Positions 1-64,000 of a stretch of DNA of 64,000 bases are shown here, piece by piece. The DNA comes from Thiosocius teredinicola. GTDB taxonomy: Bacteria > Pseudomonadota > Gammaproteobacteria > Chromatiales > Chromatiaceae. The notes under the pieces were generated by a model. It saw nothing but the letters and a program-made list of their open reading frames with translations, did no database searches and was not told the DNA's origin. The first letter of the stretch is position 1. The number at the start of each line of letters is the position of its first letter. Made by a program: the position numbers and the translations under genes. Location of the stretch: assembly GCF_002009425.1 (NCBI RefSeq), contig NZ_CP019936.1:4451297-4515296 (forward strand), in the 5' to 3' direction.

Positions 1-297
1 AAACGGCGTCTGCTCGGCAAAGGCCTCCAATGCACCGATCAACGGCTGACCGATCTGTTCGATGAGGTCGCCGGCCGCGGTGCCACGTACCATCGCGCGG
101 CGCAGTCCGTCTTTGGCGCTCCAGGTGCCGAAACGCACCTCTGAAAGCCCCGAGTGGGCGAGAATATCGGGATGCGCGGCATACAGCACCCAATGCCGAC
201 CGTCCGTGCTCTCGGCTTCGCCGGCACCGACGCGCACTACCTGCAGCACTCCCTGAAACGGCGACATGATGCGACGGGCGAAACAGTCGACGATCAT
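1..297 (-). CDS. Hypothetical protein, N-terminal 99 residues only
   Basis: An uninterrupted reading frame runs from an ATG at 297 off the left edge of the window, so the C-terminus is missing. The visible part begins MIVDCFARRIMSPFQG and continues as a soluble-looking, mixed alpha/beta sequence without a signal peptide or membrane segment. I do not recognise the family. Codon use is GC-rich like the neighbours and the frame has no stop across 99 codons. It lies downstream of ybbP on the same strand with about 155 bp between them, so co-transcription is possible but not shown. Confidence 0.6.
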   Translation of the reverse strand, partial: MIVDCFARRIMSPFQGVLQVVRVGAGEAESTDGRHWVLYAAHPDILAHSGLSEVRFGTWSAKDGLRRAMVRGTAAGDLIEQIGQPLIGALEAFAEQTPF

Positions 298-452
298 GGT
301 GACAGCCGCCCGTTTTGCGCATCCAACAACAGTCTGTCACTCGATGCTGCAATCACGATCGTCACCGCACACGGCATTGATGCGTTATCGCCGAGTTGCC
401 GCTGCGCTTCGCCGGTCATGATGAAAACTGGTTCCTTACGCTGGAAATCCCA

Positions 453-2930
453 CTACTCAGAGTTAAGCACCTGAAGCGGTGGTACGCCAAGCAGACGGCG
501 CGTCGCCAGCCAACCGACAAAGGCAACCACCAGCGTGCCGCCGCCGATACCCAGCCACCAGGTCGCCGCACTTACCCTGCCCGGCAGGTCGAACAACTCG
601 ACAGCGATCAGGTAGCCGCTGACACTGGCCAATACCGCCGCGAGCAATCCACCGATGAAACCGAGCAGCCCGAACTCGGCCAATACGGCCGACAGCAGGC
701 GACGGCGCGACGCCCCGAGCGTGCGCATCACCGCAACCTCGCGTGCGCGCTCGTCCTTGCTGACCTGGGTCGCAGCGAGGGTTACCAGCGCGGCCGCAAC
801 CAGGGTGAACACGAACACCATCTCCACTGCCAGCGCACCGCGATCCATGATGTCGCGCACCTGCGACATGATCGGCCGGATATCCAACGCCGATACCGCG
901 GGGAAGCGCTCGACCAGGTCGCGTGTGAAGTGCTCGGTGGTCTCGTCGAGATAGATGCTCGACAGGTAGGCGACCGGCAGTTGTTCCGCCATCGACGGTG
1001 TACCGACGACGAAGAAGTTCACATTGAACGAATCCCAGGCCACGGTGCGCAGGCTCTTCACTGCGGCCTCGACCTGCTGACCGGCGACATCGAAGGTCAG
1101 CGTATCGCCGACCTTGATCCCCAGGTTGTCGGCCACGCCGACCTCGACCGAGAAGCCCGGCTGCACCGCTGCTGCGCCGCTCCACCATTGGCCGGCGCGC
1201 AGCCGGTTGTCTTTCTGCATGTCACTGCTGAAACCGAGGCTGTATTCACGCGTCGCCAGACGTTTCGAACGGATGTCGTCGTAGTTATCCGGATTGACCG
1301 GCCTGCCGCTGATCGCCATCAGGCGGGCGCGCGTTGTGGCATGCAACCCGGAGTTGGGAATCGCGCGTTCGTCGAGCATCGCCTGCACCGCAGCGCGCTC
1401 TTCCGGTTGAATGTTGATCAGAAAGTGATTGGGCGCCTGTGTCGGCAGGTTGCCCTGCCAGGTGTCGACGATATCGACACGCACCACTGCAAGCATCAAC
1501 AGCAAGGTGATACCGAGCCCAAACCCGGCCAACTGCAGCAAGGTCAGCTGCGGATAGCGCGCCAGCGCGGCCAGACCGAGGGTTGCCGTGCCGCCTGCCC
1601 GGCGCAGCGGCGCCAGCAGTCTCAGCATCAGCCAGCCCGCGCCCATCATCAAGGCGATCGCCGCGAGCAACGCCAACGCCATGCCGGTTGCCAGCTTCAG
1701 ATCCTGCACCTGCCAGATCATCAGGCCGACAAACACCGCGGCGGCCAGCAGCCAGACCAACCAGGTGGCCAGGCTCGGCGCATCGATCTCGCGCCGCAGC
1801 ACGCGCAATGGCGGCACGCGCCCGACGCGCAGCAAGGTCGGCATCGCGAAACCGATTGCCAGGCTGAGGCCGAACAACAGGCCGACGAGTACGGGGCGCC
1901 ACCCCGGCGCCGGCAGCGCCTCGCCGAACCAGTCACCGACCACTGCAACAAGCGCCTGCTGCCCCAGCAGACCGACCAGGCTGCCGCCCAGCGTGGCGAC
2001 GATCACCACCGCCAGCAGTTGCCCGAAGTGCCAGCGCAGCACTGCCTTGCCGCTCATGCCCAGGGTGCGCAGCACCGCGGCACTGTCGAGTGCGCGGTCG
2101 ACATAGCGACGGGTCGCCAACAGGATCGCGACGCCGGCCAGCAGGCTGGCGCACAGGGCGGCAAGACTCAGAAAGCGTCGCGCACGCTCCAGCGCGGTGC
2201 GCAATTCGGGCCGGGCGTTTTCCAGATCTTCGAGTTCGGCGCCGGTCGGCAGGCGCTGCGTGAGCCACTCACGCATCTGGTCGAGCGCCGGGCGTTCGCC
2301 GGACAGCAACAGGCGAAACTTGACCCGGCTGGCCGGCCCGAGCAGGCCGGTACGTTCGAGGTCGGCGTAGTTGATCATCAGGCGCGGCGACAGACCGAAC
2401 AGGTTGCCGCCACGGTCAGGTTCATCGCGCAACAAGCCGGCGGCCTTCAGCGGCAGTTCGCCAAGCTGCACGCCCGAATCGCCGATCCGCGCATTCAGCC
2501 GGTCGACCAGGCGGCCTTCCAACCAGGCGCTGCCGGTCGCGGGCGCACCATCGCGATCGCCCTCGGGCGTTTCGACCTGCAGGTGACCGCGCAGTGGGTA
2601 CGGCGGCTCGACGGCTTTCACATGCACCAGCACCGGCAGGTCGGCACCGCTGACCACGCTCGGAAAGGTCGCCACTCGGGCGCGCTGCAGACCCAGCGAA
2701 TCGGCCTGCTGCAACCACTCGCCAGGAATCGGCTCACCCTGCTCGACCACCAGGTCGGCCGCCATCAGCGCCGCCCCCTGCAACACCAGGGCGCGTTCGA
2801 CCCGGTCGGCAAAGAACGCCACCGAAGTCAGCGCCGCGACTGCAACCAGCATCGCCAGCAACAGCAGGCGCAGCCCCGGTTCACGGCGTGCCGCGCGCCA
2901 GTGGGCAAAAGTCAACCAGCCTTGGTTCAC
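453..2930 (-). CDS. ybbP: YbbP-type ABC transporter permease (FtsX/MacB superfamily)
   Basis: This 825-residue inner-membrane protein is the permease partner of the ATPase encoded just upstream. An N-terminal membrane segment lies at about 20-43, followed by a large extracytoplasmic region, a first FtsX-type block of membrane helices at about 255-485, a second soluble region at about 490-690 and a final FtsX block at about 695-815. This duplicated layout and length match E. coli YbbP (about 800 residues). The family belongs to type VII ABC systems, which usually do mechanical work or extrude lipids and peptides rather than import. Its start overlaps the stop of ybbA by 4 bp (ATGA), so the two are translationally coupled. 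The substrate is unknown. The family call is secure; the role is not. Confidence 0.93.
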   Translation of the reverse strand: MNQGWLTFAHWRAARREPGLRLLLLAMLVAVAALTSVAFFADRVERALVLQGAALMAADLVVEQGEPIPGEWLQQADSLGLQRARVATFPSVVSGADLPVLVHVKAVEPPYPLRGHLQVETPEGDRDGAPATGSAWLEGRLVDRLNARIGDSGVQLGELPLKAAGLLRDEPDRGGNLFGLSPRLMINYADLERTGLLGPASRVKFRLLLSGERPALDQMREWLTQRLPTGAELEDLENARPELRTALERARRFLSLAALCASLLAGVAILLATRRYVDRALDSAAVLRTLGMSGKAVLRWHFGQLLAVVIVATLGGSLVGLLGQQALVAVVGDWFGEALPAPGWRPVLVGLLFGLSLAIGFAMPTLLRVGRVPPLRVLRREIDAPSLATWLVWLLAAAVFVGLMIWQVQDLKLATGMALALLAAIALMMGAGWLMLRLLAPLRRAGGTATLGLAALARYPQLTLLQLAGFGLGITLLLMLAVVRVDIVDTWQGNLPTQAPNHFLINIQPEERAAVQAMLDERAIPNSGLHATTRARLMAISGRPVNPDNYDDIRSKRLATREYSLGFSSDMQKDNRLRAGQWWSGAAAVQPGFSVEVGVADNLGIKVGDTLTFDVAGQQVEAAVKSLRTVAWDSFNVNFFVVGTPSMAEQLPVAYLSSIYLDETTEHFTRDLVERFPAVSALDIRPIMSQVRDIMDRGALAVEMVFVFTLVAAALVTLAATQVSKDERAREVAVMRTLGASRRRLLSAVLAEFGLLGFIGGLLAAVLASVSGYLIAVELFDLPGRVSAATWWLGIGGGTLVVAFVGWLATRRLLGVPPLQVLNSE

Positions 2931-3610
2931 GACGCCGCCTGCATGCGCCCGGCCTCCAGGCGCAAGACGCGGTCGCAGTGCGACGCCAGTTGCTGGTCGT
3001 GGGTGACCAGCAGCAAGGTGCTGCCGGCGCGGTCGCGCAGGTTGAACAACAACTCGATCACGCGCTTGCCGCTCGCCGCATCCAGGTTGCCGGTGGGTTC
3101 ATCGGCGAACAGGATCTCGGGCTCACCGGCGAAGGCACGCGCCACGGCAACCCGTTGCTGTTCGCCACCGGACAGCTGGCGCGGCAGGTGGTCGAGTCGC
3201 TCGCCCAGTCCGACATCGCGCAACAGCGTCTCGGCCTGCTCACGTCCACCGCTGTGCCGCCCGATCTGCAGCGGCAGGGCCACGTTCTCCAACGCGGTCA
3301 TCCCCGGTAACAACTGAAAGGATTGAAAGACGAACCCGACTCGTCCGGCGCGCAGCGCAGCGCGGGCATCTTCGTCCATCGTCGTCAGATCGTGGCCGAG
3401 CAACGAAACCTGCCCCTGGGTTGGCTGGTCCAACCCCGCGAGGAGACCGAGCAGCGTCGACTTGCCGGAACCGGACGGCCCGAGAATGGCGACCGCCTCG
3501 CCGGCGTTGACCTGCATATCGATCGCCGACAGGATGTCGAGTACCCGACCATCCGACATTGAAACCTGTTTACCCAACTGTGTGGCTTTGATGCGTACCG
3601 TTTCGTCCAT
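2927..3610 (-). CDS. ybbA: YbbA-type ABC transporter ATP-binding protein
   Basis: A 227-residue ATPase of the MacB/LolD class that would energise YbbP. Walker A (GPSGSGKST) is near residues 44-52, the Q-loop is in VFQSFQLLP, the ABC signature is LSGGEQQR, Walker B is ILFADEPTGN and the H-loop is in VTHD. The complete set of motifs indicates an active ATPase. The gene is transcribed divergently from tesA, the arrangement also found in E. coli. Its ATG at 3610 lies inside the tesA reading frame, so the two 5' ends overlap by 20 bp; the N-terminus aligns with E. coli YbbA from the first residues, which supports this start. Confidence 0.95.
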   Translation of the reverse strand: MDETVRIKATQLGKQVSMSDGRVLDILSAIDMQVNAGEAVAILGPSGSGKSTLLGLLAGLDQPTQGQVSLLGHDLTTMDEDARAALRAGRVGFVFQSFQLLPGMTALENVALPLQIGRHSGGREQAETLLRDVGLGERLDHLPRQLSGGEQQRVAVARAFAGEPEILFADEPTGNLDAASGKRVIELLFNLRDRAGSTLLLVTHDQQLASHCDRVLRLEAGRMQAAS

Positions 3611-4229
3611 TTGTCTGCTGTTGTTGTTTGTTGCCTGTGCACCGTTCGCAGCCGGTGCTGCAGAAAAGATCCTGGTTGTCGGCGACAGCCTCAGCGCCGC
3701 TTACGGTATCGAAAAACAACGCGGGTGGGTGGCTTTGCTTCAGCAGCGCCTCGCACTGCGACAGCTCGACTACCATGTGGTCAATGCGAGCATTTCCGGC
3801 GATACCACGCGCGGCGGTGCATCGCGGCTACCGGCAGCGCTGCAACGCGAACACCCGGGGGTGCTGATTATCGCGCTCGGCGGTAACGATGGCTTGCGCG
3901 GATTCTCGCCGGACCAGACGCGCGGCAACCTGCGACAGATGATTCAACGGGCGCGCGATGCGGGCGCACGCGTGTTGCTGCTCGGCATCAAGCTCCCGAT
4001 GAATTATGGCAAAGCCTATACCGAGAAGTTCCACCAGGTGTTTCACGACCTGGCGCGCGAAGAGAACGTCGCTCTGGTGCCGTTCTTTCTCGAGGGCGTC
4101 GCCGAGACACGCGACATGATGCAGGCCGACGGCATCCACCCCGGCGTCAAGGCCCAACCACGCATTCTCGACAACGTATGGCCGGCGCTGCTACCGCTGC
4201 TCCAACCGCAGACGGCCTCGCAGCACTGA
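3591..4229 (+). CDS. tesA: TesA-type periplasmic acyl-CoA thioesterase I / lysophospholipase L1
   Basis: A 212-residue SGNH hydrolase. A cleavable signal peptide (MRTVSSICLLLLF...AAGA) precedes the mature enzyme, placing it in the periplasm. SGNH blocks are visible: GDSLSAAYG with the nucleophile Ser, the block-III Asn in LGGNDGLRG, and the catalytic Asp/His in DGIHPG near the C-terminus. Family members hydrolyse acyl-CoAs, lysophospholipids and ester substrates. I chose the ATG at 3591 because it gives a clean signal peptide; GTG 3582 and TTG 3588 in the same frame are alternatives. An upstream ATG at 3462 would run deep into ybbA and is unlikely. A strong hairpin terminator follows the stop. 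Confidence 0.94.
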   Translation: MRTVSSICLLLLFVACAPFAAGAAEKILVVGDSLSAAYGIEKQRGWVALLQQRLALRQLDYHVVNASISGDTTRGGASRLPAALQREHPGVLIIALGGNDGLRGFSPDQTRGNLRQMIQRARDAGARVLLLGIKLPMNYGKAYTEKFHQVFHDLAREENVALVPFFLEGVAETRDMMQADGIHPGVKAQPRILDNVWPALLPLLQPQTASQH

Positions 4230-4236
4230 GGCAAAA

Positions 4237-4262
4237 AAATCCCGCCTAGAGGGCGGGATTTT
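4237..4262. terminator. Bidirectional Rho-independent terminator between tesA and soxB
   Basis: A perfect 10-bp stem (AAATCCCGCC with its complement) closes a 5-nt loop and is flanked by A-rich sequence on the left and a T-run on the right. It lies 7 bp after the tesA stop and 28 bp beyond the soxB stop, so it can end both convergent transcripts. Confidence 0.85.
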
Positions 4263-4290
4263 GTCGTCTTGATCAAGCGACTCGGCGCGA

Positions 4291-6198
4291 TCAGCTCCAC
4301 TCGCCGCGATAGTCTGCGATACCCGGGTTGGACTTGACGTTGACCAGGGTCGGGAGATTGATCTTCGGCAGCTTGAGCACGTTGTCCGGGCCTTTCTTGG
4401 CCAGGATGTAGTCACGCACCACGTCCCACATCAGGCGACCATCGGGGGTGCGGTTCACCGTCGCCCAGCCGGCCACGGTGTACTTGGTGCCGGCTTCGAT
4501 GATATGGCCGTTGTCGAGCGTGACGTTCGAGATGCGCTCGCCCAGCTTCTTCGACGGATCGATCGTATAGTCGAGACCGCCGACGCGCACCATGTCGCCG
4601 CCGGATTGCAGGTAAGGATCCGGGTCGAACAGGTTGTCGGCAACACCTTCGAGCATATTCAACAGCTCGGCGCCGGTCATTTCGGCGACATAGGTTTCGG
4701 CATAGGTCATCGAGCACTGGGTCATGACGTCTTCCATCGTGATCCAGTCACCTTCGAGGGTCGTGGTACCCCAACGCACACCGGCCGAGAGCGCGATGTC
4801 GGCGTTGTATTCGTGCCGCAATGCGTTGCACAGCACCTGATCCCAGGTGCCCATAAAGTTGCCGCGGCGATACAGCAGTCGATCGGCGATCGCCAGTTTT
4901 TCACCGAGGATTTCTTCGAACGTCTTGCCGACACGTGCCTTGCTGAAGAACGAATCGGAGCGACGCGACTCGACGATGTTCTCGTCGTACTTGGTCTGCC
5001 GCATCTGGTTGATGTAGGCCTCCATCTCTTTGTCGGCCGGCAGCCAGTCGGAGATGATCGGCAGCATCTTGTAGTGCATACCTTTGAGTTCGCCGTCCTG
5101 GATATCGAAATCCATGACGCCGACATACTTGCCGTTCGAGCCGGCATTGGTCACCCAGCACTCGTGGCCTTCAACGTTCTTGACCTTGATCGGCTCTGGG
5201 ATGCCATCGTGGGTATGGCCGCCGAACACCGCATTCAGGCCCGGCACACGCTCGGCCATCTTGATGTCGACATCCATACCGTTGTGCGACAACAGCACGA
5301 CCGCATCCGGTTTTTCTTCTTCGCGGATCTGGGTGACGAGCGCGATCATGTCGTCTTCACGCAGACCGAATGACCAATCGGGGAAGAACTCCTGCGGGTT
5401 GGCATTGGCGGTACGGGGGAAGGCCTGGCCGACCACGGCGATACGTGCGCCGTTGATCTCCTTGATCACATACGGCTGGAAGGCGTAGCCCGTGTCTTCG
5501 TCGTACAGACCGCGGCCGTCGTACTTTTCGACCAGCGCAGGGTACTCGTCGCCGAACAACGAATCCGGTTTGACGCGTACGTTCTGACCGATGAAGTCAC
5601 CCTTGAACAAGGCGACGTTCGAAAGCACTTCCTCTTCCTTGTAGGTGAACTCCCAGTGACCGACCATGATGTCGAGGCCCAGGATGTTCGATGCCTCGAC
5701 CATGTCGACACCGCGCGTCCACAACGACGTGCCCGAGCCCTGCCACAGGTCGCCGCCGTCGAGCGTCAAGGTGTTTTCACGACCACCCGCCTGTTTACGC
5801 AGATTGTCGAGCAACGTCTTCATGTGGGCGAAACCACCGGTACGACCATACTTCAGTGCCGCTTCGTCGAAATCCAGATAGGTGTAGGCATAGGATTCGG
5901 GCGTCGACGGCTTCAAGCCCATCGCATCCAGCAACTTCTTACCCACCAGGTGCGGCGGACGACCGAAGGCGTCGCCAACGCCCAGGTTGACGTTCGGCTC
6001 GCGGAAATACACCGGCTTGAGTTGGCCGTGTACATCGGTGACGTGCAGGATGCGCACGTTGCCTTTGATCGGCAGGTCGTAAAAGCCCTCGGGAACACTC
6101 GGGCCACTGAACGCTTGCTTGGACAGGAAAGGCGCGGCCGTTGCGGCGGCACCCAGGCCCATCACTTTGAGGAAGTCTCGACGGTCAAGTTTTGGCAT
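4291..6198 (-). CDS. soxB: SoxB thiosulfohydrolase (Sox thiosulfate oxidation)
   Basis: A 635-residue periplasmic di-manganese enzyme of the 5'-nucleotidase fold. In the Sox pathway it hydrolyses the sulfone sulfate from the cysteine S-thiosulfonate arm of the SoxYZ carrier. A Tat signal (RRDFLKVMG, residues 6-14) is present, as expected. Metal-site motifs are intact: TDVHG (D55, H57), GGDLWQGSG (D150), GHWEFT (H181, the SoxB variant of the GNHE motif), SHNG (H305) and GGHTHD (H328, H330). Length is slightly above the usual 560-600. No soxYZ, soxXA or soxCD is next to it; isolated soxB is common in gammaproteobacteria that store sulfur globules. It is divergent from the HupE-like gene with 230 bp between them. 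Confidence 0.97.
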   Translation of the reverse strand: MPKLDRRDFLKVMGLGAAATAAPFLSKQAFSGPSVPEGFYDLPIKGNVRILHVTDVHGQLKPVYFREPNVNLGVGDAFGRPPHLVGKKLLDAMGLKPSTPESYAYTYLDFDEAALKYGRTGGFAHMKTLLDNLRKQAGGRENTLTLDGGDLWQGSGTSLWTRGVDMVEASNILGLDIMVGHWEFTYKEEEVLSNVALFKGDFIGQNVRVKPDSLFGDEYPALVEKYDGRGLYDEDTGYAFQPYVIKEINGARIAVVGQAFPRTANANPQEFFPDWSFGLREDDMIALVTQIREEEKPDAVVLLSHNGMDVDIKMAERVPGLNAVFGGHTHDGIPEPIKVKNVEGHECWVTNAGSNGKYVGVMDFDIQDGELKGMHYKMLPIISDWLPADKEMEAYINQMRQTKYDENIVESRRSDSFFSKARVGKTFEEILGEKLAIADRLLYRRGNFMGTWDQVLCNALRHEYNADIALSAGVRWGTTTLEGDWITMEDVMTQCSMTYAETYVAEMTGAELLNMLEGVADNLFDPDPYLQSGGDMVRVGGLDYTIDPSKKLGERISNVTLDNGHIIEAGTKYTVAGWATVNRTPDGRLMWDVVRDYILAKKGPDNVLKLPKINLPTLVNVKSNPGIADYRGEWS

Positions 6199-6428
6199 CT
6201 AACTGATCTCGCACGTTTTATTTCGGTGATTTGGTTTGGCAGAATGGCCCGCGGGGTCTACGGTGAAGTGACGCCGGCCGTACACCGAGCTGATAATGAG
6301 CAGGCGCCGCAGTGTAGCAATGCGGGCTATTGAGCTCTACCCGCAAAAATCTTTATTTGGGCATACCCGGAACGCATTTGGGGTATTTCCCCGTTTTCTG
6401 CCGATCGCTGTAAGGACGTCGAAGTTTC

Positions 6429-7571
6429 ATGTTTATTCCCCGCCAGGCGCTCGTCGCGATCTTGCTGCTGTGCCTTGCGGCCGTCGCGCACGCCGACGTC
6501 GTCAAACCCGCGCTGGTCGAAATCAGCGTTTTTTCCGAAGGACGTTTTCGCATTGAGCTGCGCGCCAGCATCGAGGCGCTGCTGACCGGCATCAACGGTC
6601 AATACCAAGACACCACCCAGGCCCCGACCTCGGACGAATACGACCGCCTGCGCGAAATGCAGGCGGCGGATCTGCACGTCGAGTTCGACACATTCAGACA
6701 GAAAATGCTCGACGCCATCGAGGTGCGTTTCGACGGTCGACGCGCCGACATGTCGATCGCAGAGGTCAACATCCCGGTGCCCGGCTACACCAAGGTGCCA
6801 CGCATCAGCGAGATCGTGCTCGAAGGGCCGGTCCCGGACGATGCACGCTCACTGACCTGGCTGTACCCGATCGCGTTCGGTGACAACGCCGTGCGCGTGC
6901 GACAGGTAGACGAACGCAATCAGCAATGGCACTGGTCGGCCTGGCAGTGGATTCGCGAAGAGAAAACGAGCGAACCGTTCTCGCTGACGGAGGTGTTCAG
7001 TCCTCCCGGTTTCCTGGACATCGTTAGCGAGTATGTCGGCGCCGGGTTCGACCACATCATCCCGGACGGCCTCGATCACATCCTGTTCGTATTCGGCCTG
7101 TTCCTGTTCAGCGCAAAGGTTCGCCCGCTGTTGTGGCAGATCACGATGTTCACCATCGCCCACTCGATTACGCTGGCGCTGGCGATGACCGGTGTGATCG
7201 AACTGCCGGCAAAGGTGGTCGAACCGCTGATCGCTCTGTCGATTGCCTATGTCGGTATCGAAAACATCTGGCACCGCACGCTGCACAACAGCCGCTTGGT
7301 GTTGGTGTTCATGTTCGGCCTGCTGCACGGCCTGGGGTTTGCCAGCATGCTGTCCGACTTCGGCATGCCGAATGACGCATTCGCCACCGCGTTGATCAGT
7401 TTCAACGTCGGGGTCGAGTTCGGACAGCTTGCCGTCATCGGCCTGGCGACGCTGTTGATCGGCATCTGGTTCGGCAACAAAACCTACTATCGCCAACTGG
7501 TCGCGATACCCGGCTCGCTGATGATTTCAGCGGTCGGCCTCTACTGGACGTGGGAGCGATTGGCGCTGTAA
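6429..7571 (+). CDS. HupE/UreJ-family membrane protein with a large periplasmic domain
   Basis: A 380-residue protein with a signal peptide (to about residue 22), a 180-residue extracytoplasmic domain and a C-terminal block of about six membrane helices from residue 205 onward. The membrane block carries the family motifs GLDHILFVFGLFL, TMFTIAHSITLAL, PLIALSIAYVGIEN and FGLLHGLGFA, whose His/Asp/Glu residues are thought to bind a metal. HupE and UreJ relatives are linked to nickel or cobalt uptake, but this long form with an N-terminal domain is mostly uncharacterised. No hydrogenase or urease gene is nearby, so nickel transport is only a guess. The spacing to soxB leaves room for a shared divergent promoter region. 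Confidence 0.85.
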   Translation: MFIPRQALVAILLLCLAAVAHADVVKPALVEISVFSEGRFRIELRASIEALLTGINGQYQDTTQAPTSDEYDRLREMQAADLHVEFDTFRQKMLDAIEVRFDGRRADMSIAEVNIPVPGYTKVPRISEIVLEGPVPDDARSLTWLYPIAFGDNAVRVRQVDERNQQWHWSAWQWIREEKTSEPFSLTEVFSPPGFLDIVSEYVGAGFDHIIPDGLDHILFVFGLFLFSAKVRPLLWQITMFTIAHSITLALAMTGVIELPAKVVEPLIALSIAYVGIENIWHRTLHNSRLVLVFMFGLLHGLGFASMLSDFGMPNDAFATALISFNVGVEFGQLAVIGLATLLIGIWFGNKTYYRQLVAIPGSLMISAVGLYWTWERLAL

Positions 7572-7592
7572 CCGTGCCGCGGATGCGAGCGA

Positions 7593-10500
7593 TCAGGCCT
7601 CTTCGGTGGCCAGCTCCGATCGCATCAGGTCGTCCATCAGCATCGGCGGCGAGATGCCGAAACCCTGTGCGAAATCGACACCGATCTCACCGACCAGTTG
7701 CAGGATCTCGTCATCGGCCACGTATTCCGCAATGGTCTTCTTGCCGAGGAAATGGCCGATCTCGTTGATCGATTTGACCACGCCAAAGTCATCGCGGCTC
7801 GAGGCGATCTTGCGCACGAACACGCCATCGATCTTCAACCAGTCGACCGGCAGTTCTTTGAGGTAGGAGTACGAAGCCAGACCGCTGCCGAAATCGTCGA
7901 GCGCCACCTGGCAACCCAGCGATTTGAGATCGTGGATGATGCCGGCACTGGCCTGCAGGTCGGACACCGCAGAGGTCTCGGTCACCTCGAAACTCAGCCA
8001 CTTCGGCTCGATGCCGGTGCGCTTGAACTCGTCGCGTACGAACTGCACGAACCCCGGATCGCTGGCCGTCTGGCCGGACAGGTTGACCGCGAAGCCGTGC
8101 AGCCGCGGCATATGATCGCGGTGTGTCGCCACCCAGTCCATGACCGTGCGCGTTACCCAGCGGTCGATCGATCGCATGCGTTGGTAGCGTTCGGCAGCCT
8201 CGATGAACTCGGCGATCGACAGCGGTTCGTCTGCACCATTGTCCACGCCGAGCAGCACTTCATAGTGCGGCGTCAATCCGGCATCACTTCTGACCGGCAC
8301 GATCGGCTGGCAACGCAGTTTGAGATGGCCGCGGTCCAAGGCGTCATCGACCTTGACGACCCACTGCACCGATTCTTTGCGGCGCGCGATATCCGGGTCT
8401 TCAGCGTTGTACACGTACACACCGTCGCTTCCACTGGCCTTGGCCAGCGACAACGCACTCTCGGCGCATTGCAACACCGCACCGGCATGCGCAGCCTCTC
8501 CGGCATCGGACATCGGCAGCGCGGCCACACCGATCGACACCACGGTCGACATGCCGCCCCCCTGCCAGTCGAACGGCATCTCCTCGACCATCGTGCGGAT
8601 GCCACGCGCAATCTCGGTACCGTCGCTCAACGCAATATCGGGCAACAAGGCGGCAAACCGGTCGCCGCCCATGTGGGCGAGCACCTTGCTCGACTTGAGC
8701 TTCTCGAGTTGACGCGCCACGGCGACCAGCAAACGGTCGCCGGTGTCGTAACCATGTATCTCGTTGATCAAGCGGAATTGATTGACATCGATAAGCAGCA
8801 GCACGCCGGCATTGTCGGCACGCTGGGGGATCGAGATGGCCTTCTCGAGCACCATGTTGAACTGTTGGCGTCCCAGCAGACCGGTCAGCGAATCATGGGT
8901 CGCCTGATGCGCCAGTTGCTCTTCCATGCGTCCGAGCATGGCATCGACTGCACGGTCGCTGAGCGGCCGCCCATCGACCGCATCGAGTTCGACACGGTGC
9001 TGGTAGACACCATATGCCAGGTCCTTCAGCGAAAGATCGCGTGCGCGGACACCGCGATGATCGACCAACACGAACAGCTCGCGGTCGCCCCTGATCCAGG
9101 CCACGCGTTGGGCCCGTTCACCGCGCGGCGCATCCAACATCAGGATGCGGTCACCGACCCGAATCTTGGCGCAGCGGTCGAGAATCGCGGTCCATACGGT
9201 TTCAGCCACGCCTTCGGGACGGGCGGTGACTGCGCGGACATCCTCGCTTTCACCCGGCGCCGGCATCGCGACCAGTTCGACATCGCCCATCGGTGCGGCT
9301 TCCAACTCACTCTTCAGGCGCGACTGCACGGCGTTGCGGCTGTAAGGGTCGAACGCCACCGCCATCAGTTCGTCATCGATGCGCGTGAGCACCTGGGGCG
9401 TATCGAGTTCACCCGCCTGCTGATCGAAGAAGTCTCCACCGAGCTTGCGCACAACCTGATCGAGCAGGTGCAGCATCTCGGCGTAGCGATCGGCACCATC
9501 GTTGGCATTCAGCCAGGCCAGTTCGAGAATGGCGCGCCAACCGACATCGAGCAGTTCGACAACGACCTGCGGAACCCGCTTGTCTCTGTAGCGACGGTCC
9601 AACTCGTTGGACACCATGCGGCGAGCGCGACGCACACGATCGCGTCCTTCGCTGGCCTCAACCACACGCTCGACATTGCGTTGATACTGGCGACTCTGTT
9701 CCTTGGTGAGACCGGCGACCTGGTCGGCGATGCCGCGCAGTGCTTCGTCGTCGAGATCCTGGTGACCGACCGGCGCCAGCAACGCAGCAATCTCGTGCCA
9801 TGCCGGGTCGTTTGCTGCGGTCGGATCGTCACTCGGCCGGAACATCTGCCAATGCCCGAGACTGTCCATGATGCGGCGAATCGGATGCTCGGGATTGCGG
9901 AAGAAATCTTCGTCGGCCACGGCTTCGCGGGTCAACGCGCCGCCGAGTTGGCGCAACGAGTCGGACAAGACCTCACCGACGTGAGGCAAGGCCGTCACGT
10001 AGTTCAGCATCTCGTGCGCCAGATGCTGGCGGTTCTGCTCGTCGCGATGACGCAGCGCGGCAACCGCGCTCGAATCGAGCACCTGCGGCCGACCGAATGG
10101 CCGCTGCACGACGTTGCTGGAAAGCTTCAGGGTTGGCGCCGTCGGCGCCGTGTCGTTCCCACCCACAGTCGGTGCGGCGCCGCCACCAGGAGTCGCCTCC
10201 GCAGGCGCCCTGACGCCGCGCTTCGCCTTGTTGGTCTGCAACGGTACAACCTTGGCCTTCGGCGCGCCGATGTCGTCCAGCGCCTGATCGAGTTCGTGAT
10301 AGAACTCGCCGAGTTCATCCGGCAGCATCCGCGCCGCGGTATCAAACAGATGCCCGCGCGATATCGGCCCGAGTTCGAGCTTGATCGCGAAGCTCTTCAG
10401 GGTCTCGGTGAAGTGCCGCGGCTCGAAAGGCACGACCAACCCGCAGTCGCCGCTCACATCGCGGATCCCGGCGAGCCGCGAACCGAGCGCAGCGATGCGG

Positions 10501-11228
10501 TCGTTGAAAATGCGGTCGAGCAACGACGCAACCCGCGAGGCCTCCAACCAGCGCTCGAACTCATCGGTTTCCACCAGGCTCAGCTCGCCGGGTTTGTCCG
10601 ACGGCGCCTTGTCTTTTACCGGCGGCTTGTCCAATGCCGCTTCGATCGTCGCCTGTGTAAGCTGTTCACCGCTGCGCAGCTGTTCAAGCGCGTTGATGTC
10701 GGCGTAGACCTGCTGCAGCTCTTTGTTCGAACCCAGGTGGTCTGCGCGTTTGAGCAAACCGTCGAGCGTCGTGACCAATAGGTCGCGGTACAGCACTGGC
10801 AGAGTGCCTTTGGCGATATGCCGGAACTTCGCCAGGCAACGCGCCGTACCGCCGCTTGATGAGGTTACGGGTTCGTCGCGGCCCGACCGGGCAAGTGCAT
10901 CGTGCGCCTGAAGCGCCTCAACGATCGCCTCGGACGGACGGAAGAAACTCAAGCCGAGGTGCTCACCTTTGGCCCAGGCGACTGACGCGCGAATCCGGAT
11001 GGGGCGTGAACCTTTCTCGGCCAGAAACTCGGTGTTCAGGTAGATGGCAAGCCCGACCTCCGGCTTAAACTGCTGGTCGGCGGCCGATTGAAGCAATTGC
11101 ACGAGGAAGCCGCCGCTGCAGTAATCGCGGATCACGCAGGCGACCTGATTCCCGCCCGCTGGGCCTATCCAGCCGCGGAGCTCTGTCGCGTAGCGTTTAG
11201 AACGGCGGCGTTCCACAGGAGCCGACAT
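7593..11228 (-). CDS. Multidomain c-di-GMP protein: PilZ-DUF1631-GGDEF-EAL
   Basis: A 1211-residue cytoplasmic protein. Residues 6-105 look like a PilZ domain (ERRRSKRY followed by DYCSGG, close to the RxxxR...DxSxxG c-di-GMP-binding pattern). A long DUF1631-type helical region covers about 130-750. The GGDEF domain follows, with its active-site loop reading GGDRF near residue 851, so cyclase activity is doubtful. The C-terminal EAL domain starts with EVLLG near 989 and keeps NLSGQ, EVTET, DDFGSG and a later KIDG, so phosphodiesterase activity is plausible. The combination suggests a c-di-GMP-responsive phosphodiesterase. It is convergent with the HupE-like gene, 21 bp apart. No membrane segment is seen. 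Confidence 0.9.
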   Translation of the reverse strand: MSAPVERRRSKRYATELRGWIGPAGGNQVACVIRDYCSGGFLVQLLQSAADQQFKPEVGLAIYLNTEFLAEKGSRPIRIRASVAWAKGEHLGLSFFRPSEAIVEALQAHDALARSGRDEPVTSSSGGTARCLAKFRHIAKGTLPVLYRDLLVTTLDGLLKRADHLGSNKELQQVYADINALEQLRSGEQLTQATIEAALDKPPVKDKAPSDKPGELSLVETDEFERWLEASRVASLLDRIFNDRIAALGSRLAGIRDVSGDCGLVVPFEPRHFTETLKSFAIKLELGPISRGHLFDTAARMLPDELGEFYHELDQALDDIGAPKAKVVPLQTNKAKRGVRAPAEATPGGGAAPTVGGNDTAPTAPTLKLSSNVVQRPFGRPQVLDSSAVAALRHRDEQNRQHLAHEMLNYVTALPHVGEVLSDSLRQLGGALTREAVADEDFFRNPEHPIRRIMDSLGHWQMFRPSDDPTAANDPAWHEIAALLAPVGHQDLDDEALRGIADQVAGLTKEQSRQYQRNVERVVEASEGRDRVRRARRMVSNELDRRYRDKRVPQVVVELLDVGWRAILELAWLNANDGADRYAEMLHLLDQVVRKLGGDFFDQQAGELDTPQVLTRIDDELMAVAFDPYSRNAVQSRLKSELEAAPMGDVELVAMPAPGESEDVRAVTARPEGVAETVWTAILDRCAKIRVGDRILMLDAPRGERAQRVAWIRGDRELFVLVDHRGVRARDLSLKDLAYGVYQHRVELDAVDGRPLSDRAVDAMLGRMEEQLAHQATHDSLTGLLGRQQFNMVLEKAISIPQRADNAGVLLLIDVNQFRLINEIHGYDTGDRLLVAVARQLEKLKSSKVLAHMGGDRFAALLPDIALSDGTEIARGIRTMVEEMPFDWQGGGMSTVVSIGVAALPMSDAGEAAHAGAVLQCAESALSLAKASGSDGVYVYNAEDPDIARRKESVQWVVKVDDALDRGHLKLRCQPIVPVRSDAGLTPHYEVLLGVDNGADEPLSIAEFIEAAERYQRMRSIDRWVTRTVMDWVATHRDHMPRLHGFAVNLSGQTASDPGFVQFVRDEFKRTGIEPKWLSFEVTETSAVSDLQASAGIIHDLKSLGCQVALDDFGSGLASYSYLKELPVDWLKIDGVFVRKIASSRDDFGVVKSINEIGHFLGKKTIAEYVADDEILQLVGEIGVDFAQGFGISPPMLMDDLMRSELATEEA

Positions 11229-11496
11229 TACTCACCTACCTGTCGAAACTGCATCCCTGTACCGGTAGCCATAAGGGTTCAACAACTCGAAAACTTAGCC
11301 TGTCAGATAGAAATTAGCGTCCGGCAAAACAAAAAATTGAACGTTCCGCACGAATCACCGGAGGATTTTTTGGCTCATATCCGACGCGGGTTTGACCTGT
11401 GGCAAATCGCAAAGTCACTGAGTTAATGGGGAATTTTCCGCCCATCCAGCGATGAGCCCGGCGCCAGCGCCGATTTGCACAACGACCGGGCTTCCC

Positions 11497-11519
11497 AAAA
11501 AAAACCGCAAACAGGCGGC
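11497..11519 (-). terminator. Weak Rho-independent terminator after the SUMF1-fold gene
   Basis: On the minus strand a short GC stem (CCGC with GCGG, 6-nt loop) immediately after the stop codon is followed by eight T residues. The stem is short, so efficiency is uncertain. The rest of the gap to 11228 holds no open frame I would call a gene. Confidence 0.5.
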
Positions 11520-11522
11520 CGG

Positions 11523-12353
11523 CTAGCCGGATTGCGGTACGGCAACCACGCGAAAGCCGAGCACCGAGTACCGTTTGCCGGGGGGATCGGCCGTCCGATA
11601 ACCCGGTCGGACCAGGTGTTGGGGGCAGTGATAGGAGCCACCGCGGCGGATGCGCAGTTCGCCCTTTGCGGGCCCCGCCGGATCGACGGCCGTTTCTTCG
11701 CCCTGCGCGCGGCGTCGGTAACTGTCGCGGGCATAGCGATCGCCGACCCATTCCCAGGCGTTACCCAGCATGTCGTACAGACCAAAGGCATTTGGCTGGC
11801 GGGTTGCGACGGGATGCGGAACATCGCCGGAATTGTGGATATACCAGGCGTGGGATTCGAGGGTCTGCAATGGCACCGGCCGCAGGTCTGTACTGCCGGC
11901 GCGCGCAGCGTACTCCCATTCCGCCTCGGTCGGCAGACGATAGTCGTGTTCGGGGTCGATAGCGCTGAGTTCTTCGGCGAAGCGCTGCGCCATGGTCCAA
12001 CTCACGCCGACCACGGGCAGATCCCGCCACGTGTCGCCCTGCCAATGCTCGGCCGGCCCGGGACGGTTCTGCATCACGGCCAGCCACTGCGCTTGGGTAA
12101 CCTCGGTCTGACCCATCCGCGTCTCCGCGCTCAGGGTAACGCGGTGGGCCGGAGACTCGTCGGAGATATCCGCCTTGTCGGGTTCGGGATGGTCGAAACG
12201 CGCATCGTCGAGATCCGCAGTACCCATCTGGAATGTCGCCGCCGGCAGCACACTAAAGCGCATACCCAGCGCGTTCTCGAAGACTTCGGGCGCGGCGTGG
12301 ACAAGTGCGGGCAACCCCACAACAAACAGCAGAAGCAATCGGGCCAGCGGCAT
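11523..12353 (-). CDS. Secreted SUMF1/formylglycine-generating-enzyme-fold protein, probably non-catalytic
   Basis: A 276-residue protein with a signal peptide (MPLARLLLLFVVGLPALVHA) and one FGE-sulfatase domain. Fold hallmarks are FQMGT, TEVTQAQW, LPTEAEWEYAARAG, YDMLGNAWEWVGD, RIRRGGSY and LGFRVV. Catalytic FGEs bind copper with two Cys separated by four residues after the RGGS(Y) motif; here the first Cys is present (SYHC) but the second position is Val. It is therefore more likely a binding or regulatory protein of this fold, as described for TagR. The start at 12353 is fixed by a strong AGGAGGGG ribosome site 7 bp upstream; an ATG 63 bp earlier lacks these features. A separate small gene lies 71 bp upstream on the same strand. 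Confidence 0.85.
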   Translation of the reverse strand: MPLARLLLLFVVGLPALVHAAPEVFENALGMRFSVLPAATFQMGTADLDDARFDHPEPDKADISDESPAHRVTLSAETRMGQTEVTQAQWLAVMQNRPGPAEHWQGDTWRDLPVVGVSWTMAQRFAEELSAIDPEHDYRLPTEAEWEYAARAGSTDLRPVPLQTLESHAWYIHNSGDVPHPVATRQPNAFGLYDMLGNAWEWVGDRYARDSYRRRAQGEETAVDPAGPAKGELRIRRGGSYHCPQHLVRPGYRTADPPGKRYSVLGFRVVAVPQSG

Positions 12354-12424
12354 CGGCAACCCCTCCTGCAGACAGAGTCTAGCGGGCTGTCGACAACTTT
12401 GTGCGCCGCCCGGCATTCGCCCGG

Positions 12425-12760
12425 CTAGATCTGCTCCAGGCGTCGCACCAAGTCATTGAGCTGTGCGTCCTCTTCGAGCGCGCCTTCCCAGAATACGTAG
12501 TTCGCTTCCGCGCCGCGTTCACCGACTGTCAACTGTGCCTCGAAGGCGGTCGCACCTTCCGGCATAGGATGTTCACGCGGGATGCCGAGTTGTTTGATCG
12601 ACGCGATCAAACCGGCCTCTTGCAGGTCGGTCAGTTGGCCACTTCGGGGCGGCTCGCTGGTGTAGGTGCCACTGTCGACGGTGAAAGCACCGTCGCTCGC
12701 GATACTGATCTTGAGCGCGTAGTCTTCTTCGCCGACCACCTGGTAAGTGATAGGTACCAT
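12425..12760 (-). CDS. Hypothetical 111-residue protein
   Basis: A short acidic, soluble protein beginning MVPITYQVVGEEDYALKI. The alternating hydrophobic pattern suggests a beta-rich fold with a C-terminal helix. There is no signal peptide, membrane segment or motif that I recognise. It precedes the SUMF1-fold gene by 71 bp on the same strand and may share its transcript. The 228 bp between its start and the metH stop contain nothing I can support. Codon bias and the absence of in-frame stops support its reality; function is unknown. Confidence 0.6.
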   Translation of the reverse strand: MVPITYQVVGEEDYALKISIASDGAFTVDSGTYTSEPPRSGQLTDLQEAGLIASIKQLGIPREHPMPEGATAFEAQLTVGERGAEANYVFWEGALEEDAQLNDLVRRLEQI

Positions 12761-12988
12761 CGGTCAGACTCCTCTGCAGCGATCGATGCCGCAGCGTTGG
12801 CAGAAACCCCGGCAAACACGTGCGCCCGGCAGGCCCGCGTGTCGGCCCATCTACAGACTTCATTCAAACTATCGTCTGCCGTTCCGTGGCGTGCAAGCGT
12901 CTGGGAAGAACAGCGAACCGCCGGCTTGATGCAGCTCAACAGCCCGTTCGCCGATTGGGTCGTCGACCGATAAGGGTCGTGTTTACGG

Positions 12989-16687
<3,699 letters not shown>

Positions 16688-16977
16688 GGCGTAAGGTCAA
16701 TTGCGGCAAAGACGCGTGATTATAAGGCAGGAAGCACCCGCTGCGTTGTCCCATCAGGCCACCCGGCGGCCAGATAAGCCTGCGCAGCTACCGCATAAGT
16801 AGCTTTGAAGGCACTTTGCATTCCGACTGTGGTTATATGACGAACGCCGCAGAACGGCCCTCCCCCGATTCCAACGACAACAGGGGGGACAACCCCATAC
16901 CACAACGGCACGTCGCGGCAGCAAGGGACATAGATAGACAGGTACGTCCTTTACACGGGTAAATAGAGGAGACACCA

Positions 16978-17382
16978 ATGGCAGAACTGTTTTCAGCGGA
17001 CTGGATGAACGCCCTGAAAGAGGCATGGAACGCAGACCCGGAGGTCAAAGACCGATTGGCAGAGATCGGCTTCGACTCGGTCATCACCTGCGGTTTCAAG
17101 AGTGAAGACAATCCACGCGGCGTATTCGTCGTCGAGAAAGGCGAATGCGTGCGTGCCGGCGACTACGACGGCACCCAGCCTGACTGGGATATGCGCGCCG
17201 ATCGCGACAACTGGTTGAAGTGGGCGCACGACGGCATCGGCATGGCAGGCCTGGGCACTGCGTTTGCGATGGGGAAACTCAAGTTTCTGACGGGCGATTT
17301 CAAGGGAATGATCAAAGATCCCCGTATGGCCGGGCCTTTCGTCAAGAGTTTCGCATTGATGCAACAGATCGAAACCGAGTAA
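16978..17382 (+). CDS. SCP-2 sterol-transfer-fold protein
   Basis: A 134-residue soluble protein of the SCP-2 family. The central region (GVFVVEKGECVRAG, then WDMRADRDNW) and the C-terminal LTGDFKGMIKDP block are typical; the fold forms a hydrophobic tunnel that binds lipids or fatty acyl chains. In bacteria such small SCP-2 proteins are largely uncharacterised and are sometimes linked to fatty acid or alkylsulfur metabolism. An AGAGGAGA ribosome site precedes the ATG. It is divergent from metH and ends at a strong terminator, so it is probably transcribed alone from the 290-bp gap. Confidence 0.8.
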   Translation: MAELFSADWMNALKEAWNADPEVKDRLAEIGFDSVITCGFKSEDNPRGVFVVEKGECVRAGDYDGTQPDWDMRADRDNWLKWAHDGIGMAGLGTAFAMGKLKFLTGDFKGMIKDPRMAGPFVKSFALMQQIETE

Positions 17383-17407
17383 TCGGCGAGCGTCGCCCTG
17401 ACACATC

Positions 17408-17438
17408 GAAACCCGGCCGAGTGCCGGGTTTCTTTTTT
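17408..17438 (+). terminator. Rho-independent terminator after the SCP-2 gene
   Basis: A perfect 10-bp stem (GAAACCCGGC with its complement) with a 5-nt loop is followed directly by six T residues, 25 bp after the stop codon. On the opposite strand there is no T-run, so it does not look like a terminator for the kinase gene. Confidence 0.85.
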
Positions 17439-17443
17439 GCCGT

Positions 17444-20400
17444 TCAGCCGTTCCCCGCCTCGCCGACGGATTCCGCCGACGCTTGCTGCTGTTGGTGCAG
17501 AAAACTGCTGCGCCGCTCCAAGGCGACGAGCAGCTCGTCGATCTTGCCCGCCAACTCGTGTGCCGACTCGATGGCTCCCGGCTCACCTGCGCGCGCCGAC
17601 ATCTCGGTCGACTTCGCCATCTCGAATACACCATTTGCCATCAGGTTGCCGGCGACGCCTTTCAATGCGTGGGCGACGAAAGCCAATGACTCATAGTCGT
17701 CCGCACTCGCCGCCTCGCGCAGTTTGCCCGGCTTTTCCTTGACGCTCTCGATCGCCTTGTCGACCAGCTTCGCGACAAACGCCTCCCGACGGCTGAAACG
17801 CGCCGTTAATGCTTCCCAATCGATCGGCTCTTCAACATCGCTCGGGGCCTCGTGGGGAGACTGTTCGGCCTGGGGGTATGCAATCGCGTTCGCCGGACTC
17901 GCTCCATTCGCTGCCGCTTGCGGCTGAACGAAGTCCAGAATCGTACCGACCAGGGCATCTGCGTCCACCGGTTTGGCGACATGCGCCTTCATGCCGGCGG
18001 CATGGCAATGCTGTCGCGCTTCGTCCAGTGCGTGCGCCGTCAGGCCGATCACCGGCAGTTGCGGCGCTGCAGATGCGATGCGGCGCGTCGCCTCGTAGCC
18101 GTCCATCACCGGCATCTGCACATCCATCAGCACGACATCGAACGCCGAAGCCCCTTTCTCGGCGACCAGGTCGACGGCCTGCTGACCGTCATGGGCGAAC
18201 GTCACCACCGCACCTTCATAGTCGAGCAGATCCTCGAGAATGAAACGGTTCGCTTCGACATCTTCTGCGGCGAGAATACGCACACCCTTAAGACGACTGC
18301 CGGCAGCCTGCGCCGCATCGACCGAATCCTGCATCGGAGCATCGACCGCGGGCAACGGCAGACGCACCGAGAAGGCCGAACCGGCGCCCAACTCGCTTTG
18401 AACGGCGATCTCCCCGCCCATCATCTGAACGAGATCGCGACTGATCACCAATCCCAGCCCTGTTCCCCCATAGCGTCGGGTGAACGAGGTGTCGGCCTGC
18501 TCGAAAGGCCTGAATAGACGATCGATATGCGCGGCATTCATACCAATGCCGGTATCGCTGACGACAAACCTCACATCGTCGCCGTCACAGGCAACCCGCA
18601 AACGGACAGTGCCGTTCTCGGTAAACTTGATGCCGTTCGATACCAGGTTGAGCAGGATCTGTTGCAGGCGCTGGGCGTCACCGAGCACCCACTCCGGCAG
18701 CGCCGGATCACTCTCGGTTACGAACTGCAGGCCTTTCTGCACGGCAATGTCACTGACCGCATCGACGATGGCAGCGATTGTACGACGCAGTTGGAACGGC
18801 GCCAGCTCCACACTGAATTTGCCCGACTCGATCTTCGAATAATCGAGGATATCGTTGATCACGCCCAGCAGATGTTCACCCGCCCCGGATACCCGCTGCC
18901 AGAGGTCAAACGATTTCCTGCCCTTATCCTCACGCATACCGATCCGCGCCACACCCAGCACGGCATTCAGCGGCGTGCGTATCTCATGGCTCATGTTGGC
19001 GAGGAACTCACTCTTGGCGCGCGCCAGATGCTGCGCCTCGGTCAACGCCTGCTGCGTCGCTTTCTGCGCCCGTTTGATATCGGTTATATCCTGCACCGAG
19101 CCGACACTCGCAACCGGCCGCCCCTCACTGTCGAACTGAACCTCGGCCTGTTCGCGCACCCATCGCACCTCGTTGCCCACAGTGATGCGGTGATCCACGT
19201 CGTAAGGCTCACCACTCAGCGCGAGACTCCACGCCAGCTCGACGTTTCTGCGATCTTCCGGGTGTACCCGTTGCATAAAGCCATCGATGTTTAACGGCGC
19301 GCCCTGCGGTACGCCGAAGATTCGATACGTCTCGTCCGACCAGGTGAGCTCGTCAGTCAACAGATCAACCCGCCAGCTGCCAACGTGCGCGATGGCCTGC
19401 GCCTTGGCGAGTTCGTCCCGCAGTGTTTTGACCTGCGTGATGTCGGTAGAGATACCGATCAATGCAATGTTCTTACCGGTTTCGTCGGGCATCGGCACCT
19501 TGGTTGTCAGGTAGGTGTGCTGCGAACCGTCCGGATGTTGTGCCGCATGTTCGAAAGCGACCGACTCGGATCCGGCAAGCACCACCTGGTCCTTGGTCAT
19601 GATCACGTTCGCCAGTTCAGGGCGCAGCACCTTGCGATCCGTGTGCCCGATAATATCTTCGCGCGCCAGCCCGACCGCCTCTTCAAAACGCCGATTCACC
19701 AGTTGATAGCGGCCCTCGGTGTCTTTCACGACGAACACTGCCGGGATGTGTTCAATGATCGTCGATAGCTGACGCTGGCTTTCGTGCAGCTCGCCGGTAC
19801 GCTGCTTGACCAGTTCCTCCAGATTCTCGCGGTACCGCACAATCTCGGCCTCAGCATGTTTGCGATCGGAGATATCGCGCACGATCGAATGCACAACCTC
19901 TTTGCCGCGGAGCATGAAGGCCGAAACCGTCACCTCGGCGTCGAAAGCGGTGCCGTCGGCACGCACATGCAGCCATTCGAAGCGATGCACGCCTTGGCTT
20001 TGCACCGTCTCGACGACGCGCTCGACTTTGCGCTGCGAGAGTTCGCCATCAGGCTGGTGTTGCGGCGATATCTCGGCCGGCGTCTTGTTGATGAGCCCGT
20101 CCTTCGACGCATAGCCAAACAGCGCGACGGCCGCCTGGTTACATTCAACGAAGCGCCCTTCGTCGATGATGAAACCCGCATCCGCCGACAATTCAAACAG
20201 CGTGCGAAAACGCTCATCGTTCTCGCGCAGCTCATCCTCCAAGCGCTTGCGCGCGCTGATGTCGTGCGCGACGCCCAACACACCGATCAGCCTTCCCTGG
20301 GCATCGAGCATCGGGGTCTTGGTTGTTTCGACCAGTTCCTGATGGCCATCCGCCGCAAAGGTGATCCATTCCTCGTTGATCGACGATGCGCCTTTGTGCA

Positions 20401-22084
20401 TCGCCTTCAGGTCGTGCTCACGGAAGAAGTCAGCCAGCTCCTTGTCGACGAAGTCATAATCAGTTTTGCCGACAATCTCGTTTTCTTGAGCGCCAAACAA
20501 TTGCTCGAAACGCGGATTGCAGCTCAGGTAGACGCCTTCCGGATCTTTCAACCAGATCAAGTCGGGGATGGTTCTTACCAACGTAGACAGGAATGCGCGT
20601 TCACGCTCCAATGCCTCCTGCGCCAGCTTGCGCGAGGTGATGTCGACATCCATACAGACGACGATCGGTTCGGCGTGTGACTCGCCGGGTATCGAAAACA
20701 CCGTAGCCTCGACCCAACGCGGTTCGCCGGAGCGATGACGGCTGGCGTTCTCAACCGGCCCGACGACCTCACCGGTCCGCTCAACCTGTTGCAGCGTACG
20801 GCGGAAGGCGTCGACCTCCGCCGGCGAGTAGGCCAGGTCTTCCAGCGTCTTGCCAACGGCCTCTTGCGAAGTCCAGCCGTACAGGCGCTCCGAGGCGCCG
20901 TTCCAGAAAATCACCCGACCGTCTTGATTGAACCATTGGATCGCAATGTTCGGCGAGAACTCGAGCGTTTTGCGCAAACGTTCTTTCGAAGCTTGCAGTT
21001 CATCGCGCGCCGACAGGCGGTCGGTGATGTCGATGCCTTGCGGCACCAGCCAGGTGACTTCACCCTTATCGTTCTTGACCGGCTGCAGACTGAACTCTGC
21101 GGCACGTACACCCTGCACGGTAGAGATCGTGATATCGAACAGGCTGCCGTCGCCGGCGGCGGCGCGCTTTACCGCCTCGCGAATTCGGTGTTGAACGTCC
21201 GGGTCGTGGCGAAAAACTTCCATCTCCCAAAGGGGGATATCGACAACCTCGTCGATAGTGTTCGAACGCAGCTCGAGCACGGCCTTGTTCAACGCGCGCA
21301 CGGCGCCCTGCGGCTCGACCAGTCCGATCATCAACGACGGGTTGTTCAGCATGGCGTCGAGCTGCGCCTTGCTCTCGTGCAGCGCCGCATTGCGCTCCGC
21401 CACCGCATCGGCCATATGGTTCAAGCTACGCGCAAGATGCGAAATTTCATCGTCGCCGTCTTGCGGGGCACGTGTCTGGAAATTGCCGGCCGCGAATGCC
21501 TGACTCACGAGCACCAGGCCATTCAGCTTCTTGCCCAGACGCAGGCCGATGAAGAGTAGCGCCAGCATAACGACGAGCAGGCCAAGCCCCTGAACGAAAA
21601 TGTTCTGTTCGAACAGGTGATGGGTGGCGCGTTCGGTCAGCAGAGTGGACATGCCGTAGTAAGCGGTGCCGAATTGATTGCCGGCGAATGCCACCGGCAA
21701 GGCCACGTGGACCTCTTCGTGATTGGGGCGCAGAAAGTTGTCCGCACCGAAGGTCGGCAGAGGATCAGGCGCCCCGTCACTCGCACCCAGCAGATCACCG
21801 CCGGCATCTTTCAGCGCGATATACAGAACCTGAGAGTTTTCTGCCTTTACCAGGCGGTTGAAATACTCATTGAGAACCTGCGCATCACCCGGCAACGCCT
21901 GCTGCTGCAGTACGAACGTGAGCGCCACCGACGTCTGATCGACGTCGGCCTCAGCCACTTCGAGGGCGAAGCTGTGCATGACGCGAAACGTGTTCAGGTG
22001 AACGAATGCGAACAGCACCAGCAGCGTGAGAATCCCGCCCACCATCAAGCGGAAGCGCAACGACTTCAGCAATCCCTTGTTCAT
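17444..22084 (-). CDS. Membrane hybrid sensor histidine kinase with six PAS domains, receiver and HPt
   Basis: A 1546-residue sensor. Two membrane segments (about 10-30 and 160-180) bracket a periplasmic sensor region of about 130 residues. A HAMP-like linker (about 180-230) leads to six consecutive PAS/PAC units (about 238-355, 370-485, 498-612, 620-740, 770-885, 895-1005). The kinase core follows: phospho-acceptor H1033 in MSHEIRTP, N-box near 1146-1150, DTGIGM and GGTGLGL. A receiver domain has D1321 in LMDVQMP and the C-terminal HPt has H1472 in AHALKG. This is a BarA/TorS-type phosphorelay protein with every phosphotransfer residue present. No partner response regulator gene is adjacent, so the output must be encoded elsewhere. 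Confidence 0.95.
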   Translation of the reverse strand: MNKGLLKSLRFRLMVGGILTLLVLFAFVHLNTFRVMHSFALEVAEADVDQTSVALTFVLQQQALPGDAQVLNEYFNRLVKAENSQVLYIALKDAGGDLLGASDGAPDPLPTFGADNFLRPNHEEVHVALPVAFAGNQFGTAYYGMSTLLTERATHHLFEQNIFVQGLGLLVVMLALLFIGLRLGKKLNGLVLVSQAFAAGNFQTRAPQDGDDEISHLARSLNHMADAVAERNAALHESKAQLDAMLNNPSLMIGLVEPQGAVRALNKAVLELRSNTIDEVVDIPLWEMEVFRHDPDVQHRIREAVKRAAAGDGSLFDITISTVQGVRAAEFSLQPVKNDKGEVTWLVPQGIDITDRLSARDELQASKERLRKTLEFSPNIAIQWFNQDGRVIFWNGASERLYGWTSQEAVGKTLEDLAYSPAEVDAFRRTLQQVERTGEVVGPVENASRHRSGEPRWVEATVFSIPGESHAEPIVVCMDVDITSRKLAQEALERERAFLSTLVRTIPDLIWLKDPEGVYLSCNPRFEQLFGAQENEIVGKTDYDFVDKELADFFREHDLKAMHKGASSINEEWITFAADGHQELVETTKTPMLDAQGRLIGVLGVAHDISARKRLEDELRENDERFRTLFELSADAGFIIDEGRFVECNQAAVALFGYASKDGLINKTPAEISPQHQPDGELSQRKVERVVETVQSQGVHRFEWLHVRADGTAFDAEVTVSAFMLRGKEVVHSIVRDISDRKHAEAEIVRYRENLEELVKQRTGELHESQRQLSTIIEHIPAVFVVKDTEGRYQLVNRRFEEAVGLAREDIIGHTDRKVLRPELANVIMTKDQVVLAGSESVAFEHAAQHPDGSQHTYLTTKVPMPDETGKNIALIGISTDITQVKTLRDELAKAQAIAHVGSWRVDLLTDELTWSDETYRIFGVPQGAPLNIDGFMQRVHPEDRRNVELAWSLALSGEPYDVDHRITVGNEVRWVREQAEVQFDSEGRPVASVGSVQDITDIKRAQKATQQALTEAQHLARAKSEFLANMSHEIRTPLNAVLGVARIGMREDKGRKSFDLWQRVSGAGEHLLGVINDILDYSKIESGKFSVELAPFQLRRTIAAIVDAVSDIAVQKGLQFVTESDPALPEWVLGDAQRLQQILLNLVSNGIKFTENGTVRLRVACDGDDVRFVVSDTGIGMNAAHIDRLFRPFEQADTSFTRRYGGTGLGLVISRDLVQMMGGEIAVQSELGAGSAFSVRLPLPAVDAPMQDSVDAAQAAGSRLKGVRILAAEDVEANRFILEDLLDYEGAVVTFAHDGQQAVDLVAEKGASAFDVVLMDVQMPVMDGYEATRRIASAAPQLPVIGLTAHALDEARQHCHAAGMKAHVAKPVDADALVGTILDFVQPQAAANGASPANAIAYPQAEQSPHEAPSDVEEPIDWEALTARFSRREAFVAKLVDKAIESVKEKPGKLREAASADDYESLAFVAHALKGVAGNLMANGVFEMAKSTEMSARAGEPGAIESAHELAGKIDELLVALERRSSFLHQQQQASAESVGEAGNG

Positions 22085-22317
22085 CGGGCAGCACCGTCGA
22101 TCGTAATGCGCAGCGGTCCACCAGAGAACAACGAAAGCGCGAGATCAGCCGACAAGTTGCCTGCAAGTCGCTTCGCGTAGCGGGGCGGAAAAGCCATGCC
22201 GCTGCGGCCAGCCTCGACCAGCTCGACGCAGGTCGTGGTAGACAGAAGTTCGGTCACACGATCCCGGTGTCTGACGCTCACTCCCTGCGAGACGATGGTG
22301 GGGCTAGACGTGATCAA
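22081..22317 (-). CDS. Possible small protein translationally coupled to the hybrid kinase
   Basis: A 78-codon frame starting at TTG 22317 ends in a TGA that overlaps the kinase ATG by 4 bp (ATGA), a layout typical of coupled genes. An internal GTG would give about 66 residues. The C-terminal half (AGRSGMAFPPRYAKR, LFSGGPLRITIDG) looks protein-like, but I recognise no family, signal peptide or membrane segment. The start codon and ribosome site are weak. It could instead be the remnant of a longer upstream gene. I see no other gene in 22318-22472, which is AT-richer and may hold the promoter. Confidence 0.35.
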   Translation of the reverse strand: MITSSPTIVSQGVSVRHRDRVTELLSTTTCVELVEAGRSGMAFPPRYAKRLAGNLSADLALSLFSGGPLRITIDGAAR

Positions 22318-22472
22318 AATCGTTCGGCGCCGCGGTTGGGTGGATTACCGCTGAATCGGCCACTTGAACGGATTTTTTAACGATTGTTCACACAATCACA
22401 CGCGTTCTGAGCACGTCATTCCGATTTGGGAAACAAACGATTTTTTAGCCGGCTTTTCGCAGCCGCGCCGGA

Positions 22473-23072
22473 TTACTCGATCCAGGGGTTGGGCTTACCC
22501 TGCACCTCGGCGATCAGGCGGTTGCGTCGACGCTCTTCGCCGTCGACCGGGTCGGCACGGTGCCAGTTCATCAGCAGCGCGCGCTGGCGATCGAACAGCT
22601 TCAGCTCGTAGCGATCCGCCATGTACAGCATGGCGCGCGCAATGTTGCCGCGCGACGCAGGGCGCGGCTCGACCACCCGCGACCGATGGTCGATCTCCAG
22701 GTCGCAACCGCGCTCGACGTGGCGCTCGCCCCTGATCTCACGAAACGGATACGAACCGCGTTCGGCATTGAGGTCTTTCCGGGCCGGATACATGTTGTGC
22801 ATATCCGACTCGATCTGATTGAAACGCGGACTGTTTCGGCGACAGCTCTGGCGATCTCCGCAGCGCAGCGAGCGGGTCACCCAGCTCATCGGAAACACGT
22901 GTTCGATGTTATAGCTGCGGTCATGGGCGCGGAACCGGGCGCCGCAGTACAATCCCTCACCGCCATCCGCGTACAGAGTGCGCCAGAACACCGGAATCGT
23001 GTCCAGGTAGTTCGCCGATTGAGCACAGGCGGACATCGGCAGCAACATCAACACAAACATGACACGTTTCAC
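22473..23072 (-). CDS. Secreted endonuclease I family nuclease (EndA/Dns type)
   Basis: A 199-residue protein with a signal peptide containing a possible lipobox-like MSACAQS. Family motifs are NIEHVFPMSW (the His-metal centre), ESDMHNMYPARKDLN and NIARAMLYMADRY, matching E. coli EndA and Vibrio Dns, which degrade double-stranded DNA in the periplasm or outside the cell. The GTG start at 23072 is preferred because AAGGAG lies about 6 bp upstream and it yields a clean signal peptide; an ATG 141 bp upstream would add an implausible N-terminus that overlaps the divergent gene's leader. Several Cys in the mature protein suggest disulfides. Confidence 0.9.
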   Translation of the reverse strand: MKRVMFVLMLLPMSACAQSANYLDTIPVFWRTLYADGGEGLYCGARFRAHDRSYNIEHVFPMSWVTRSLRCGDRQSCRRNSPRFNQIESDMHNMYPARKDLNAERGSYPFREIRGERHVERGCDLEIDHRSRVVEPRPASRGNIARAMLYMADRYELKLFDRQRALLMNWHRADPVDGEERRRNRLIAEVQGKPNPWIE

Positions 23073-23149
23073 GTCGGCTCCTTTCCAGTCGTCACGGAGT
23101 TCGGGATAATCCCCCCACCGAGAGCAAATGAAAAGAGAGCACCCCACCA

Positions 23150-23953
23150 ATGGATGAACCTCAGGTGCAGTCCGAGATCGCCGACCTGCCGCCGCAGCGC
23201 CGCTCCGGGCCATGGAAACTGATCCTTCTTGTGGCCGTGCTTACCGCTGTCGGCGTGTGGTTGGTACCCAACAACACGCCTGAACACGGGCCGATCGTGC
23301 AAAAACCGGCCGGCACACCGCCGATCCCGGGCGGCCCGGCAGATGCCGGCGATGCCCCCAGCCTGCTGGCCACACCGGTCGAAAAAGAGGCCGCGCAGGC
23401 AGCCCAGGCCGAGAAGGCCGCTGAAGAGGCACTCGCTGCACAACCGGCGGTTGACCCGGCGCCTGCCGTGGATATGACTGAAGACACAGAATCCGCGGTC
23501 GCGATGATCAACAATGCTGAGCCGACGGCGGCCGGCGGCGCGCCGATCGCCGAGCCGGTCGACGACCGTCCGGGCGCCAAGGCGCGGGCATTCATCACCA
23601 AGTTGCGCGCCGAGGGCGACATGCAGCTCGGCAAGGTGTTCGAAGCCGCCGAATCGGCACGCGCCAACCGCGAGATGGCAGATGCCTACCTGTTGTACTT
23701 CTTTGCGGCACGCGAAGGTCATGCGCCTGCGGCGCTCGTCCTTGGCGAGCAGGCAGACCCGGCGACCCGCGACCCGGACACCAGCGTGTTCGACGCCGCC
23801 GACCTGACCCAGGCGCACAAGTGGTACCAGCTGGCCGCCGAGAACGGCGACACGGAAGGTAGCAAGAGACTTACGGATCTGCGCACTCGCGTCGAGACAC
23901 TCGCCGCCGGCGGCGACCCAGAAGCACAGAGAATCACATTGTTATGGCAGTGA
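23150..23953 (+). CDS. Single-pass membrane protein with Sel1-like repeat region
   Basis: A 267-residue protein. A short cytoplasmic N-terminus is followed by a membrane anchor at about residues 22-40 (KLILLVAVLTAVGVWLV), a low-complexity Ala/Pro/Glu-rich linker (about 45-140) and a C-terminal helical domain. The latter (ADAYLLYFFAAREGHAPAALVLGEQ, then AHKWYQLAAENGDTEGSKRL) resembles one or two Sel1-type TPR repeats, which mediate protein contacts in the periplasm. The next gene starts 10 bp before this one ends, so they are co-translated. It is divergent from the endonuclease gene with 77 bp between. The function is unknown; it may act as a scaffold for the vWA protein. Confidence 0.75.
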   Translation: MDEPQVQSEIADLPPQRRSGPWKLILLVAVLTAVGVWLVPNNTPEHGPIVQKPAGTPPIPGGPADAGDAPSLLATPVEKEAAQAAQAEKAAEEALAAQPAVDPAPAVDMTEDTESAVAMINNAEPTAAGGAPIAEPVDDRPGAKARAFITKLRAEGDMQLGKVFEAAESARANREMADAYLLYFFAAREGHAPAALVLGEQADPATRDPDTSVFDAADLTQAHKWYQLAAENGDTEGSKRLTDLRTRVETLAAGGDPEAQRITLLWQ

Positions 23954-25974
23954 CCCGAAGAACCCGCACATCCGCCCGGGCAGTACTGACTGCGGTATTG
24001 ATCCTGGTATGTACGTGGTTCTCAGCGGGCGTTGTCGCTGCCGAGCAACCGCTGCTGATGCCCGGCAAACAATCGCTGTTCCAGCGTGTGCTCGCGGTAC
24101 CCGGAGCCCGCCTGCACGCCACGCCGGAGAGCCCGGCGGGCGATGGCGTGACACCGTTCACCGCACTGTACGTGTATGCACGTGAGCAGCAGGGCGGCGG
24201 CGAATGGCTGCAGGTCGGCATGGACCGACACGGCAGCGTCAGTGGCTGGCTGCCCCAACGCAGCACGATCGAGTGGTCGCAGGGGCTGACGGTGACGTTT
24301 CGCGAGGCCATCGACCGCGACCGCGCCTTGCTGTTTCGCGATGCCGCGTCGGTCAGAACCCTGGTCAAAGGCCCCGACCTGAAAAAGTACAACGCCTTGT
24401 ACAAATCAGCGGAAGCCGGCGAGATGTCCAACGACTCACCGGTAGTGGCCATTCAGCCGCCCGGCAAGCTCGATATCCGTGAAAATTTCTATCTGGTGCC
24501 GATCCTGCGCCATGAAGATATGTACCTGGGCAACGAGCAGGCCCGCCTGCTGCAGGTGTCGAGCGTACCCTTGCAGGGCAACGTCGAGGAACCCGAGCCG
24601 GCCGAACCCCAGGTGGTCGAGCAGGCCGTTGCCGAAGAACAACCCAAGGTCGTCGACAGTGATTACCGCGCGGGCCTGGTGTTCGCCATCGACTCGACCT
24701 TGTCGATGGATCCGTACATCAACCGCACACGCGAAGCCGTCATGAAGATCTACGACGCGCTGGGCGATGCCGGGCTGGTGGGCAACGTCAACTTCGGCCT
24801 GGTCGCATTCCGCGATTCAAACGAGGCCGTGCCCGAGCTCGAGTACCTTGCACGCACCTATGTCACCCTCGAGCAGGGTCGCAACCCGGGAACCTTCATC
24901 GAGCAGGTCAACGAGTTGTCGGCGGCCAAGGTGTCCAGCCAGGATTTTCAGGAAGATGCCTATGCCGGCATCAAAGAAGCGCTGGACAGAATGAACTGGT
25001 CGTCGCAGACGGCCCGCTACCTGGTGCTGGTGACTGATGCGGGGCCTCGCGCCGGCAGCGACCCGCTGTCGAGCACCGGCATGGACGCGGCTGCCCTGCG
25101 CCAGCTGGCGCGTGACAAGGGTGTGGCGATCTTCGTGCTGCATCTGCTCACCGAGTCGAGCAATGCCGATCACGCAGCCGCCGCAGACCAGTACAAAGAA
25201 CTCGCACGCTTTCCCGGCATCGGCAGCCTGTACTACGCGGTACCGACCGGCGACGTCAACGAATTCGGCCACGTGCTCGACACCCTGGCCGGCCAGATCA
25301 CGATGCAGGTGCAGATGGCCGCCGGTGCGCAGCCACTGCCGCCCAAGCCGGTCGAACCCGAACCCGATGCCAACCCGCAGCTGGCCGAGCTGCAGAGCAA
25401 GGTGGCCAAGCTGGGCTATGCGCTGCGCATGCAATACCTGCAGCGCACCGAAGGCGGCAAGATGCCGAACGTGTTCAATGCCTGGTTGCTCGATCGCGAC
25501 CTGAAGCACCCGGAACAGCGCACGCTCGATGTTCAGGTGCTGCTGACGCGCGATCAGCTGTCGGATATGCACGACGTACTGAAGAGCGTGCTGCAAACCG
25601 CCGAAGAAGGCCTGCTGTCACCGCAAAATTTCCTCAACGAACTCAAAAGCCTCGCCGCGACGATCGCGCGCGACCCCGAACAACTCGGCAGCACCACGGC
25701 CGTCACCGCCGGTGAAGGCAACAGCCTTGCCGACCTGGGTTTCATGCGCGAGTACATCGAAGACCTGCCGTACACCGGCGAGGTCATGAACCTGTCGCTC
25801 GAAGACTGGGAAACCTGGCCGGCACGGCGGCAGATCGATTTTCTGCACCGGCTCGAAGACAAGATCAGTTACTACCGCGCGCTGCACGATCATACGGATC
25901 TGTGGGTGAGCCTGGATGGCGGCGCGATCGATGGTGATTCGGTGTTTCCGGTGGCGTTGGAGATGTTGCCGTAG
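23944..25974 (+). CDS. Periplasmic von Willebrand factor A protein resembling the C-terminal part of PpkA
   Basis: A 676-residue secreted protein. The signal peptide (to about residue 32) is followed by an SH3-like or mixed N-terminal region with GEWLQVGM and SGWLP, an acidic Pro/Glu linker (about 218-235) and a vWA domain from about 243. The MIDAS metal site is D250-x-T252-x-S254 (DSTLSM), with VTDAGPRAGSD as the third metal motif. The pattern IDSTLSMDPYINRTREAV is like the vWA part of the T6SS-associated kinase PpkA, but no kinase domain is present. The gene overlaps the upstream Sel1 gene by 10 bp. The ABC ATPase gene starts 576 bp downstream beyond an intergenic element. Role inferred only: envelope sensing or scaffolding. 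Confidence 0.8.
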   Translation: MAVTRRTRTSARAVLTAVLILVCTWFSAGVVAAEQPLLMPGKQSLFQRVLAVPGARLHATPESPAGDGVTPFTALYVYAREQQGGGEWLQVGMDRHGSVSGWLPQRSTIEWSQGLTVTFREAIDRDRALLFRDAASVRTLVKGPDLKKYNALYKSAEAGEMSNDSPVVAIQPPGKLDIRENFYLVPILRHEDMYLGNEQARLLQVSSVPLQGNVEEPEPAEPQVVEQAVAEEQPKVVDSDYRAGLVFAIDSTLSMDPYINRTREAVMKIYDALGDAGLVGNVNFGLVAFRDSNEAVPELEYLARTYVTLEQGRNPGTFIEQVNELSAAKVSSQDFQEDAYAGIKEALDRMNWSSQTARYLVLVTDAGPRAGSDPLSSTGMDAAALRQLARDKGVAIFVLHLLTESSNADHAAAADQYKELARFPGIGSLYYAVPTGDVNEFGHVLDTLAGQITMQVQMAAGAQPLPPKPVEPEPDANPQLAELQSKVAKLGYALRMQYLQRTEGGKMPNVFNAWLLDRDLKHPEQRTLDVQVLLTRDQLSDMHDVLKSVLQTAEEGLLSPQNFLNELKSLAATIARDPEQLGSTTAVTAGEGNSLADLGFMREYIEDLPYTGEVMNLSLEDWETWPARRQIDFLHRLEDKISYYRALHDHTDLWVSLDGGAIDGDSVFPVALEMLP

Positions 25975-26053
25975 AGCGGACCGCCAGCGCTGTCCGATAG
26001 AAACAACCAAAGGAAAAGTTTGAATTTTGATGCGCTGGGCTCAGCGCGCCAGC

Positions 26054-26458
26054 CCTTCTTTTCTTTGTTCGCCCAAAGAAAAGAAGGCAAAAGAAAAGGC
26101 GCCCCACGGCTGGGTCAGCGTTTCACGCTGACTACCCTGTGCTCCTCGGTCCGAAACCGGCGCTGCGGAACTCGCGATTTTCAATCGCTCAGACAGTCCT
26201 CGCGCTCGTCGGTTTCTGACCTGCGGTGCTCGGCTGCACCAAGGGGGTAGCGACACGCTCCCGATCCCGTTGACGCCGCCGAGCATCGCAGCGAATTCTG
26301 GGAATCAGCGCGTGCATGTCTGACCGACCAGCGGGAGGGAGTTCACGCGCGCCCAGAAGTCGCGAGAAGCGCAGGGAACTCCTTGCGCAAGCAAGGGGCA
26401 AGTCTTCGGGTGCCTTTTCTTTTGGGTACTTTTCTTTGGGCAAGCAAAGAAAAGTACC
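26054..26458. repeat. 405-bp non-coding element bounded by palindromes and nested inverted repeats
   Basis: The left end is a perfect 14-bp hairpin (26054-26067 with 26074-26087, 6-nt loop, core TTTTCTTTG). The right end is another perfect 14-bp hairpin (26445-26458 with 26425-26438, 6-nt loop) sharing the TTTTCTTTG/CAAAGAAAA core. Just inside them, 26088-26103 and 26409-26424 are inverted copies matching at 15 of 16 bases (CAAAAGAAAAGGC core). The interior has no convincing gene. From memory, intergenic sequences of this kind recur in many proteobacterial genomes. It occupies most of the gap between the vWA and ABC genes. Nothing else is seen in 25975-26053 or 26459-26550. Confidence 0.75.
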
Positions 26459-26550
26459 GCGAGTGCGCGCCGCCGCGCGCTATCAAAAAAGCCGTGACGA
26501 CCTGAAAAACACATGTAGCGAAGCCACATCAAGTAGAAACCAACATAACC

Positions 26551-27312
26551 GTGGAAAACGTATTTCAATCCCGAAACAAGGCGAAGCCCGCCGTCTACCA
26601 CCTGCGCGACGTGGTCCGCGACCGTGCCTCCGAAGGCGTGACATTCCGCCTTCGCGTACCGTCTCTGCAGATCCACCAAGGTGAAAAGATCGCGCTGATC
26701 GGTGAATCCGGTTGCGGCAAATCCACTCTGCTCGACATGCTCGCGTTCATCTCGCGGCCGAGTGACTTCGCCGCCTTCCGCTTCCGTCCTGAAATCGAAG
26801 ACGAGGCGATTGACGTCGCCGAATTGTGGAAGAAGAAGAAACAGAACGCGCTGGGCGACCTGCGCAAGGCGCACATTGGCTACGTCATGCAGACCGGCGG
26901 CCTGCTGCCCTACCTGAGCGTACGCGAGAACATGTCGCTATCGCGCTCGGTGCTCAGCATGCCGGCCGACGATACGGTCGAGACGCTGGCACGCCACTTG
27001 GGCATCGCGCGCCATCTCGACAAGCTGCCCGAAACCCTGTCGGTCGGTGAACGCCAACGGGTGGCGATTGGACGCGCGCTGGCTCACGAACCCTCCATTG
27101 TCATTGCCGACGAACCTACCGCGTCGGTCGACCCCTTTGCTGCCGAAAAGATCATGTCGTTGTTTATCGAACTCGCAGAAGAAAGAAACATTACCGTCGT
27201 TGTCGCCAGCCACGCATGGCGACACATCAAACGCCTGGGCCTGCGACGCCTGGCGCACCACACCCATCGCTCCAAGGACGGCTCGACCACCGAGACCGTC
27301 GTTAACGGCTGA
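26551..27312 (+). CDS. ABC transporter ATP-binding protein, TagT-like
   Basis: A 253-residue ATPase with GTG start. Walker A is GESGCGKST (51-59), the Q-loop Gln is in VMQTGGLLP (Q114), the signature is LSVGERQR (163-170), Walker B is IVIADEP and an H-loop His is in VASHAW. A charged insertion (VAELWKKKKQNALGDLRK, about 89-106) between Walker A and the Q-loop is unusual. The permease gene follows after 5 bp, so the pair forms one transporter. Sizes and order fit the TagT/TagS pair of the T6SS threonine-phosphorylation pathway, where the transporter transmits an envelope signal. That assignment is inference; an ordinary MacB-like exporter is the alternative. Confidence 0.88.
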   Translation: MENVFQSRNKAKPAVYHLRDVVRDRASEGVTFRLRVPSLQIHQGEKIALIGESGCGKSTLLDMLAFISRPSDFAAFRFRPEIEDEAIDVAELWKKKKQNALGDLRKAHIGYVMQTGGLLPYLSVRENMSLSRSVLSMPADDTVETLARHLGIARHLDKLPETLSVGERQRVAIGRALAHEPSIVIADEPTASVDPFAAEKIMSLFIELAEERNITVVVASHAWRHIKRLGLRRLAHHTHRSKDGSTTETVVNG

Positions 27313-27317
27313 TTCCG

Positions 27318-28523
27318 ATGCGTTTGGCTAAAACCCTGCGTCTGGCGACGCGTGATTACGCCCATGAGTGGCAGATGTCCGGCTGTTTCGTGCTCGCGTT
27401 GGCCGCGGTGCTCGGTCCGATGCTCGTGTTGTTCGGCCTGAAATTCGGCATCGTCGGCGGGATGCTGGATCAACTGGTGCAGAATCCGGAAAACCGCGAG
27501 ATCAAACCTGTCAGCAGCAGCCGCTTCAGCGTGGCCTGGTTCGACGAAATGCGACAGCGCGACGACGTCGCCTTCGTGGTACCGCGCACGCGCAGTATCG
27601 CTGCCACCGTTGAGCTGAGCAGCGAAAACGCCGGCCGCATCATCCGCACCGAGTTGATCCCGTCCGGAGAAGGCGATCCCTTGCTGCCGATGGGGATGGC
27701 GCCACCGAGCGGCATGAACGAACTGATCCTGTCGCAATCGGCGGCGGAGAAGCTGAAGGTGGAAGCAGGCGATAGAGTCAGCGGCAGCGTGGTGCGGCAA
27801 TTCCGTGGCCGCAAGGAGCGCCAGCATATCGAGCTGACGGTCACGGCCGTTGCGCCACCCATTGCGTTTGCACGCGATGGGGCGTTTGCCGACGTGCGTC
27901 TCGTGGAGGCATTCGAAGATTTCCGTGACGGTCGCGCGGTAGAGGAGTTCGGCTGGCAGGGCACCCGCAGCGAGGCGGCCCGCGACTACCCTGGTTTTCG
28001 GCTGTACGCCGAATCGATCTACGACGTCGATGCGCTCAAGGCCAATCTGACAGCGTTGGGCGCCGATGTACGCACCAAGGCCGCCGATATCGAGCTGGTG
28101 ATCCGCATGGACAACAATCTCACGGGCATCTATTGGGCGATCGCCGTGATCGGCCTGGTCGGTTTCTCGCTGTCGCTCGGCGCGAGCCTGTGGGCCAACG
28201 TGGACCGCAAGCGAAAAGAGCTGTCGGTGTTGAGACTGGTCGGGTTCCGCACCGGAGACATCGTCTGGTTCCCGGTCACGCAGGCGTTTTACACCGGCCT
28301 GCTTGGCTGGGCACTGGCGATCGCCATCTATTTCGCCGCATCCTTCTCGATCAACCAAATGCTGTCGGATCAACTGGCTCAGGGCCAGGAGGTGTGCATC
28401 CTGTTGCCGCAACATTTCCTGCTGGCTCTGGTACTTACGACCGGCGCCGCAATGCTGGCGGCAGCCCTGGCGGGCGTTCGTTCGGCGCAGATCGAGCCGG
28501 CAGAAGGCCTGCGCGAAATCTGA
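27318..28523 (+). CDS. FtsX/MacB-type ABC permease, TagS-like
   Basis: A 401-residue membrane protein with the type VII ABC topology: a membrane helix at about 20-48, a large periplasmic domain of some 220 residues (about 50-268), then three helices at about 270-292, 318-345 and 370-392. The cytoplasmic loop RKRKELSVLRLVGFR is the coupling segment characteristic of FtsX/MacB permeases. It begins 5 bp after the ATPase gene and is surely its partner. A long hairpin lies 25 bp after the stop. The substrate is unknown; mechanotransmission across the inner membrane is the usual mode for this class. Confidence 0.88.
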   Translation: MRLAKTLRLATRDYAHEWQMSGCFVLALAAVLGPMLVLFGLKFGIVGGMLDQLVQNPENREIKPVSSSRFSVAWFDEMRQRDDVAFVVPRTRSIAATVELSSENAGRIIRTELIPSGEGDPLLPMGMAPPSGMNELILSQSAAEKLKVEAGDRVSGSVVRQFRGRKERQHIELTVTAVAPPIAFARDGAFADVRLVEAFEDFRDGRAVEEFGWQGTRSEAARDYPGFRLYAESIYDVDALKANLTALGADVRTKAADIELVIRMDNNLTGIYWAIAVIGLVGFSLSLGASLWANVDRKRKELSVLRLVGFRTGDIVWFPVTQAFYTGLLGWALAIAIYFAASFSINQMLSDQLAQGQEVCILLPQHFLLALVLTTGAAMLAAALAGVRSAQIEPAEGLREI

Positions 28524-28547
28524 TGCCGTTCACAATCGGCCGTGGGA

Positions 28548-28573
28548 CGTTCAGCCTGGGTTCAGGCTGAACG
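28548..28573 (+). other. Stable intergenic hairpin after the ABC operon
   Basis: A perfect 11-bp stem (CGTTCAGCCTG with its complement) with a GGTT loop. No T-run follows, so it may be an mRNA-stabilising 3' structure or a Rho-linked end rather than a classical intrinsic terminator. Confidence 0.6.
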
Positions 28574-28636
28574 GCCCAAAGTAGCTCTCAGGATCAGCAA
28601 AGATCCCTCTATTGAGAAGAATTAGGAGAGCTGAAT

Positions 28637-28900
28637 ATGAAGATGTCGACCCTTTTGCTGACTGGCGTTCTTGCCCTGGGCATCGGCCTTTCTGGTAATG
28701 CGATGGCTCATGGCGATCGCGGCTACCGAGATTACGGCCACGGCTGGAAGCACGAATACCGCGACCATCACCGCCACGGCCACCATCGCCGTCACCATCA
28801 CGAACGTCGCCACTGGCGCCACGAGCGTCACCGTGACTACGGGCGCCGCCACGACCACGACAGCTGGTACGGCCTGCACCTGTTCCTCGGCGGCCATTGA
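28637..28900 (+). CDS. Small secreted histidine-rich protein
   Basis: An 87-residue protein with a signal peptide (MKMSTLLLTGVLALGIGLSGNAMA). The mature 63 residues are extremely rich in His, Arg, Tyr and Asp (for example HHRHGHHRRHHHERRHW), suggesting periplasmic metal binding or buffering, or a structural role. Low complexity prevents a family assignment. A GGAG ribosome site (TAGGAGAGC) lies about 8 bp upstream of the ATG. It follows the ABC permease gene by 113 bp on the same strand and ends at a convergent boundary with the TAXI gene. No transporter specific for a metal is recognisable next to it. Confidence 0.7.
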   Translation: MKMSTLLLTGVLALGIGLSGNAMAHGDRGYRDYGHGWKHEYRDHHRHGHHRRHHHERRHWRHERHRDYGRRHDHDSWYGLHLFLGGH

Positions 28901-28916
28901 TGCCGGGCACCCTCTA

Positions 28917-28949
28917 CAGGCTCCCTCCCGATCAGACGGAGGGGGCCTG
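28917..28949. terminator. Hairpin between the His-rich gene and the convergent TAXI gene
   Basis: A 12-bp stem with a single G-T pair (CAGGCTCCCTCC paired with 28938-28949) and a 9-nt loop sits at the convergent junction and overlaps the last codons of the TAXI gene. There is no T-run on either side, so termination is only probable. Confidence 0.4.
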
Positions 28950-30263
28950 TGGTCGGCTCACCGCGTGTTGTTCACCCACCTGCCGGCGCACCAGCTCGAT
29001 GTGTTGCCGCAGGTGGTATAGCTGGTCGGTGAACGACAGCGGCACCTTGATGTGTTTGACCTCGTGCTCGATCCGATCAAGCTCGCGCATGACCCAATCG
29101 ACATCACTCCTGTCCGAATCGAGGGCGGCTTCCGCCTGTTCCAACTCGTCATACCATCGATAGACGCGCGCCCGCATCCGCCAGGTGTAGATTGGCGGCA
29201 TGACCTTGATCAGCGGAAACAGCAGCACCAGTAGCGGCAGCAACATCACCTTGAGCCGGTCGATCAACGAGGCGGCCCAGAACGGCAGATAACGCTGCAG
29301 GAAAGGCGGGCCATGCTCGTAGTATCGATCCGCCTCCTTGCCGAGCGGGTATGCCAGCAATTTCGGCATCGGGAAGGTGTCCTGCCCTTCGAACCAGCCA
29401 CCGCTCTGATGGATGTCGCTGGCCGCCTGCAGCAGCAGGTCGCTGACTGCCGGATGCAGCTCCGGGTGAACCACGAGATTGGCGGTCGCTGCGAGCAGAC
29501 GTACACGCTGCTCAGGAATGTTGTCAGCCAGATCGACAACACCTTCGGGCAACACGAGGCTGCTGAGGTAGGCATACCGCCGCCGGTAGGCGTCGGCACG
29601 TTTGAAATCCGCAACCGCGACATCGGGGTGGTACAGCAGCTTTTCGATCAGCGGGCTTTCCGCCGAGATCACGAAAAACGCCGCATCCACCCGCCCCTCC
29701 ATCAACGCGAGTGCGGCCTTTTCGCCGCTGTAGCCCAACCAAAGCGATTCATCGCTGACGCCGTTGTCCTGCAAAAGTCGCGTGGCAAGGCTGCGCGTAC
29801 CCGACCCAACAGCACCCACGGCGACCTTTGAATTGCGCAGATCGCCCAGCCTGTCGACAACGAGCTCGCGCCGATGAAACAACCACAGAGGCTCGTAGTA
29901 CACGCTGCCGAGCGACAGCAGTTGCGGCGACGTCACGCGTTCGCCTACCCCGCCCTGCACGAAGGCCACCAAAACCTCACCGCGTTTGAGCAAGTCGATG
30001 TTCTCGACCGTACCCGCAGTCGGGCGCAGCTCGAGGGTTATACCTTCACGGTCGAGGTACTCGGCATAGCGTTTGGCAAATTGGTGGTAGGCCCCGGCAG
30101 GCTCGCCCGTGGCCATAACGACATGCTTCGGCGGCGCAGGCTGAATGAATTGGTACGCTAGAACAAAGGCGGCGATTACCAGTAATGCCGCTGGACCGTA
30201 GATTTTCAATTGATGTCTGAACGCATTGCGATCGAGCGACACGTTACTCGCTTCCCCAGTCAC
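28932..30263 (-). CDS. Membrane-anchored TAXI-family TRAP solute receptor-like protein
   Basis: A 443-residue protein. An N-terminal membrane anchor (about 24-42) replaces a cleaved signal. The TAXI (TRAP-associated extracytoplasmic immunogenic) domain follows, with ATGEPAGAYHQFAKRYAEYL, TAGTVENIDLL and VGAVGSGTRSLATRLL. A second membrane segment near residues 335-355 and a charged, coiled-coil-like cytoplasmic tail (about 360-430) end the protein. Ordinary TAXI receptors lack this C-terminal extension and work with DctQM-like permeases; none is present here. The protein may be a sensor or a scaffold rather than a transporter part. It starts 72 bp after the HAD gene on the same strand, so it may be the last gene of that operon. 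Confidence 0.85.
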   Translation of the reverse strand: MTGEASNVSLDRNAFRHQLKIYGPAALLVIAAFVLAYQFIQPAPPKHVVMATGEPAGAYHQFAKRYAEYLDREGITLELRPTAGTVENIDLLKRGEVLVAFVQGGVGERVTSPQLLSLGSVYYEPLWLFHRRELVVDRLGDLRNSKVAVGAVGSGTRSLATRLLQDNGVSDESLWLGYSGEKAALALMEGRVDAAFFVISAESPLIEKLLYHPDVAVADFKRADAYRRRYAYLSSLVLPEGVVDLADNIPEQRVRLLAATANLVVHPELHPAVSDLLLQAASDIHQSGGWFEGQDTFPMPKLLAYPLGKEADRYYEHGPPFLQRYLPFWAASLIDRLKVMLLPLLVLLFPLIKVMPPIYTWRMRARVYRWYDELEQAEAALDSDRSDVDWVMRELDRIEHEVKHIKVPLSFTDQLYHLRQHIELVRRQVGEQHAVSRPQAPSV

Positions 30264-30335
30264 ATCTACAGCGTAGTCTACTGTCGATCGCCATGAATGG
30301 CCGAATCGATTGGCGACGACCCGCAGAACGCATAC

Positions 30336-31025
30336 TCAATCCAGCATCAAAGCCGTCAGCTCATCGAGATGCGAGATCTCGACATCTGCCGGCGTCACAT
30401 CTTCCGGCCATCGGAGATTATCGCGATTCACCCACACCGTCGGCATGCCGACGTCACGCGCTGCCTGTACATCGCGCAGCGGATCGTCGCCGACATGCAC
30501 AAAGGCATGCAGCGGCAAGCCCGTGTGCTCGCTGGCCGCCTCGAACATCGCCGGGTGCGGTTTCGCGGCACCGACATCGGCCGCGGTCAGCGAAAGATCG
30601 AAGCTCGCGTGCAACGGCGTGTGTTGGATCTGCGAGTTACCGTTGGTGACCGACACAAGGACGTATCGCCCCCTCAGCCTGGCCAGCGCTTCGATCACTT
30701 CATCGAACGGTGTGACAAGATTGCGTGCCGCGCGAAACACGTCGCTCGCCTGATCCGCCAGTTGCGCCGGATATCCCTGCTCGACCAACAATTCGAGCAG
30801 CGATTGGCGACGAACCTCGGTCAGGTCGTGCGCGATATCGGCGCGTGATTGGCCCAGCGCTAGGCGGTGAGCGCGCAGTTCCTCGATCGCGTACCGCTCG
30901 GTCAGCGCCGGCGCATTACCCGCCAGCCAATCGTAGCAACGTTGCTCTGCGGCACGAATGACAGGCGCGCAAGGCCATAAGGTGTCGTCCAGATCGAAGC
31001 AGATGGCGCGGACCTGATCGAACAT
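30336..31025 (-). CDS. HAD-family hydrolase (YjjG/HAD-IA type)
   Basis: A 229-residue cytoplasmic phosphatase-like protein. HAD motifs are complete: CFDLDDTLW (nucleophile and acid/base Asp), SVTNGN (motif II), KPHPAMF (motif III Lys) and HVGDDPLRDVQAA (motif IV). The helical cap region between residues 20 and 95 places it in subfamily IA. The ATG at 31025 lies 2 bp after the stop of the nucleotidyltransferase gene, so they are coupled; a longer upstream frame overlaps that gene and is rejected. Substrate unknown. Its position suggests that it may dephosphorylate a product of the kinase/nucleotidyltransferase operon, which is inference. Confidence 0.9.
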   Translation of the reverse strand: MFDQVRAICFDLDDTLWPCAPVIRAAEQRCYDWLAGNAPALTERYAIEELRAHRLALGQSRADIAHDLTEVRRQSLLELLVEQGYPAQLADQASDVFRAARNLVTPFDEVIEALARLRGRYVLVSVTNGNSQIQHTPLHASFDLSLTAADVGAAKPHPAMFEAASEHTGLPLHAFVHVGDDPLRDVQAARDVGMPTVWVNRDNLRWPEDVTPADVEISHLDELTALMLD

Positions 31026-31027
31026 CG

Positions 31028-32131
31028 TCAGCCGGGTGTCGCATCGATGGTGGGTGTGGCGTCGTGTTTCTTGAACGACTTTTGCGCCAGGTGGCGCAAC
31101 AGCATCGGCAGCGGCATCCGTACCCAGTGAGAGCGCACGAACAACAACCACGAAGCAAAACCGGTGCGTCGAAGCCCGGGGCGCAGCGGCGCCAGTGTCT
31201 GCTTGATCAACAGGCGCATGAGGCCGCGGATCGGCGCGACCGGTGCAAAGCGCTGCACGCCGGCATGGAAATCGTCGGATGTTTCCAAGGCGAGCAGACG
31301 CTGCGCCGTATCGACCGCGTAGAACAAGGGCAAACCACACCCCAGTTGCGCGGCGCGCGCCAGCAACGCCGCCTCGAAATCAGGCTGTGCGACACTGAAG
31401 TGACTGAGCAGATCGACGAAATCCACCACATCGCGCAGCCCGCCACGCAGCTCATCGTTCATGAACAGATGGACGGCGTTGTGCAGCAGCATATCGGTCG
31501 GCGCCAGGACTGACAGACCTGGCGATATCTCGACGGCAGATTCCCACAACTTGTGCGCATCGATCTTGATGGTACTGACCGGCGGGGCAAGGTTGTGATG
31601 GATGTCGACTTCGGTCTCGCGCAGGCGGTGGATCAGTGGCGGTACTTCGTGCATCCAGTCGTGATAGTAGTGCTGGTCATAGGTATCGAAGTCGCCGTTC
31701 AACTGCCAGCCGCTACGCTTGAGCAGTGCCTCGACATCCTCGATGCGTTCGCGTGGCACCAACAGGTCGACATCGGAGAGATTTCGCCAGGCGGCGGACG
31801 GCAGTTCGGCCGCCAAGTAGGCGACGCCTTTCATTGCGATCAGCGGACAATCGATGGAAACAAGGGTGCGTCGCACCTGCTCGAGCTCACGCCGTGCCTG
31901 GTTCTGCACATAACGCGTCTGCACCAGGGCGCCGCGCAGCTGATCGACGATGCGGGGCGGCACAGCGTCCAGCAGCCCGGTCTTTTCCAGAAGAAAATAG
32001 CAGCGACCCATCAACCGCGCCTGGCGTACTTGCGGCAGGAACAGGTTCCATTGCCCGGCTGTCCACTGCGTCACGCAAGCGGGCTCGCGCAGCATGGCCA
32101 ACAGGAGATTGCCGGAGACTACCGAACCCAT
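31028..32131 (-). CDS. NTP_transf_5-type nucleotidyltransferase of the HprK-related locus
   Basis: A 367-residue protein of the uncharacterised nucleotidyltransferase family (NTP_transf_5). The core reads LIAMKGVAYLA followed by RNLSDVDLLVPRERIEDVEALL, the minimal nucleotidyltransferase signature with the metal-binding DVD pair, then EVDIHHNL with the third acidic residue, and LLHNAVHLFMND. These proteins commonly occur beside HprK-related kinases and PqqD-like proteins, as here. The catalytic acids are present, so it may transfer NMP or another nucleotide group to a protein, lipid or small molecule. It starts 4 bp after the kinase gene ends and its stop is 2 bp from the HAD start. Confidence 0.85.
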   Translation of the reverse strand: MGSVVSGNLLLAMLREPACVTQWTAGQWNLFLPQVRQARLMGRCYFLLEKTGLLDAVPPRIVDQLRGALVQTRYVQNQARRELEQVRRTLVSIDCPLIAMKGVAYLAAELPSAAWRNLSDVDLLVPRERIEDVEALLKRSGWQLNGDFDTYDQHYYHDWMHEVPPLIHRLRETEVDIHHNLAPPVSTIKIDAHKLWESAVEISPGLSVLAPTDMLLHNAVHLFMNDELRGGLRDVVDFVDLLSHFSVAQPDFEAALLARAAQLGCGLPLFYAVDTAQRLLALETSDDFHAGVQRFAPVAPIRGLMRLLIKQTLAPLRPGLRRTGFASWLLFVRSHWVRMPLPMLLRHLAQKSFKKHDATPTIDATPG

Positions 32132-32135
32132 GCCG

Positions 32136-33026
32136 TTAATCCGCCGCCCCTACCAAACCTTTCAGAACAGGCACTGCGCGGTGCAGATTGCTGTAGGTGA
32201 AGCGATAGCAATCGACCTGATCAATCAACGCGCAGACGGCGCGGAACGCGGTCTCACCCAACAGCTTGTAATTGAAGCTGTTGAACGCGAGGTTGCGAAA
32301 CGCCTCGGCCTTGTCGAGCGGCACCAGGTTCTCAGCCGCGCCTTGTGTGTAGGTGGGAAACACCAGCCAGCGAGGTGACGCCGTTTGCGCCTGCATCGCC
32401 AGGCTCGTCTTGTCCGGTTGGAGATGTCGAACACGGCCCTTGCGCGTTTTAGGGTAAGTAGGCCCCAACGGCGCATCGGCGTCGAAATCGAGTATCGCCT
32501 CGATCGACGCGTTCTTCAGCGGTATTGCGCGCGGCATCGGGAGCAAGCGCATGATTTCGGGCTGCAGCAACCCGAATTCGTCTGACAACAGCCGCCCGCC
32601 GCGCAACGAGAGCGCAGCAGACAACGTACTCTTTCCAGACCCCGGATTGCCGGGAAGGATCAACGCCTCGTCACCAAAAGCGATCGTTCCCGCGTGCAGC
32701 ATCAGGTACCGGTGGGCGCTGGTGGCGACACACCAGTTGAGGCCCCATTCGTACATCGGAAATGCATGATCGAGCGGCTGCGGCTCGAAGGGGCGCATAC
32801 CGTCGATCTCGAAGACCGCCTGTGGGCGCAACCAACGACGCAGCGATTGCGGCTGCCGGATCACGACCTCATAGTCGTAGATCTGCTCCGCGCCCGACTG
32901 AATCACCGGACCATAAAACGCGCTGACTGTGTCGATAAACACCGGATCAGTGGCGTGCAGCCCCACCCGAAAGGGACCTGCATCGAGCGTTATGGGGCCG
33001 TTGCCTGAGGAAAAACTTGCAGTCAC
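32136..33026 (-). CDS. HprK-related kinase A
   Basis: A 296-residue protein related to the catalytic core of HPr kinase/phosphorylase. The P-loop is PGNPGSGKSTL (Walker A at 126-133), preceded by LHAGTIAFGDE (H111) and followed by LLSDEFGLL (D149, E150), the same order as in HprK. Later blocks are MPRAIPLKN and KTRKGRVRHL. It lacks the HprK N-terminal domain and the HprK signature region, and no PTS HPr gene is near. The family occurs in gene neighbourhoods with a PqqD-like protein and a nucleotidyltransferase, the arrangement seen here; its substrate is not known. It is 9 bp downstream of the PqqD-like gene. Confidence 0.88.
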   Translation of the reverse strand: MTASFSSGNGPITLDAGPFRVGLHATDPVFIDTVSAFYGPVIQSGAEQIYDYEVVIRQPQSLRRWLRPQAVFEIDGMRPFEPQPLDHAFPMYEWGLNWCVATSAHRYLMLHAGTIAFGDEALILPGNPGSGKSTLSAALSLRGGRLLSDEFGLLQPEIMRLLPMPRAIPLKNASIEAILDFDADAPLGPTYPKTRKGRVRHLQPDKTSLAMQAQTASPRWLVFPTYTQGAAENLVPLDKAEAFRNLAFNSFNYKLLGETAFRAVCALIDQVDCYRFTYSNLHRAVPVLKGLVGAAD

Positions 33027-33035
33027 TGCTGCATC

Positions 33036-33362
33036 TTATGCCATTTCTGCGCGACCGATTTCGATCAACTCGGCCTCGGCCAGGAATTTCAGCGTGGCAA
33101 TGATCTGGTCAGTTTGCTGCGGCGCAATCTCACCGGCCTCTTCGCCGAGGATTGTCGCCAGCAGTTCGGCTGCCGTACGCGGCTGCGCATCGACCTGCTG
33201 AAGCAGCATGGCGGGTAGTTCGTTGAGAAGGTGGGTTTCGCCCGAAACCGGGTCGAAGACAGCGACAAACTGATCGGAGTCTGACCAGACCAACGGCTGG
33301 TCACTTTCCCGCCACCAAACCGCCTCAGCGAGCCCGGCAGCGGGAAACCCGCTGAGCGTCAT
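33036..33362 (-). CDS. PqqD-family peptide chaperone of the HPr-rel-A system
   Basis: A 108-residue protein with the PqqD-like winged-helix layout: WSDSDQFVAVFDPVSGETHLLNE (beta hairpin), LPAMLLQQV (helix), PRTAAELLATIL and DQIIATLKFLAEAELIEI. PqqD proteins bind a leader peptide and present it to a modifying enzyme. Here the partner would be the HprK-like kinase or the nucleotidyltransferase rather than a radical-SAM enzyme, none of which is present. The ATG overlaps the stop of the preceding Tat-protein gene by 4 bp (ATGA), so the probable substrate and its chaperone are co-translated. Confidence 0.82.
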   Translation of the reverse strand: MTLSGFPAAGLAEAVWWRESDQPLVWSDSDQFVAVFDPVSGETHLLNELPAMLLQQVDAQPRTAAELLATILGEEAGEIAPQQTDQIIATLKFLAEAELIEIGRAEMA

Positions 33363-33970
33363 CCGCGAGACAGCGTGTAGTTCGGCGGAACCGCTCCGGC
33401 GATTGAGGTCAGACAGGTGCCGGTGATGCCTTGATATCCAGTCTGGATACGAGCCTCCGGCACGGTGCCGTCGATGACGAAATCGGTGTTGTCGTCGATC
33501 GGGTGTCCGACAACGGCGAACAGGCCTTCCTGGCGCGGAATATCCTCGACGCAGGCCTTGCCTTCACCGTCTTGCAGAATCATCAGGGTGGTGTCGGTCG
33601 GATTGAACGTGACGAAAGGCGTCGCGTCATTGCCGGTAAAATCGAGATAACCGCTGTCCGCCTGGACGATGACCTTGTGCAATGAGGGACAGGCCGTGTT
33701 CGGCACTTTGGTGCCGGTCGACGTATCCCAGTAGTAGCGACGCTCATAGGCGTAGCAGATCTCGCCCTCAGGGCAGGGATCATTGAGGTGCGGCCAATTG
33801 GACTGGTGCCAATTAGAAATGTTCTCCCCCGTGTCGAGGCACTGAAATGCACTCTGGTTGGCCAGTGCCGAACCGGGACGCAGGGTCATTACGACCGGAA
33901 CCGTCGACAGCGCCTTGAACAGGCGGCGACGTTTATTCGAAATCTTTTCGTTGTGAGCTGCCATTGCCAC
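33359..33970 (-). CDS. Secreted Cys-containing protein with Tat-like signal; candidate substrate of the HPr-rel-A operon
   Basis: A 203-residue protein. The N-terminus has a Tat-like motif (KRRRLFKAL, about 13-21) and a hydrophobic stretch ending TLRPGSALA, so export is likely. The mature part has no family I recognise; it contains seven Cys (for example DPCPEGEIC, NTACPS, GKACVED, GTCLTS) that could form disulfides, and several Asp/Thr-rich beta-type segments. The GTG start at 33970 is supported by AGGAG 5 bp upstream; an ATG two codons later is an alternative. It is the first gene of a tight operon with PqqD-like, HprK-like, nucleotidyltransferase and HAD genes, which makes it the obvious candidate target. 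The target role is inference. Confidence 0.7.
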   Translation of the reverse strand: MAMAAHNEKISNKRRRLFKALSTVPVVMTLRPGSALANQSAFQCLDTGENISNWHQSNWPHLNDPCPEGEICYAYERRYYWDTSTGTKVPNTACPSLHKVIVQADSGYLDFTGNDATPFVTFNPTDTTLMILQDGEGKACVEDIPRQEGLFAVVGHPIDDNTDFVIDGTVPEARIQTGYQGITGTCLTSIAGAVPPNYTLSRG

Positions 33971-34205
33971 AAAATCTCCTGACTATGCAAGCTTCCTAAG
34001 CAGGTTTCGTGCCGAAACCACTATCCCGTTGTTTTCAAAGGATCAAAAAATCGGCCGGCGTCGCTCCACGCCGAGTCTGTCAATTTTCCTGACACCCCGG
34101 GTCTGACCCGCTTCGAAGACTGCGTCCTTATCTGACTTGACGGCAAGTCTACACGCGGATCAGGTGGGACATAAACCTCATTGACGTAACAGTACGATGA
34201 CCGGC

Positions 34206-35189
34206 TTACGACATGCGAGACAGCACCCGCATTTCGACGAAATCAGCCAACGCCCGCATGGACGGCCTGCGGGCGCCCACGTCAACGATGTATTGCAGGG
34301 TGCGTGGGATATCGGCGAGGTAGCCGGGCTTTCCGTCACGGTGATTGAGCCGCGCGAAAATGCCCGAAGCCTTCAGGTGGCGCTGCACACCCATCAGGTC
34401 GAACCACGCCAAGAACGTATCGTCGCCTACATCGATCAGGCCCTCGGAGCGCAGGTCCTGGGCGAACTCTGAGGCCCACCGATCAACCTGCTCGCCCGGC
34501 CACCGCACGTAACAGTCACGCAGCAGGGAGACGAGATCGTAGGTCGGCGCGCCGGCAACTGCATCCTGAAAATCGATCACACCCGGATTATGCCGGTCCA
34601 CGACCATCAGGTTGCGCGAGTGGTAATCACGATGGACGAATACCCGGGGTTGCTCCAGCGCACTTTCGGCCAGCACATCGAATGCCGAAGTGAGCATCTT
34701 CTGCTCACGCGAATCCAGTTCCAGTTCGAGGTGTGTCGCCAACAACCAGTCCGGGAATAACGCCATCTCACGGCGCAACAGCGTTTCATCATAGACCGGC
34801 AGCCCGTCGCTCGAAGCCTTTGCTTGCAACTGCAGAAGCGCCTGCAGCGCATCGGCGTAAAGCTTTTCGACGCTGTTTGCCGTCAAGACATCCAGATAGG
34901 CCGTCGAACCGAGATCCTCGAGCAGCAGGAAGCCTTGATTCAGGTCCTGCTCGAGCACGCGCGGCACATGCACGCCGGCCGATTGCATGATCGCTGCGAC
35001 TTTGACGAAAGGCGCGCAGTCCTCCTTGTCCGGCGGGGCGTCCATCGCGATCCAGGTCGAACCGTCGGTTTTGGTCACACGGAAGTAACGGCGGAAACTC
35101 GCATCCGATGAGGCAGGTGCGATCGATTCGTAGGTAAGGCAGCAGGATTGCCGCAGCCACTGTTCCAGCAGTTGCAAACGCTCGGGCAT
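34206..35189 (-). CDS. amgK: AmgK-like aminoglycoside-phosphotransferase-fold sugar kinase
   Basis: A 327-residue cytoplasmic kinase. Catalytic motifs are VFVHRDYHSRNLM (HxDxxxxN) and VIDFQDAVAGAPTYDLVSLLRD (metal Asp). Overall length, the N-terminal ASSDASFRRYFRV glycine-poor ATP loop and the position divergent from lptD match AmgK, the anomeric MurNAc/GlcNAc kinase of peptidoglycan recycling in pseudomonads and many gammaproteobacteria. There the uridylyltransferase MurU normally follows directly. Here no murU follows; the next gene downstream, after 235 bp, belongs to the HPr-rel-A operon. Its start overlaps the long upstream frame of lptD but not the lptD start chosen here. Confidence 0.85.
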   Translation of the reverse strand: MPERLQLLEQWLRQSCCLTYESIAPASSDASFRRYFRVTKTDGSTWIAMDAPPDKEDCAPFVKVAAIMQSAGVHVPRVLEQDLNQGFLLLEDLGSTAYLDVLTANSVEKLYADALQALLQLQAKASSDGLPVYDETLLRREMALFPDWLLATHLELELDSREQKMLTSAFDVLAESALEQPRVFVHRDYHSRNLMVVDRHNPGVIDFQDAVAGAPTYDLVSLLRDCYVRWPGEQVDRWASEFAQDLRSEGLIDVGDDTFLAWFDLMGVQRHLKASGIFARLNHRDGKPGYLADIPRTLQYIVDVGARRPSMRALADFVEMRVLSRMS

Positions 35190-35363
35190 TTAAGTCCTCA
35201 AATTGGGAATAGGCACCACCTTTCAGCGGGCCTGCGGGAATTGAAGAAAACCTTATTCTATGAGATTTTACCGCCCCTCAATGCACCGCCCACCGGCTTC
35301 CAACGATTCGTCGGCGGTTCAACCCCGGGTTTGGACCCACCAGGAAACACAAAGAACAGCCAC

Positions 35364-38214
<2,851 letters not shown>

Positions 38215-38231
<17 letters not shown>

Positions 38232-39525
38232 AGCCTTATTGGCCGCAGCCGGCTTGAGCCTGCTGTTGGCGCAAACGACGCCGGCTGCCGAACAGCCCCT
38301 ATTGATCGACCGCATTCTCGCCGTGGTCGGCGACGACGTGGTGATGCTCAGCGAGTTGCGCATCGAAGCGACCAAGATGAAACAGCGGCTCGAAGCCAAA
38401 AACGTTTCGCCGATGCCATCCAATTCGGCAATCCAGAAGAAGGCCTTCGACACCCTGGTGATGAACAAGCTGCAACTGGCCGAAGCGAACCGCCTCGGTA
38501 TCGAGGCCGACGAAGAGACCATCACGCGCGCCATCAACGCAATCGCCTCCAACAACCAACTGACGGTCCCCGAACTGCAGCAGGCATTGGAGTCGGAAGG
38601 CATCAACTTCAATGCGTTCCGCGACTCGATGCGTGACGAAATCATCGTGCGCAGCCTGCGTAATCGCGAGGTCACCAACCGTATCCAGGTCACCAAGTCG
38701 GAAATCGACAGCTACCTTGAACGCAGTGGCGGTGCCGATGGCCGCACCGCGGTACACCTCTACTACATCCTGGTCGAAACACCCGATGGCGCCTCGCCGC
38801 AGCAACGCGAGGAGGCGCGCAAGGTCGCCCTGGCAGCTGTCGAACGCATCAAGGGCGGCGAAGACTTCCGCAAGGTGGCACAAGATATTTCGAGCGGACA
38901 GAACGCCTTGCAGGGCGGCGACCTCGGTTGGATCGAGGTCAACAGCATCCCGCCGCTGTTCCAACCGTACGTCGCGAAGATGCAGAAAGGCGATATTGAA
39001 GGGCCGGTCGCAGCTGGTCGTGGCTTCCATATCCTGCAATTGCAGGATGTGCGCACCGGCGGCGCCAAGATCGTACCGCAGACACATGCTCGGCATATCC
39101 TGATTCGCACCAACGAGGTGACATCAGACGAAGAGGCGCAACGCCGGCTATCGCAACTGCGCAACCGTATTCTGAACGGTGATGATTTCGACGCCTTGGC
39201 GCGTTCGCATTCCGATGACAAGGCCTCGGCGATCAAAGGCGGCGACCTGGGCTGGTCGACACCCGGCAACCTGGTACCCGCCTTCGAAGAGCAGATGGAC
39301 CTGCTGGCAAGCAACGAAGTCAGCCAACCCTTCAAAACGGAATTCGGCTGGCACATCGTGCAGGTACTGGGCCGCCGCCAGTACGACGCCACCGACGAAA
39401 CCCGCCGCGATCAGGCACGCAAAGCGGTGCGCGACGAAAAAGCCAAGGAAGCACTGGAAAACTATCTGCGTCGGCTGCGCGACGAGGCCTATATCGAGCT
39501 TCGGCTCGACGACCTGAACGGCTGA
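38215..39525 (+). CDS. surA: Periplasmic chaperone and peptidyl-prolyl isomerase SurA
   Basis: A 436-residue outer-membrane-protein chaperone. A signal peptide ([19 protein letters not shown]) is followed by the N-terminal chaperone domain ([16 protein letters not shown]), two parvulin domains (about 180-280, with [12 protein letters not shown] and [14 protein letters not shown]; about 290-390, with [12 protein letters not shown] and [17 protein letters not shown]) and a C-terminal helix. The gene overlaps the end of lptD by 17 bp; the in-frame ATG at 38203 is an alternative start. LptD itself is a classical SurA client, so the coupling makes sense. pdxA overlaps the stop by one base. Confidence 0.95.
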
Positions 39526-40529
39526 TGTCCGGCAATCTACTGGCGATCACTGCCGGCGAACCGGCCGGCATTGGTCCCGATCTATGCGTGCAGATCGCCC
39601 AGCAGGCGTGGCCCGCACCGCTGGTGGTCATCGGTGATCCCGATCTGCTGCTCGAACGGGCCAAGCTGCTCGATCTGCCACTGCGCCTCACCCCGATCGG
39701 TGACGAAGCCGTACCCGGGCCGACCATGCCGGGGCAGCTGTACATTGACGAGGTGCGCACCAAATCGCCGGCGCAATGCGGCCGGTTGGATCCACAGAAC
39801 GCCGAATACGTGCTGGAGACCCTGCGTCGTGCAGCAGACGGATGCCTTTGCGGCCGCTATGCCGCCATGGTCACGGCGCCCGTCCACAAGGGCGTTATCA
39901 ACGACGCCGGCGTCCCGTTCAGTGGGCACACCGAATTTCTCGCCGAGCGCACCGGCGGCCACCCGGTCATGATGTTGGCCTGTCCCGGTCTGCGAGTTGC
40001 GCTGGCCACCACCCACCTGCCGCTGCGCGCTGTGGCCGATGCGATCACTGCCGAAACGCTCGAACAAGTGCTGGAGATACTCGACCGCGACCTACGTCGG
40101 CGTTTCGGTGTCGACCAGCCGCGCATCCTTGTGTGCGGCCTAAACCCGCATGCCGGCGAAGGTGGTCATCTGGGGCGGGAAGAACTGGACGTCATCATCC
40201 CGGTTCTCGAGCAGATGCGTGCCAACGGCCTGAATCTGGTCGGGCCATTGCCCGCAGACACACTGTTTACCGAATCAAAGCTTGAAACCGCCGACGCGGT
40301 ATTGGCCATGTACCACGACCAGGGATTGCCGGTACTCAAGCACAAGGGTTTCGGCCGCGCCGTCAACATCACGCTTGGGCTGCCTATCATCCGCACGTCG
40401 GTGGATCACGGTACCGCACTGGAGCTTGCCGGCAGCGGACGCTGCGACAGTGGCAGCCTGGCCGCGGCGATCAATTCCGCGATCGAGATGCTGCAGCGCT
40501 CGCCTACGGCGTTAGAATCTTTGCCTTGA
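39525..40529 (+). CDS. pdxA: 4-hydroxythreonine-4-phosphate dehydrogenase
   Basis: A 334-residue metal- and NAD-dependent enzyme of pyridoxal 5'-phosphate biosynthesis. Recognisable blocks are [12 protein letters not shown] at the N-terminus, [25 protein letters not shown] with a metal-ligand His, [23 protein letters not shown] with a second metal His, [17 protein letters not shown] with the third, and [13 protein letters not shown]. The start overlaps the surA stop (TGATG). In many gammaproteobacteria rsmA follows; here the next gene is a convergent oxidoreductase whose 3' end overlaps pdxA by 26 bp. Confidence 0.97.
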
Positions 40530-41442
40530 CCTGCAACGCCACGTCGAGCGCACGCAAGCCGACACTCCCCCCAACCAATGGGGCCTCACCGATTTTCACG
40601 CAACGCACAAAGGCATCGATCTCGGCATCAAGCGGCTTCACCGGTTCGATCGAGACACGCTCGGTCACGATTTCCGGCCACTCGGCACCCTCTTTCTGTT
40701 CTGGATAGGCCAGATCCAACGTCTGTTCGATGAAATCCAGCGACTGGTAGCGGTGCGGTTCAAAGACCCGTACGCGACGCATTTTCTCGCGCGAGACCCG
40801 GCTGGCAATAACGTTGGCCACCGCACCGTTGGCGAATTCGATGCGCGCGTTGGCGATATCCAGATGCTCGGTCAGCACCGGCGTGCCGGCGGCAGAGATA
40901 TGCACAATGTCGGAATCGATCAGCGACAGCACGATGTCGATGTCATGGATCATCAGGTCGGAGATCACATCGACGTCGGTGGCGCGCGCAACGAACGGAC
41001 TCATGCGGTGCGCCTCGATGAAGCGCGGCTTTTTGATGCTTTTCGCCAACGCCATGACGCCGGCGTTGAAACGTTCCAGGTGGCCAATCTGCAGCACAAC
41101 CCCGGCCTGCTCGGCAGCGGCGACAATCGCCGCGCCTTCTTCGACGGTCGCAGCGATGGGTTTTTCCAACAGCACATGCACGCCCTGCTCGAGAAACAGG
41201 CGCGCGACCGACAGGTGAAGCGTGGTGGGCACCACGATGCTGACGGCATCGACCTTGCCGAGCAGTTGCGCCGCGTCGGTGAACGCATCGCATCCGGCTT
41301 CTTCGGCGACGGCGTTCGCCGTGTCGCCGTCGACATCCACGACGCCGACCAGGTCGACTTCAGCTTGTTTGGAATAGATCAGGGCATGGAACCGGCCGAG
41401 ATAGCCGACTCCTATAACCCCCACACGCAGACGTTCCGACAA
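40504..41442 (-). CDS. Gfo/Idh/MocA-family NAD(P)-dependent oxidoreductase
   Basis: A 312-residue enzyme with a Rossmann N-terminus ([19 protein letters not shown]) and the family [11 protein letters not shown] motif at the active-site Lys, followed by the C-terminal alpha/beta domain ([12 protein letters not shown], with the His used in catalysis). Relatives act on nucleotide sugars or cyclitols; the YLGRFHA N-terminus and size resemble GnnA-type UDP-GlcNAc 3-dehydrogenases that make diamino-sugar lipid A, but no gnnB-like aminotransferase or lpx gene is adjacent, so the substrate stays open. It stands where rsmA would be expected and its last 26 bp overlap the end of pdxA. Confidence 0.88.
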
Positions 41443-41489
41443 TCGACTGTCCTCAGGCAGCTAGGTGCCGCCGAGCCTAACACAGCCGT

Positions 41490-41681
41490 CTAATGCCGCC
41501 CATCATCTCGGGTGCAGGGATAGGGACACACCATTTCCGCGGCGAACCACGACGATTCCGCACCGGAAGTCGAGGCCTGCGCCTGGATGCCGATGGTTAC
41601 CGTCAACGCCAGCATCACAGCCAGCACCAATAGCCCGAACGGATCGGCTCTTCCGGAGCAACGTGTCAGTAATTTGCGCAT
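41490..41681 (-). CDS. Possible small membrane or secreted protein, 63 residues
   Basis: A 63-codon frame with one hydrophobic segment (FGLLVLAVMLALTVTIGIQA, residues 15-34) preceded by Arg/Lys residues and followed by a short polar tail containing two Cys (MVCPYPC). GGAAG lies 7 bp before the ATG. It could be a real small membrane protein or a secreted peptide. No family is recognised and it stands alone between the oxidoreductase and the ankyrin gene. The 41443-41489 and 41682-41840 gaps hold no other gene that I can support. Confidence 0.4.
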   Translation of the reverse strand: MRKLLTRCSGRADPFGLLVLAVMLALTVTIGIQAQASTSGAESSWFAAEMVCPYPCTRDDGRH

Positions 41682-41840
41682 CGCAATACTTCCGTCAACT
41701 CTCTGGGGCGTGATCTTCGCGAATGCCGCGAGGCAATAATGCGTTGCAGATCACACCGAAAACATCAGCCGAAGCAAAAGTGTCATATGACCCGATCGGG
41801 TAGATCGATAGGCTGCACATACGCTTGGTTTCTGCCCTGT

Positions 41841-42293
41841 TCACTTTTGTTCTTCGACCGCCCCAGCGGCTTTGAGCACGTCGGCGACTTCTGTATGACC
41901 GCCTAGTGTAGCGCGTGCCAGCGCTGATTTGCCCGCCGCATCTTTCAAATTCACATCCGCACCCGCCACCAGCAGGATATCGACGACGTCCTTGTGGCCG
42001 AACGCACTCGCCGCCATCAACGCGGTTGTACCGGTGCTGTCGGCCGCATTCACGTCGGCACCGGCCGCCAGCAACACCATCGTCGTGCGCCGGTTGCCGT
42101 TGAACCCCGCCAGCACCAACACCGGACGACCTGTGCCATTCTTCGTGTTGGCATCGACGCCCTGGACCAACAGATCGCGAACCATCGCCGATTTGCCGGC
42201 CGCCGACGCTGCCACCAGGCGCGCCTCGGCATCCGCTGACATGGCCGGAAAGGCCAGACACAACCCCAACAACATCCCAAAAATACTGCGCAC
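41841..42293 (-). CDS. Secreted ankyrin-repeat protein
   Basis: A 150-residue protein with a signal peptide ([20 protein letters not shown]) and about four ankyrin repeats covering the rest. Repeat cores include [59 protein letters not shown] and [21 protein letters not shown]. Ankyrin repeats bind proteins; periplasmic examples such as AnkB protect or assist partner enzymes such as catalase. There is no catalase gene nearby. It is divergent from apaG with 174 bp between. Confidence 0.85.
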
Positions 42294-42467
42294 GGCCCTC
42301 GGTCCTCAGCAGACGGCTATCCCAACATTGCGGCAGATGCCACATTCTTCCTGAAAGCAATATCGGCAGGATTAGCCATTGCTGTAATAGGCTTGCTTTT
42401 CATTCTTGCTGACAGTAGCTTCAACGCCAGATCACGCGAAAAAAGGACCGTCAGGCAGGGTCAAGCT

Positions 42468-42836
42468 ATGCACAAGATCGAAGTTGGCGTCGAAACGTCG
42501 TACATCGACGAACAGTCCGATCCGGGGGCCGACCGCTACGTGTTCGCCTACACGATCACGATCAGCAATGCTGGCAACATCCCGGCCAAGCTGCTGAATC
42601 GTCATTGGCTGATAACTGATGCCAACGGCAAGACTCAGGAAGTCCGCGGTGAGGGCGTGGTCGGCGAGCAGCCCTACCTGCAGCCGGGAGAGGTCTTCCG
42701 CTACACCAGCGGGACCGTCATCGAGACCCCGGTCGGCACCATGGAAGGCGAATACGAAATGGTCGACGACGACGGCGAGTCGTTCATGGCACCGATCGAC
42801 CGTTTTTCCCTGGCGGTACCGCGCGTTTTGCACTGA
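42468..42836 (+). CDS. apaG: ApaG protein
   Basis: A 122-residue protein of the ApaG/DUF525 family, a fibronectin-III-like beta sandwich. Family blocks are [55 protein letters not shown] and [15 protein letters not shown]. The biochemical role is not settled, although it is nearly always linked to apaH. The ATG at 42468 matches the usual N-terminus; a longer frame from 42393 is unlikely. apaH begins 24 bp after the stop. Confidence 0.95.
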
Positions 42837-42860
42837 CCGGCACCCCGCCGGGGAGATCCC

Positions 42861-43700
42861 GTGGCCGACTTTGCGATCGGTGACATCCAAGGCTGTTACG
42901 ACGAACTGCGGCGCGCACTCGACGAGGTAGCGTTCGATGCCGCGAAAGATCGCCTGTGGTGTGTCGGCGATCTGGTCAACCGCGGCCCCAAGTCGCTGGA
43001 TGTCTTACGTTTCTTCCGCGACCTTGGCGACAGCGCGATCTGCGTTCTCGGCAACCACGACCTGCACCTGCTGGCGCTCGCCGCCGGCAACGACAAACAT
43101 AAGGAAGACAGCACGCTGACCGACGTCCTCGAGGCGAGCGACCGCGAAGAACTCCTGGACTGGCTGCGCCGACGACCGCTCGCACATTTCGACAGCGAAC
43201 TCGGTTTTCTGATGATCCATGCCGGCCTGCCGCCGCAATGGGATCTGGATACGACACTCACCTGCGCACACGAAGTGGAGTCGGTGCTGTGCAGTGACGA
43301 TCACACCGACTACTTCATGCAGATGTACGGCAACAAACCGCATTGCTGGGACCCATCGCTGCGGGGCATGGACCGCCTGCGCTTCATCACCAACTGCTTC
43401 ACACGGCTACGCTTCTGCGAGCCCGACGGGCGGCTTGCGCTCAAAGAAAAGGGGCCTCCCGGCAGCCAGCAGGCGGGCAGGCTGCCGTGGTTCGAGCACC
43501 CAGAACGCCGCACGCGCGATCAACGCATCGTGTTCGGCCATTGGTCGACGCTCGGTTACCTCGCCGGCGATAACGTCTGGGGGATCGATACCGGCTGCCT
43601 GTGGGGCGGCGCGCTGACAATAATGCGCCTCGACGAAGCGTCACCCACCCCGCACTTCACGCGCTGCCAGGGTCAGCAGGACCCGACAAGATTCAGCTAA
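42861..43700 (+). CDS. apaH: Symmetrical bis(5'-nucleosyl)-tetraphosphatase
   Basis: A 279-residue metallophosphatase that splits Ap4A and related dinucleotides into two NDPs and removes NAD-like or Np4 caps from RNA. Motifs are IGDIQGCYDELRRALD, VGDLVNRGPKSLDVLRF, VLGNHDLHLLALA and IHAGLPPQWD, with the later His in FGHWSTLGY. The start codon is GTG, preceded by GGGGAG. It lies 24 bp after apaG and is followed by the AIM24-family gene after 18 bp. Confidence 0.97.
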   Translation: MADFAIGDIQGCYDELRRALDEVAFDAAKDRLWCVGDLVNRGPKSLDVLRFFRDLGDSAICVLGNHDLHLLALAAGNDKHKEDSTLTDVLEASDREELLDWLRRRPLAHFDSELGFLMIHAGLPPQWDLDTTLTCAHEVESVLCSDDHTDYFMQMYGNKPHCWDPSLRGMDRLRFITNCFTRLRFCEPDGRLALKEKGPPGSQQAGRLPWFEHPERRTRDQRIVFGHWSTLGYLAGDNVWGIDTGCLWGGALTIMRLDEASPTPHFTRCQGQQDPTRFS

Positions 43701-43718
43701 AGCATTCGGAGATTGGCT

Positions 43719-44480
43719 ATGCGCTGCCACGACATCGAGTACGAGATTCTTGGCTCGGAGATCCAGCTGGTCGAGATCACGCTCGACCCCGGTGAAACTG
43801 CAGTGGCCGAGGCCGGCGCCATGACCTACATGGAGCAGGACATCGGTTTCGACACCCGCATGGGCGACGGCTCCGACCCGGACCAGGGCGTAATGGGCAA
43901 GCTGTTTTCCGCCGGCAAGCGCCTGTTCACCGGCGAATCGATCTTCACCACCCATTTCACCAACAACGGCGACGTCAAGCGCAAGGTCGCGTTCGCCGCC
44001 CCCTACCCCGGCAATGTCGTCGCCCTGGACATGGCCAAGATCGGTCAGCGTATCGTCTGCCAGAAGGACGCCTTCCTGTGCGCTGCGCTCGGCACCAAGA
44101 TCGACATCACCTTTAACCGTCGCCTCGGCAGCGGTCTGTTTGGCGGTGAAGGGTTCATTCTGCAGTCGCTCGAAGGCGACGGCATGGCGTTCATCCAGGC
44201 GGGTGGCACAGTCATCGAAAAGTCGCTGAGCGGCGAAACGCTGCGCGTCGACACCGGATGCCTGGTCGGTTTCAGTGGTGATATCGATTACCGCATCGAG
44301 CGGGCCGGCGGTCTGAAATCGATGGTGTTCGGTGGCGAAGGCCTATTTCTCGCCACCCTGAGCGGCACCGGCCGGGTATGGCTACAGAGCCTGCCGTTTT
44401 CGCGCATGGCCGACCGCATCCTTGCGGCCGCACCGCAAGGCGGTGGCAACGACAAGGGCGAAAGCAGCCTGTTCAGCTAG
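43719..44480 (+). CDS. AIM24/TIGR00266-family protein
   Basis: A 253-residue beta-rich protein of the AIM24 family, whose bacterial members are mostly uncharacterised. Typical blocks are [64 protein letters not shown] and [15 protein letters not shown] trimeric beta-prism fold is known for relatives. There is no signal peptide. GGAG 7 bp upstream sets the start at ATG 43719; an in-frame TTG two codons earlier is not needed. It probably shares the apaGH transcript and is convergent with speD, 4 bp apart. Confidence 0.9.
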
Positions 44481-44484
44481 CCCG

Positions 44485-45300
44485 TCAGGACAGCTTCATA
44501 CCGCGCGTGACATTGCGCCCGTAGAAGATTTCGAGCATCTCGCGGCGGATCTTCTCAGAGATCGTGCGCTGCTCCTTGGGCGACACATCGTCGACGTCGA
44601 CACCGAACAGGTAGCTGTCGAGGTCGAACTCTTTGAGCATCATCTTGGTGTGGAAGATGTTCTCCTGGTACACATTGACGTCGACCATCTGATAACGCTC
44701 ACGCGTGTCGCGCGCCAGGAAGTTCTGGATCGAATTGATCTTGTGGTCGATGAAATGCTTCTTGCCGTTGACGTCGCGGGTAAACCCGCGCACCCGGTAG
44801 TCCATGATCACGATGTCCGACTCGAACGAGTGGATCAAAAAGTTCAACGCCTTCAGCGGTGAGATGCGCCCGCAGGTCGACACGTCGATATCTGCGCGAA
44901 ACGTCGAAATGCCGTTATCGGGGTGGCTCTCCGGGTAGGTATGCACCGTGATATGGCTCTTGTCGAGGTGACCAACCACCGATTCGGGCAGCGGACCGGG
45001 CGACTCGGAGTTGGAAATCTGTTCGGCGGCAATCGGCTCTTCCGAGATCAATATCGTGACACTGGCACCATGCGGGTCGTAGTCCTGGTGCGCAATATTC
45101 AGCACGTTGGCACCGATGATCTCGGTGACATTGCACAGGATATCGGTCAACCGCTTGGCACTGTACGCCTCGTCGATATACCGGATGTACTGGGTTTCCT
45201 GCTCCGGCGACGCCGCGTAGTTGATGTCGTAGATATTGAAGCTGAGGGTCTTGGTCAGGTTGTTGAACCCATGCAGCTTGAGCTTTTTCGAGCGTGGCAT
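44485..45300 (-). CDS. speD: S-adenosylmethionine decarboxylase proenzyme (E. coli type)
   Basis: A 271-residue pyruvoyl enzyme that supplies decarboxylated AdoMet for spermidine synthesis. Autocleavage occurs at the Lys-Ser bond in [18 protein letters not shown], giving the pyruvoyl group on the alpha chain. It is very close to E. coli SpeD over the entire length ([62 protein letters not shown]). The ATG at 45300 aligns with the E. coli start; a frame 15 codons longer has no support. No speE is adjacent. The Shine-Dalgarno sequence is poor. Confidence 0.96.
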
Positions 45301-45369
45301 TTGCGCGCGCACCAGACGAAAAAAAGGGCCGACAAAATACGCCAAACCCGCTGGCCGGACAAGTAATTA

Positions 45370-45477
45370 ATCCAGGAGCTCCTCGGGCATGAACTTGACG
45401 TACTCGGCTGGCTGGTGAGCGTTCAGGGGCAGGCGCGCCCCGCGGGGAATGGTCTCACCCCTTTTCCAAGAGGCGGA
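45370..45477 (-). other. In-frame 36-codon continuation after the VOC gene's TAG stop
   Basis: Past the TAG at 45478-45480 the VOC frame stays open for 36 codons and ends at TAA 45367-45369. The encoded tail (for example RLPLNAHQPAEYVKFMPEE) looks protein-like. It may be read-through, a decayed C-terminus, a sequencing error, or chance in GC-rich DNA. There is no separate start codon with a ribosome site in this frame. Confidence 0.3.
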
Positions 45478-45894
45478 CTAGCGGCGCTCGCTTTCCCACT
45501 GCGATACCGGCGGATGATGAATCATCTGCACCAGGGTTCCATCCGGATCGTAGCAATAAAAGCTGCGCGCACCGTCGCGATGCGTGCGCGGTTCGGTGCG
45601 CATCCGCACCTGGTGATCGCGCAACCAGGCGAACCACTGATCGACGGCGTCCGGGCTGTCGAGAAAGAAACCGATATGGTCCAGACGCTGCACCGATTCG
45701 TCGCGCGCCGCATTCGGATCGGCCTGGTGTAGTGCGAGGTTGTCACCGCCTGAGGTCAGATAGACGTTTTGTTCATCTGGCCGCCACTCGACCTGCATCC
45801 CCAGCAACTCGACATAGAACCGCTCGCAGTCCGCCAAATCGCGTACGAACAACGCAACATGCCGCATGCCGTAACCGATCGAAGGACGGGTCAT
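45478..45894 (-). CDS. VOC (glyoxalase/bleomycin-resistance) family protein
   Basis: A 138-residue single-domain VOC protein. The paired beta-alpha-beta-beta-beta units are visible: MRHVALFVRDLADCERFYVELLGMQVEW (metal His in RHVAL), NLALHQAD, RLDHIGFFLDSPDAVDQWFAWL (second metal His) and RSFYCYDPDGTLVQMIH (metal Glu position occupied by Gln or a nearby residue). The substrate is unknown. Its ATG overlaps the OsmC gene's stop by 4 bp (ATGA). An in-frame tail follows the stop codon and is listed separately. Confidence 0.88.
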   Translation of the reverse strand: MTRPSIGYGMRHVALFVRDLADCERFYVELLGMQVEWRPDEQNVYLTSGGDNLALHQADPNAARDESVQRLDHIGFFLDSPDAVDQWFAWLRDHQVRMRTEPRTHRDGARSFYCYDPDGTLVQMIHHPPVSQWESERR

Positions 45895-46310
45895 TCGACG
45901 TCGACGAGCTCGAAATCGTGAGTGATCTCGGCGGTCGCGCCGAGCATGATTGAGGCAGAGCAATACTTTTCTGCGCTCAGCGCGACTGCGCGCTCAACGG
46001 CTTTTGCCGACAGCCCTTTGCCGCCCACGCGAAAATGCGCGTGAATTTTAGTAAAGACCTTCGGGTCACTGTCCGCCCGCTGGGCCTCCAGTTCCACCTC
46101 GCAGAACGACACCTCGTGGCGTCCCTTCTTAAGAATGTGCAGCACGTCGAACTCGGTGCAGCCGCCCATACCAAGCAGCAGCATCTCCATCGGACGCACG
46201 CCCAGATTGCGTCCGCCATGCTCCGGCGGACCGTCCATCACGACCGCATGACCGCTGTCTGACTCGCCCAGCATGGTCACACCATCAACCCACTTAATTC
46301 TCGCTTTCAT
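45891..46310 (-). CDS. OsmC-family protein, YhfA-like
   Basis: A 139-residue protein closest in pattern to E. coli YhfA (ARIKWVDGVTMLGESDSGH; PMEMLLLGMGGC; SAEKYCSASIML). The two conserved OsmC Cys, in GGC and EKYC, are present, so thiol-dependent peroxidase activity is possible. As in E. coli it is divergent from crp, with 98 bp between. The ATG at 46310 matches the YhfA start; one five codons upstream is less likely. The VOC gene is coupled downstream. Confidence 0.92.
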   Translation of the reverse strand: MKARIKWVDGVTMLGESDSGHAVVMDGPPEHGGRNLGVRPMEMLLLGMGGCTEFDVLHILKKGRHEVSFCEVELEAQRADSDPKVFTKIHAHFRVGGKGLSAKAVERAVALSAEKYCSASIMLGATAEITHDFELVDVE

Positions 46311-46408
46311 AGGGCGATACGTCACAAAAACCAGGGAAGGAGGCTAACATAGTTCGACAAGCCCTATCAGCCTGCATAGAATCTCGACATCTTCTGGAAC
46401 GAAAAGCA

Positions 46409-47080
46409 ATGCCGCAGACCAATCCATACAGCATCGCGCAACCACCTCCCCGCGAACCGGACTGGCTCAAACCTTTCCTGGCACATTGCCACCGCCGGCG
46501 TTACCCGGCGAAAACGGATTTCATTCATCCCGGCGATGCCGCCGACAGCCTGTTTTACCTGGTTTCGGGCCAGGTCACCGTGTTCCTCGAGGACGAGGAT
46601 GGCCGCGAGATCATTCTCACCTACCTGAACAAAGGTGATTTCATCGGCGAGATGGGGCTGTTCATGCCGATGCCGAAGCGCTCGGTGATGGTGCGTACGC
46701 GCAGCTCTTGCGAGCTGGCAGAGATCTCGTACAACAAACTTGAGCAGTTGTTCGAGGGCGACCTGCGGCCGCATACCAAAGACATCCTGTACGCGATCGG
46801 CAGGCAGCTGACCGAGCGCCTCGAGGCTACCAGTCAGAAGGTAAGCCACCTCGCGTTTCTCGATGTGACCGGCCGTATCGCCGGCACGCTGCTCGAGTTG
46901 TGCAAACAGCCCGATGCCATGACCCACCCCGACGGCATGCAGATCCGCATCACCCGTCAGGAAATCGGTCGCATCGTCGGCTGCTCACGCGAGATGGCGG
47001 GACGCGTACTCAAAGATCTCGAAGAGCGTGGTTTGATCCACGTGAAAGGCAAGACGATCGTCGTGTTCGGCACGCGCTGA
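46409..47080 (+). CDS. crp: cAMP receptor protein (Crp/Vfr)
   Basis: A 223-residue transcription regulator, close to E. coli Crp and Pseudomonas Vfr. cAMP-contact residues are kept: GEMGLF, then RS in PKRSVMVR, and the TS pair in [19 protein letters not shown]. The recognition helix reads [11 protein letters not shown], with Arg, Glu and Arg at the positions that read TGTGA half-sites, so a standard Crp operator is expected. The C-terminus ([10 protein letters not shown]) matches E. coli. The N-terminus is about 13 residues longer than in E. coli. No adenylate cyclase gene is in the window. Confidence 0.96.
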
Positions 47081-47123
47081 GCGTTGCGCCTATCGGCCCG
47101 TCGGGCTCTCCGGCGGGCAACGC
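47081..47123. other. Imperfect hairpin at the crp/trpC convergent junction
   Basis: GCGTTGC directly after the crp stop pairs with GCAACGC at 47117-47123, enclosing a second GC-rich stem (GCCCGTCGG region with CCGGCGGGC). There is no T-run on either strand. It may separate the crp and trp transcripts. Confidence 0.4.
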
Positions 47124-47154
47124 CCACCCACCACCGCTGCCGTGAAGCACCTGT

Positions 47155-47952
47155 TCAGGCGAACAGGGCTGCCAGTTTTGCGCCTGGGTCGTCGGCACGC
47201 ATGAATGCCTCGCCGACGAGAAAGGTGTGCACCTGATGTTGGCGCATCAACGCCACATCTTCGGGTGACAGGATGCCGCTCTCGGTGACAACCAGGCGAT
47301 CCGATGGAATGCGACCGAGCAGATCCAAGGTGGTCTGAAGACTCACCTCGAAGGTGCGCAGGTTACGGTTGTTGATACCGATCAGCCGATTGCTGGTCGT
47401 CAGGGCACGCTCGAGTTCCTCCCCATCGTGCACTTCAATCAGCACATCCATACCGAGTTCATGCGCCTGATCATTGAGGCTATGCAATTGTCGGTCATCC
47501 AGGCAGGCCGCGATCAGCAGGATGCAATCCGCACCGATCGCCCGCGCTTCGGCGACCTGGTAGGGATCGACGATGAAATCCTTGCGAATGACCGGCAATG
47601 AACACGCGGCCCGCGCCTCTTGCAGATAGGCGTCGCCGCCCTGAAAGAAATCGACATCGGTCAGCACCGACAGGCAGGCCGCACCGCCGTCGGCGTAACT
47701 GCGGGCGATCGCCGCCGGCCGGAAATCTTCGCGCAATACGCCTTTCGACGGTGAAGCCTTCTTGATCTCGGCGATCACCGCGGCCCGCCCGGCATCCACC
47801 TTGTTCTGCAATGCACGCACGAAGCCACGCGGCCGATCCGCATCCGCTGCGGCTGCCAGCACGCTGTCGTAGTCTTTCGCGGTGCGTCGCTCAGCAATCT
47901 CTTCATGCTTGCGCGCAACGATCTTCTTCAGAATATCCGGGGTGTCGGTCAT
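47155..47952 (-). CDS. trpC: Indole-3-glycerol phosphate synthase
   Basis: A 265-residue TIM-barrel enzyme that closes the indole ring in tryptophan synthesis. Diagnostic blocks are [16 protein letters not shown] (catalytic Lys), [27 protein letters not shown] (catalytic Lys), [22 protein letters not shown] and VTESGI. It is a monofunctional form without a TrpF fusion. It is the last gene of trpEGDC; 48 bp separate it from trpD. Confidence 0.97.
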
Positions 47953-48000
47953 CGCTGGTACTTGTTGTTGTGGCTCGCGGCTCGCCCTGGCTGCGGCAAA

Positions 48001-49023
48001 TTATTCGAAACTCTGGGTCAGCACCACCAACCGATCGAGACGCTTGCGCGCCTCACCCGAGGCAATCGCCTTGTCCGCCATCTCGATGCCCTTCTTCAGG
48101 CTGTCTGCAACGCCGGCCACGTAGATCGCAGCGCCCGCATTCAGCATCACGATATCGCGTGCAGCACCGGGGGTGTCGTCGAGCACATCATGGATGATGC
48201 GGACGCTCTCTTTCGGGTCCGCCGCGCGAATCAGATCGAGCGACTGGCGCTTCACGCCGAAGTCCTCAGGCTGAATGGAAAAACGCCGAACGCTGCCGTC
48301 CTTGAGTTCGGCGACCTCGGTCTTGTCGCCGATGCTGATCTCATCCAGCCCGTCGACCGAGTGCACGACCATCACGTGTCGCGCGCCCAGCTTGTGTAGC
48401 ACCTCGGCCATGGTTTCCAGCAACTCGTCGCTGAACACGCCCATCATCAAGTTGGGCACGCCCGCCGGATTGGTCAGCGGGCCGAGCACGTTGAAGATGG
48501 TGCGCACGCCCATCTCGCGTCGCGGACCGATCGCATGCTTCATCGCGCTGTGATGCCCGGGGGCGAACATGAATCCGACACCGGCATCACGCACACACTG
48601 GGCGACCTGATCGGACGAGAGGTCCAGACGCAGGCCGGCTGTTTCGAGCGCATCGGCACTACCGGACTTGCTCGAGACCGAGCGGTTGCCGTGCTTCGCG
48701 ACGTGACAGCCCGCCGCCGCGGCGACGAACATGCTTGCCGTCGACACGTTGAACGTGCCGGATGCGTCACCGCCGGTGCCGACGATATCGACCGCATGGT
48801 CGAGACCACCGATGTCGACACCCGATGCCAACTCGCGCATCACCGCGGCTGCCGCAGCGATTTCAGCCACCGTTTCGCCTTTCATGCGCAGGCCGATCAA
48901 GAACCCACCGATCTGCGCCGGCGTGGCGCCACCGGTCATGATGGTGCGCATGACCTCGGTCATTTCATCTGCACTCAGGTCGCGGCGCTCGAGCACGCGC
49001 GCTATGGCTTGTTTGATATCCAT
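48001..49023 (-). CDS. trpD: Anthranilate phosphoribosyltransferase
   Basis: A 340-residue enzyme that adds phosphoribose to anthranilate. The family motifs VGTGGDASGTFNVSTASMFVAAAAG (PRPP loop), KHGNRSVSSKSGSADALE, FAPGHHSAMKHAIGPRREMGVRTIFNVLGPLTNP and VHSVDGLDEIS are complete. It is separate from trpG, unlike the fused E. coli enzyme. It lies 57 bp downstream of trpG. Confidence 0.98.
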   Translation of the reverse strand: MDIKQAIARVLERRDLSADEMTEVMRTIMTGGATPAQIGGFLIGLRMKGETVAEIAAAAAVMRELASGVDIGGLDHAVDIVGTGGDASGTFNVSTASMFVAAAAGCHVAKHGNRSVSSKSGSADALETAGLRLDLSSDQVAQCVRDAGVGFMFAPGHHSAMKHAIGPRREMGVRTIFNVLGPLTNPAGVPNLMMGVFSDELLETMAEVLHKLGARHVMVVHSVDGLDEISIGDKTEVAELKDGSVRRFSIQPEDFGVKRQSLDLIRAADPKESVRIIHDVLDDTPGAARDIVMLNAGAAIYVAGVADSLKKGIEMADKAIASGEARKRLDRLVVLTQSFE

Positions 49024-49080
49024 CGTGGCGACTCTCTGTTTATTGGTCTCGGACAGCGTCGCGCTGCCGGTTTTGTTGAA

Positions 49081-49659
49081 CTAACGCCCTTGAAGAAAAT
49101 TCTTCAACATCTGATGGCCGTGCTCGGTAAGGATCGACTCGGGGTGAAACTGCACACCCTGAACATCGAGCTCGCGGTGGCGCACGCCCATGATCTCGTC
49201 GATCTCACCATCGATCTGCGTCCACGCCGTGATCTCCAGACAATCAGGTAGCGTGGTCCGCTCAATGATCAACGAATGATAGCGCGTCGCCTCGAACGGA
49301 TTCGGCAGATCACTGAACACGCCCACCGATTTGTGATGGATCGGTGACGTCTTGCCGTGCATGACCTCACGTGCGTGCACGATATTGCCGCCAAATGCCT
49401 GGCCGATAGACTGGTGACCGAGACACACGCCCAGGATCGGGATCCTGCCGGCGAACGCCTCGATAGCCGCCACCGAAACGCCCGCCTCGGTCGGCGTACA
49501 AGGCCCCGGCGAGATCACCAGGTGATCCGGCTTGAGCGCCTCGATACCGGCAACATCGATCTCGTCGTTACGCAGCACCTTCACGTCGGCGCCGAGCTCG
49601 CCGAAGTACTGCACGATGTTGAACGTGAAGGAGTCGTAGTTATCGATCATCAACAACAT
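49081..49659 (-). CDS. trpG: Anthranilate synthase glutaminase subunit (possibly shared with PabB)
   Basis: A 192-residue class I glutamine amidotransferase. Catalytic residues are evident: the nucleophile in [15 protein letters not shown] and the His/Glu pair in [10 protein letters not shown]; the oxyanion region is [11 protein letters not shown]. It supplies ammonia to TrpE, encoded 2 bp upstream, and may also serve PabB (PabA activity), as in many gammaproteobacteria with one such gene. Confidence 0.97.
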
Positions 49660-49661
49660 GA

Positions 49662-51164
49662 TCAGCCCTCCTTCTCGTCACACGGCAGTTGCGTGTCCAG
49701 ACCGGCCTCAGCCAACGCCACGGCGCGAAAGACTGCGCGCCCCTTGTTCATTGTCTCTTTCCATTCGAGCTCGGGGCGGGAATCGGCCACCACCCCGGCA
49801 CCAGCCTGGATATGTAGCTGCCCACCCTTGATCACCGCGGTACGGATCGCGATCGCCGTATCCATGTTGCCGTTCCACGAGATGTAGCCCACGGCGCCCG
49901 AATACACACCACGCTTGACCGGCTCGAGTTCATCGATGATCTCCATCGCACGGATCTTCGGCGCGCCCGATACGGTGCCGGCCGGAAAGGTCGCACGCAG
50001 CACATCGATCGCGCTCAGTTCCGGGCGCAACTGGCCGGTTACGTTGGAAACGATATGCATGACATGCGAGTAACGCTCGACGACCATCTTGTCGGTCAGT
50101 TGTACCGTGCCTACCTGGGCGACCCGGCCGGTGTCGTTGCGCCCGAGGTCGATCAGCATCAGGTGCTCGGCGAGTTCTTTCGGATCGGCGAGCAGTTCGT
50201 CTTCGAGCGCCTTGTCCTCGGCGTCCGTGTGGCCGCGTCGGCGGGTTCCGGCAATCGGTCGCACCGTGACCTCGCCATCTTCCAGTCGCACCAGGATCTC
50301 CGGCGACGAACCCACGATCTGAAAATCGCCGAGGTCGAGGAAGTACATATAAGGTGACGGATTCAGGCCACGCAAGGCGCGATAAAGGTCGAGCGGTCGC
50401 GCCGCGAACGGAATCGACAGGCGTTGCGAGATGACAACCTGCATGCAATCGCCATCGAGTATGTATTGCTTGATGCGCTCGACAGCCTGCTTGAAACCGT
50501 CTTCGGTAAAGCCCGAGACAAAATCGGATTCGCTGATGGTTCGTGTGCTGTCACTGCGATGGCGTGGCGCACCCTGCTGCATGCGCTCGATCAATCCAGC
50601 TATACGTCGGCGTGTGCCGTCCAAGGTATCGCCACGATCGAGATCGGCATGCACGATCAGGTACATCCGCCCGCTCAGGTTATCGAACACCACGACTTCG
50701 TCTGACACCATCAACAGGATATCGGGACACCCCAGCGGATCGGACTTCTCCGGGTTTCGCAGTTTCGGTTCTACATAGGCCACGGTGTCGTAGCCGAAAT
50801 AACCGACCAGGCCGCCGGTGAAACGCGGCAGGCCGTCGAGTTCGGCAACCCGGTAACGCGATTTGAACGTCTCGACGAACTCGAGTGGGTCGTCGACCTG
50901 CGCCGATTCAACCTCGACACCGTCGGTCTCAACGCTGACCCGGTTACCGTCGACGCGCAACAGCGTTTTGCACGGCAGCCCGATAATCGAATAGCGGCCC
51001 CACTTTTCACCGCCCTGCACGGATTCGAACAGAAAGCCGAACGGGCCGTCGACGAGCTTGAGATAGACACTGAGGGGGGTATCGAGGTCTGCCAATACCT
51101 CGCACACCACGGGAATGCGGTTATAGCCCTGCGCGGCCAGGGCGGCGAATTTTTCCGGGGTCAT
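49662..51164 (-). CDS. trpE: Anthranilate synthase component I
   Basis: A 500-residue chorismate-utilising enzyme. The Trp feedback site near the N-terminus ([27 protein letters not shown]) and the catalytic C-terminal blocks ([54 protein letters not shown]) are intact. It heads the trpEGDC operon. No leader peptide with tandem Trp codons was recognised in the upstream gap, so control by attenuation cannot be shown. Confidence 0.98.
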
Positions 51165-51481
51165 TGATCACTCCACACAATAAGACACTGAAACACGAGC
51201 AGAAAGTCGGCTCAGCCGCGCCATCGCGTGTCAGGTAGGTACGTCTCGTTGTGTGTGAAGTGCTGCATGGTCCGAATTAATTGGAATACGAATTTCGAGC
51301 GCCTACCTTAGCCAAAAACCTGGGCATCGCCAAGGCTGGCAAACAGGATGCCGAGCGCCTCTTAAAATCGTTTGACATTTTAGTATTTGCTTATATACTT
51401 TTCCGCCATTGGCACGCTGTATCGCCTGGCGTCCTCTCTGATCCGAGGACACACATACCCAACTCTCTCGGAGATTCGACC
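51165..51481. other. Divergent control region between trpE and the sulfur globule gene
   Basis: This 317-bp gap holds no gene that I can support. Its right half is AT-rich and contains the sgp promoter. The trpE-proximal half shows no obvious operator or attenuator. Confidence 0.5.
51372..51399 (+). promoter_or_regulatory. Near-consensus sigma-70 promoter for the sulfur globule gene
   Basis: A perfect -35 box TTGACA (51372-51377) is separated by 16 bp from TATACT (51394-51399), one base from the -10 consensus, with an A/T-rich stretch just upstream. It leaves a 5' leader of about 75 nt before the ATG. Such a strong core promoter fits an abundant structural protein. Confidence 0.8.
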
Positions 51482-51847
51482 ATGAAAAAGATCATCGCCC
51501 TCGTTGCAGTCCTCGCCTCAGCCCAAGCCTCAGCCTGGTGGGGTAACAACGGTTACAACAATGGCTACAACAACGGCTACGGCTATGGAAACGGCTACAG
51601 CAACGGCGTGATGGACGGTACCGGCGACGCTTCAGGCGAAGGCACCTTCAGCATGAACTTCTCGGGTCGCGGCAACACCAACATGCGCGGCTACGGTAAC
51701 GGCTACGGCTACGGCGATGGCTACGGCCGCGGTTACAACTACAACGCACCGTACGGCTACGCGCCTTACGGCTATGCTCCGTACGGCTACGCTCCTGCCG
51801 CTCCTGCTGCCCCGGCAGCTCCGCAGGCAGCACCTGCTGCTGAGTAA
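51482..51847 (+). CDS. Sulfur globule envelope protein
   Basis: A 121-residue secreted protein. A signal peptide ([18 protein letters not shown]) precedes a Gly/Tyr/Asn-rich mature chain beginning [11 protein letters not shown], with MNFSGRGN in the middle, tandem YGYAP units and an Ala/Pro-rich tail. This composition and order match sulfur globule proteins of Allochromatium and Thiocapsa, which form the protein shell around intracellular (periplasm-derived) sulfur droplets. It fits with soxB in the same window: organisms without SoxCD store the sulfane sulfur in globules. The ATG at 51482 has GGAG 7 bp upstream, a strong promoter and a bidirectional terminator downstream. Confidence 0.9.
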
Positions 51848-51885
51848 TTCGATCTGCGGATCGGGCCGGATCACTTCCGGCCACA

Positions 51886-51915
51886 AAAAACCCCGCACCC
51901 ATGTGCGGGGTTTTT
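51886..51915. terminator. Bidirectional Rho-independent terminator after the sulfur globule gene
   Basis: A perfect 13-bp stem (AAAAACCCCGCAC with its complement) with a 4-nt loop has T-runs on both strands. It lies 38 bp after the sgp stop and 20 bp beyond the convergent membrane-protein gene, so it serves both. Confidence 0.9.
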
Positions 51916-51935
51916 CGTTTCTAAGGCAAAAAAGG

Positions 51936-52337
51936 CTACTGGTTGTTAAAACCGAAGTCGCGCCGCGCGGCGACGATCGACACCGTGAACCCCGAAATCA
52001 CATCGAGCAAGGCCATCAGCCCGAGAATAAAGAAGGTCGACGTGCCGCAGCCCTCGACGATCAGGAACTCGACCAGGTAGATCACGAAAACCAACGTCGA
52101 CAGGGTGTGATCAAGCACCGACGCCAGGCCGGTTCCGGTCGATTTGAATATCTCGAAGTACAGGATCAGCACGCCGGCCGCGATGAATACGTCGTGCGTC
52201 GTGAAACTCCACTGCGCACCAGACATCAAGCCGATCGAGAACAGCTCGGCGTGCAGGCCAGGGTCAAGGCTGCCCGACATCATCATCAGGTTGTAGACGA
52301 TCAGCGGGACGACAAACAGCGGGAAGGCTCGAATCAT
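51936..52337 (-). CDS. Four-helix membrane protein of unknown function
   Basis: A 133-residue inner-membrane protein with four predicted helices (about 4-22, 45-64, 80-98 and 100-120) and a short charged C-terminus (ARRDFGFNNQ). It shows no enzymatic motif and I do not recognise a named family. It stands between gph and the sulfur globule gene, on the gph strand 76 bp downstream of gph, and may be on the rpe-gph transcript. Confidence 0.75.
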   Translation of the reverse strand: MIRAFPLFVVPLIVYNLMMMSGSLDPGLHAELFSIGLMSGAQWSFTTHDVFIAAGVLILYFEIFKSTGTGLASVLDHTLSTLVFVIYLVEFLIVEGCGTSTFFILGLMALLDVISGFTVSIVAARRDFGFNNQ

Positions 52338-52413
52338 GACGACACCGTGTTACCTGTGAACAGGCCGCCACTGTAGCGCGGCGTGCGAACGCATTCCAAG
52401 CCGGACGGCCGAA

Positions 52414-53082
52414 TCAGATCAGATCGCGCAGCTCTTCCATCGAGTCGATCACAGCATCCGGCGAATAATTGCGAATGTCTTCGCCGTGGTTGTAGCCGTA
52501 GCTCATGCAGATGATCTGAAAGCCTGCGGCGCGCGCCGCGGTCACGTCGCTCTTGGAGTCGCCGAGCATCATCGCGTCGGCGGCGTCGACGCCGAAGTGC
52601 TTGGCAGCATGCAGCAGCGGGCCTGGATCGGGTTTTTTCACCGGCAAGGTGTCACCACAGACGACGATGCCGAACTCGTCGTGGATACCGAGATCCTTGA
52701 GCAGCGGGATCGTGAACTGCGCCGCCTTGTTGGTCACGCAACCGAGCTGGTAGCCCTGCGATTTCATGTAGTCGAGCCCTTCGCGCACGCCCGGATACAG
52801 ACACGACCGCTTCGAGGTGTTCTCCGCATACAGGTCGAGAAACAGCGGATAGGCACGTTCGAAGTCTTCGTCCGACGGCTCACCATCGAGCTGGCCGATC
52901 AACGCGCGCCGAACCAGTCGCTCGACACCGTTGCCGACCCAGTCGCGCACCTTGGTTTCACCGTGTGCAGGGCGTCCGAGCTGACGCATCATCTCGTCCA
53001 CGCAGTAAGCGAGGTCGGGCACACTGTCTACCAGCGTGCCATCGACATCGATCAGGATCATTTGCGGTTTTCGCAGCGTCAT
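52414..53082 (-). CDS. gph: Phosphoglycolate phosphatase
   Basis: A 222-residue HAD-IA phosphatase that removes 2-phosphoglycolate formed by Rubisco oxygenation or DNA repair. HAD motifs are LIDVDGTLVDSVPDL, VTNKAAQF, KKPDPGPLLHAA and MLGDSKSDVTAARAAGF. The order rpe-gph is the usual gammaproteobacterial one. Of the two consecutive ATG codons the second (53082) has the better distance from GGAAG; the first (53085) is possible. A hairpin with a T-rich tail lies between rpe and gph. Confidence 0.93.
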   Translation of the reverse strand: MTLRKPQMILIDVDGTLVDSVPDLAYCVDEMMRQLGRPAHGETKVRDWVGNGVERLVRRALIGQLDGEPSDEDFERAYPLFLDLYAENTSKRSCLYPGVREGLDYMKSQGYQLGCVTNKAAQFTIPLLKDLGIHDEFGIVVCGDTLPVKKPDPGPLLHAAKHFGVDAADAMMLGDSKSDVTAARAAGFQIICMSYGYNHGEDIRNYSPDAVIDSMEELRDLI

Positions 53083-53096
53083 CATACTTCCACGCC

Positions 53097-53122
53097 AAAA
53101 CAAGGGGCGGGACGCCGCCCCT
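53097..53122 (-). terminator. Possible terminator or attenuator between rpe and gph
   Basis: On the minus strand a perfect 8-bp GC-rich stem (AGGGGCGG with its complement, 4-nt loop) is followed by TGTTTTG. It lies between the rpe stop and the gph start, so it could lower read-through into gph. Confidence 0.5.
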
Positions 53123-53144
53123 AGATAGGAACGAATCCTTGGGG

Positions 53145-53834
53145 TCAGGAAACCTTGGCCAACTCGCCGCGCATCTGCTCGATGATCGAGTCGTAGCGGT
53201 TGGGGTCGGTGTCTTTGGCCTTGCCGAAGATGCCCGATCCGGACACAAAGGTATCAGCACCGGCGGCAGCGATTTCCGCGATATTGTCGGCCTTGACGCC
53301 GCCGTCGATCTCGAGGCGGATGTCGCGACCCGACGCCTTGATGATCTCGCGCGCCTGCTTGAGCTTGTCGAGCGCCGACGGAATGAAGCTCTGCCCACCG
53401 AAGCCGGGGTTGACCGACATCAGCAGGATCATGTCGACCTTGTCGATCACGTAGTCGAGGTACGACAGCGGCGTTGCCGGGTTGAATACCAGACCGGCCT
53501 TGCAGCCCTCACCCTGGATCAGCTGCAGCGTGCGATCGACGTGATCCGACGCCTCCGGGTGGAAGGTGATGTAAGTGGCACCGGCCTTGGCGAAGTCGCC
53601 GACGATGCGATCGACCGGGCTGACCATCAGGTGCACGTCGATCGGCGCCGTAATGCCGTGCTTGCGCAGCGCCTCGCACACCAGCGGGCCGATCGTCAGG
53701 TTCGGCACATAGTGGTTGTCCATCACGTCGAAGTGGATGAAATCGGCGCCGGCGGCCAGCACCTTGTCGCACTCGTCGCCGAGCTTGGCGAAATCTGCAG
53801 AGAGAATGGACGGCGCGATCACGTAGTCGGACAT
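53145..53834 (-). CDS. rpe: Ribulose-phosphate 3-epimerase
   Basis: A 229-residue TIM-barrel enzyme interconverting ribulose 5-phosphate and xylulose 5-phosphate in the pentose phosphate and Calvin cycles. Blocks are [32 protein letters not shown] (metal His and Asp), DVHLMV (metal His), [13 protein letters not shown] and [12 protein letters not shown] (metal Asp). It is followed by gph on the same strand and divergent from the DUF3530 gene. In an autotrophic sulfur oxidiser it would serve the Calvin cycle, but no cbb gene is in the window. Confidence 0.97.
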
Positions 53835-53956
53835 ATCGTCGCTCCTGGCCGGCGATCCGGCGCTAAAATGCGTTGATAACTGCCCCCGGAGGAGCGGGCC
53901 AAAAAATCGGACGGGTGACTTTACCGGAAAGCGCCCGCGTTTGCAGCCGCCACCCT

Positions 53957-54757
53957 ATGAGATCAAGCCTGTCCGCATTCGCCTTATTTTTCGCGTTAAT
54001 AGGCCCATCAGCCACGTTTGCCGAAGTGCTCGACGAGCTGGCGATCGACGCCGCGCTGAGCGACGCACAAGAGCTCAAGGGCCGTATCGTCAGATTGCAG
54101 GCCGAGGGCGAAGAATTCATTGCCATCCATCAACCGCGGCAGCAAGGAGAACCGCGCGGCGGCATCGTTCTATTGCACGACCAGGCCGGCAACGCCAACA
54201 GCCTGGAGGTGATCCGACCGCTGCGCCTGGGTCTGGCCGACGCCGGCTGGGATACGCTATCGCTGCAATTGCCGGCCGGTTACCGCGATGCCAACGCTGG
54301 AGACTGGCGCGATCAGCAGGCGAGAATAAACGCCCGCCTGCAGGCAGGGCTTGTCTGGCTCAAAGACAACAATATCGAGACCCAGGCGGTGATCGCCCAG
54401 GGTGACACCGGGATAATCCTGCTGCTGTCCGCCGCTACCGGCGCTCCGCCCGAACTGCAGGCACTGGTGTTGGTCAGCACCGCGCTGGCAGACGATATCG
54501 CGGCCGAAACATTGGCGCCGGTTGCCGAACTCACGCTGCCGCTGCTCGATATCTATGCCGAGCGCGACATTGCCGGCGTCATTGATTCAGCGACGAAACG
54601 ACGTCAGTTGCTGGAGAACAGCCAAAGCCGAAGTTTTCGGCAGATCACGGTCGCCGGCGCCACGTCGGGATACTTTGGGTCTGACGGCGGACTGCTGGCG
54701 AGTATCCGCGCATGGCTGGCCGCCAATACAAGCCTGCAACCCGCGCAGCCGCAATGA
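53957..54757 (+). CDS. DUF3530-family secreted alpha/beta hydrolase-like protein
   Basis: A 266-residue protein with a signal peptide (MRSSLSAFALFFALIGPSATFA). The core resembles an alpha/beta hydrolase: GGIVLLHDQAGNANS (oxyanion region), GWDTLSLQLPAGYRD, then AVIAQGDTGIILLLS at the nucleophile elbow, where the usual Ser is replaced by Asp in GDTG. The later PLLDIYAERD gives an acidic residue. Enzyme activity is therefore uncertain. It is divergent from rpe and convergent with the SPOR gene. Confidence 0.8.
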   Translation: MRSSLSAFALFFALIGPSATFAEVLDELAIDAALSDAQELKGRIVRLQAEGEEFIAIHQPRQQGEPRGGIVLLHDQAGNANSLEVIRPLRLGLADAGWDTLSLQLPAGYRDANAGDWRDQQARINARLQAGLVWLKDNNIETQAVIAQGDTGIILLLSAATGAPPELQALVLVSTALADDIAAETLAPVAELTLPLLDIYAERDIAGVIDSATKRRQLLENSQSRSFRQITVAGATSGYFGSDGGLLASIRAWLAANTSLQPAQPQ

Positions 54758-54772
54758 CAGCGGCAGAGCGGA

Positions 54773-55360
54773 TCAGTTGCCGTCGGCGCGTATGACGATG
54801 CTGTTGAAGCCGTTGTCGGCCAAACGCTTGCGCGCTGCATTGACCGCCGGCACCCCCTGGTAGGGGCCGGACCGTACGCGGTAGCGCGTATCCTTGTCGT
54901 TGATCTTGGCGCTGACCACTTTCGCCTCGAATCCGAGCAGGGCCAGTTGCGCCTTCATTCGATCGGCGTCTTCAGTACGACGGAACGAGCCCACTTGAAC
55001 CAGATAGCGCTCGGGTTTCGCCGTCGTTTGCTCGGTGTTCGGCTTGGGTGCTGCAGGCTGGTCGAGTTCCTCTTCCGGTACAACGACCTCCATCTCCGGC
55101 AGCATGTTGTAGAAATCGAAGCGCGGCTTGGGCGGATCCGGCACCTCTGCCGCCTTGGGTGGCGGCGTCGCTTTGCCTGTCGGCGGCCGGTCGGGTTTTG
55201 CCGTCACCCAATCGCCACCGGGATCCGTCGCCTGCCCGTTCAACCAGACGAGACCGACGATAAAACCACCCAACATCAGCCCCGTGAGCAACCACAACCA
55301 GGCCGGCAGCGGTTTCTTCTTCGGTTTGCGTTGAGCGCGGTGTTTGTAATCTCGAGGCAC
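54773..55360 (-). CDS. FtsN-like SPOR-domain cell-division protein
   Basis: A 195-residue protein with a basic cytoplasmic N-terminus (HRAQRKPKKKPLP), one membrane helix (about 20-41), a Pro-rich periplasmic linker (about 45-115) and a C-terminal SPOR domain (YLVQVGSFRRTEDADRMKAQLALLGFEAKV; TRYRVRSGPYQG) that binds denuded peptidoglycan at the septum. Its place directly downstream of argS matches the conserved argS-ftsN pair in gammaproteobacteria such as Pseudomonas, supporting an FtsN-type role. It is shorter than E. coli FtsN (319 residues). Confidence 0.88.
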   Translation of the reverse strand: MPRDYKHRAQRKPKKKPLPAWLWLLTGLMLGGFIVGLVWLNGQATDPGGDWVTAKPDRPPTGKATPPPKAAEVPDPPKPRFDFYNMLPEMEVVVPEEELDQPAAPKPNTEQTTAKPERYLVQVGSFRRTEDADRMKAQLALLGFEAKVVSAKINDKDTRYRVRSGPYQGVPAVNAARKRLADNGFNSIVIRADGN

Positions 55361-55537
55361 GACAGCTTCTAAAAAGACGCGGGCGACATCGGCCAGCGAT
55401 ACGACAGTGAAGGGAGCGAAATTCTAGCCCGTTCCTGACGCTTATGCGACAGCCGCCGGATCATTTGCGCACGGTTCGCGCATTGACTCACACCCACCGA
55501 TGCAAAACTCCGCTGCACTTTCCCTGTGGCCACAGCC

Positions 55538-57298
55538 TTACATCTTCTCCGGCGCCGAAACACCCAGCAGATTCAGCCCGTTGCGCAATACCTCGCGCGT
55601 CGACAGGATCAGCTTGATCCGCGCGTCACGCAGCGTTTCGTCGTCGACCAGAAACTGATGCGCGTTGTAGTAGGTATGGAAGTCGTTGGCCAGCTCACGC
55701 AGATAGTGCGTCAGCTGGTGCGGCTCTTCGTTGGTCGCGGCCGACTCGACGACCTCGGGATAACGCGACAGCGTCTTCAGCAACCCGAGCTCGTGCGATT
55801 CGGTCAGGCGCTCGAGGTTGGTCACCCCTTCGCTCGGCGACACGTCCATCAGTTTCTCGGCGGCCTGGCGCAACACTGCGTGGATACGGGCATGCGCATA
55901 CTGCACGTAGTACACCGGGTTGTCGTTGGATTGCGACTTGGCCAGATCGAGGTCGAAATCCATGTGTTGCTCACACTTACGCATCACATAGAAGAAGCGG
56001 GCGGCATCACTGCCGACTTCTTTACGCAGCTCGCGCAGCGTGATGAATTCACCCGAGCGGGTCGACATCTGCACCTTCTCGCCGCCGCGGTAGAGCACCG
56101 CGAACTGCACCAGCAGCACGTCGAGCTTCGAGGCATCGCCGCCCATGGCCTGCAGTGCCGCCTTCACCCGCGGCACATAGCCGTGGTGGTCGGCACCCCA
56201 GATGTCGATCACGCGGTCGAAACCGCGCTCGAGCTTGTCCATGTGGTAGGCGATGTCGGAGGCGAAATAGGTCGTCTGGCCGTTGTCCCTTACCACCACG
56301 CGATCTTTTTCGTCGCCGAAGTTGGTCGAGCGGAACCACCAGGCACCGTCGTTCTCGTACAGGTGGCCGGCGTCGCGCAGGCGATCGATCGCCTTGTTGA
56401 CCGCGCCGGACTCGGTCAGCGAACGCTCCGAGTACCACTCCTGGTAATTCACACCGAACAGGCCGAGATCATCGCGGATATCGTCCAGGATCACGTTGAG
56501 ACCGAGCTCGAAAACGAAGCGGTAGCGATTGTCGCCGAGCAGCTTCTTGGCGCGCTCGATCAGCGCGTCGATGTGCGCCTCTTTGTCGCCGCCGGCAGGT
56601 TCATCGGGCGGCACCTCGGCGAACGTTTCTTCGGTGCTGTGACGATAGGCATCCTCATGGTCGCGATGCAGTGACGCGGCGATGTCCCAAACATAATCGC
56701 CTTTGTAACCGTTGCTCGGAAACTCCAGGGCCTCGCCGCACAACTCCAGGTAACGCAGCCATACCGAGGTGGCGAGGATATCCATCTGACGGCCGGCGTC
56801 GTTGACGTAGTACTCGCGATGCACGTCGTAGCCGACGGCCTCGAGCAGATCGGCGACGACCGCGCCATAGGCGGCGCCACGCCCGTGACCGACATGCAGC
56901 GGCCCGGTCGGGTTGGCCGATACGAACTCGACTTGCACTTTCTTGCCCGCGCCCAACGTGCTGCGCCCATAGCCATGACCGGCTCGCAGTATCTCCGGCA
57001 CCAGTGAGTGGTAGGCGTTGTCGGCAAGCTGGAAGTTGATGAAGCCGGGGCCGGCGATTTCGACGCCAACCACGCTGTCGGATGAAGGCAGCGCCTCGAC
57101 CAGCTTGTCCGCCAGATCGCGCGGCCGCATTTTTGCCGCCTTGCTGTGAACCATGGCCGCGTTGGTGGCGAAGTCACCGTGCGCTTCGTCGCGCGTGCGT
57201 TCGATCGTGGCCGGACGCACATCAGCGCCATCGAGCACCTGTTGATCGACGAGCTTGTGCAGAGCCTGGCTGACGAGGTCGGCAATATGCGATTTCAT
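55538..57298 (-). CDS. argS: Arginyl-tRNA synthetase
   Basis: A 586-residue class I aminoacyl-tRNA synthetase. The HIGH-like motif is HVGHGRG in [19 protein letters not shown] near residue 117; the KMSK-like loop is [10 protein letters not shown]; the N-terminal Add1 domain and the C-terminal DALR anticodon-binding domain ([16 protein letters not shown]) are complete. Length is typical (E. coli 577). It lies 83 bp downstream of priA and 177 bp upstream of the SPOR gene. Confidence 0.98.
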
Positions 57299-57381
57299 GG
57301 TCCCAAAACATCCCGGAATTCAAGCCGGCAAGGATAGCAGGAACCGCTGCTTTAAGGCATTGCCTGGATTGGTCCGACGCC

Positions 57382-59574
57382 TCAATACAGATCGATCGGA
57401 TCGATGTCGAGATGCCAACGCACACGCTTGGCAACCGGCAGCCCGGCGGCGAACTCGGGCAGGGCGCGCAACACCGCATGCAGCGCATTGCGTTGCGCAG
57501 CCTGCAGCAGCAGATGCACCCGGTGTTTGCCGGCACGTCTCGCCATCGGCGCCGGCACCGGCCCCCACAGCGCAACCTCGCTGCTGGCGACCTGCGATGC
57601 CCATGCCGCAACCTCGGCAAGAAAGGTCTCGGCCGCATCGCGCCGACTCGCCTCCGCGCGCAGCAGCGCCTGGTGCGAATACGGCGGCATCGACGCGCTC
57701 TGGCGCTCCTGCAGTGCCTGCTCGGCGAACGCGCGATAGCCGTGGCGAACCAGCGTCTGCAACAAGGGGTGCTCGGGAAACCGCGTCTGGATCAACACCT
57801 GGCCCGGGCGATCGCCACGACCTGCCCTGCCGGCAACCTGGATCAGCAGTTGCGCCATGCGTTCGGTACTGCGGAAGTCGGCACTGTACAGGCCACCGTC
57901 GGCATCGAGCACACCGACCAGGGTCACGCGCGGAAAATGATGCCCCTTGGCGAGCATCTGGGTACCGACCAGGATCGCTGCGTCGGCGTCATGCAGGCGC
58001 TGCAGCAACGCATCCAGGCTGCCCTTGCGCGCGGTCGCGTCACGATCGACGCGAATCAGCGGATATTGCGCGTAGCGTTCGGCAAGGTAGCCTTCGAGCT
58101 GTTCGGTGCCCTGGCCGAGCGGGTGCAGATCGTCCTCGCCACACTCCGGGCACACCGACGGCACGCGCCGTTGCGCGCCACAATGATGACACCACAACAG
58201 ACCGCTGGCGCGGTGCACCGTCTGCCGCGCATCACAGCGCGGACAGTCCGACAACCAGCCACAGCTGAAACAGGTCAGCACCGGCGCATATCCGCGCCGA
58301 TTGAGGAACAGCATCACCTGCTCGCCGCGCGCCAGAACGGCGTCCACACGTTCGAGCAGCGGCGCCGATACACCGCATTGCAACGGCTGATCGCGCACAT
58401 CCAGCAGATCGATGCGCGGCGGCTGGGCGTTGCCGGCACGCTGATCGAGCCGCAGGTGCCGGTAACGATCCGCCTGCACATTGCGCAACGATTCAAGCGA
58501 TGGCGTGGCCGACCCAAGTACCACCGGGCACTGTGCACGCTGCCCACGCACGATCGCCAGATCGCGCGCCGAATAACGGAAACCCTCGGTCTGCTTGAAC
58601 GACGGATCGTGTTCTTCGTCGACGATCACCAGGCCCAGATCGGCGATCGGCGTGAAGATCGATGAACGCGTACCCAGCAACACCCGCGACAGACCAAGCC
58701 GCGCACGGTGCCAGGCGTGCTCGCGCTCGTTGTCGGTCATTGCCGAGTGCGTCATCTGCACCGTGTCGCCGAGGCGCTGGCGAAAACGTTCGTACAACTG
58801 CGGGGTCAGTGATATCTCGGGGACCAGCACGAGCACCGATTTGCCGCTGGCCAACACGGCAGTCGCAAGCTGCAGGTAGACCTCGGTCTTGCCACTGCCG
58901 GTCACCCCATCGAGCAAGGCAACCGCGAACTCGCCCAGTTTGCCGGCCACGCTTTCATAGGCCTTCGCCTGCTCGGCGTTGAGCTCATGGCCGTCGTCGC
59001 TATCGATTGCGAGCGGCGTCGCAGCAAGCCGCATACCGCTGGCGATCAGCCCCTTGTCGCACAGTGTCTTGAAAACGGCATGACTGCCGCTGAAGATCGA
59101 TTTGAGCTGTTGTTGGGGCGCGATGTGCGCTGTCTGTCGTTGCAGCCAATCGAGGATTTCGCGCTGCCGCGGGGCGCGACCTGCACTGCTCTGCAAGAAC
59201 GCCCGGCCGGCATCGGTCAGTTCCCACATCGGTTCGCCGGCTTCGAGCGTGGCTACTGCCGAACGCAGCCGCCTGGGCAGTGCAGTCAACACCACCTCGC
59301 CGATCGGGTGATGGTAGTAATCGGCCACCCAGCGGAGAAACGCCAGATCGTCGTCGGCCAGCAGGGGCTCGGGATCGATGACCCGGCTCAGTGGCTTGAG
59401 TCTGTCGTGCGGACAGTCGGTTTCGCCGAGCAGTTCGACGACCACGCCAACCGCTTTCGCCCGCCCGAACGAAACCGCAACCCGCGCCCCCGGCGCCGGT
59501 TGCGCACCCGGCGGGATTGCGTAATCGAACAGCGAGCGTAGCGGTGCGCCGACCGCGATCCGCGCAATCGGCAT
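57382..59574 (-). CDS. priA: Primosomal protein N' (replication-restart helicase PriA)
   Basis: A 730-residue 3'-to-5' DNA helicase that reloads the replisome at stalled forks. The N-terminal 3'BD begins MPIARIAVGAPL, matching E. coli MPVAHVALPVPL, which sets the start at 59574; ATG codons at 59583 and 59607 are alternatives. Walker A is DGVTGSGKTEVYLQL, Walker B is VIVDEEHD, and the zinc region has CFSCGWLSDCPRC and CHHCGAQRRVPSVCPECG, giving eight Cys. The upstream gap contains DnaA-box-like sequences. Confidence 0.96.
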   Translation of the reverse strand: MPIARIAVGAPLRSLFDYAIPPGAQPAPGARVAVSFGRAKAVGVVVELLGETDCPHDRLKPLSRVIDPEPLLADDDLAFLRWVADYYHHPIGEVVLTALPRRLRSAVATLEAGEPMWELTDAGRAFLQSSAGRAPRQREILDWLQRQTAHIAPQQQLKSIFSGSHAVFKTLCDKGLIASGMRLAATPLAIDSDDGHELNAEQAKAYESVAGKLGEFAVALLDGVTGSGKTEVYLQLATAVLASGKSVLVLVPEISLTPQLYERFRQRLGDTVQMTHSAMTDNEREHAWHRARLGLSRVLLGTRSSIFTPIADLGLVIVDEEHDPSFKQTEGFRYSARDLAIVRGQRAQCPVVLGSATPSLESLRNVQADRYRHLRLDQRAGNAQPPRIDLLDVRDQPLQCGVSAPLLERVDAVLARGEQVMLFLNRRGYAPVLTCFSCGWLSDCPRCDARQTVHRASGLLWCHHCGAQRRVPSVCPECGEDDLHPLGQGTEQLEGYLAERYAQYPLIRVDRDATARKGSLDALLQRLHDADAAILVGTQMLAKGHHFPRVTLVGVLDADGGLYSADFRSTERMAQLLIQVAGRAGRGDRPGQVLIQTRFPEHPLLQTLVRHGYRAFAEQALQERQSASMPPYSHQALLRAEASRRDAAETFLAEVAAWASQVASSEVALWGPVPAPMARRAGKHRVHLLLQAAQRNALHAVLRALPEFAAGLPVAKRVRWHLDIDPIDLY

Positions 59575-60195
59575 CGACTTCATCGGCAGCGACCAGTTTC
59601 CACGCACGCGCTCAGTCGTTGGGTTTGCCCGACAATCAAGCGTTTAGCTCCAATTTCACAGAGCCTGTGGATAACTTTGTGGAATAACCCTGTGGAAATG
59701 GCCGCAAACCGCGTCAGACGGCGAATTGCATTAAATTGACCGAAAAATGGCCAATCATTAAAAAACATTTGTAAACAACAAGTTAATAAATATCAAAACA
59801 TTCTGATGGAGTGCTGCAGGACGAATCCCCTGCCGGCCCGCCGACGCGGTTCGATTGTGCATAAGTAGCGATCTGCAACGTTTGTCAAGCGTATTTTTTC
59901 GGCGACGATTAGCCGGTCCAGGCCAAACCTGCGGACTGGAATCGAGTTTCAACTATCCGAAACGAAACAAAATCCGATACCTAGGCGTCGAATAAGAACA
60001 TGATTCGTATCCCGCCAGACGCCAAAACCGCCGAATTGAGTCGTACGTATTTCGTCACGCCCTTGGCCACATATTAACGCGACACCGTGCGAGCCGGGCG
60101 CGCGGGCCACCGTGGCTGGCTGTCACGGAACCACCCCTTGAAAGATCGGCCTGATCTATGCAATAACCGAACAAATCACGTGTGGGAGCACCCAG
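59575..60195. other. 621-bp intergenic region upstream of priA and the HNH gene
   Basis: No protein-coding gene is supported here. The priA-proximal part contains the DnaA-box cluster; 59725-59810 is strikingly AT-rich (ATTAAAAAACATTTG, AGTTAATAAATATC) against the GC-rich background. The remainder to 60195 shows nothing recognisable beyond a possible promoter for the HNH gene. Confidence 0.6.
59666..59699 (+). promoter_or_regulatory. DnaA-box cluster beside an AT-rich tract
   Basis: TGTGGATAA (59666-59674) is the exact complement of the consensus DnaA box TTATCCACA. Two similar 9-mers in the same orientation, TGTGGAATA (59678) and TGTGGAAAT (59691), follow at 12- and 13-bp steps. A fourth, TGTGCATAA, occurs near 59857. 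The cluster precedes an AT-rich stretch and lies upstream of priA. Confidence 0.55.
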
Positions 60196-60792
60196 GTGCA
60201 AAGCCTTTCACAACAGATTTTGCGTACCGATGCATCGGGCATGCCGCTGGAGTGGATCGATTTTCGGCAGGCCGCACGGCTGCACTTCCTCGGCATGATC
60301 GCCTACGTCTGCGGTGAGCCGCTGTTCACCCTGCACGGCGGTATCAATGCGATCAGCCGTCGCCGCAGCATTATCGAAATCAATTCGATCATCGCGACGT
60401 TCGGCAATCACCAGATGCGCGACAGCTATACGCCGCCGCTCAGCAACCGCACCCTATTTCAACGCGATGACCACCTGTGCCTGTACTGCGGCAATCACTT
60501 TCACTATCGCGAGTTGTCGCGTGATCATGTAACACCGATCAGCCAGGGCGGGCTGAATCAATGGACGAATGTCGTCACCGCCTGCACGCGCTGTAACAAT
60601 CACAAAGCCGGCCGCACCCCCGAACAGGCCGACATGCAATTGCTGGCGATCCCGTTCACACCGACCCATGCCGAGTACATCTACCTGCAGGGCCGTAACG
60701 TGCTCGCCGATCAGATGGCATTTCTACGCGCCCACTTTCCGCGCACCAGTCCGCTGCGCGAACGCAACCACGACCCAAAACCCGACGCTTGA
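60196..60792 (+). CDS. HNH endonuclease
   Basis: A 198-residue protein. The HNH domain at about 85-145 has zinc-type Cys pairs (LCLYCG and CTRCNNHK) around the catalytic RDHVTPISQGGLNQWTNVV segment, so the nuclease core is complete. The N-terminal 80 residues are a helical extension with no recognised motif. The family with this extension is common in gammaproteobacteria as a solitary chromosomal gene and has no established role. The GTG start has GGAG about 8 bp upstream. The next gene overlaps its stop by 4 bp. Confidence 0.9.
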   Translation: MQSLSQQILRTDASGMPLEWIDFRQAARLHFLGMIAYVCGEPLFTLHGGINAISRRRSIIEINSIIATFGNHQMRDSYTPPLSNRTLFQRDDHLCLYCGNHFHYRELSRDHVTPISQGGLNQWTNVVTACTRCNNHKAGRTPEQADMQLLAIPFTPTHAEYIYLQGRNVLADQMAFLRAHFPRTSPLRERNHDPKPDA

Positions 60793-61667
60793 GCATCTGG
60801 CAGGACATCGCGGCCGACATCAGCGCGGCCACCGGCAAGGCATTCGAACCGCAAGCGCCCAGCGGACTCGGCGGCGGCTGCATCAACAGCGCATTCAAAC
60901 TCAGTGACGGTAAGCAGACCTGGTTCGTCAAGACCAACCGTGCCGAACTCCTCGACATGTTCAAGGCCGAGGCTGAGGGCTTGAACGAACTCGCGGATGC
61001 CGATGCGATCAAGGTGCCGCGCGCGATCTCGACAGGTGTCAGCGGAGACAGCAGCTACATCGTCATGCAGTACTACGCGCTAAGCCACGGCAACGCGCTG
61101 TCGTGGCGCAAGGCCGGCGAGCAACTCGCGGCACTGCATGCGGTGAGCAGCGACGCCTTCGGCTGGCAGCGCGACAACACCATCGGTGCCACTGCGCAAC
61201 GCAATAGCTGGACCGACGACTGGGTGACATTCTGGCGCGATCACCGGCTCGGCTTTCAACTCGCCGAAGCGGCGCGCAACGGCTACGGCGGCCGGCTACA
61301 GAAACTCGGTGAGCAGTTGCTTGAACGCTTCGACGTGCTTGTCGATCACGACCCCAGACCCGCGCTGCTGCACGGCGATCTATGGAGCGGCAATATCGCC
61401 TTCGACGAAAATGGCGAGCCGGTGATCTACGATCCAGCGACCTATTTCGGCGACCGCGAGGCCGAACTGGCGATGACCGAATTGTTCGGCGGTTTCAGCG
61501 CCGACTTTTATGCGGCCTATCGTGCGGTTGCACCGATCGACGCCGGGTATCGCGTCAGGCGCACGCTATACAACCTGTATCACGTGCTCAACCATCTCAA
61601 CCTGTTTGGCGGCGGATACGGCGGTCAGGCCGAACGCATGATGCAGTCACTGCTGGCGGAGTGCTGA
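60789..61667 (+). CDS. Fructosamine kinase family protein
   Basis: A 292-residue kinase of the fructosamine-3-kinase/ketosamine-3-kinase family, which phosphorylates glycated amines and leads to deglycation. Motifs are GGGCINSAFKLSDG (ATP loop), WFVKTNRA (Lys), LLHGDLWSGNIAFDENG (catalytic Asp and Asn) and VIYDPATYFGDREAELAM (metal Asp). The start is TTG at 60789 inside TTGA, overlapping the HNH gene's stop; there is no ATG near the expected N-terminus MSIWQDIA. Length is typical. Confidence 0.92.
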   Translation: MSIWQDIAADISAATGKAFEPQAPSGLGGGCINSAFKLSDGKQTWFVKTNRAELLDMFKAEAEGLNELADADAIKVPRAISTGVSGDSSYIVMQYYALSHGNALSWRKAGEQLAALHAVSSDAFGWQRDNTIGATAQRNSWTDDWVTFWRDHRLGFQLAEAARNGYGGRLQKLGEQLLERFDVLVDHDPRPALLHGDLWSGNIAFDENGEPVIYDPATYFGDREAELAMTELFGGFSADFYAAYRAVAPIDAGYRVRRTLYNLYHVLNHLNLFGGGYGGQAERMMQSLLAEC

Positions 61668-61761
61668 ATCCAGGTATCAGCGGCCGGCATGGTCTAAGCG
61701 GCCATGCTCGACAGAGCGCGGCAACACGCCACCCGATCAATCGCCCGATCGCCGCGGGCGC

Positions 61762-62220
61762 TCACGGTTCACGGCCGCAATAGCGCTTGAAATACGGTCG
61801 AAGCCTGGCCTTCTCGTCCGCACGCTGTTGTTCGCTGAGGTACTCGCGCTCGCCACCGTCGTCGCGGTAATACAGTGGACCGCCGTGTGACAGACGCCGC
61901 CAACGCTTTTCCATGTCGACGCATTTCGCAGCCATTTCGCGCTTCTCCTGCTCCGCCTTGGCGGCCGCCGCCTTTTTCTGCTCGCGCTCATACTCGTACG
62001 ACTGCAGTACCCGGCGCTGACGCTCGCGACGCTTGTCCAGGCTGGTGTCGGCCGCGGCCGGCGTCTCGCCACTCTCCGGCAGTTCGAGCTTTTCGGCATC
62101 CACCGGCGGCGGGCGCTGGCTAAAATGCACCTGGCCATTGCTGTCGGTCCAGCGGTACACCTCGGCGGCAAACGCAGACGCAGTCAGCAGAAATGCGCCG
62201 AGCATCAACAAGAGTCTCAT
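61762..62220 (-). CDS. Secreted DUF4124-domain protein
   Basis: A 152-residue protein with a signal peptide (MRLLLMLGAFLLTASAFA) and an N-terminal DUF4124 motif (EVYRWTDSNGQVHFSQRPP). A charged coiled-coil-like region follows (RRERQRRVLQSYEYEREQKKA) and a C-terminal segment with two Cys. DUF4124 proteins are numerous in sulfur-oxidising and other gammaproteobacteria and have no defined function. GGAGGAAG precedes the ATG at 62220. It is divergent from the mechanosensitive-channel gene with 117 bp between. Confidence 0.88.
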   Translation of the reverse strand: MRLLLMLGAFLLTASAFAAEVYRWTDSNGQVHFSQRPPPVDAEKLELPESGETPAAADTSLDKRRERQRRVLQSYEYEREQKKAAAAKAEQEKREMAAKCVDMEKRWRRLSHGGPLYYRDDGGEREYLSEQQRADEKARLRPYFKRYCGREP

Positions 62221-62337
62221 CCGTGGCTTCCTCCGGTGACACATCCCGCTATCATAACGCCTGCTTTACCTCCCGGGCGGCACGCCCCGTATCGCGACCG
62301 CCCTGCTTGATCTTTGCGATTTAAGGACCTGATTCCG

Positions 62338-64000
62338 ATGACCGTTTGGCTGCGCGCCGTTCTGCTTGTCTTGCTTGCCACGCTGGCGACTGCCGGCGCG
62401 TGCCTGGCGGAAGCCGGTTTCGTGGATGAGAAGGAAACCGGCAAGTGGTCCGATAGCGCGAGCAAACGTCTCAAGGAGATCAGCGCCGACCTGCAGAAGT
62501 GGAAGGACGCGCCACCGGCGGGCGAACGGTTGAGCGAGGCACAAAGCGAGGTATTGAAGATTCGCGAGCGCGCCGAGCAGTGTGTCGCCGATTTCAGTGC
62601 GCATCTGGCCAGCGTCAAGGAACGCCTTGCGGCACTCGGCGAGCCCGGCGAAAAGGCCGCCAGCGAAATTCAGGCCACGCAAAAGAAGTTTGAGAAAGAC
62701 CAGCAGGACATCGAACAGCAACTTGCCGTCTGTCGATTGACGTCGATCGGTGCGCGCGATCTGCGCAACGAGTTGACCGCGCAGTGGCAGGCGATGGTCT
62801 CGCGCCAGTTGCTGCATCACGACAAAGACATATGGGAGACGACGACCGACGTACTGGTCAACGGCTTGTCGTTCGACTCCACCAAGAAGATCGGTTTCGA
62901 ACCCTGGCCGGCGCTGGGCGCCGGCGCATTGCTATTGGCGATCCTGACGCCGATCGCACTGATGCTGTCGCGCATGCTGCGTGGGCGCTTCCCGATGCCG
63001 GACCCGGAAACCGCCAACCCACCGCAACGCAGCACGATCCTGGCCGATCTCTACAGTCGCCGCCTGCCGTGGTTGGCAGTCGGGCTGACCGTTGTCGTCA
63101 CCCTGTATCTCGCCGGTGCAGCACCGCTCGCGGCATTTGGTGCCGCGCTATTGATATCCGCCTGCGTTGCACCGCTTATCCAGTTGCTCGTCTGCCAGGG
63201 CAAACTGAACTGCGCAGAAAGCGTGCCCGCGCGGCTGTTGCTCGACCTGGTGCTGGTCGCCGGCGCACTCGTGCTGATGGGCGCACATGACTACCTGCCG
63301 GGCGACGCCGTTCCCATGTTGCGCGCGCTGTTCCTGCTGGCGCTGGTCGGAGTCGCCGGCTGGTTGATGCGCAAGCTCTACCAGCGCGACGACCTGTCGA
63401 CGTTGCGCAGCCTGCGCCTGCCGATCGGTATCGCCCTACTTGCCGGCCCGACCGCGGACTGGCTCGGTTACCCCAACCTCGGCATGTTCCTGACACTGGG
63501 CATCTACGGTACGGCGGTCGGCGTATTGCTGGTCTGGCTCGGCCTGTCGTTGATCGGCCACCTGTTCGATTCGCTCAAAGACAGTGACGCCGAGTCGCAA
63601 TCGGCGTTGCGCAAACGACTCGGCTATTCACGCGGCGAGAAAGTCCCGGGCGTCGGGATGTTGCATTGGGTGGTGCGCATCGGCGCACTTGTCGGACTCG
63701 GTTACTGGCTGCTGTATGCCTGGCAGGTATCGGAGTCGGACACCGCGCTGGTGCGCGATGTGCTCCACCAGGGTTTCCAGGTTGGCGCCGTACGTATCGT
63801 ACCGTCCAAGCTGATCCTGGCGCTGCTGTCGTTCCTGGTTCTGCTGAGCCTCGCCAGATGGCTGCGCACCCAACTGGGTGAGCGCTGGCTGACCCGCACC
63901 AACCTCGATTCGGGTGCGCGTCAATCGGTCGTGTCGCTGACCAGTTACGCCATCGTCGGCATCGCGATCATGCTGGCCCTGAGCATGGCCGGGCTGGACT
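62338..64000 (+). CDS. MscS-type mechanosensitive channel with DUF3772 domain, C-terminus beyond the window
   Basis: An open frame from ATG 62338 to the right edge (554 codons visible). A signal peptide (VLLVLLATLATAGACLA) is followed by a periplasmic helical DUF3772-like region (about 25-190, with coiled-coil segments), then a series of membrane helices from about residue 195. The last visible residues (SVVSLTSYAIVGIAIMLALSMAGLD) are where the MscS pore domain begins in large MscK/YbiO-type channels. These gated pores protect against hypo-osmotic shock. The pore helix and vestibule lie outside the window. Confidence 0.88.
   Translation, partial: MTVWLRAVLLVLLATLATAGACLAEAGFVDEKETGKWSDSASKRLKEISADLQKWKDAPPAGERLSEAQSEVLKIRERAEQCVADFSAHLASVKERLAALGEPGEKAASEIQATQKKFEKDQQDIEQQLAVCRLTSIGARDLRNELTAQWQAMVSRQLLHHDKDIWETTTDVLVNGLSFDSTKKIGFEPWPALGAGALLLAILTPIALMLSRMLRGRFPMPDPETANPPQRSTILADLYSRRLPWLAVGLTVVVTLYLAGAAPLAAFGAALLISACVAPLIQLLVCQGKLNCAESVPARLLLDLVLVAGALVLMGAHDYLPGDAVPMLRALFLLALVGVAGWLMRKLYQRDDLSTLRSLRLPIGIALLAGPTADWLGYPNLGMFLTLGIYGTAVGVLLVWLGLSLIGHLFDSLKDSDAESQSALRKRLGYSRGEKVPGVGMLHWVVRIGALVGLGYWLLYAWQVSESDTALVRDVLHQGFQVGAVRIVPSKLILALLSFLVLLSLARWLRTQLGERWLTRTNLDSGARQSVVSLTSYAIVGIAIMLALSMAGLD

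Follow-up and report, generated by a model that had tools for sequence, protein, structure and literature searches.

A probable RRE-guided tailoring cassette for a secreted protein, built around HprK-related kinase A and its PqqD-family partner

The window analyzed here, a stretch of 64,000 nucleotides from the genome of Thiosocius teredinicola, carries on its minus strand an operon of five genes. The first encodes a secreted protein of 203 aa, the candidate substrate of type A (33359..33970), with a GTG start codon and an alternative in-frame ATG at 33964. Its residues 1-37 constitute a twin-arginine leader (33860..33970; KRRRLFKALSTVPVVMTLRPGSALA), with RR at residues 14-15 and AxA at 35-37, which is a predicted signal sequence and the proposed recognition leader for an RRE; within it, the TVPVVMTL segment (residues 23-30, pattern Px[V/I/L]xTL; 33881..33904) is the proposed docking strand. 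The leader is followed by a hypervariable mature part with six Cys, which after predicted cleavage between ALA and NQS would present Ser40 (33851..33853), the proposed phosphorylation site, as its third residue. The stop codon of this gene overlaps by 4 bp, in an ATGA, with the start of a gene for a PqqD-family RRE (33036..33362; TIGR04353, 45.5 bits against a cut-off of 35). Then follow HprK-related kinase A after a gap of 9 bp (32136..33026; TIGR04352, 344.5 bits, cut-off 200), an NTP_transf_5 nucleotidyltransferase after 4 bp (31028..32131; PF14907, 166.4 bits, cut-off 31.2), and a YigB-like HAD phosphatase after 2 bp (30336..31025, with its ATG at 31025). The sequence-only reading had described this layout as a tight operon, with coordinates and gaps that proved correct, and the active-site motifs it had reported, the kinase P-loop (GNPGSGKST) and the DVD pair of the transferase (in SDVD), are indeed both intact. 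A promoter scan found none, and the PADLOC anti-phage defence models matched the five operon proteins with 0 families at E ≤ 0.01.

The HAD phosphatase is an operon neighbour that we judge to lie outside the system, because its same-direction adjacency is restricted to the window's genus: 10 of 144 loci have it behind the transferase in this orientation, and these reduce to eight distinct ones, all from that genus and one of them cut by a contig end. It is nearby but inverted in two further loci (L040, of the window's genus, and L072), and its best NCBIfam match, YigB, scores 116.1 bits, under the cut-off of 225. The earlier suggestion that it handles a phosphorylated intermediate hence finds no support.

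The remaining four genes form a team that recurs beyond what chance would give. We assembled 144 HprK_rel_A-type loci, 134 of them distinct, and considered as evaluable the 128 with at least 1 kb of upstream sequence. A protein with the same twin-arginine leader lies near the kinase in 124 of these 128 by HMM and in three more by eye; with the 19 loci used to train the HMM set aside, the count is 105 of 109. The sole evaluable locus in which PqqD and kinase are present and no leader protein was found is L078. PqqD is near the kinase in 133 of the 134 distinct loci and the transferase is found in 130, lying directly 3' of the kinase in 121 of all 144. The PqqD figure is a profile count: tblastn with the window protein recovered it in only 61 of the 144 loci, and picks made by a loose pattern (137/144), several of which were plainly wrong, were replaced. 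The association holds in both directions: 41 of the 369 genomes sampled from the window's class (about one in nine) encode the kinase, and a whole-genome search found the leader in 36 of these 41 as against 7 of the 328 kinase-negative genomes. Of the leader matches at E ≤ 1e-4, 36 of 51 fall within 3 kb of HprK_rel_A, and nine of the other 15 lie on a stretch shared with another HprK-like kinase. The leader gene is nearby but on the opposite strand in five loci (L036, L039, L095, L097 and L131), and in one genome (G351, L204) the leader protein is encoded away from the kinase. The proposal that such a protein would accompany the HprK-rel-A/PqqD pair across loci is thus borne out, as is the expectation of a conserved leader pattern: within the genus, mean pairwise identity is 72.1% for the leader and 23.3% for the mature part, as compared to 64.7% for the kinase, 57.5% for the transferase and 35.8% for PqqD. 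This combination of a conserved leader with a variable mature protein is the pattern seen in RiPP precursors.

The PqqD-like protein is by its sequence a lasso-type (B1) RRE, its profile of 18 rows matching TfuB1 (6jx3, E 0.0013) and TbiB1 (5v1u/5v1v, E 0.0044). The leader is quite probably what it binds. The docking segment has Px-hydrophobic in 87 of 124 leaders, the Pro being absent in the other 37, and none of the 87 Pro-bearing leaders has the LPP/lasso Tyr/Trp at P-3. One potential line of evidence was dropped: an RRE Asn, at the LppB N33 position as placed by our own alignment from residues named in the paper on that system, appeared to co-vary with the Pro of the leader (32:1 vs 43:32, p=1e-5 with kinship ignored), and on the kinase tree only two independent pairs on well-supported branches remain, so that kinship removes the support. 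As for export, the window leader has the twin Arg, hydrophobic stretch and AxA site of a Tat signal, and the genome encodes TatC and type I signal peptidases; Tat is the likely route. The Tat-signal models of Pfam and NCBIfam left the window leader unscored and gave weak sub-threshold matches in L179, L182 and two short precursors.

The alignment of 18 chosen type-A proteins shows RR, P25, A35, A37 and Ser40 as invariant in all 18, along with conserved Cys. Neither Pfam nor NCBIfam has a family that matches the secreted protein of the window at E ≤ 0.1, and neither gave a match above cut-off for 11 scanned proteins of the two large substrate classes; a comparison of the window's secreted protein with plasmids likewise gave no match. 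The context of the serine is not universal: in 74 loci AxAxxS is replaced by SxxxSxxxS, and of the 48 loci outside that class 34 have AxAxxS and 14 have neither motif. Substrate class follows the kinase tree, with 3 changes where 200 shuffles averaged 28.0 (107 loci), and 33 of the 34 AxAxxS loci fall in a 45-row clade containing the window; since the genes are linked, this agreement is no more than suggestive. Both enzymes keep catalytic-type residues, with G129, G131, K132, S133, T134, D149, E150, K171 and K196 invariant in 15 aligned kinases, and R116, D120, D122 and D176 in 13 aligned transferases. The transferase profile matched no PDB sequence at E ≤ 1.

The closest known system is that of the linear polyphosphorylated peptides or LPPs (Popov et al., Nat Commun 2026, PMC13381572), in which, according to the available text, the HprK-like kinase LppK phosphorylates Ser3 of a core starting with AQS, as against NQS in the window. 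Both systems combine a discrete RRE, an HprK-like kinase and an NTP transferase with precursors that have a conserved N-terminal leader and a variable C-terminal part. Yet, the LPP precursors span 35-200 aa, whereas the window protein has 203 aa and its relatives in the genus reach about 250 aa, with conserved Cys; the LPP leader reads YxxPxVLxHQxIxFETxxS, sharing its YxxPx[I/V/L] motif with lasso leaders, whereas the twin-arginine leader of the window has STVPVVMTL without the Tyr and the C-terminal part. The LPP clusters further include a SipW-like peptidase, with none adjoining the window operon (TIGR02228 has one match in the genome, below cut-off and far away at C1:1218612), and an MsbA-like exporter, a cluster found near just 10 of 137 HprK_rel_A loci. 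Finally, LPPs are described there as limited to Bacillota, in contrast to the system of the window, which we found in Pseudomonadota.

The phosphorylated lasso peptides paeninodin and pseudomycoidin (PMC9266682) are likewise made with a B1-type RRE, an HprK-like kinase and a nucleotidyltransferase, judging from the available account, but with phospho-Ser at the C-terminus rather than at the mature N-terminus as proposed here. No cyclase is found among the five operon genes, and a genome search for the lasso B2 peptidase (PF13471) came up empty at E ≤ 0.001. The RiPP systems with DUF2063 RREs and DUF2282 precursors have tailoring enzymes that differ from those of the window. They do share a precursor with an N-terminal export signal and an RRE partner, but the signal is of the Sec type and the available text reports no specific RRE motif (PMC12710340).

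Taken together, we propose that the window encodes a cassette that probably performs RRE-guided tailoring of an exported protein, comprising serine (poly)phosphorylation, a possible capping step and Tat export. It is backed directly by the four-gene team, the two-way co-occurrence, a leader that is conserved ahead of a hypervariable cargo, the RRE recognized by sequence and the invariant serine. Briefly, we envisage the following course of events. The secreted protein is very likely the dedicated substrate, and its Tat-type signal sequence would also serve as a RiPP-like leader, whose Px[V/I/L]xTL segment the RRE would bind in the cytoplasm. The RRE would thereby present the residues just past the future cleavage site to the kinase, which, by analogy with LppK, may (poly)phosphorylate the invariant mature Ser3, a step we consider slightly favoured. 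The transferase could conceivably then cap the phosphate with a sugar or nucleotide, as suggested by PsmN of pseudomycoidin, which accounts for the hexoses carried by the phosphorylated Ser (PMC9266682); we lean a little against this step, and in the LPP study deletion of lppN was without visible effect (PMC13381572). The tagged and probably folded protein would exit via Tat, with the general signal peptidase cutting off the leader. The earlier formulation, in which either the kinase or the nucleotidyltransferase modifies the protein, can be sharpened by these analogies to the kinase acting first on the Ser beside the predicted signal-peptidase site and the transferase on the resulting phosphate. 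That the Tat signal itself is the RRE-binding leader, so that export of a folded protein would be tied to RRE-guided phosphorylation of the serine beside the cleavage site and perhaps to its glycosylation, is an idea we advance tentatively, somewhat short of an even call.

Other readings of the same genes deserve consideration. The proofreading chaperones of the Tat pathway, modelled on TorD/DmsD, offer a rather unlikely one in which the PqqD-like protein masks the signal and the kinase controls chaperone release instead of marking the cargo. The RRE would in that case sit on the signal sequence itself, consistent with the Tat-like leader in nearly all evaluable loci and the gene overlap in the window; but the near-constant transferase and the invariant post-cleavage Ser would be left unexplained, and RRE/HprK/NTP sets of tested chemistry modify the peptide. 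Marginally less probable still is that the kinase and transferase make a phospho- or nucleotide-activated sugar for the exported protein, with the RRE recruiting the cargo to the transferase only. The hexose-related role of PsmN on a lasso peptide would fit this, as would the sugar-epimerase-like (21/137 loci) and glycosyltransferase-like (10/137) neighbours among the 28 largest clusters, which were named by eye. These neighbours are nevertheless confined to a minority of loci, and HprK-like kinases of tested function act on a peptide Ser.

It is improbable that the secreted protein is merely a linked neighbour. Operon linkage alone can yield co-inheritance, and matching histories of co-inherited operon genes are no proof of interaction; nevertheless, the gene stays nearby when on the other strand, as in the five loci above, leaders are likewise found next to other HprK-like kinases, and in G351 the leader protein sits away from the kinase. 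Least of all do we expect a variant HPr kinase of carbon metabolism with incidental neighbours: the sequence of the kinase shows distant similarity to HprK/P (3tqf, E 0.005), but it has no listed match to TIGR00679 at E ≤ 0.1, a true HPr(Ser) kinase is encoded elsewhere in the genome (TIGR00679, 319 bits), and the kinase of the cassette is accompanied almost everywhere by PqqD and the leader protein. We thus favour RRE-guided tailoring of the exported protein, and the presence of the same team in many related bacteria suggests that this protein receives a chemical tag close to its N-terminus before export.

The NCBIfam pair of HprK-related kinase A and PqqD (TIGR04352/TIGR04353), for which both window proteins score above cut-off, has names that carry no substrate; to it are added here a specific substrate family, its leader, the transferase partner, a residue proposed as the target and a mechanism that lends itself to testing. 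Searches of the literature for HprK-related kinase, for TIGR04352/TIGR04353/HPr-rel-A and for HprK with PqqD and nucleotidyltransferase found nothing, those combining PqqD, twin-arginine and RiPP found nothing relevant, and none of the exosortase papers among the matches listed featured HprK; the available text of the RRE-mining publications compared mentions neither kinase, nucleotidyl nor HPr. If the proposal is true, RRE-guided phosphorylation would take in Tat-exported proteins of Pseudomonadota in addition to peptides of Bacillota, a single sequence would act as both export signal and enzyme-recruitment tag, and RiPP-style tailoring would reach beyond leader-sharing short peptides and include entire secreted proteins some 100 to 250 residues long.

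The type-A structure model was poor (pLDDT 58.5) and matched no PDB entry at E ≤ 0.001; the type-B model reached a mean pLDDT of 74.7 with a confident core (80 residues at ≥90), and Foldseek returned no PDB match for it. A related group of short precursors is rare in a sample such as the 299 phylum genomes searched with their leader, which yielded only two weak matches. In 17 chosen leaders of this group, GS directly after AxA is invariant, and YxxPx[I/V/L] occupies the docking position in 16, with F in the remaining one.

The five minus-strand genes proposed in the sequence-only reading, with their 4-bp overlap and gaps of 9, 4 and 2 bp, were borne out when the sequence was re-checked; the PqqD-like protein, the HprK-related kinase A (HprK_rel_A) and the nucleotidyltransferase exceed curated cut-offs, and the secreted protein has no match in Pfam or NCBIfam. 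A profile of its twin-arginine leader has a single match in the whole genome of the window (4.79 Mb, one contig), namely this protein.

We assembled 144 loci: 27 (the window and L033-L058) from a search of 93 genomes, 24 of which exceed the TIGR04352 cut-off; 80 named loci; and 41 exceeding that cut-off in an even sample of 369 genomes of the window's class, with 4 in common. The named loci, taken without TIGR04352 re-scoring, are biased to close kin because they are the best 80 of 537 relatives. Removing identical kinases left 137 loci, and leaving out L055 (truncated) and the weak relatives L056 and L057 gave 134, of which 128, with at least 1 kb upstream, were evaluable for the leader. A leader match of at least 8 bits lies near the kinase in 38/41 class loci, 23/27 relatives and 74 of the named loci (best 80 of 537). 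The predicted presence of a leader-type protein beside the kinase and PqqD-like gene across HprK_rel_A loci thus held: the HMM found it in 124 of the 128 evaluable distinct loci, a set drawn in part from the best 80 of 537 relatives, and in 105/109 without the 19 loci whose leaders trained it; three more (L120, L153 and L156) were recognized by eye, and L078 yielded none by either route. In six further loci the upstream sequence is short, the leader being nonetheless seen in one (L167).

The same association is seen by genome. Run on the 369 class genomes, a leader profile of 21 rows gave 51 matches at E<=1e-4, 36 of them within 3 kb of HprK_rel_A; 36/41 genomes with the kinase are leader-positive as against 7/328 without, the genomes being related and nine profile rows coming from this sample. 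Nine of the remaining 15 matches have a different HprK-like kinase in the stretch that was fetched (L195, L197, three in L199, two in L200, L202 and L205). L196 (two matches) and L201 (one) come from the genomes of L197 and L202, respectively, those in L203 and L204 from genomes with HprK_rel_A at another place, and the fetched stretch of L198 has no kinase. The L204 match is a type-B leader protein (4905-6101, minus strand) with no kinase in the fetched stretch; its genome, G351, encodes HprK_rel_A elsewhere, and it is possibly a second substrate acted on in trans.

Among the enzymes, the PqqD profile, which matches the lasso-peptide RiPP recognition elements (RREs) TfuB1 and TbiB1, finds a partner near the kinase in 133/134 loci (L184 being the exception), none 4 kb or more away, and the transferase profile matches in 130/134. 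By tblastn, 136/144 loci have NTP_transf_5 no more than 5 kb from the kinase, and in 121/144 it lies directly downstream. The kinase retains its P-loop and acidic residues and matches HPr kinases weakly; elsewhere the window's genome encodes a true HPr kinase and one HprK-related kinase B (TIGR04355, 344.8 bits; G000:C1:4207706-4208797, i.e., L066:5707-6798, minus strand). The HAD phosphatase, previously assigned a role in the system, drops out as a component: it matches in 12/144 loci, two inverted and ten following the transferase in the same direction, these comprising eight distinct loci, all of the window's genus. In L060, L063 and L064 (by HMM) and L062 (by eye), a PqqD-like N-terminal part is fused to an HprK-like kinase of 377-402 aa.

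The secreted proteins have a precursor-like anatomy. Within the genus, mean identity is 72.1% for the leader against 23.3% for the mature part (8 proteins); the kinase averages 64.7% (6), the transferase 57.5% (4) and PqqD 35.8% (6). The cargo falls into two large classes: type A, that of the window, has AxA|xxS followed by Cys, with RR, P25, A35, A37, S40, C44 and C186 invariant in 18 chosen proteins; type B has CxxSGxxSGNxS preceding a PGYW...HAVAALLNA domain (e.g., L163:3907-4551 and relatives), with R27, R28, P48, S58, S62 and S66 invariant in 20. Over 122 unique loci with a leader, SxxxSxxxS occurs in 74, AxAxxS in 34 and neither of the two patterns in 14, to be compared with a Ser content of 8.7% in mature parts. 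The type-B domain has no Pfam or NCBIfam match above a cut-off, and its predicted model, which is confident in the core, has no Foldseek match in the PDB.

We propose that the HprK_rel_A cassette represents a novel form of RRE/HprK/NTP-transferase peptide tailoring that is directed at exported proteins. The core genes of the linear polyphosphorylated peptides (LPPs) of Bacillota, as listed in PMC13381572, include an RRE, an HprK-like kinase and an NTP transferase, and the kinase is described there as adding phosphates to Ser3 of a core starting AQS; the predicted mature protein of the window starts NQS. In pseudomycoidin, according to the review PMC9266682, PsmK phosphorylates one Ser and PsmN accounts for hexoses on the phospho-Ser, its exact chemistry being left unsettled in that review. 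Briefly, the RRE would hold the signal sequence, the kinase would mark Ser3 of the mature protein, a cap may be added there by the transferase, and export would follow via Tat. The cassette would be LPP-like in working but is not classed as LPP because it has neither a SipW-like peptidase beside the operon nor the full LPP leader motif. A text search of a literature collection with few subscription papers found no paper on it.

PMC13381572 gives [Y/W]xxPx[L/V/I/F/A] as the motif through which LPP and lasso leaders bind the RRE; 87/124 HprK_rel_A-linked leaders retain its Pro and the hydrophobic residue two places on, and nothing else of it, and the Pro is missing from 37/124, which counts against the docking reading. 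An apparent co-variation of RRE and leader has no support once kinship is considered. The leader of the window's protein has no match among curated Tat models.

Short twin-arginine relatives (57-149 aa) read SRRxFLKK..YxxPx[I/V/L]TL...AxA..GS, the final G and S being invariant across 17 chosen leaders; the RRE motif, with Tyr, lies within the Tat-like signal in 16/17, and 11/17 have an HprK-like kinase in the same stretch. They occur one to three per locus (L199:5653-7178, minus strand; also L195, L197, L200, L202 and L205), a PqqD protein being present in 4/6 of these kinase-bearing stretches, and look like an undescribed RiPP-type family.

Upstream of the window's operon lies an AmgK-like sugar kinase (34206-35189, minus strand); amgK matches occur in 21/144 loci, in both orientations. 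Downstream, on the opposite strand, is a His/Arg-rich protein of 87 aa with a signal-like N-terminus (28637-28900, plus strand), and L047 has a His/Tyr-rich ORF likewise placed.
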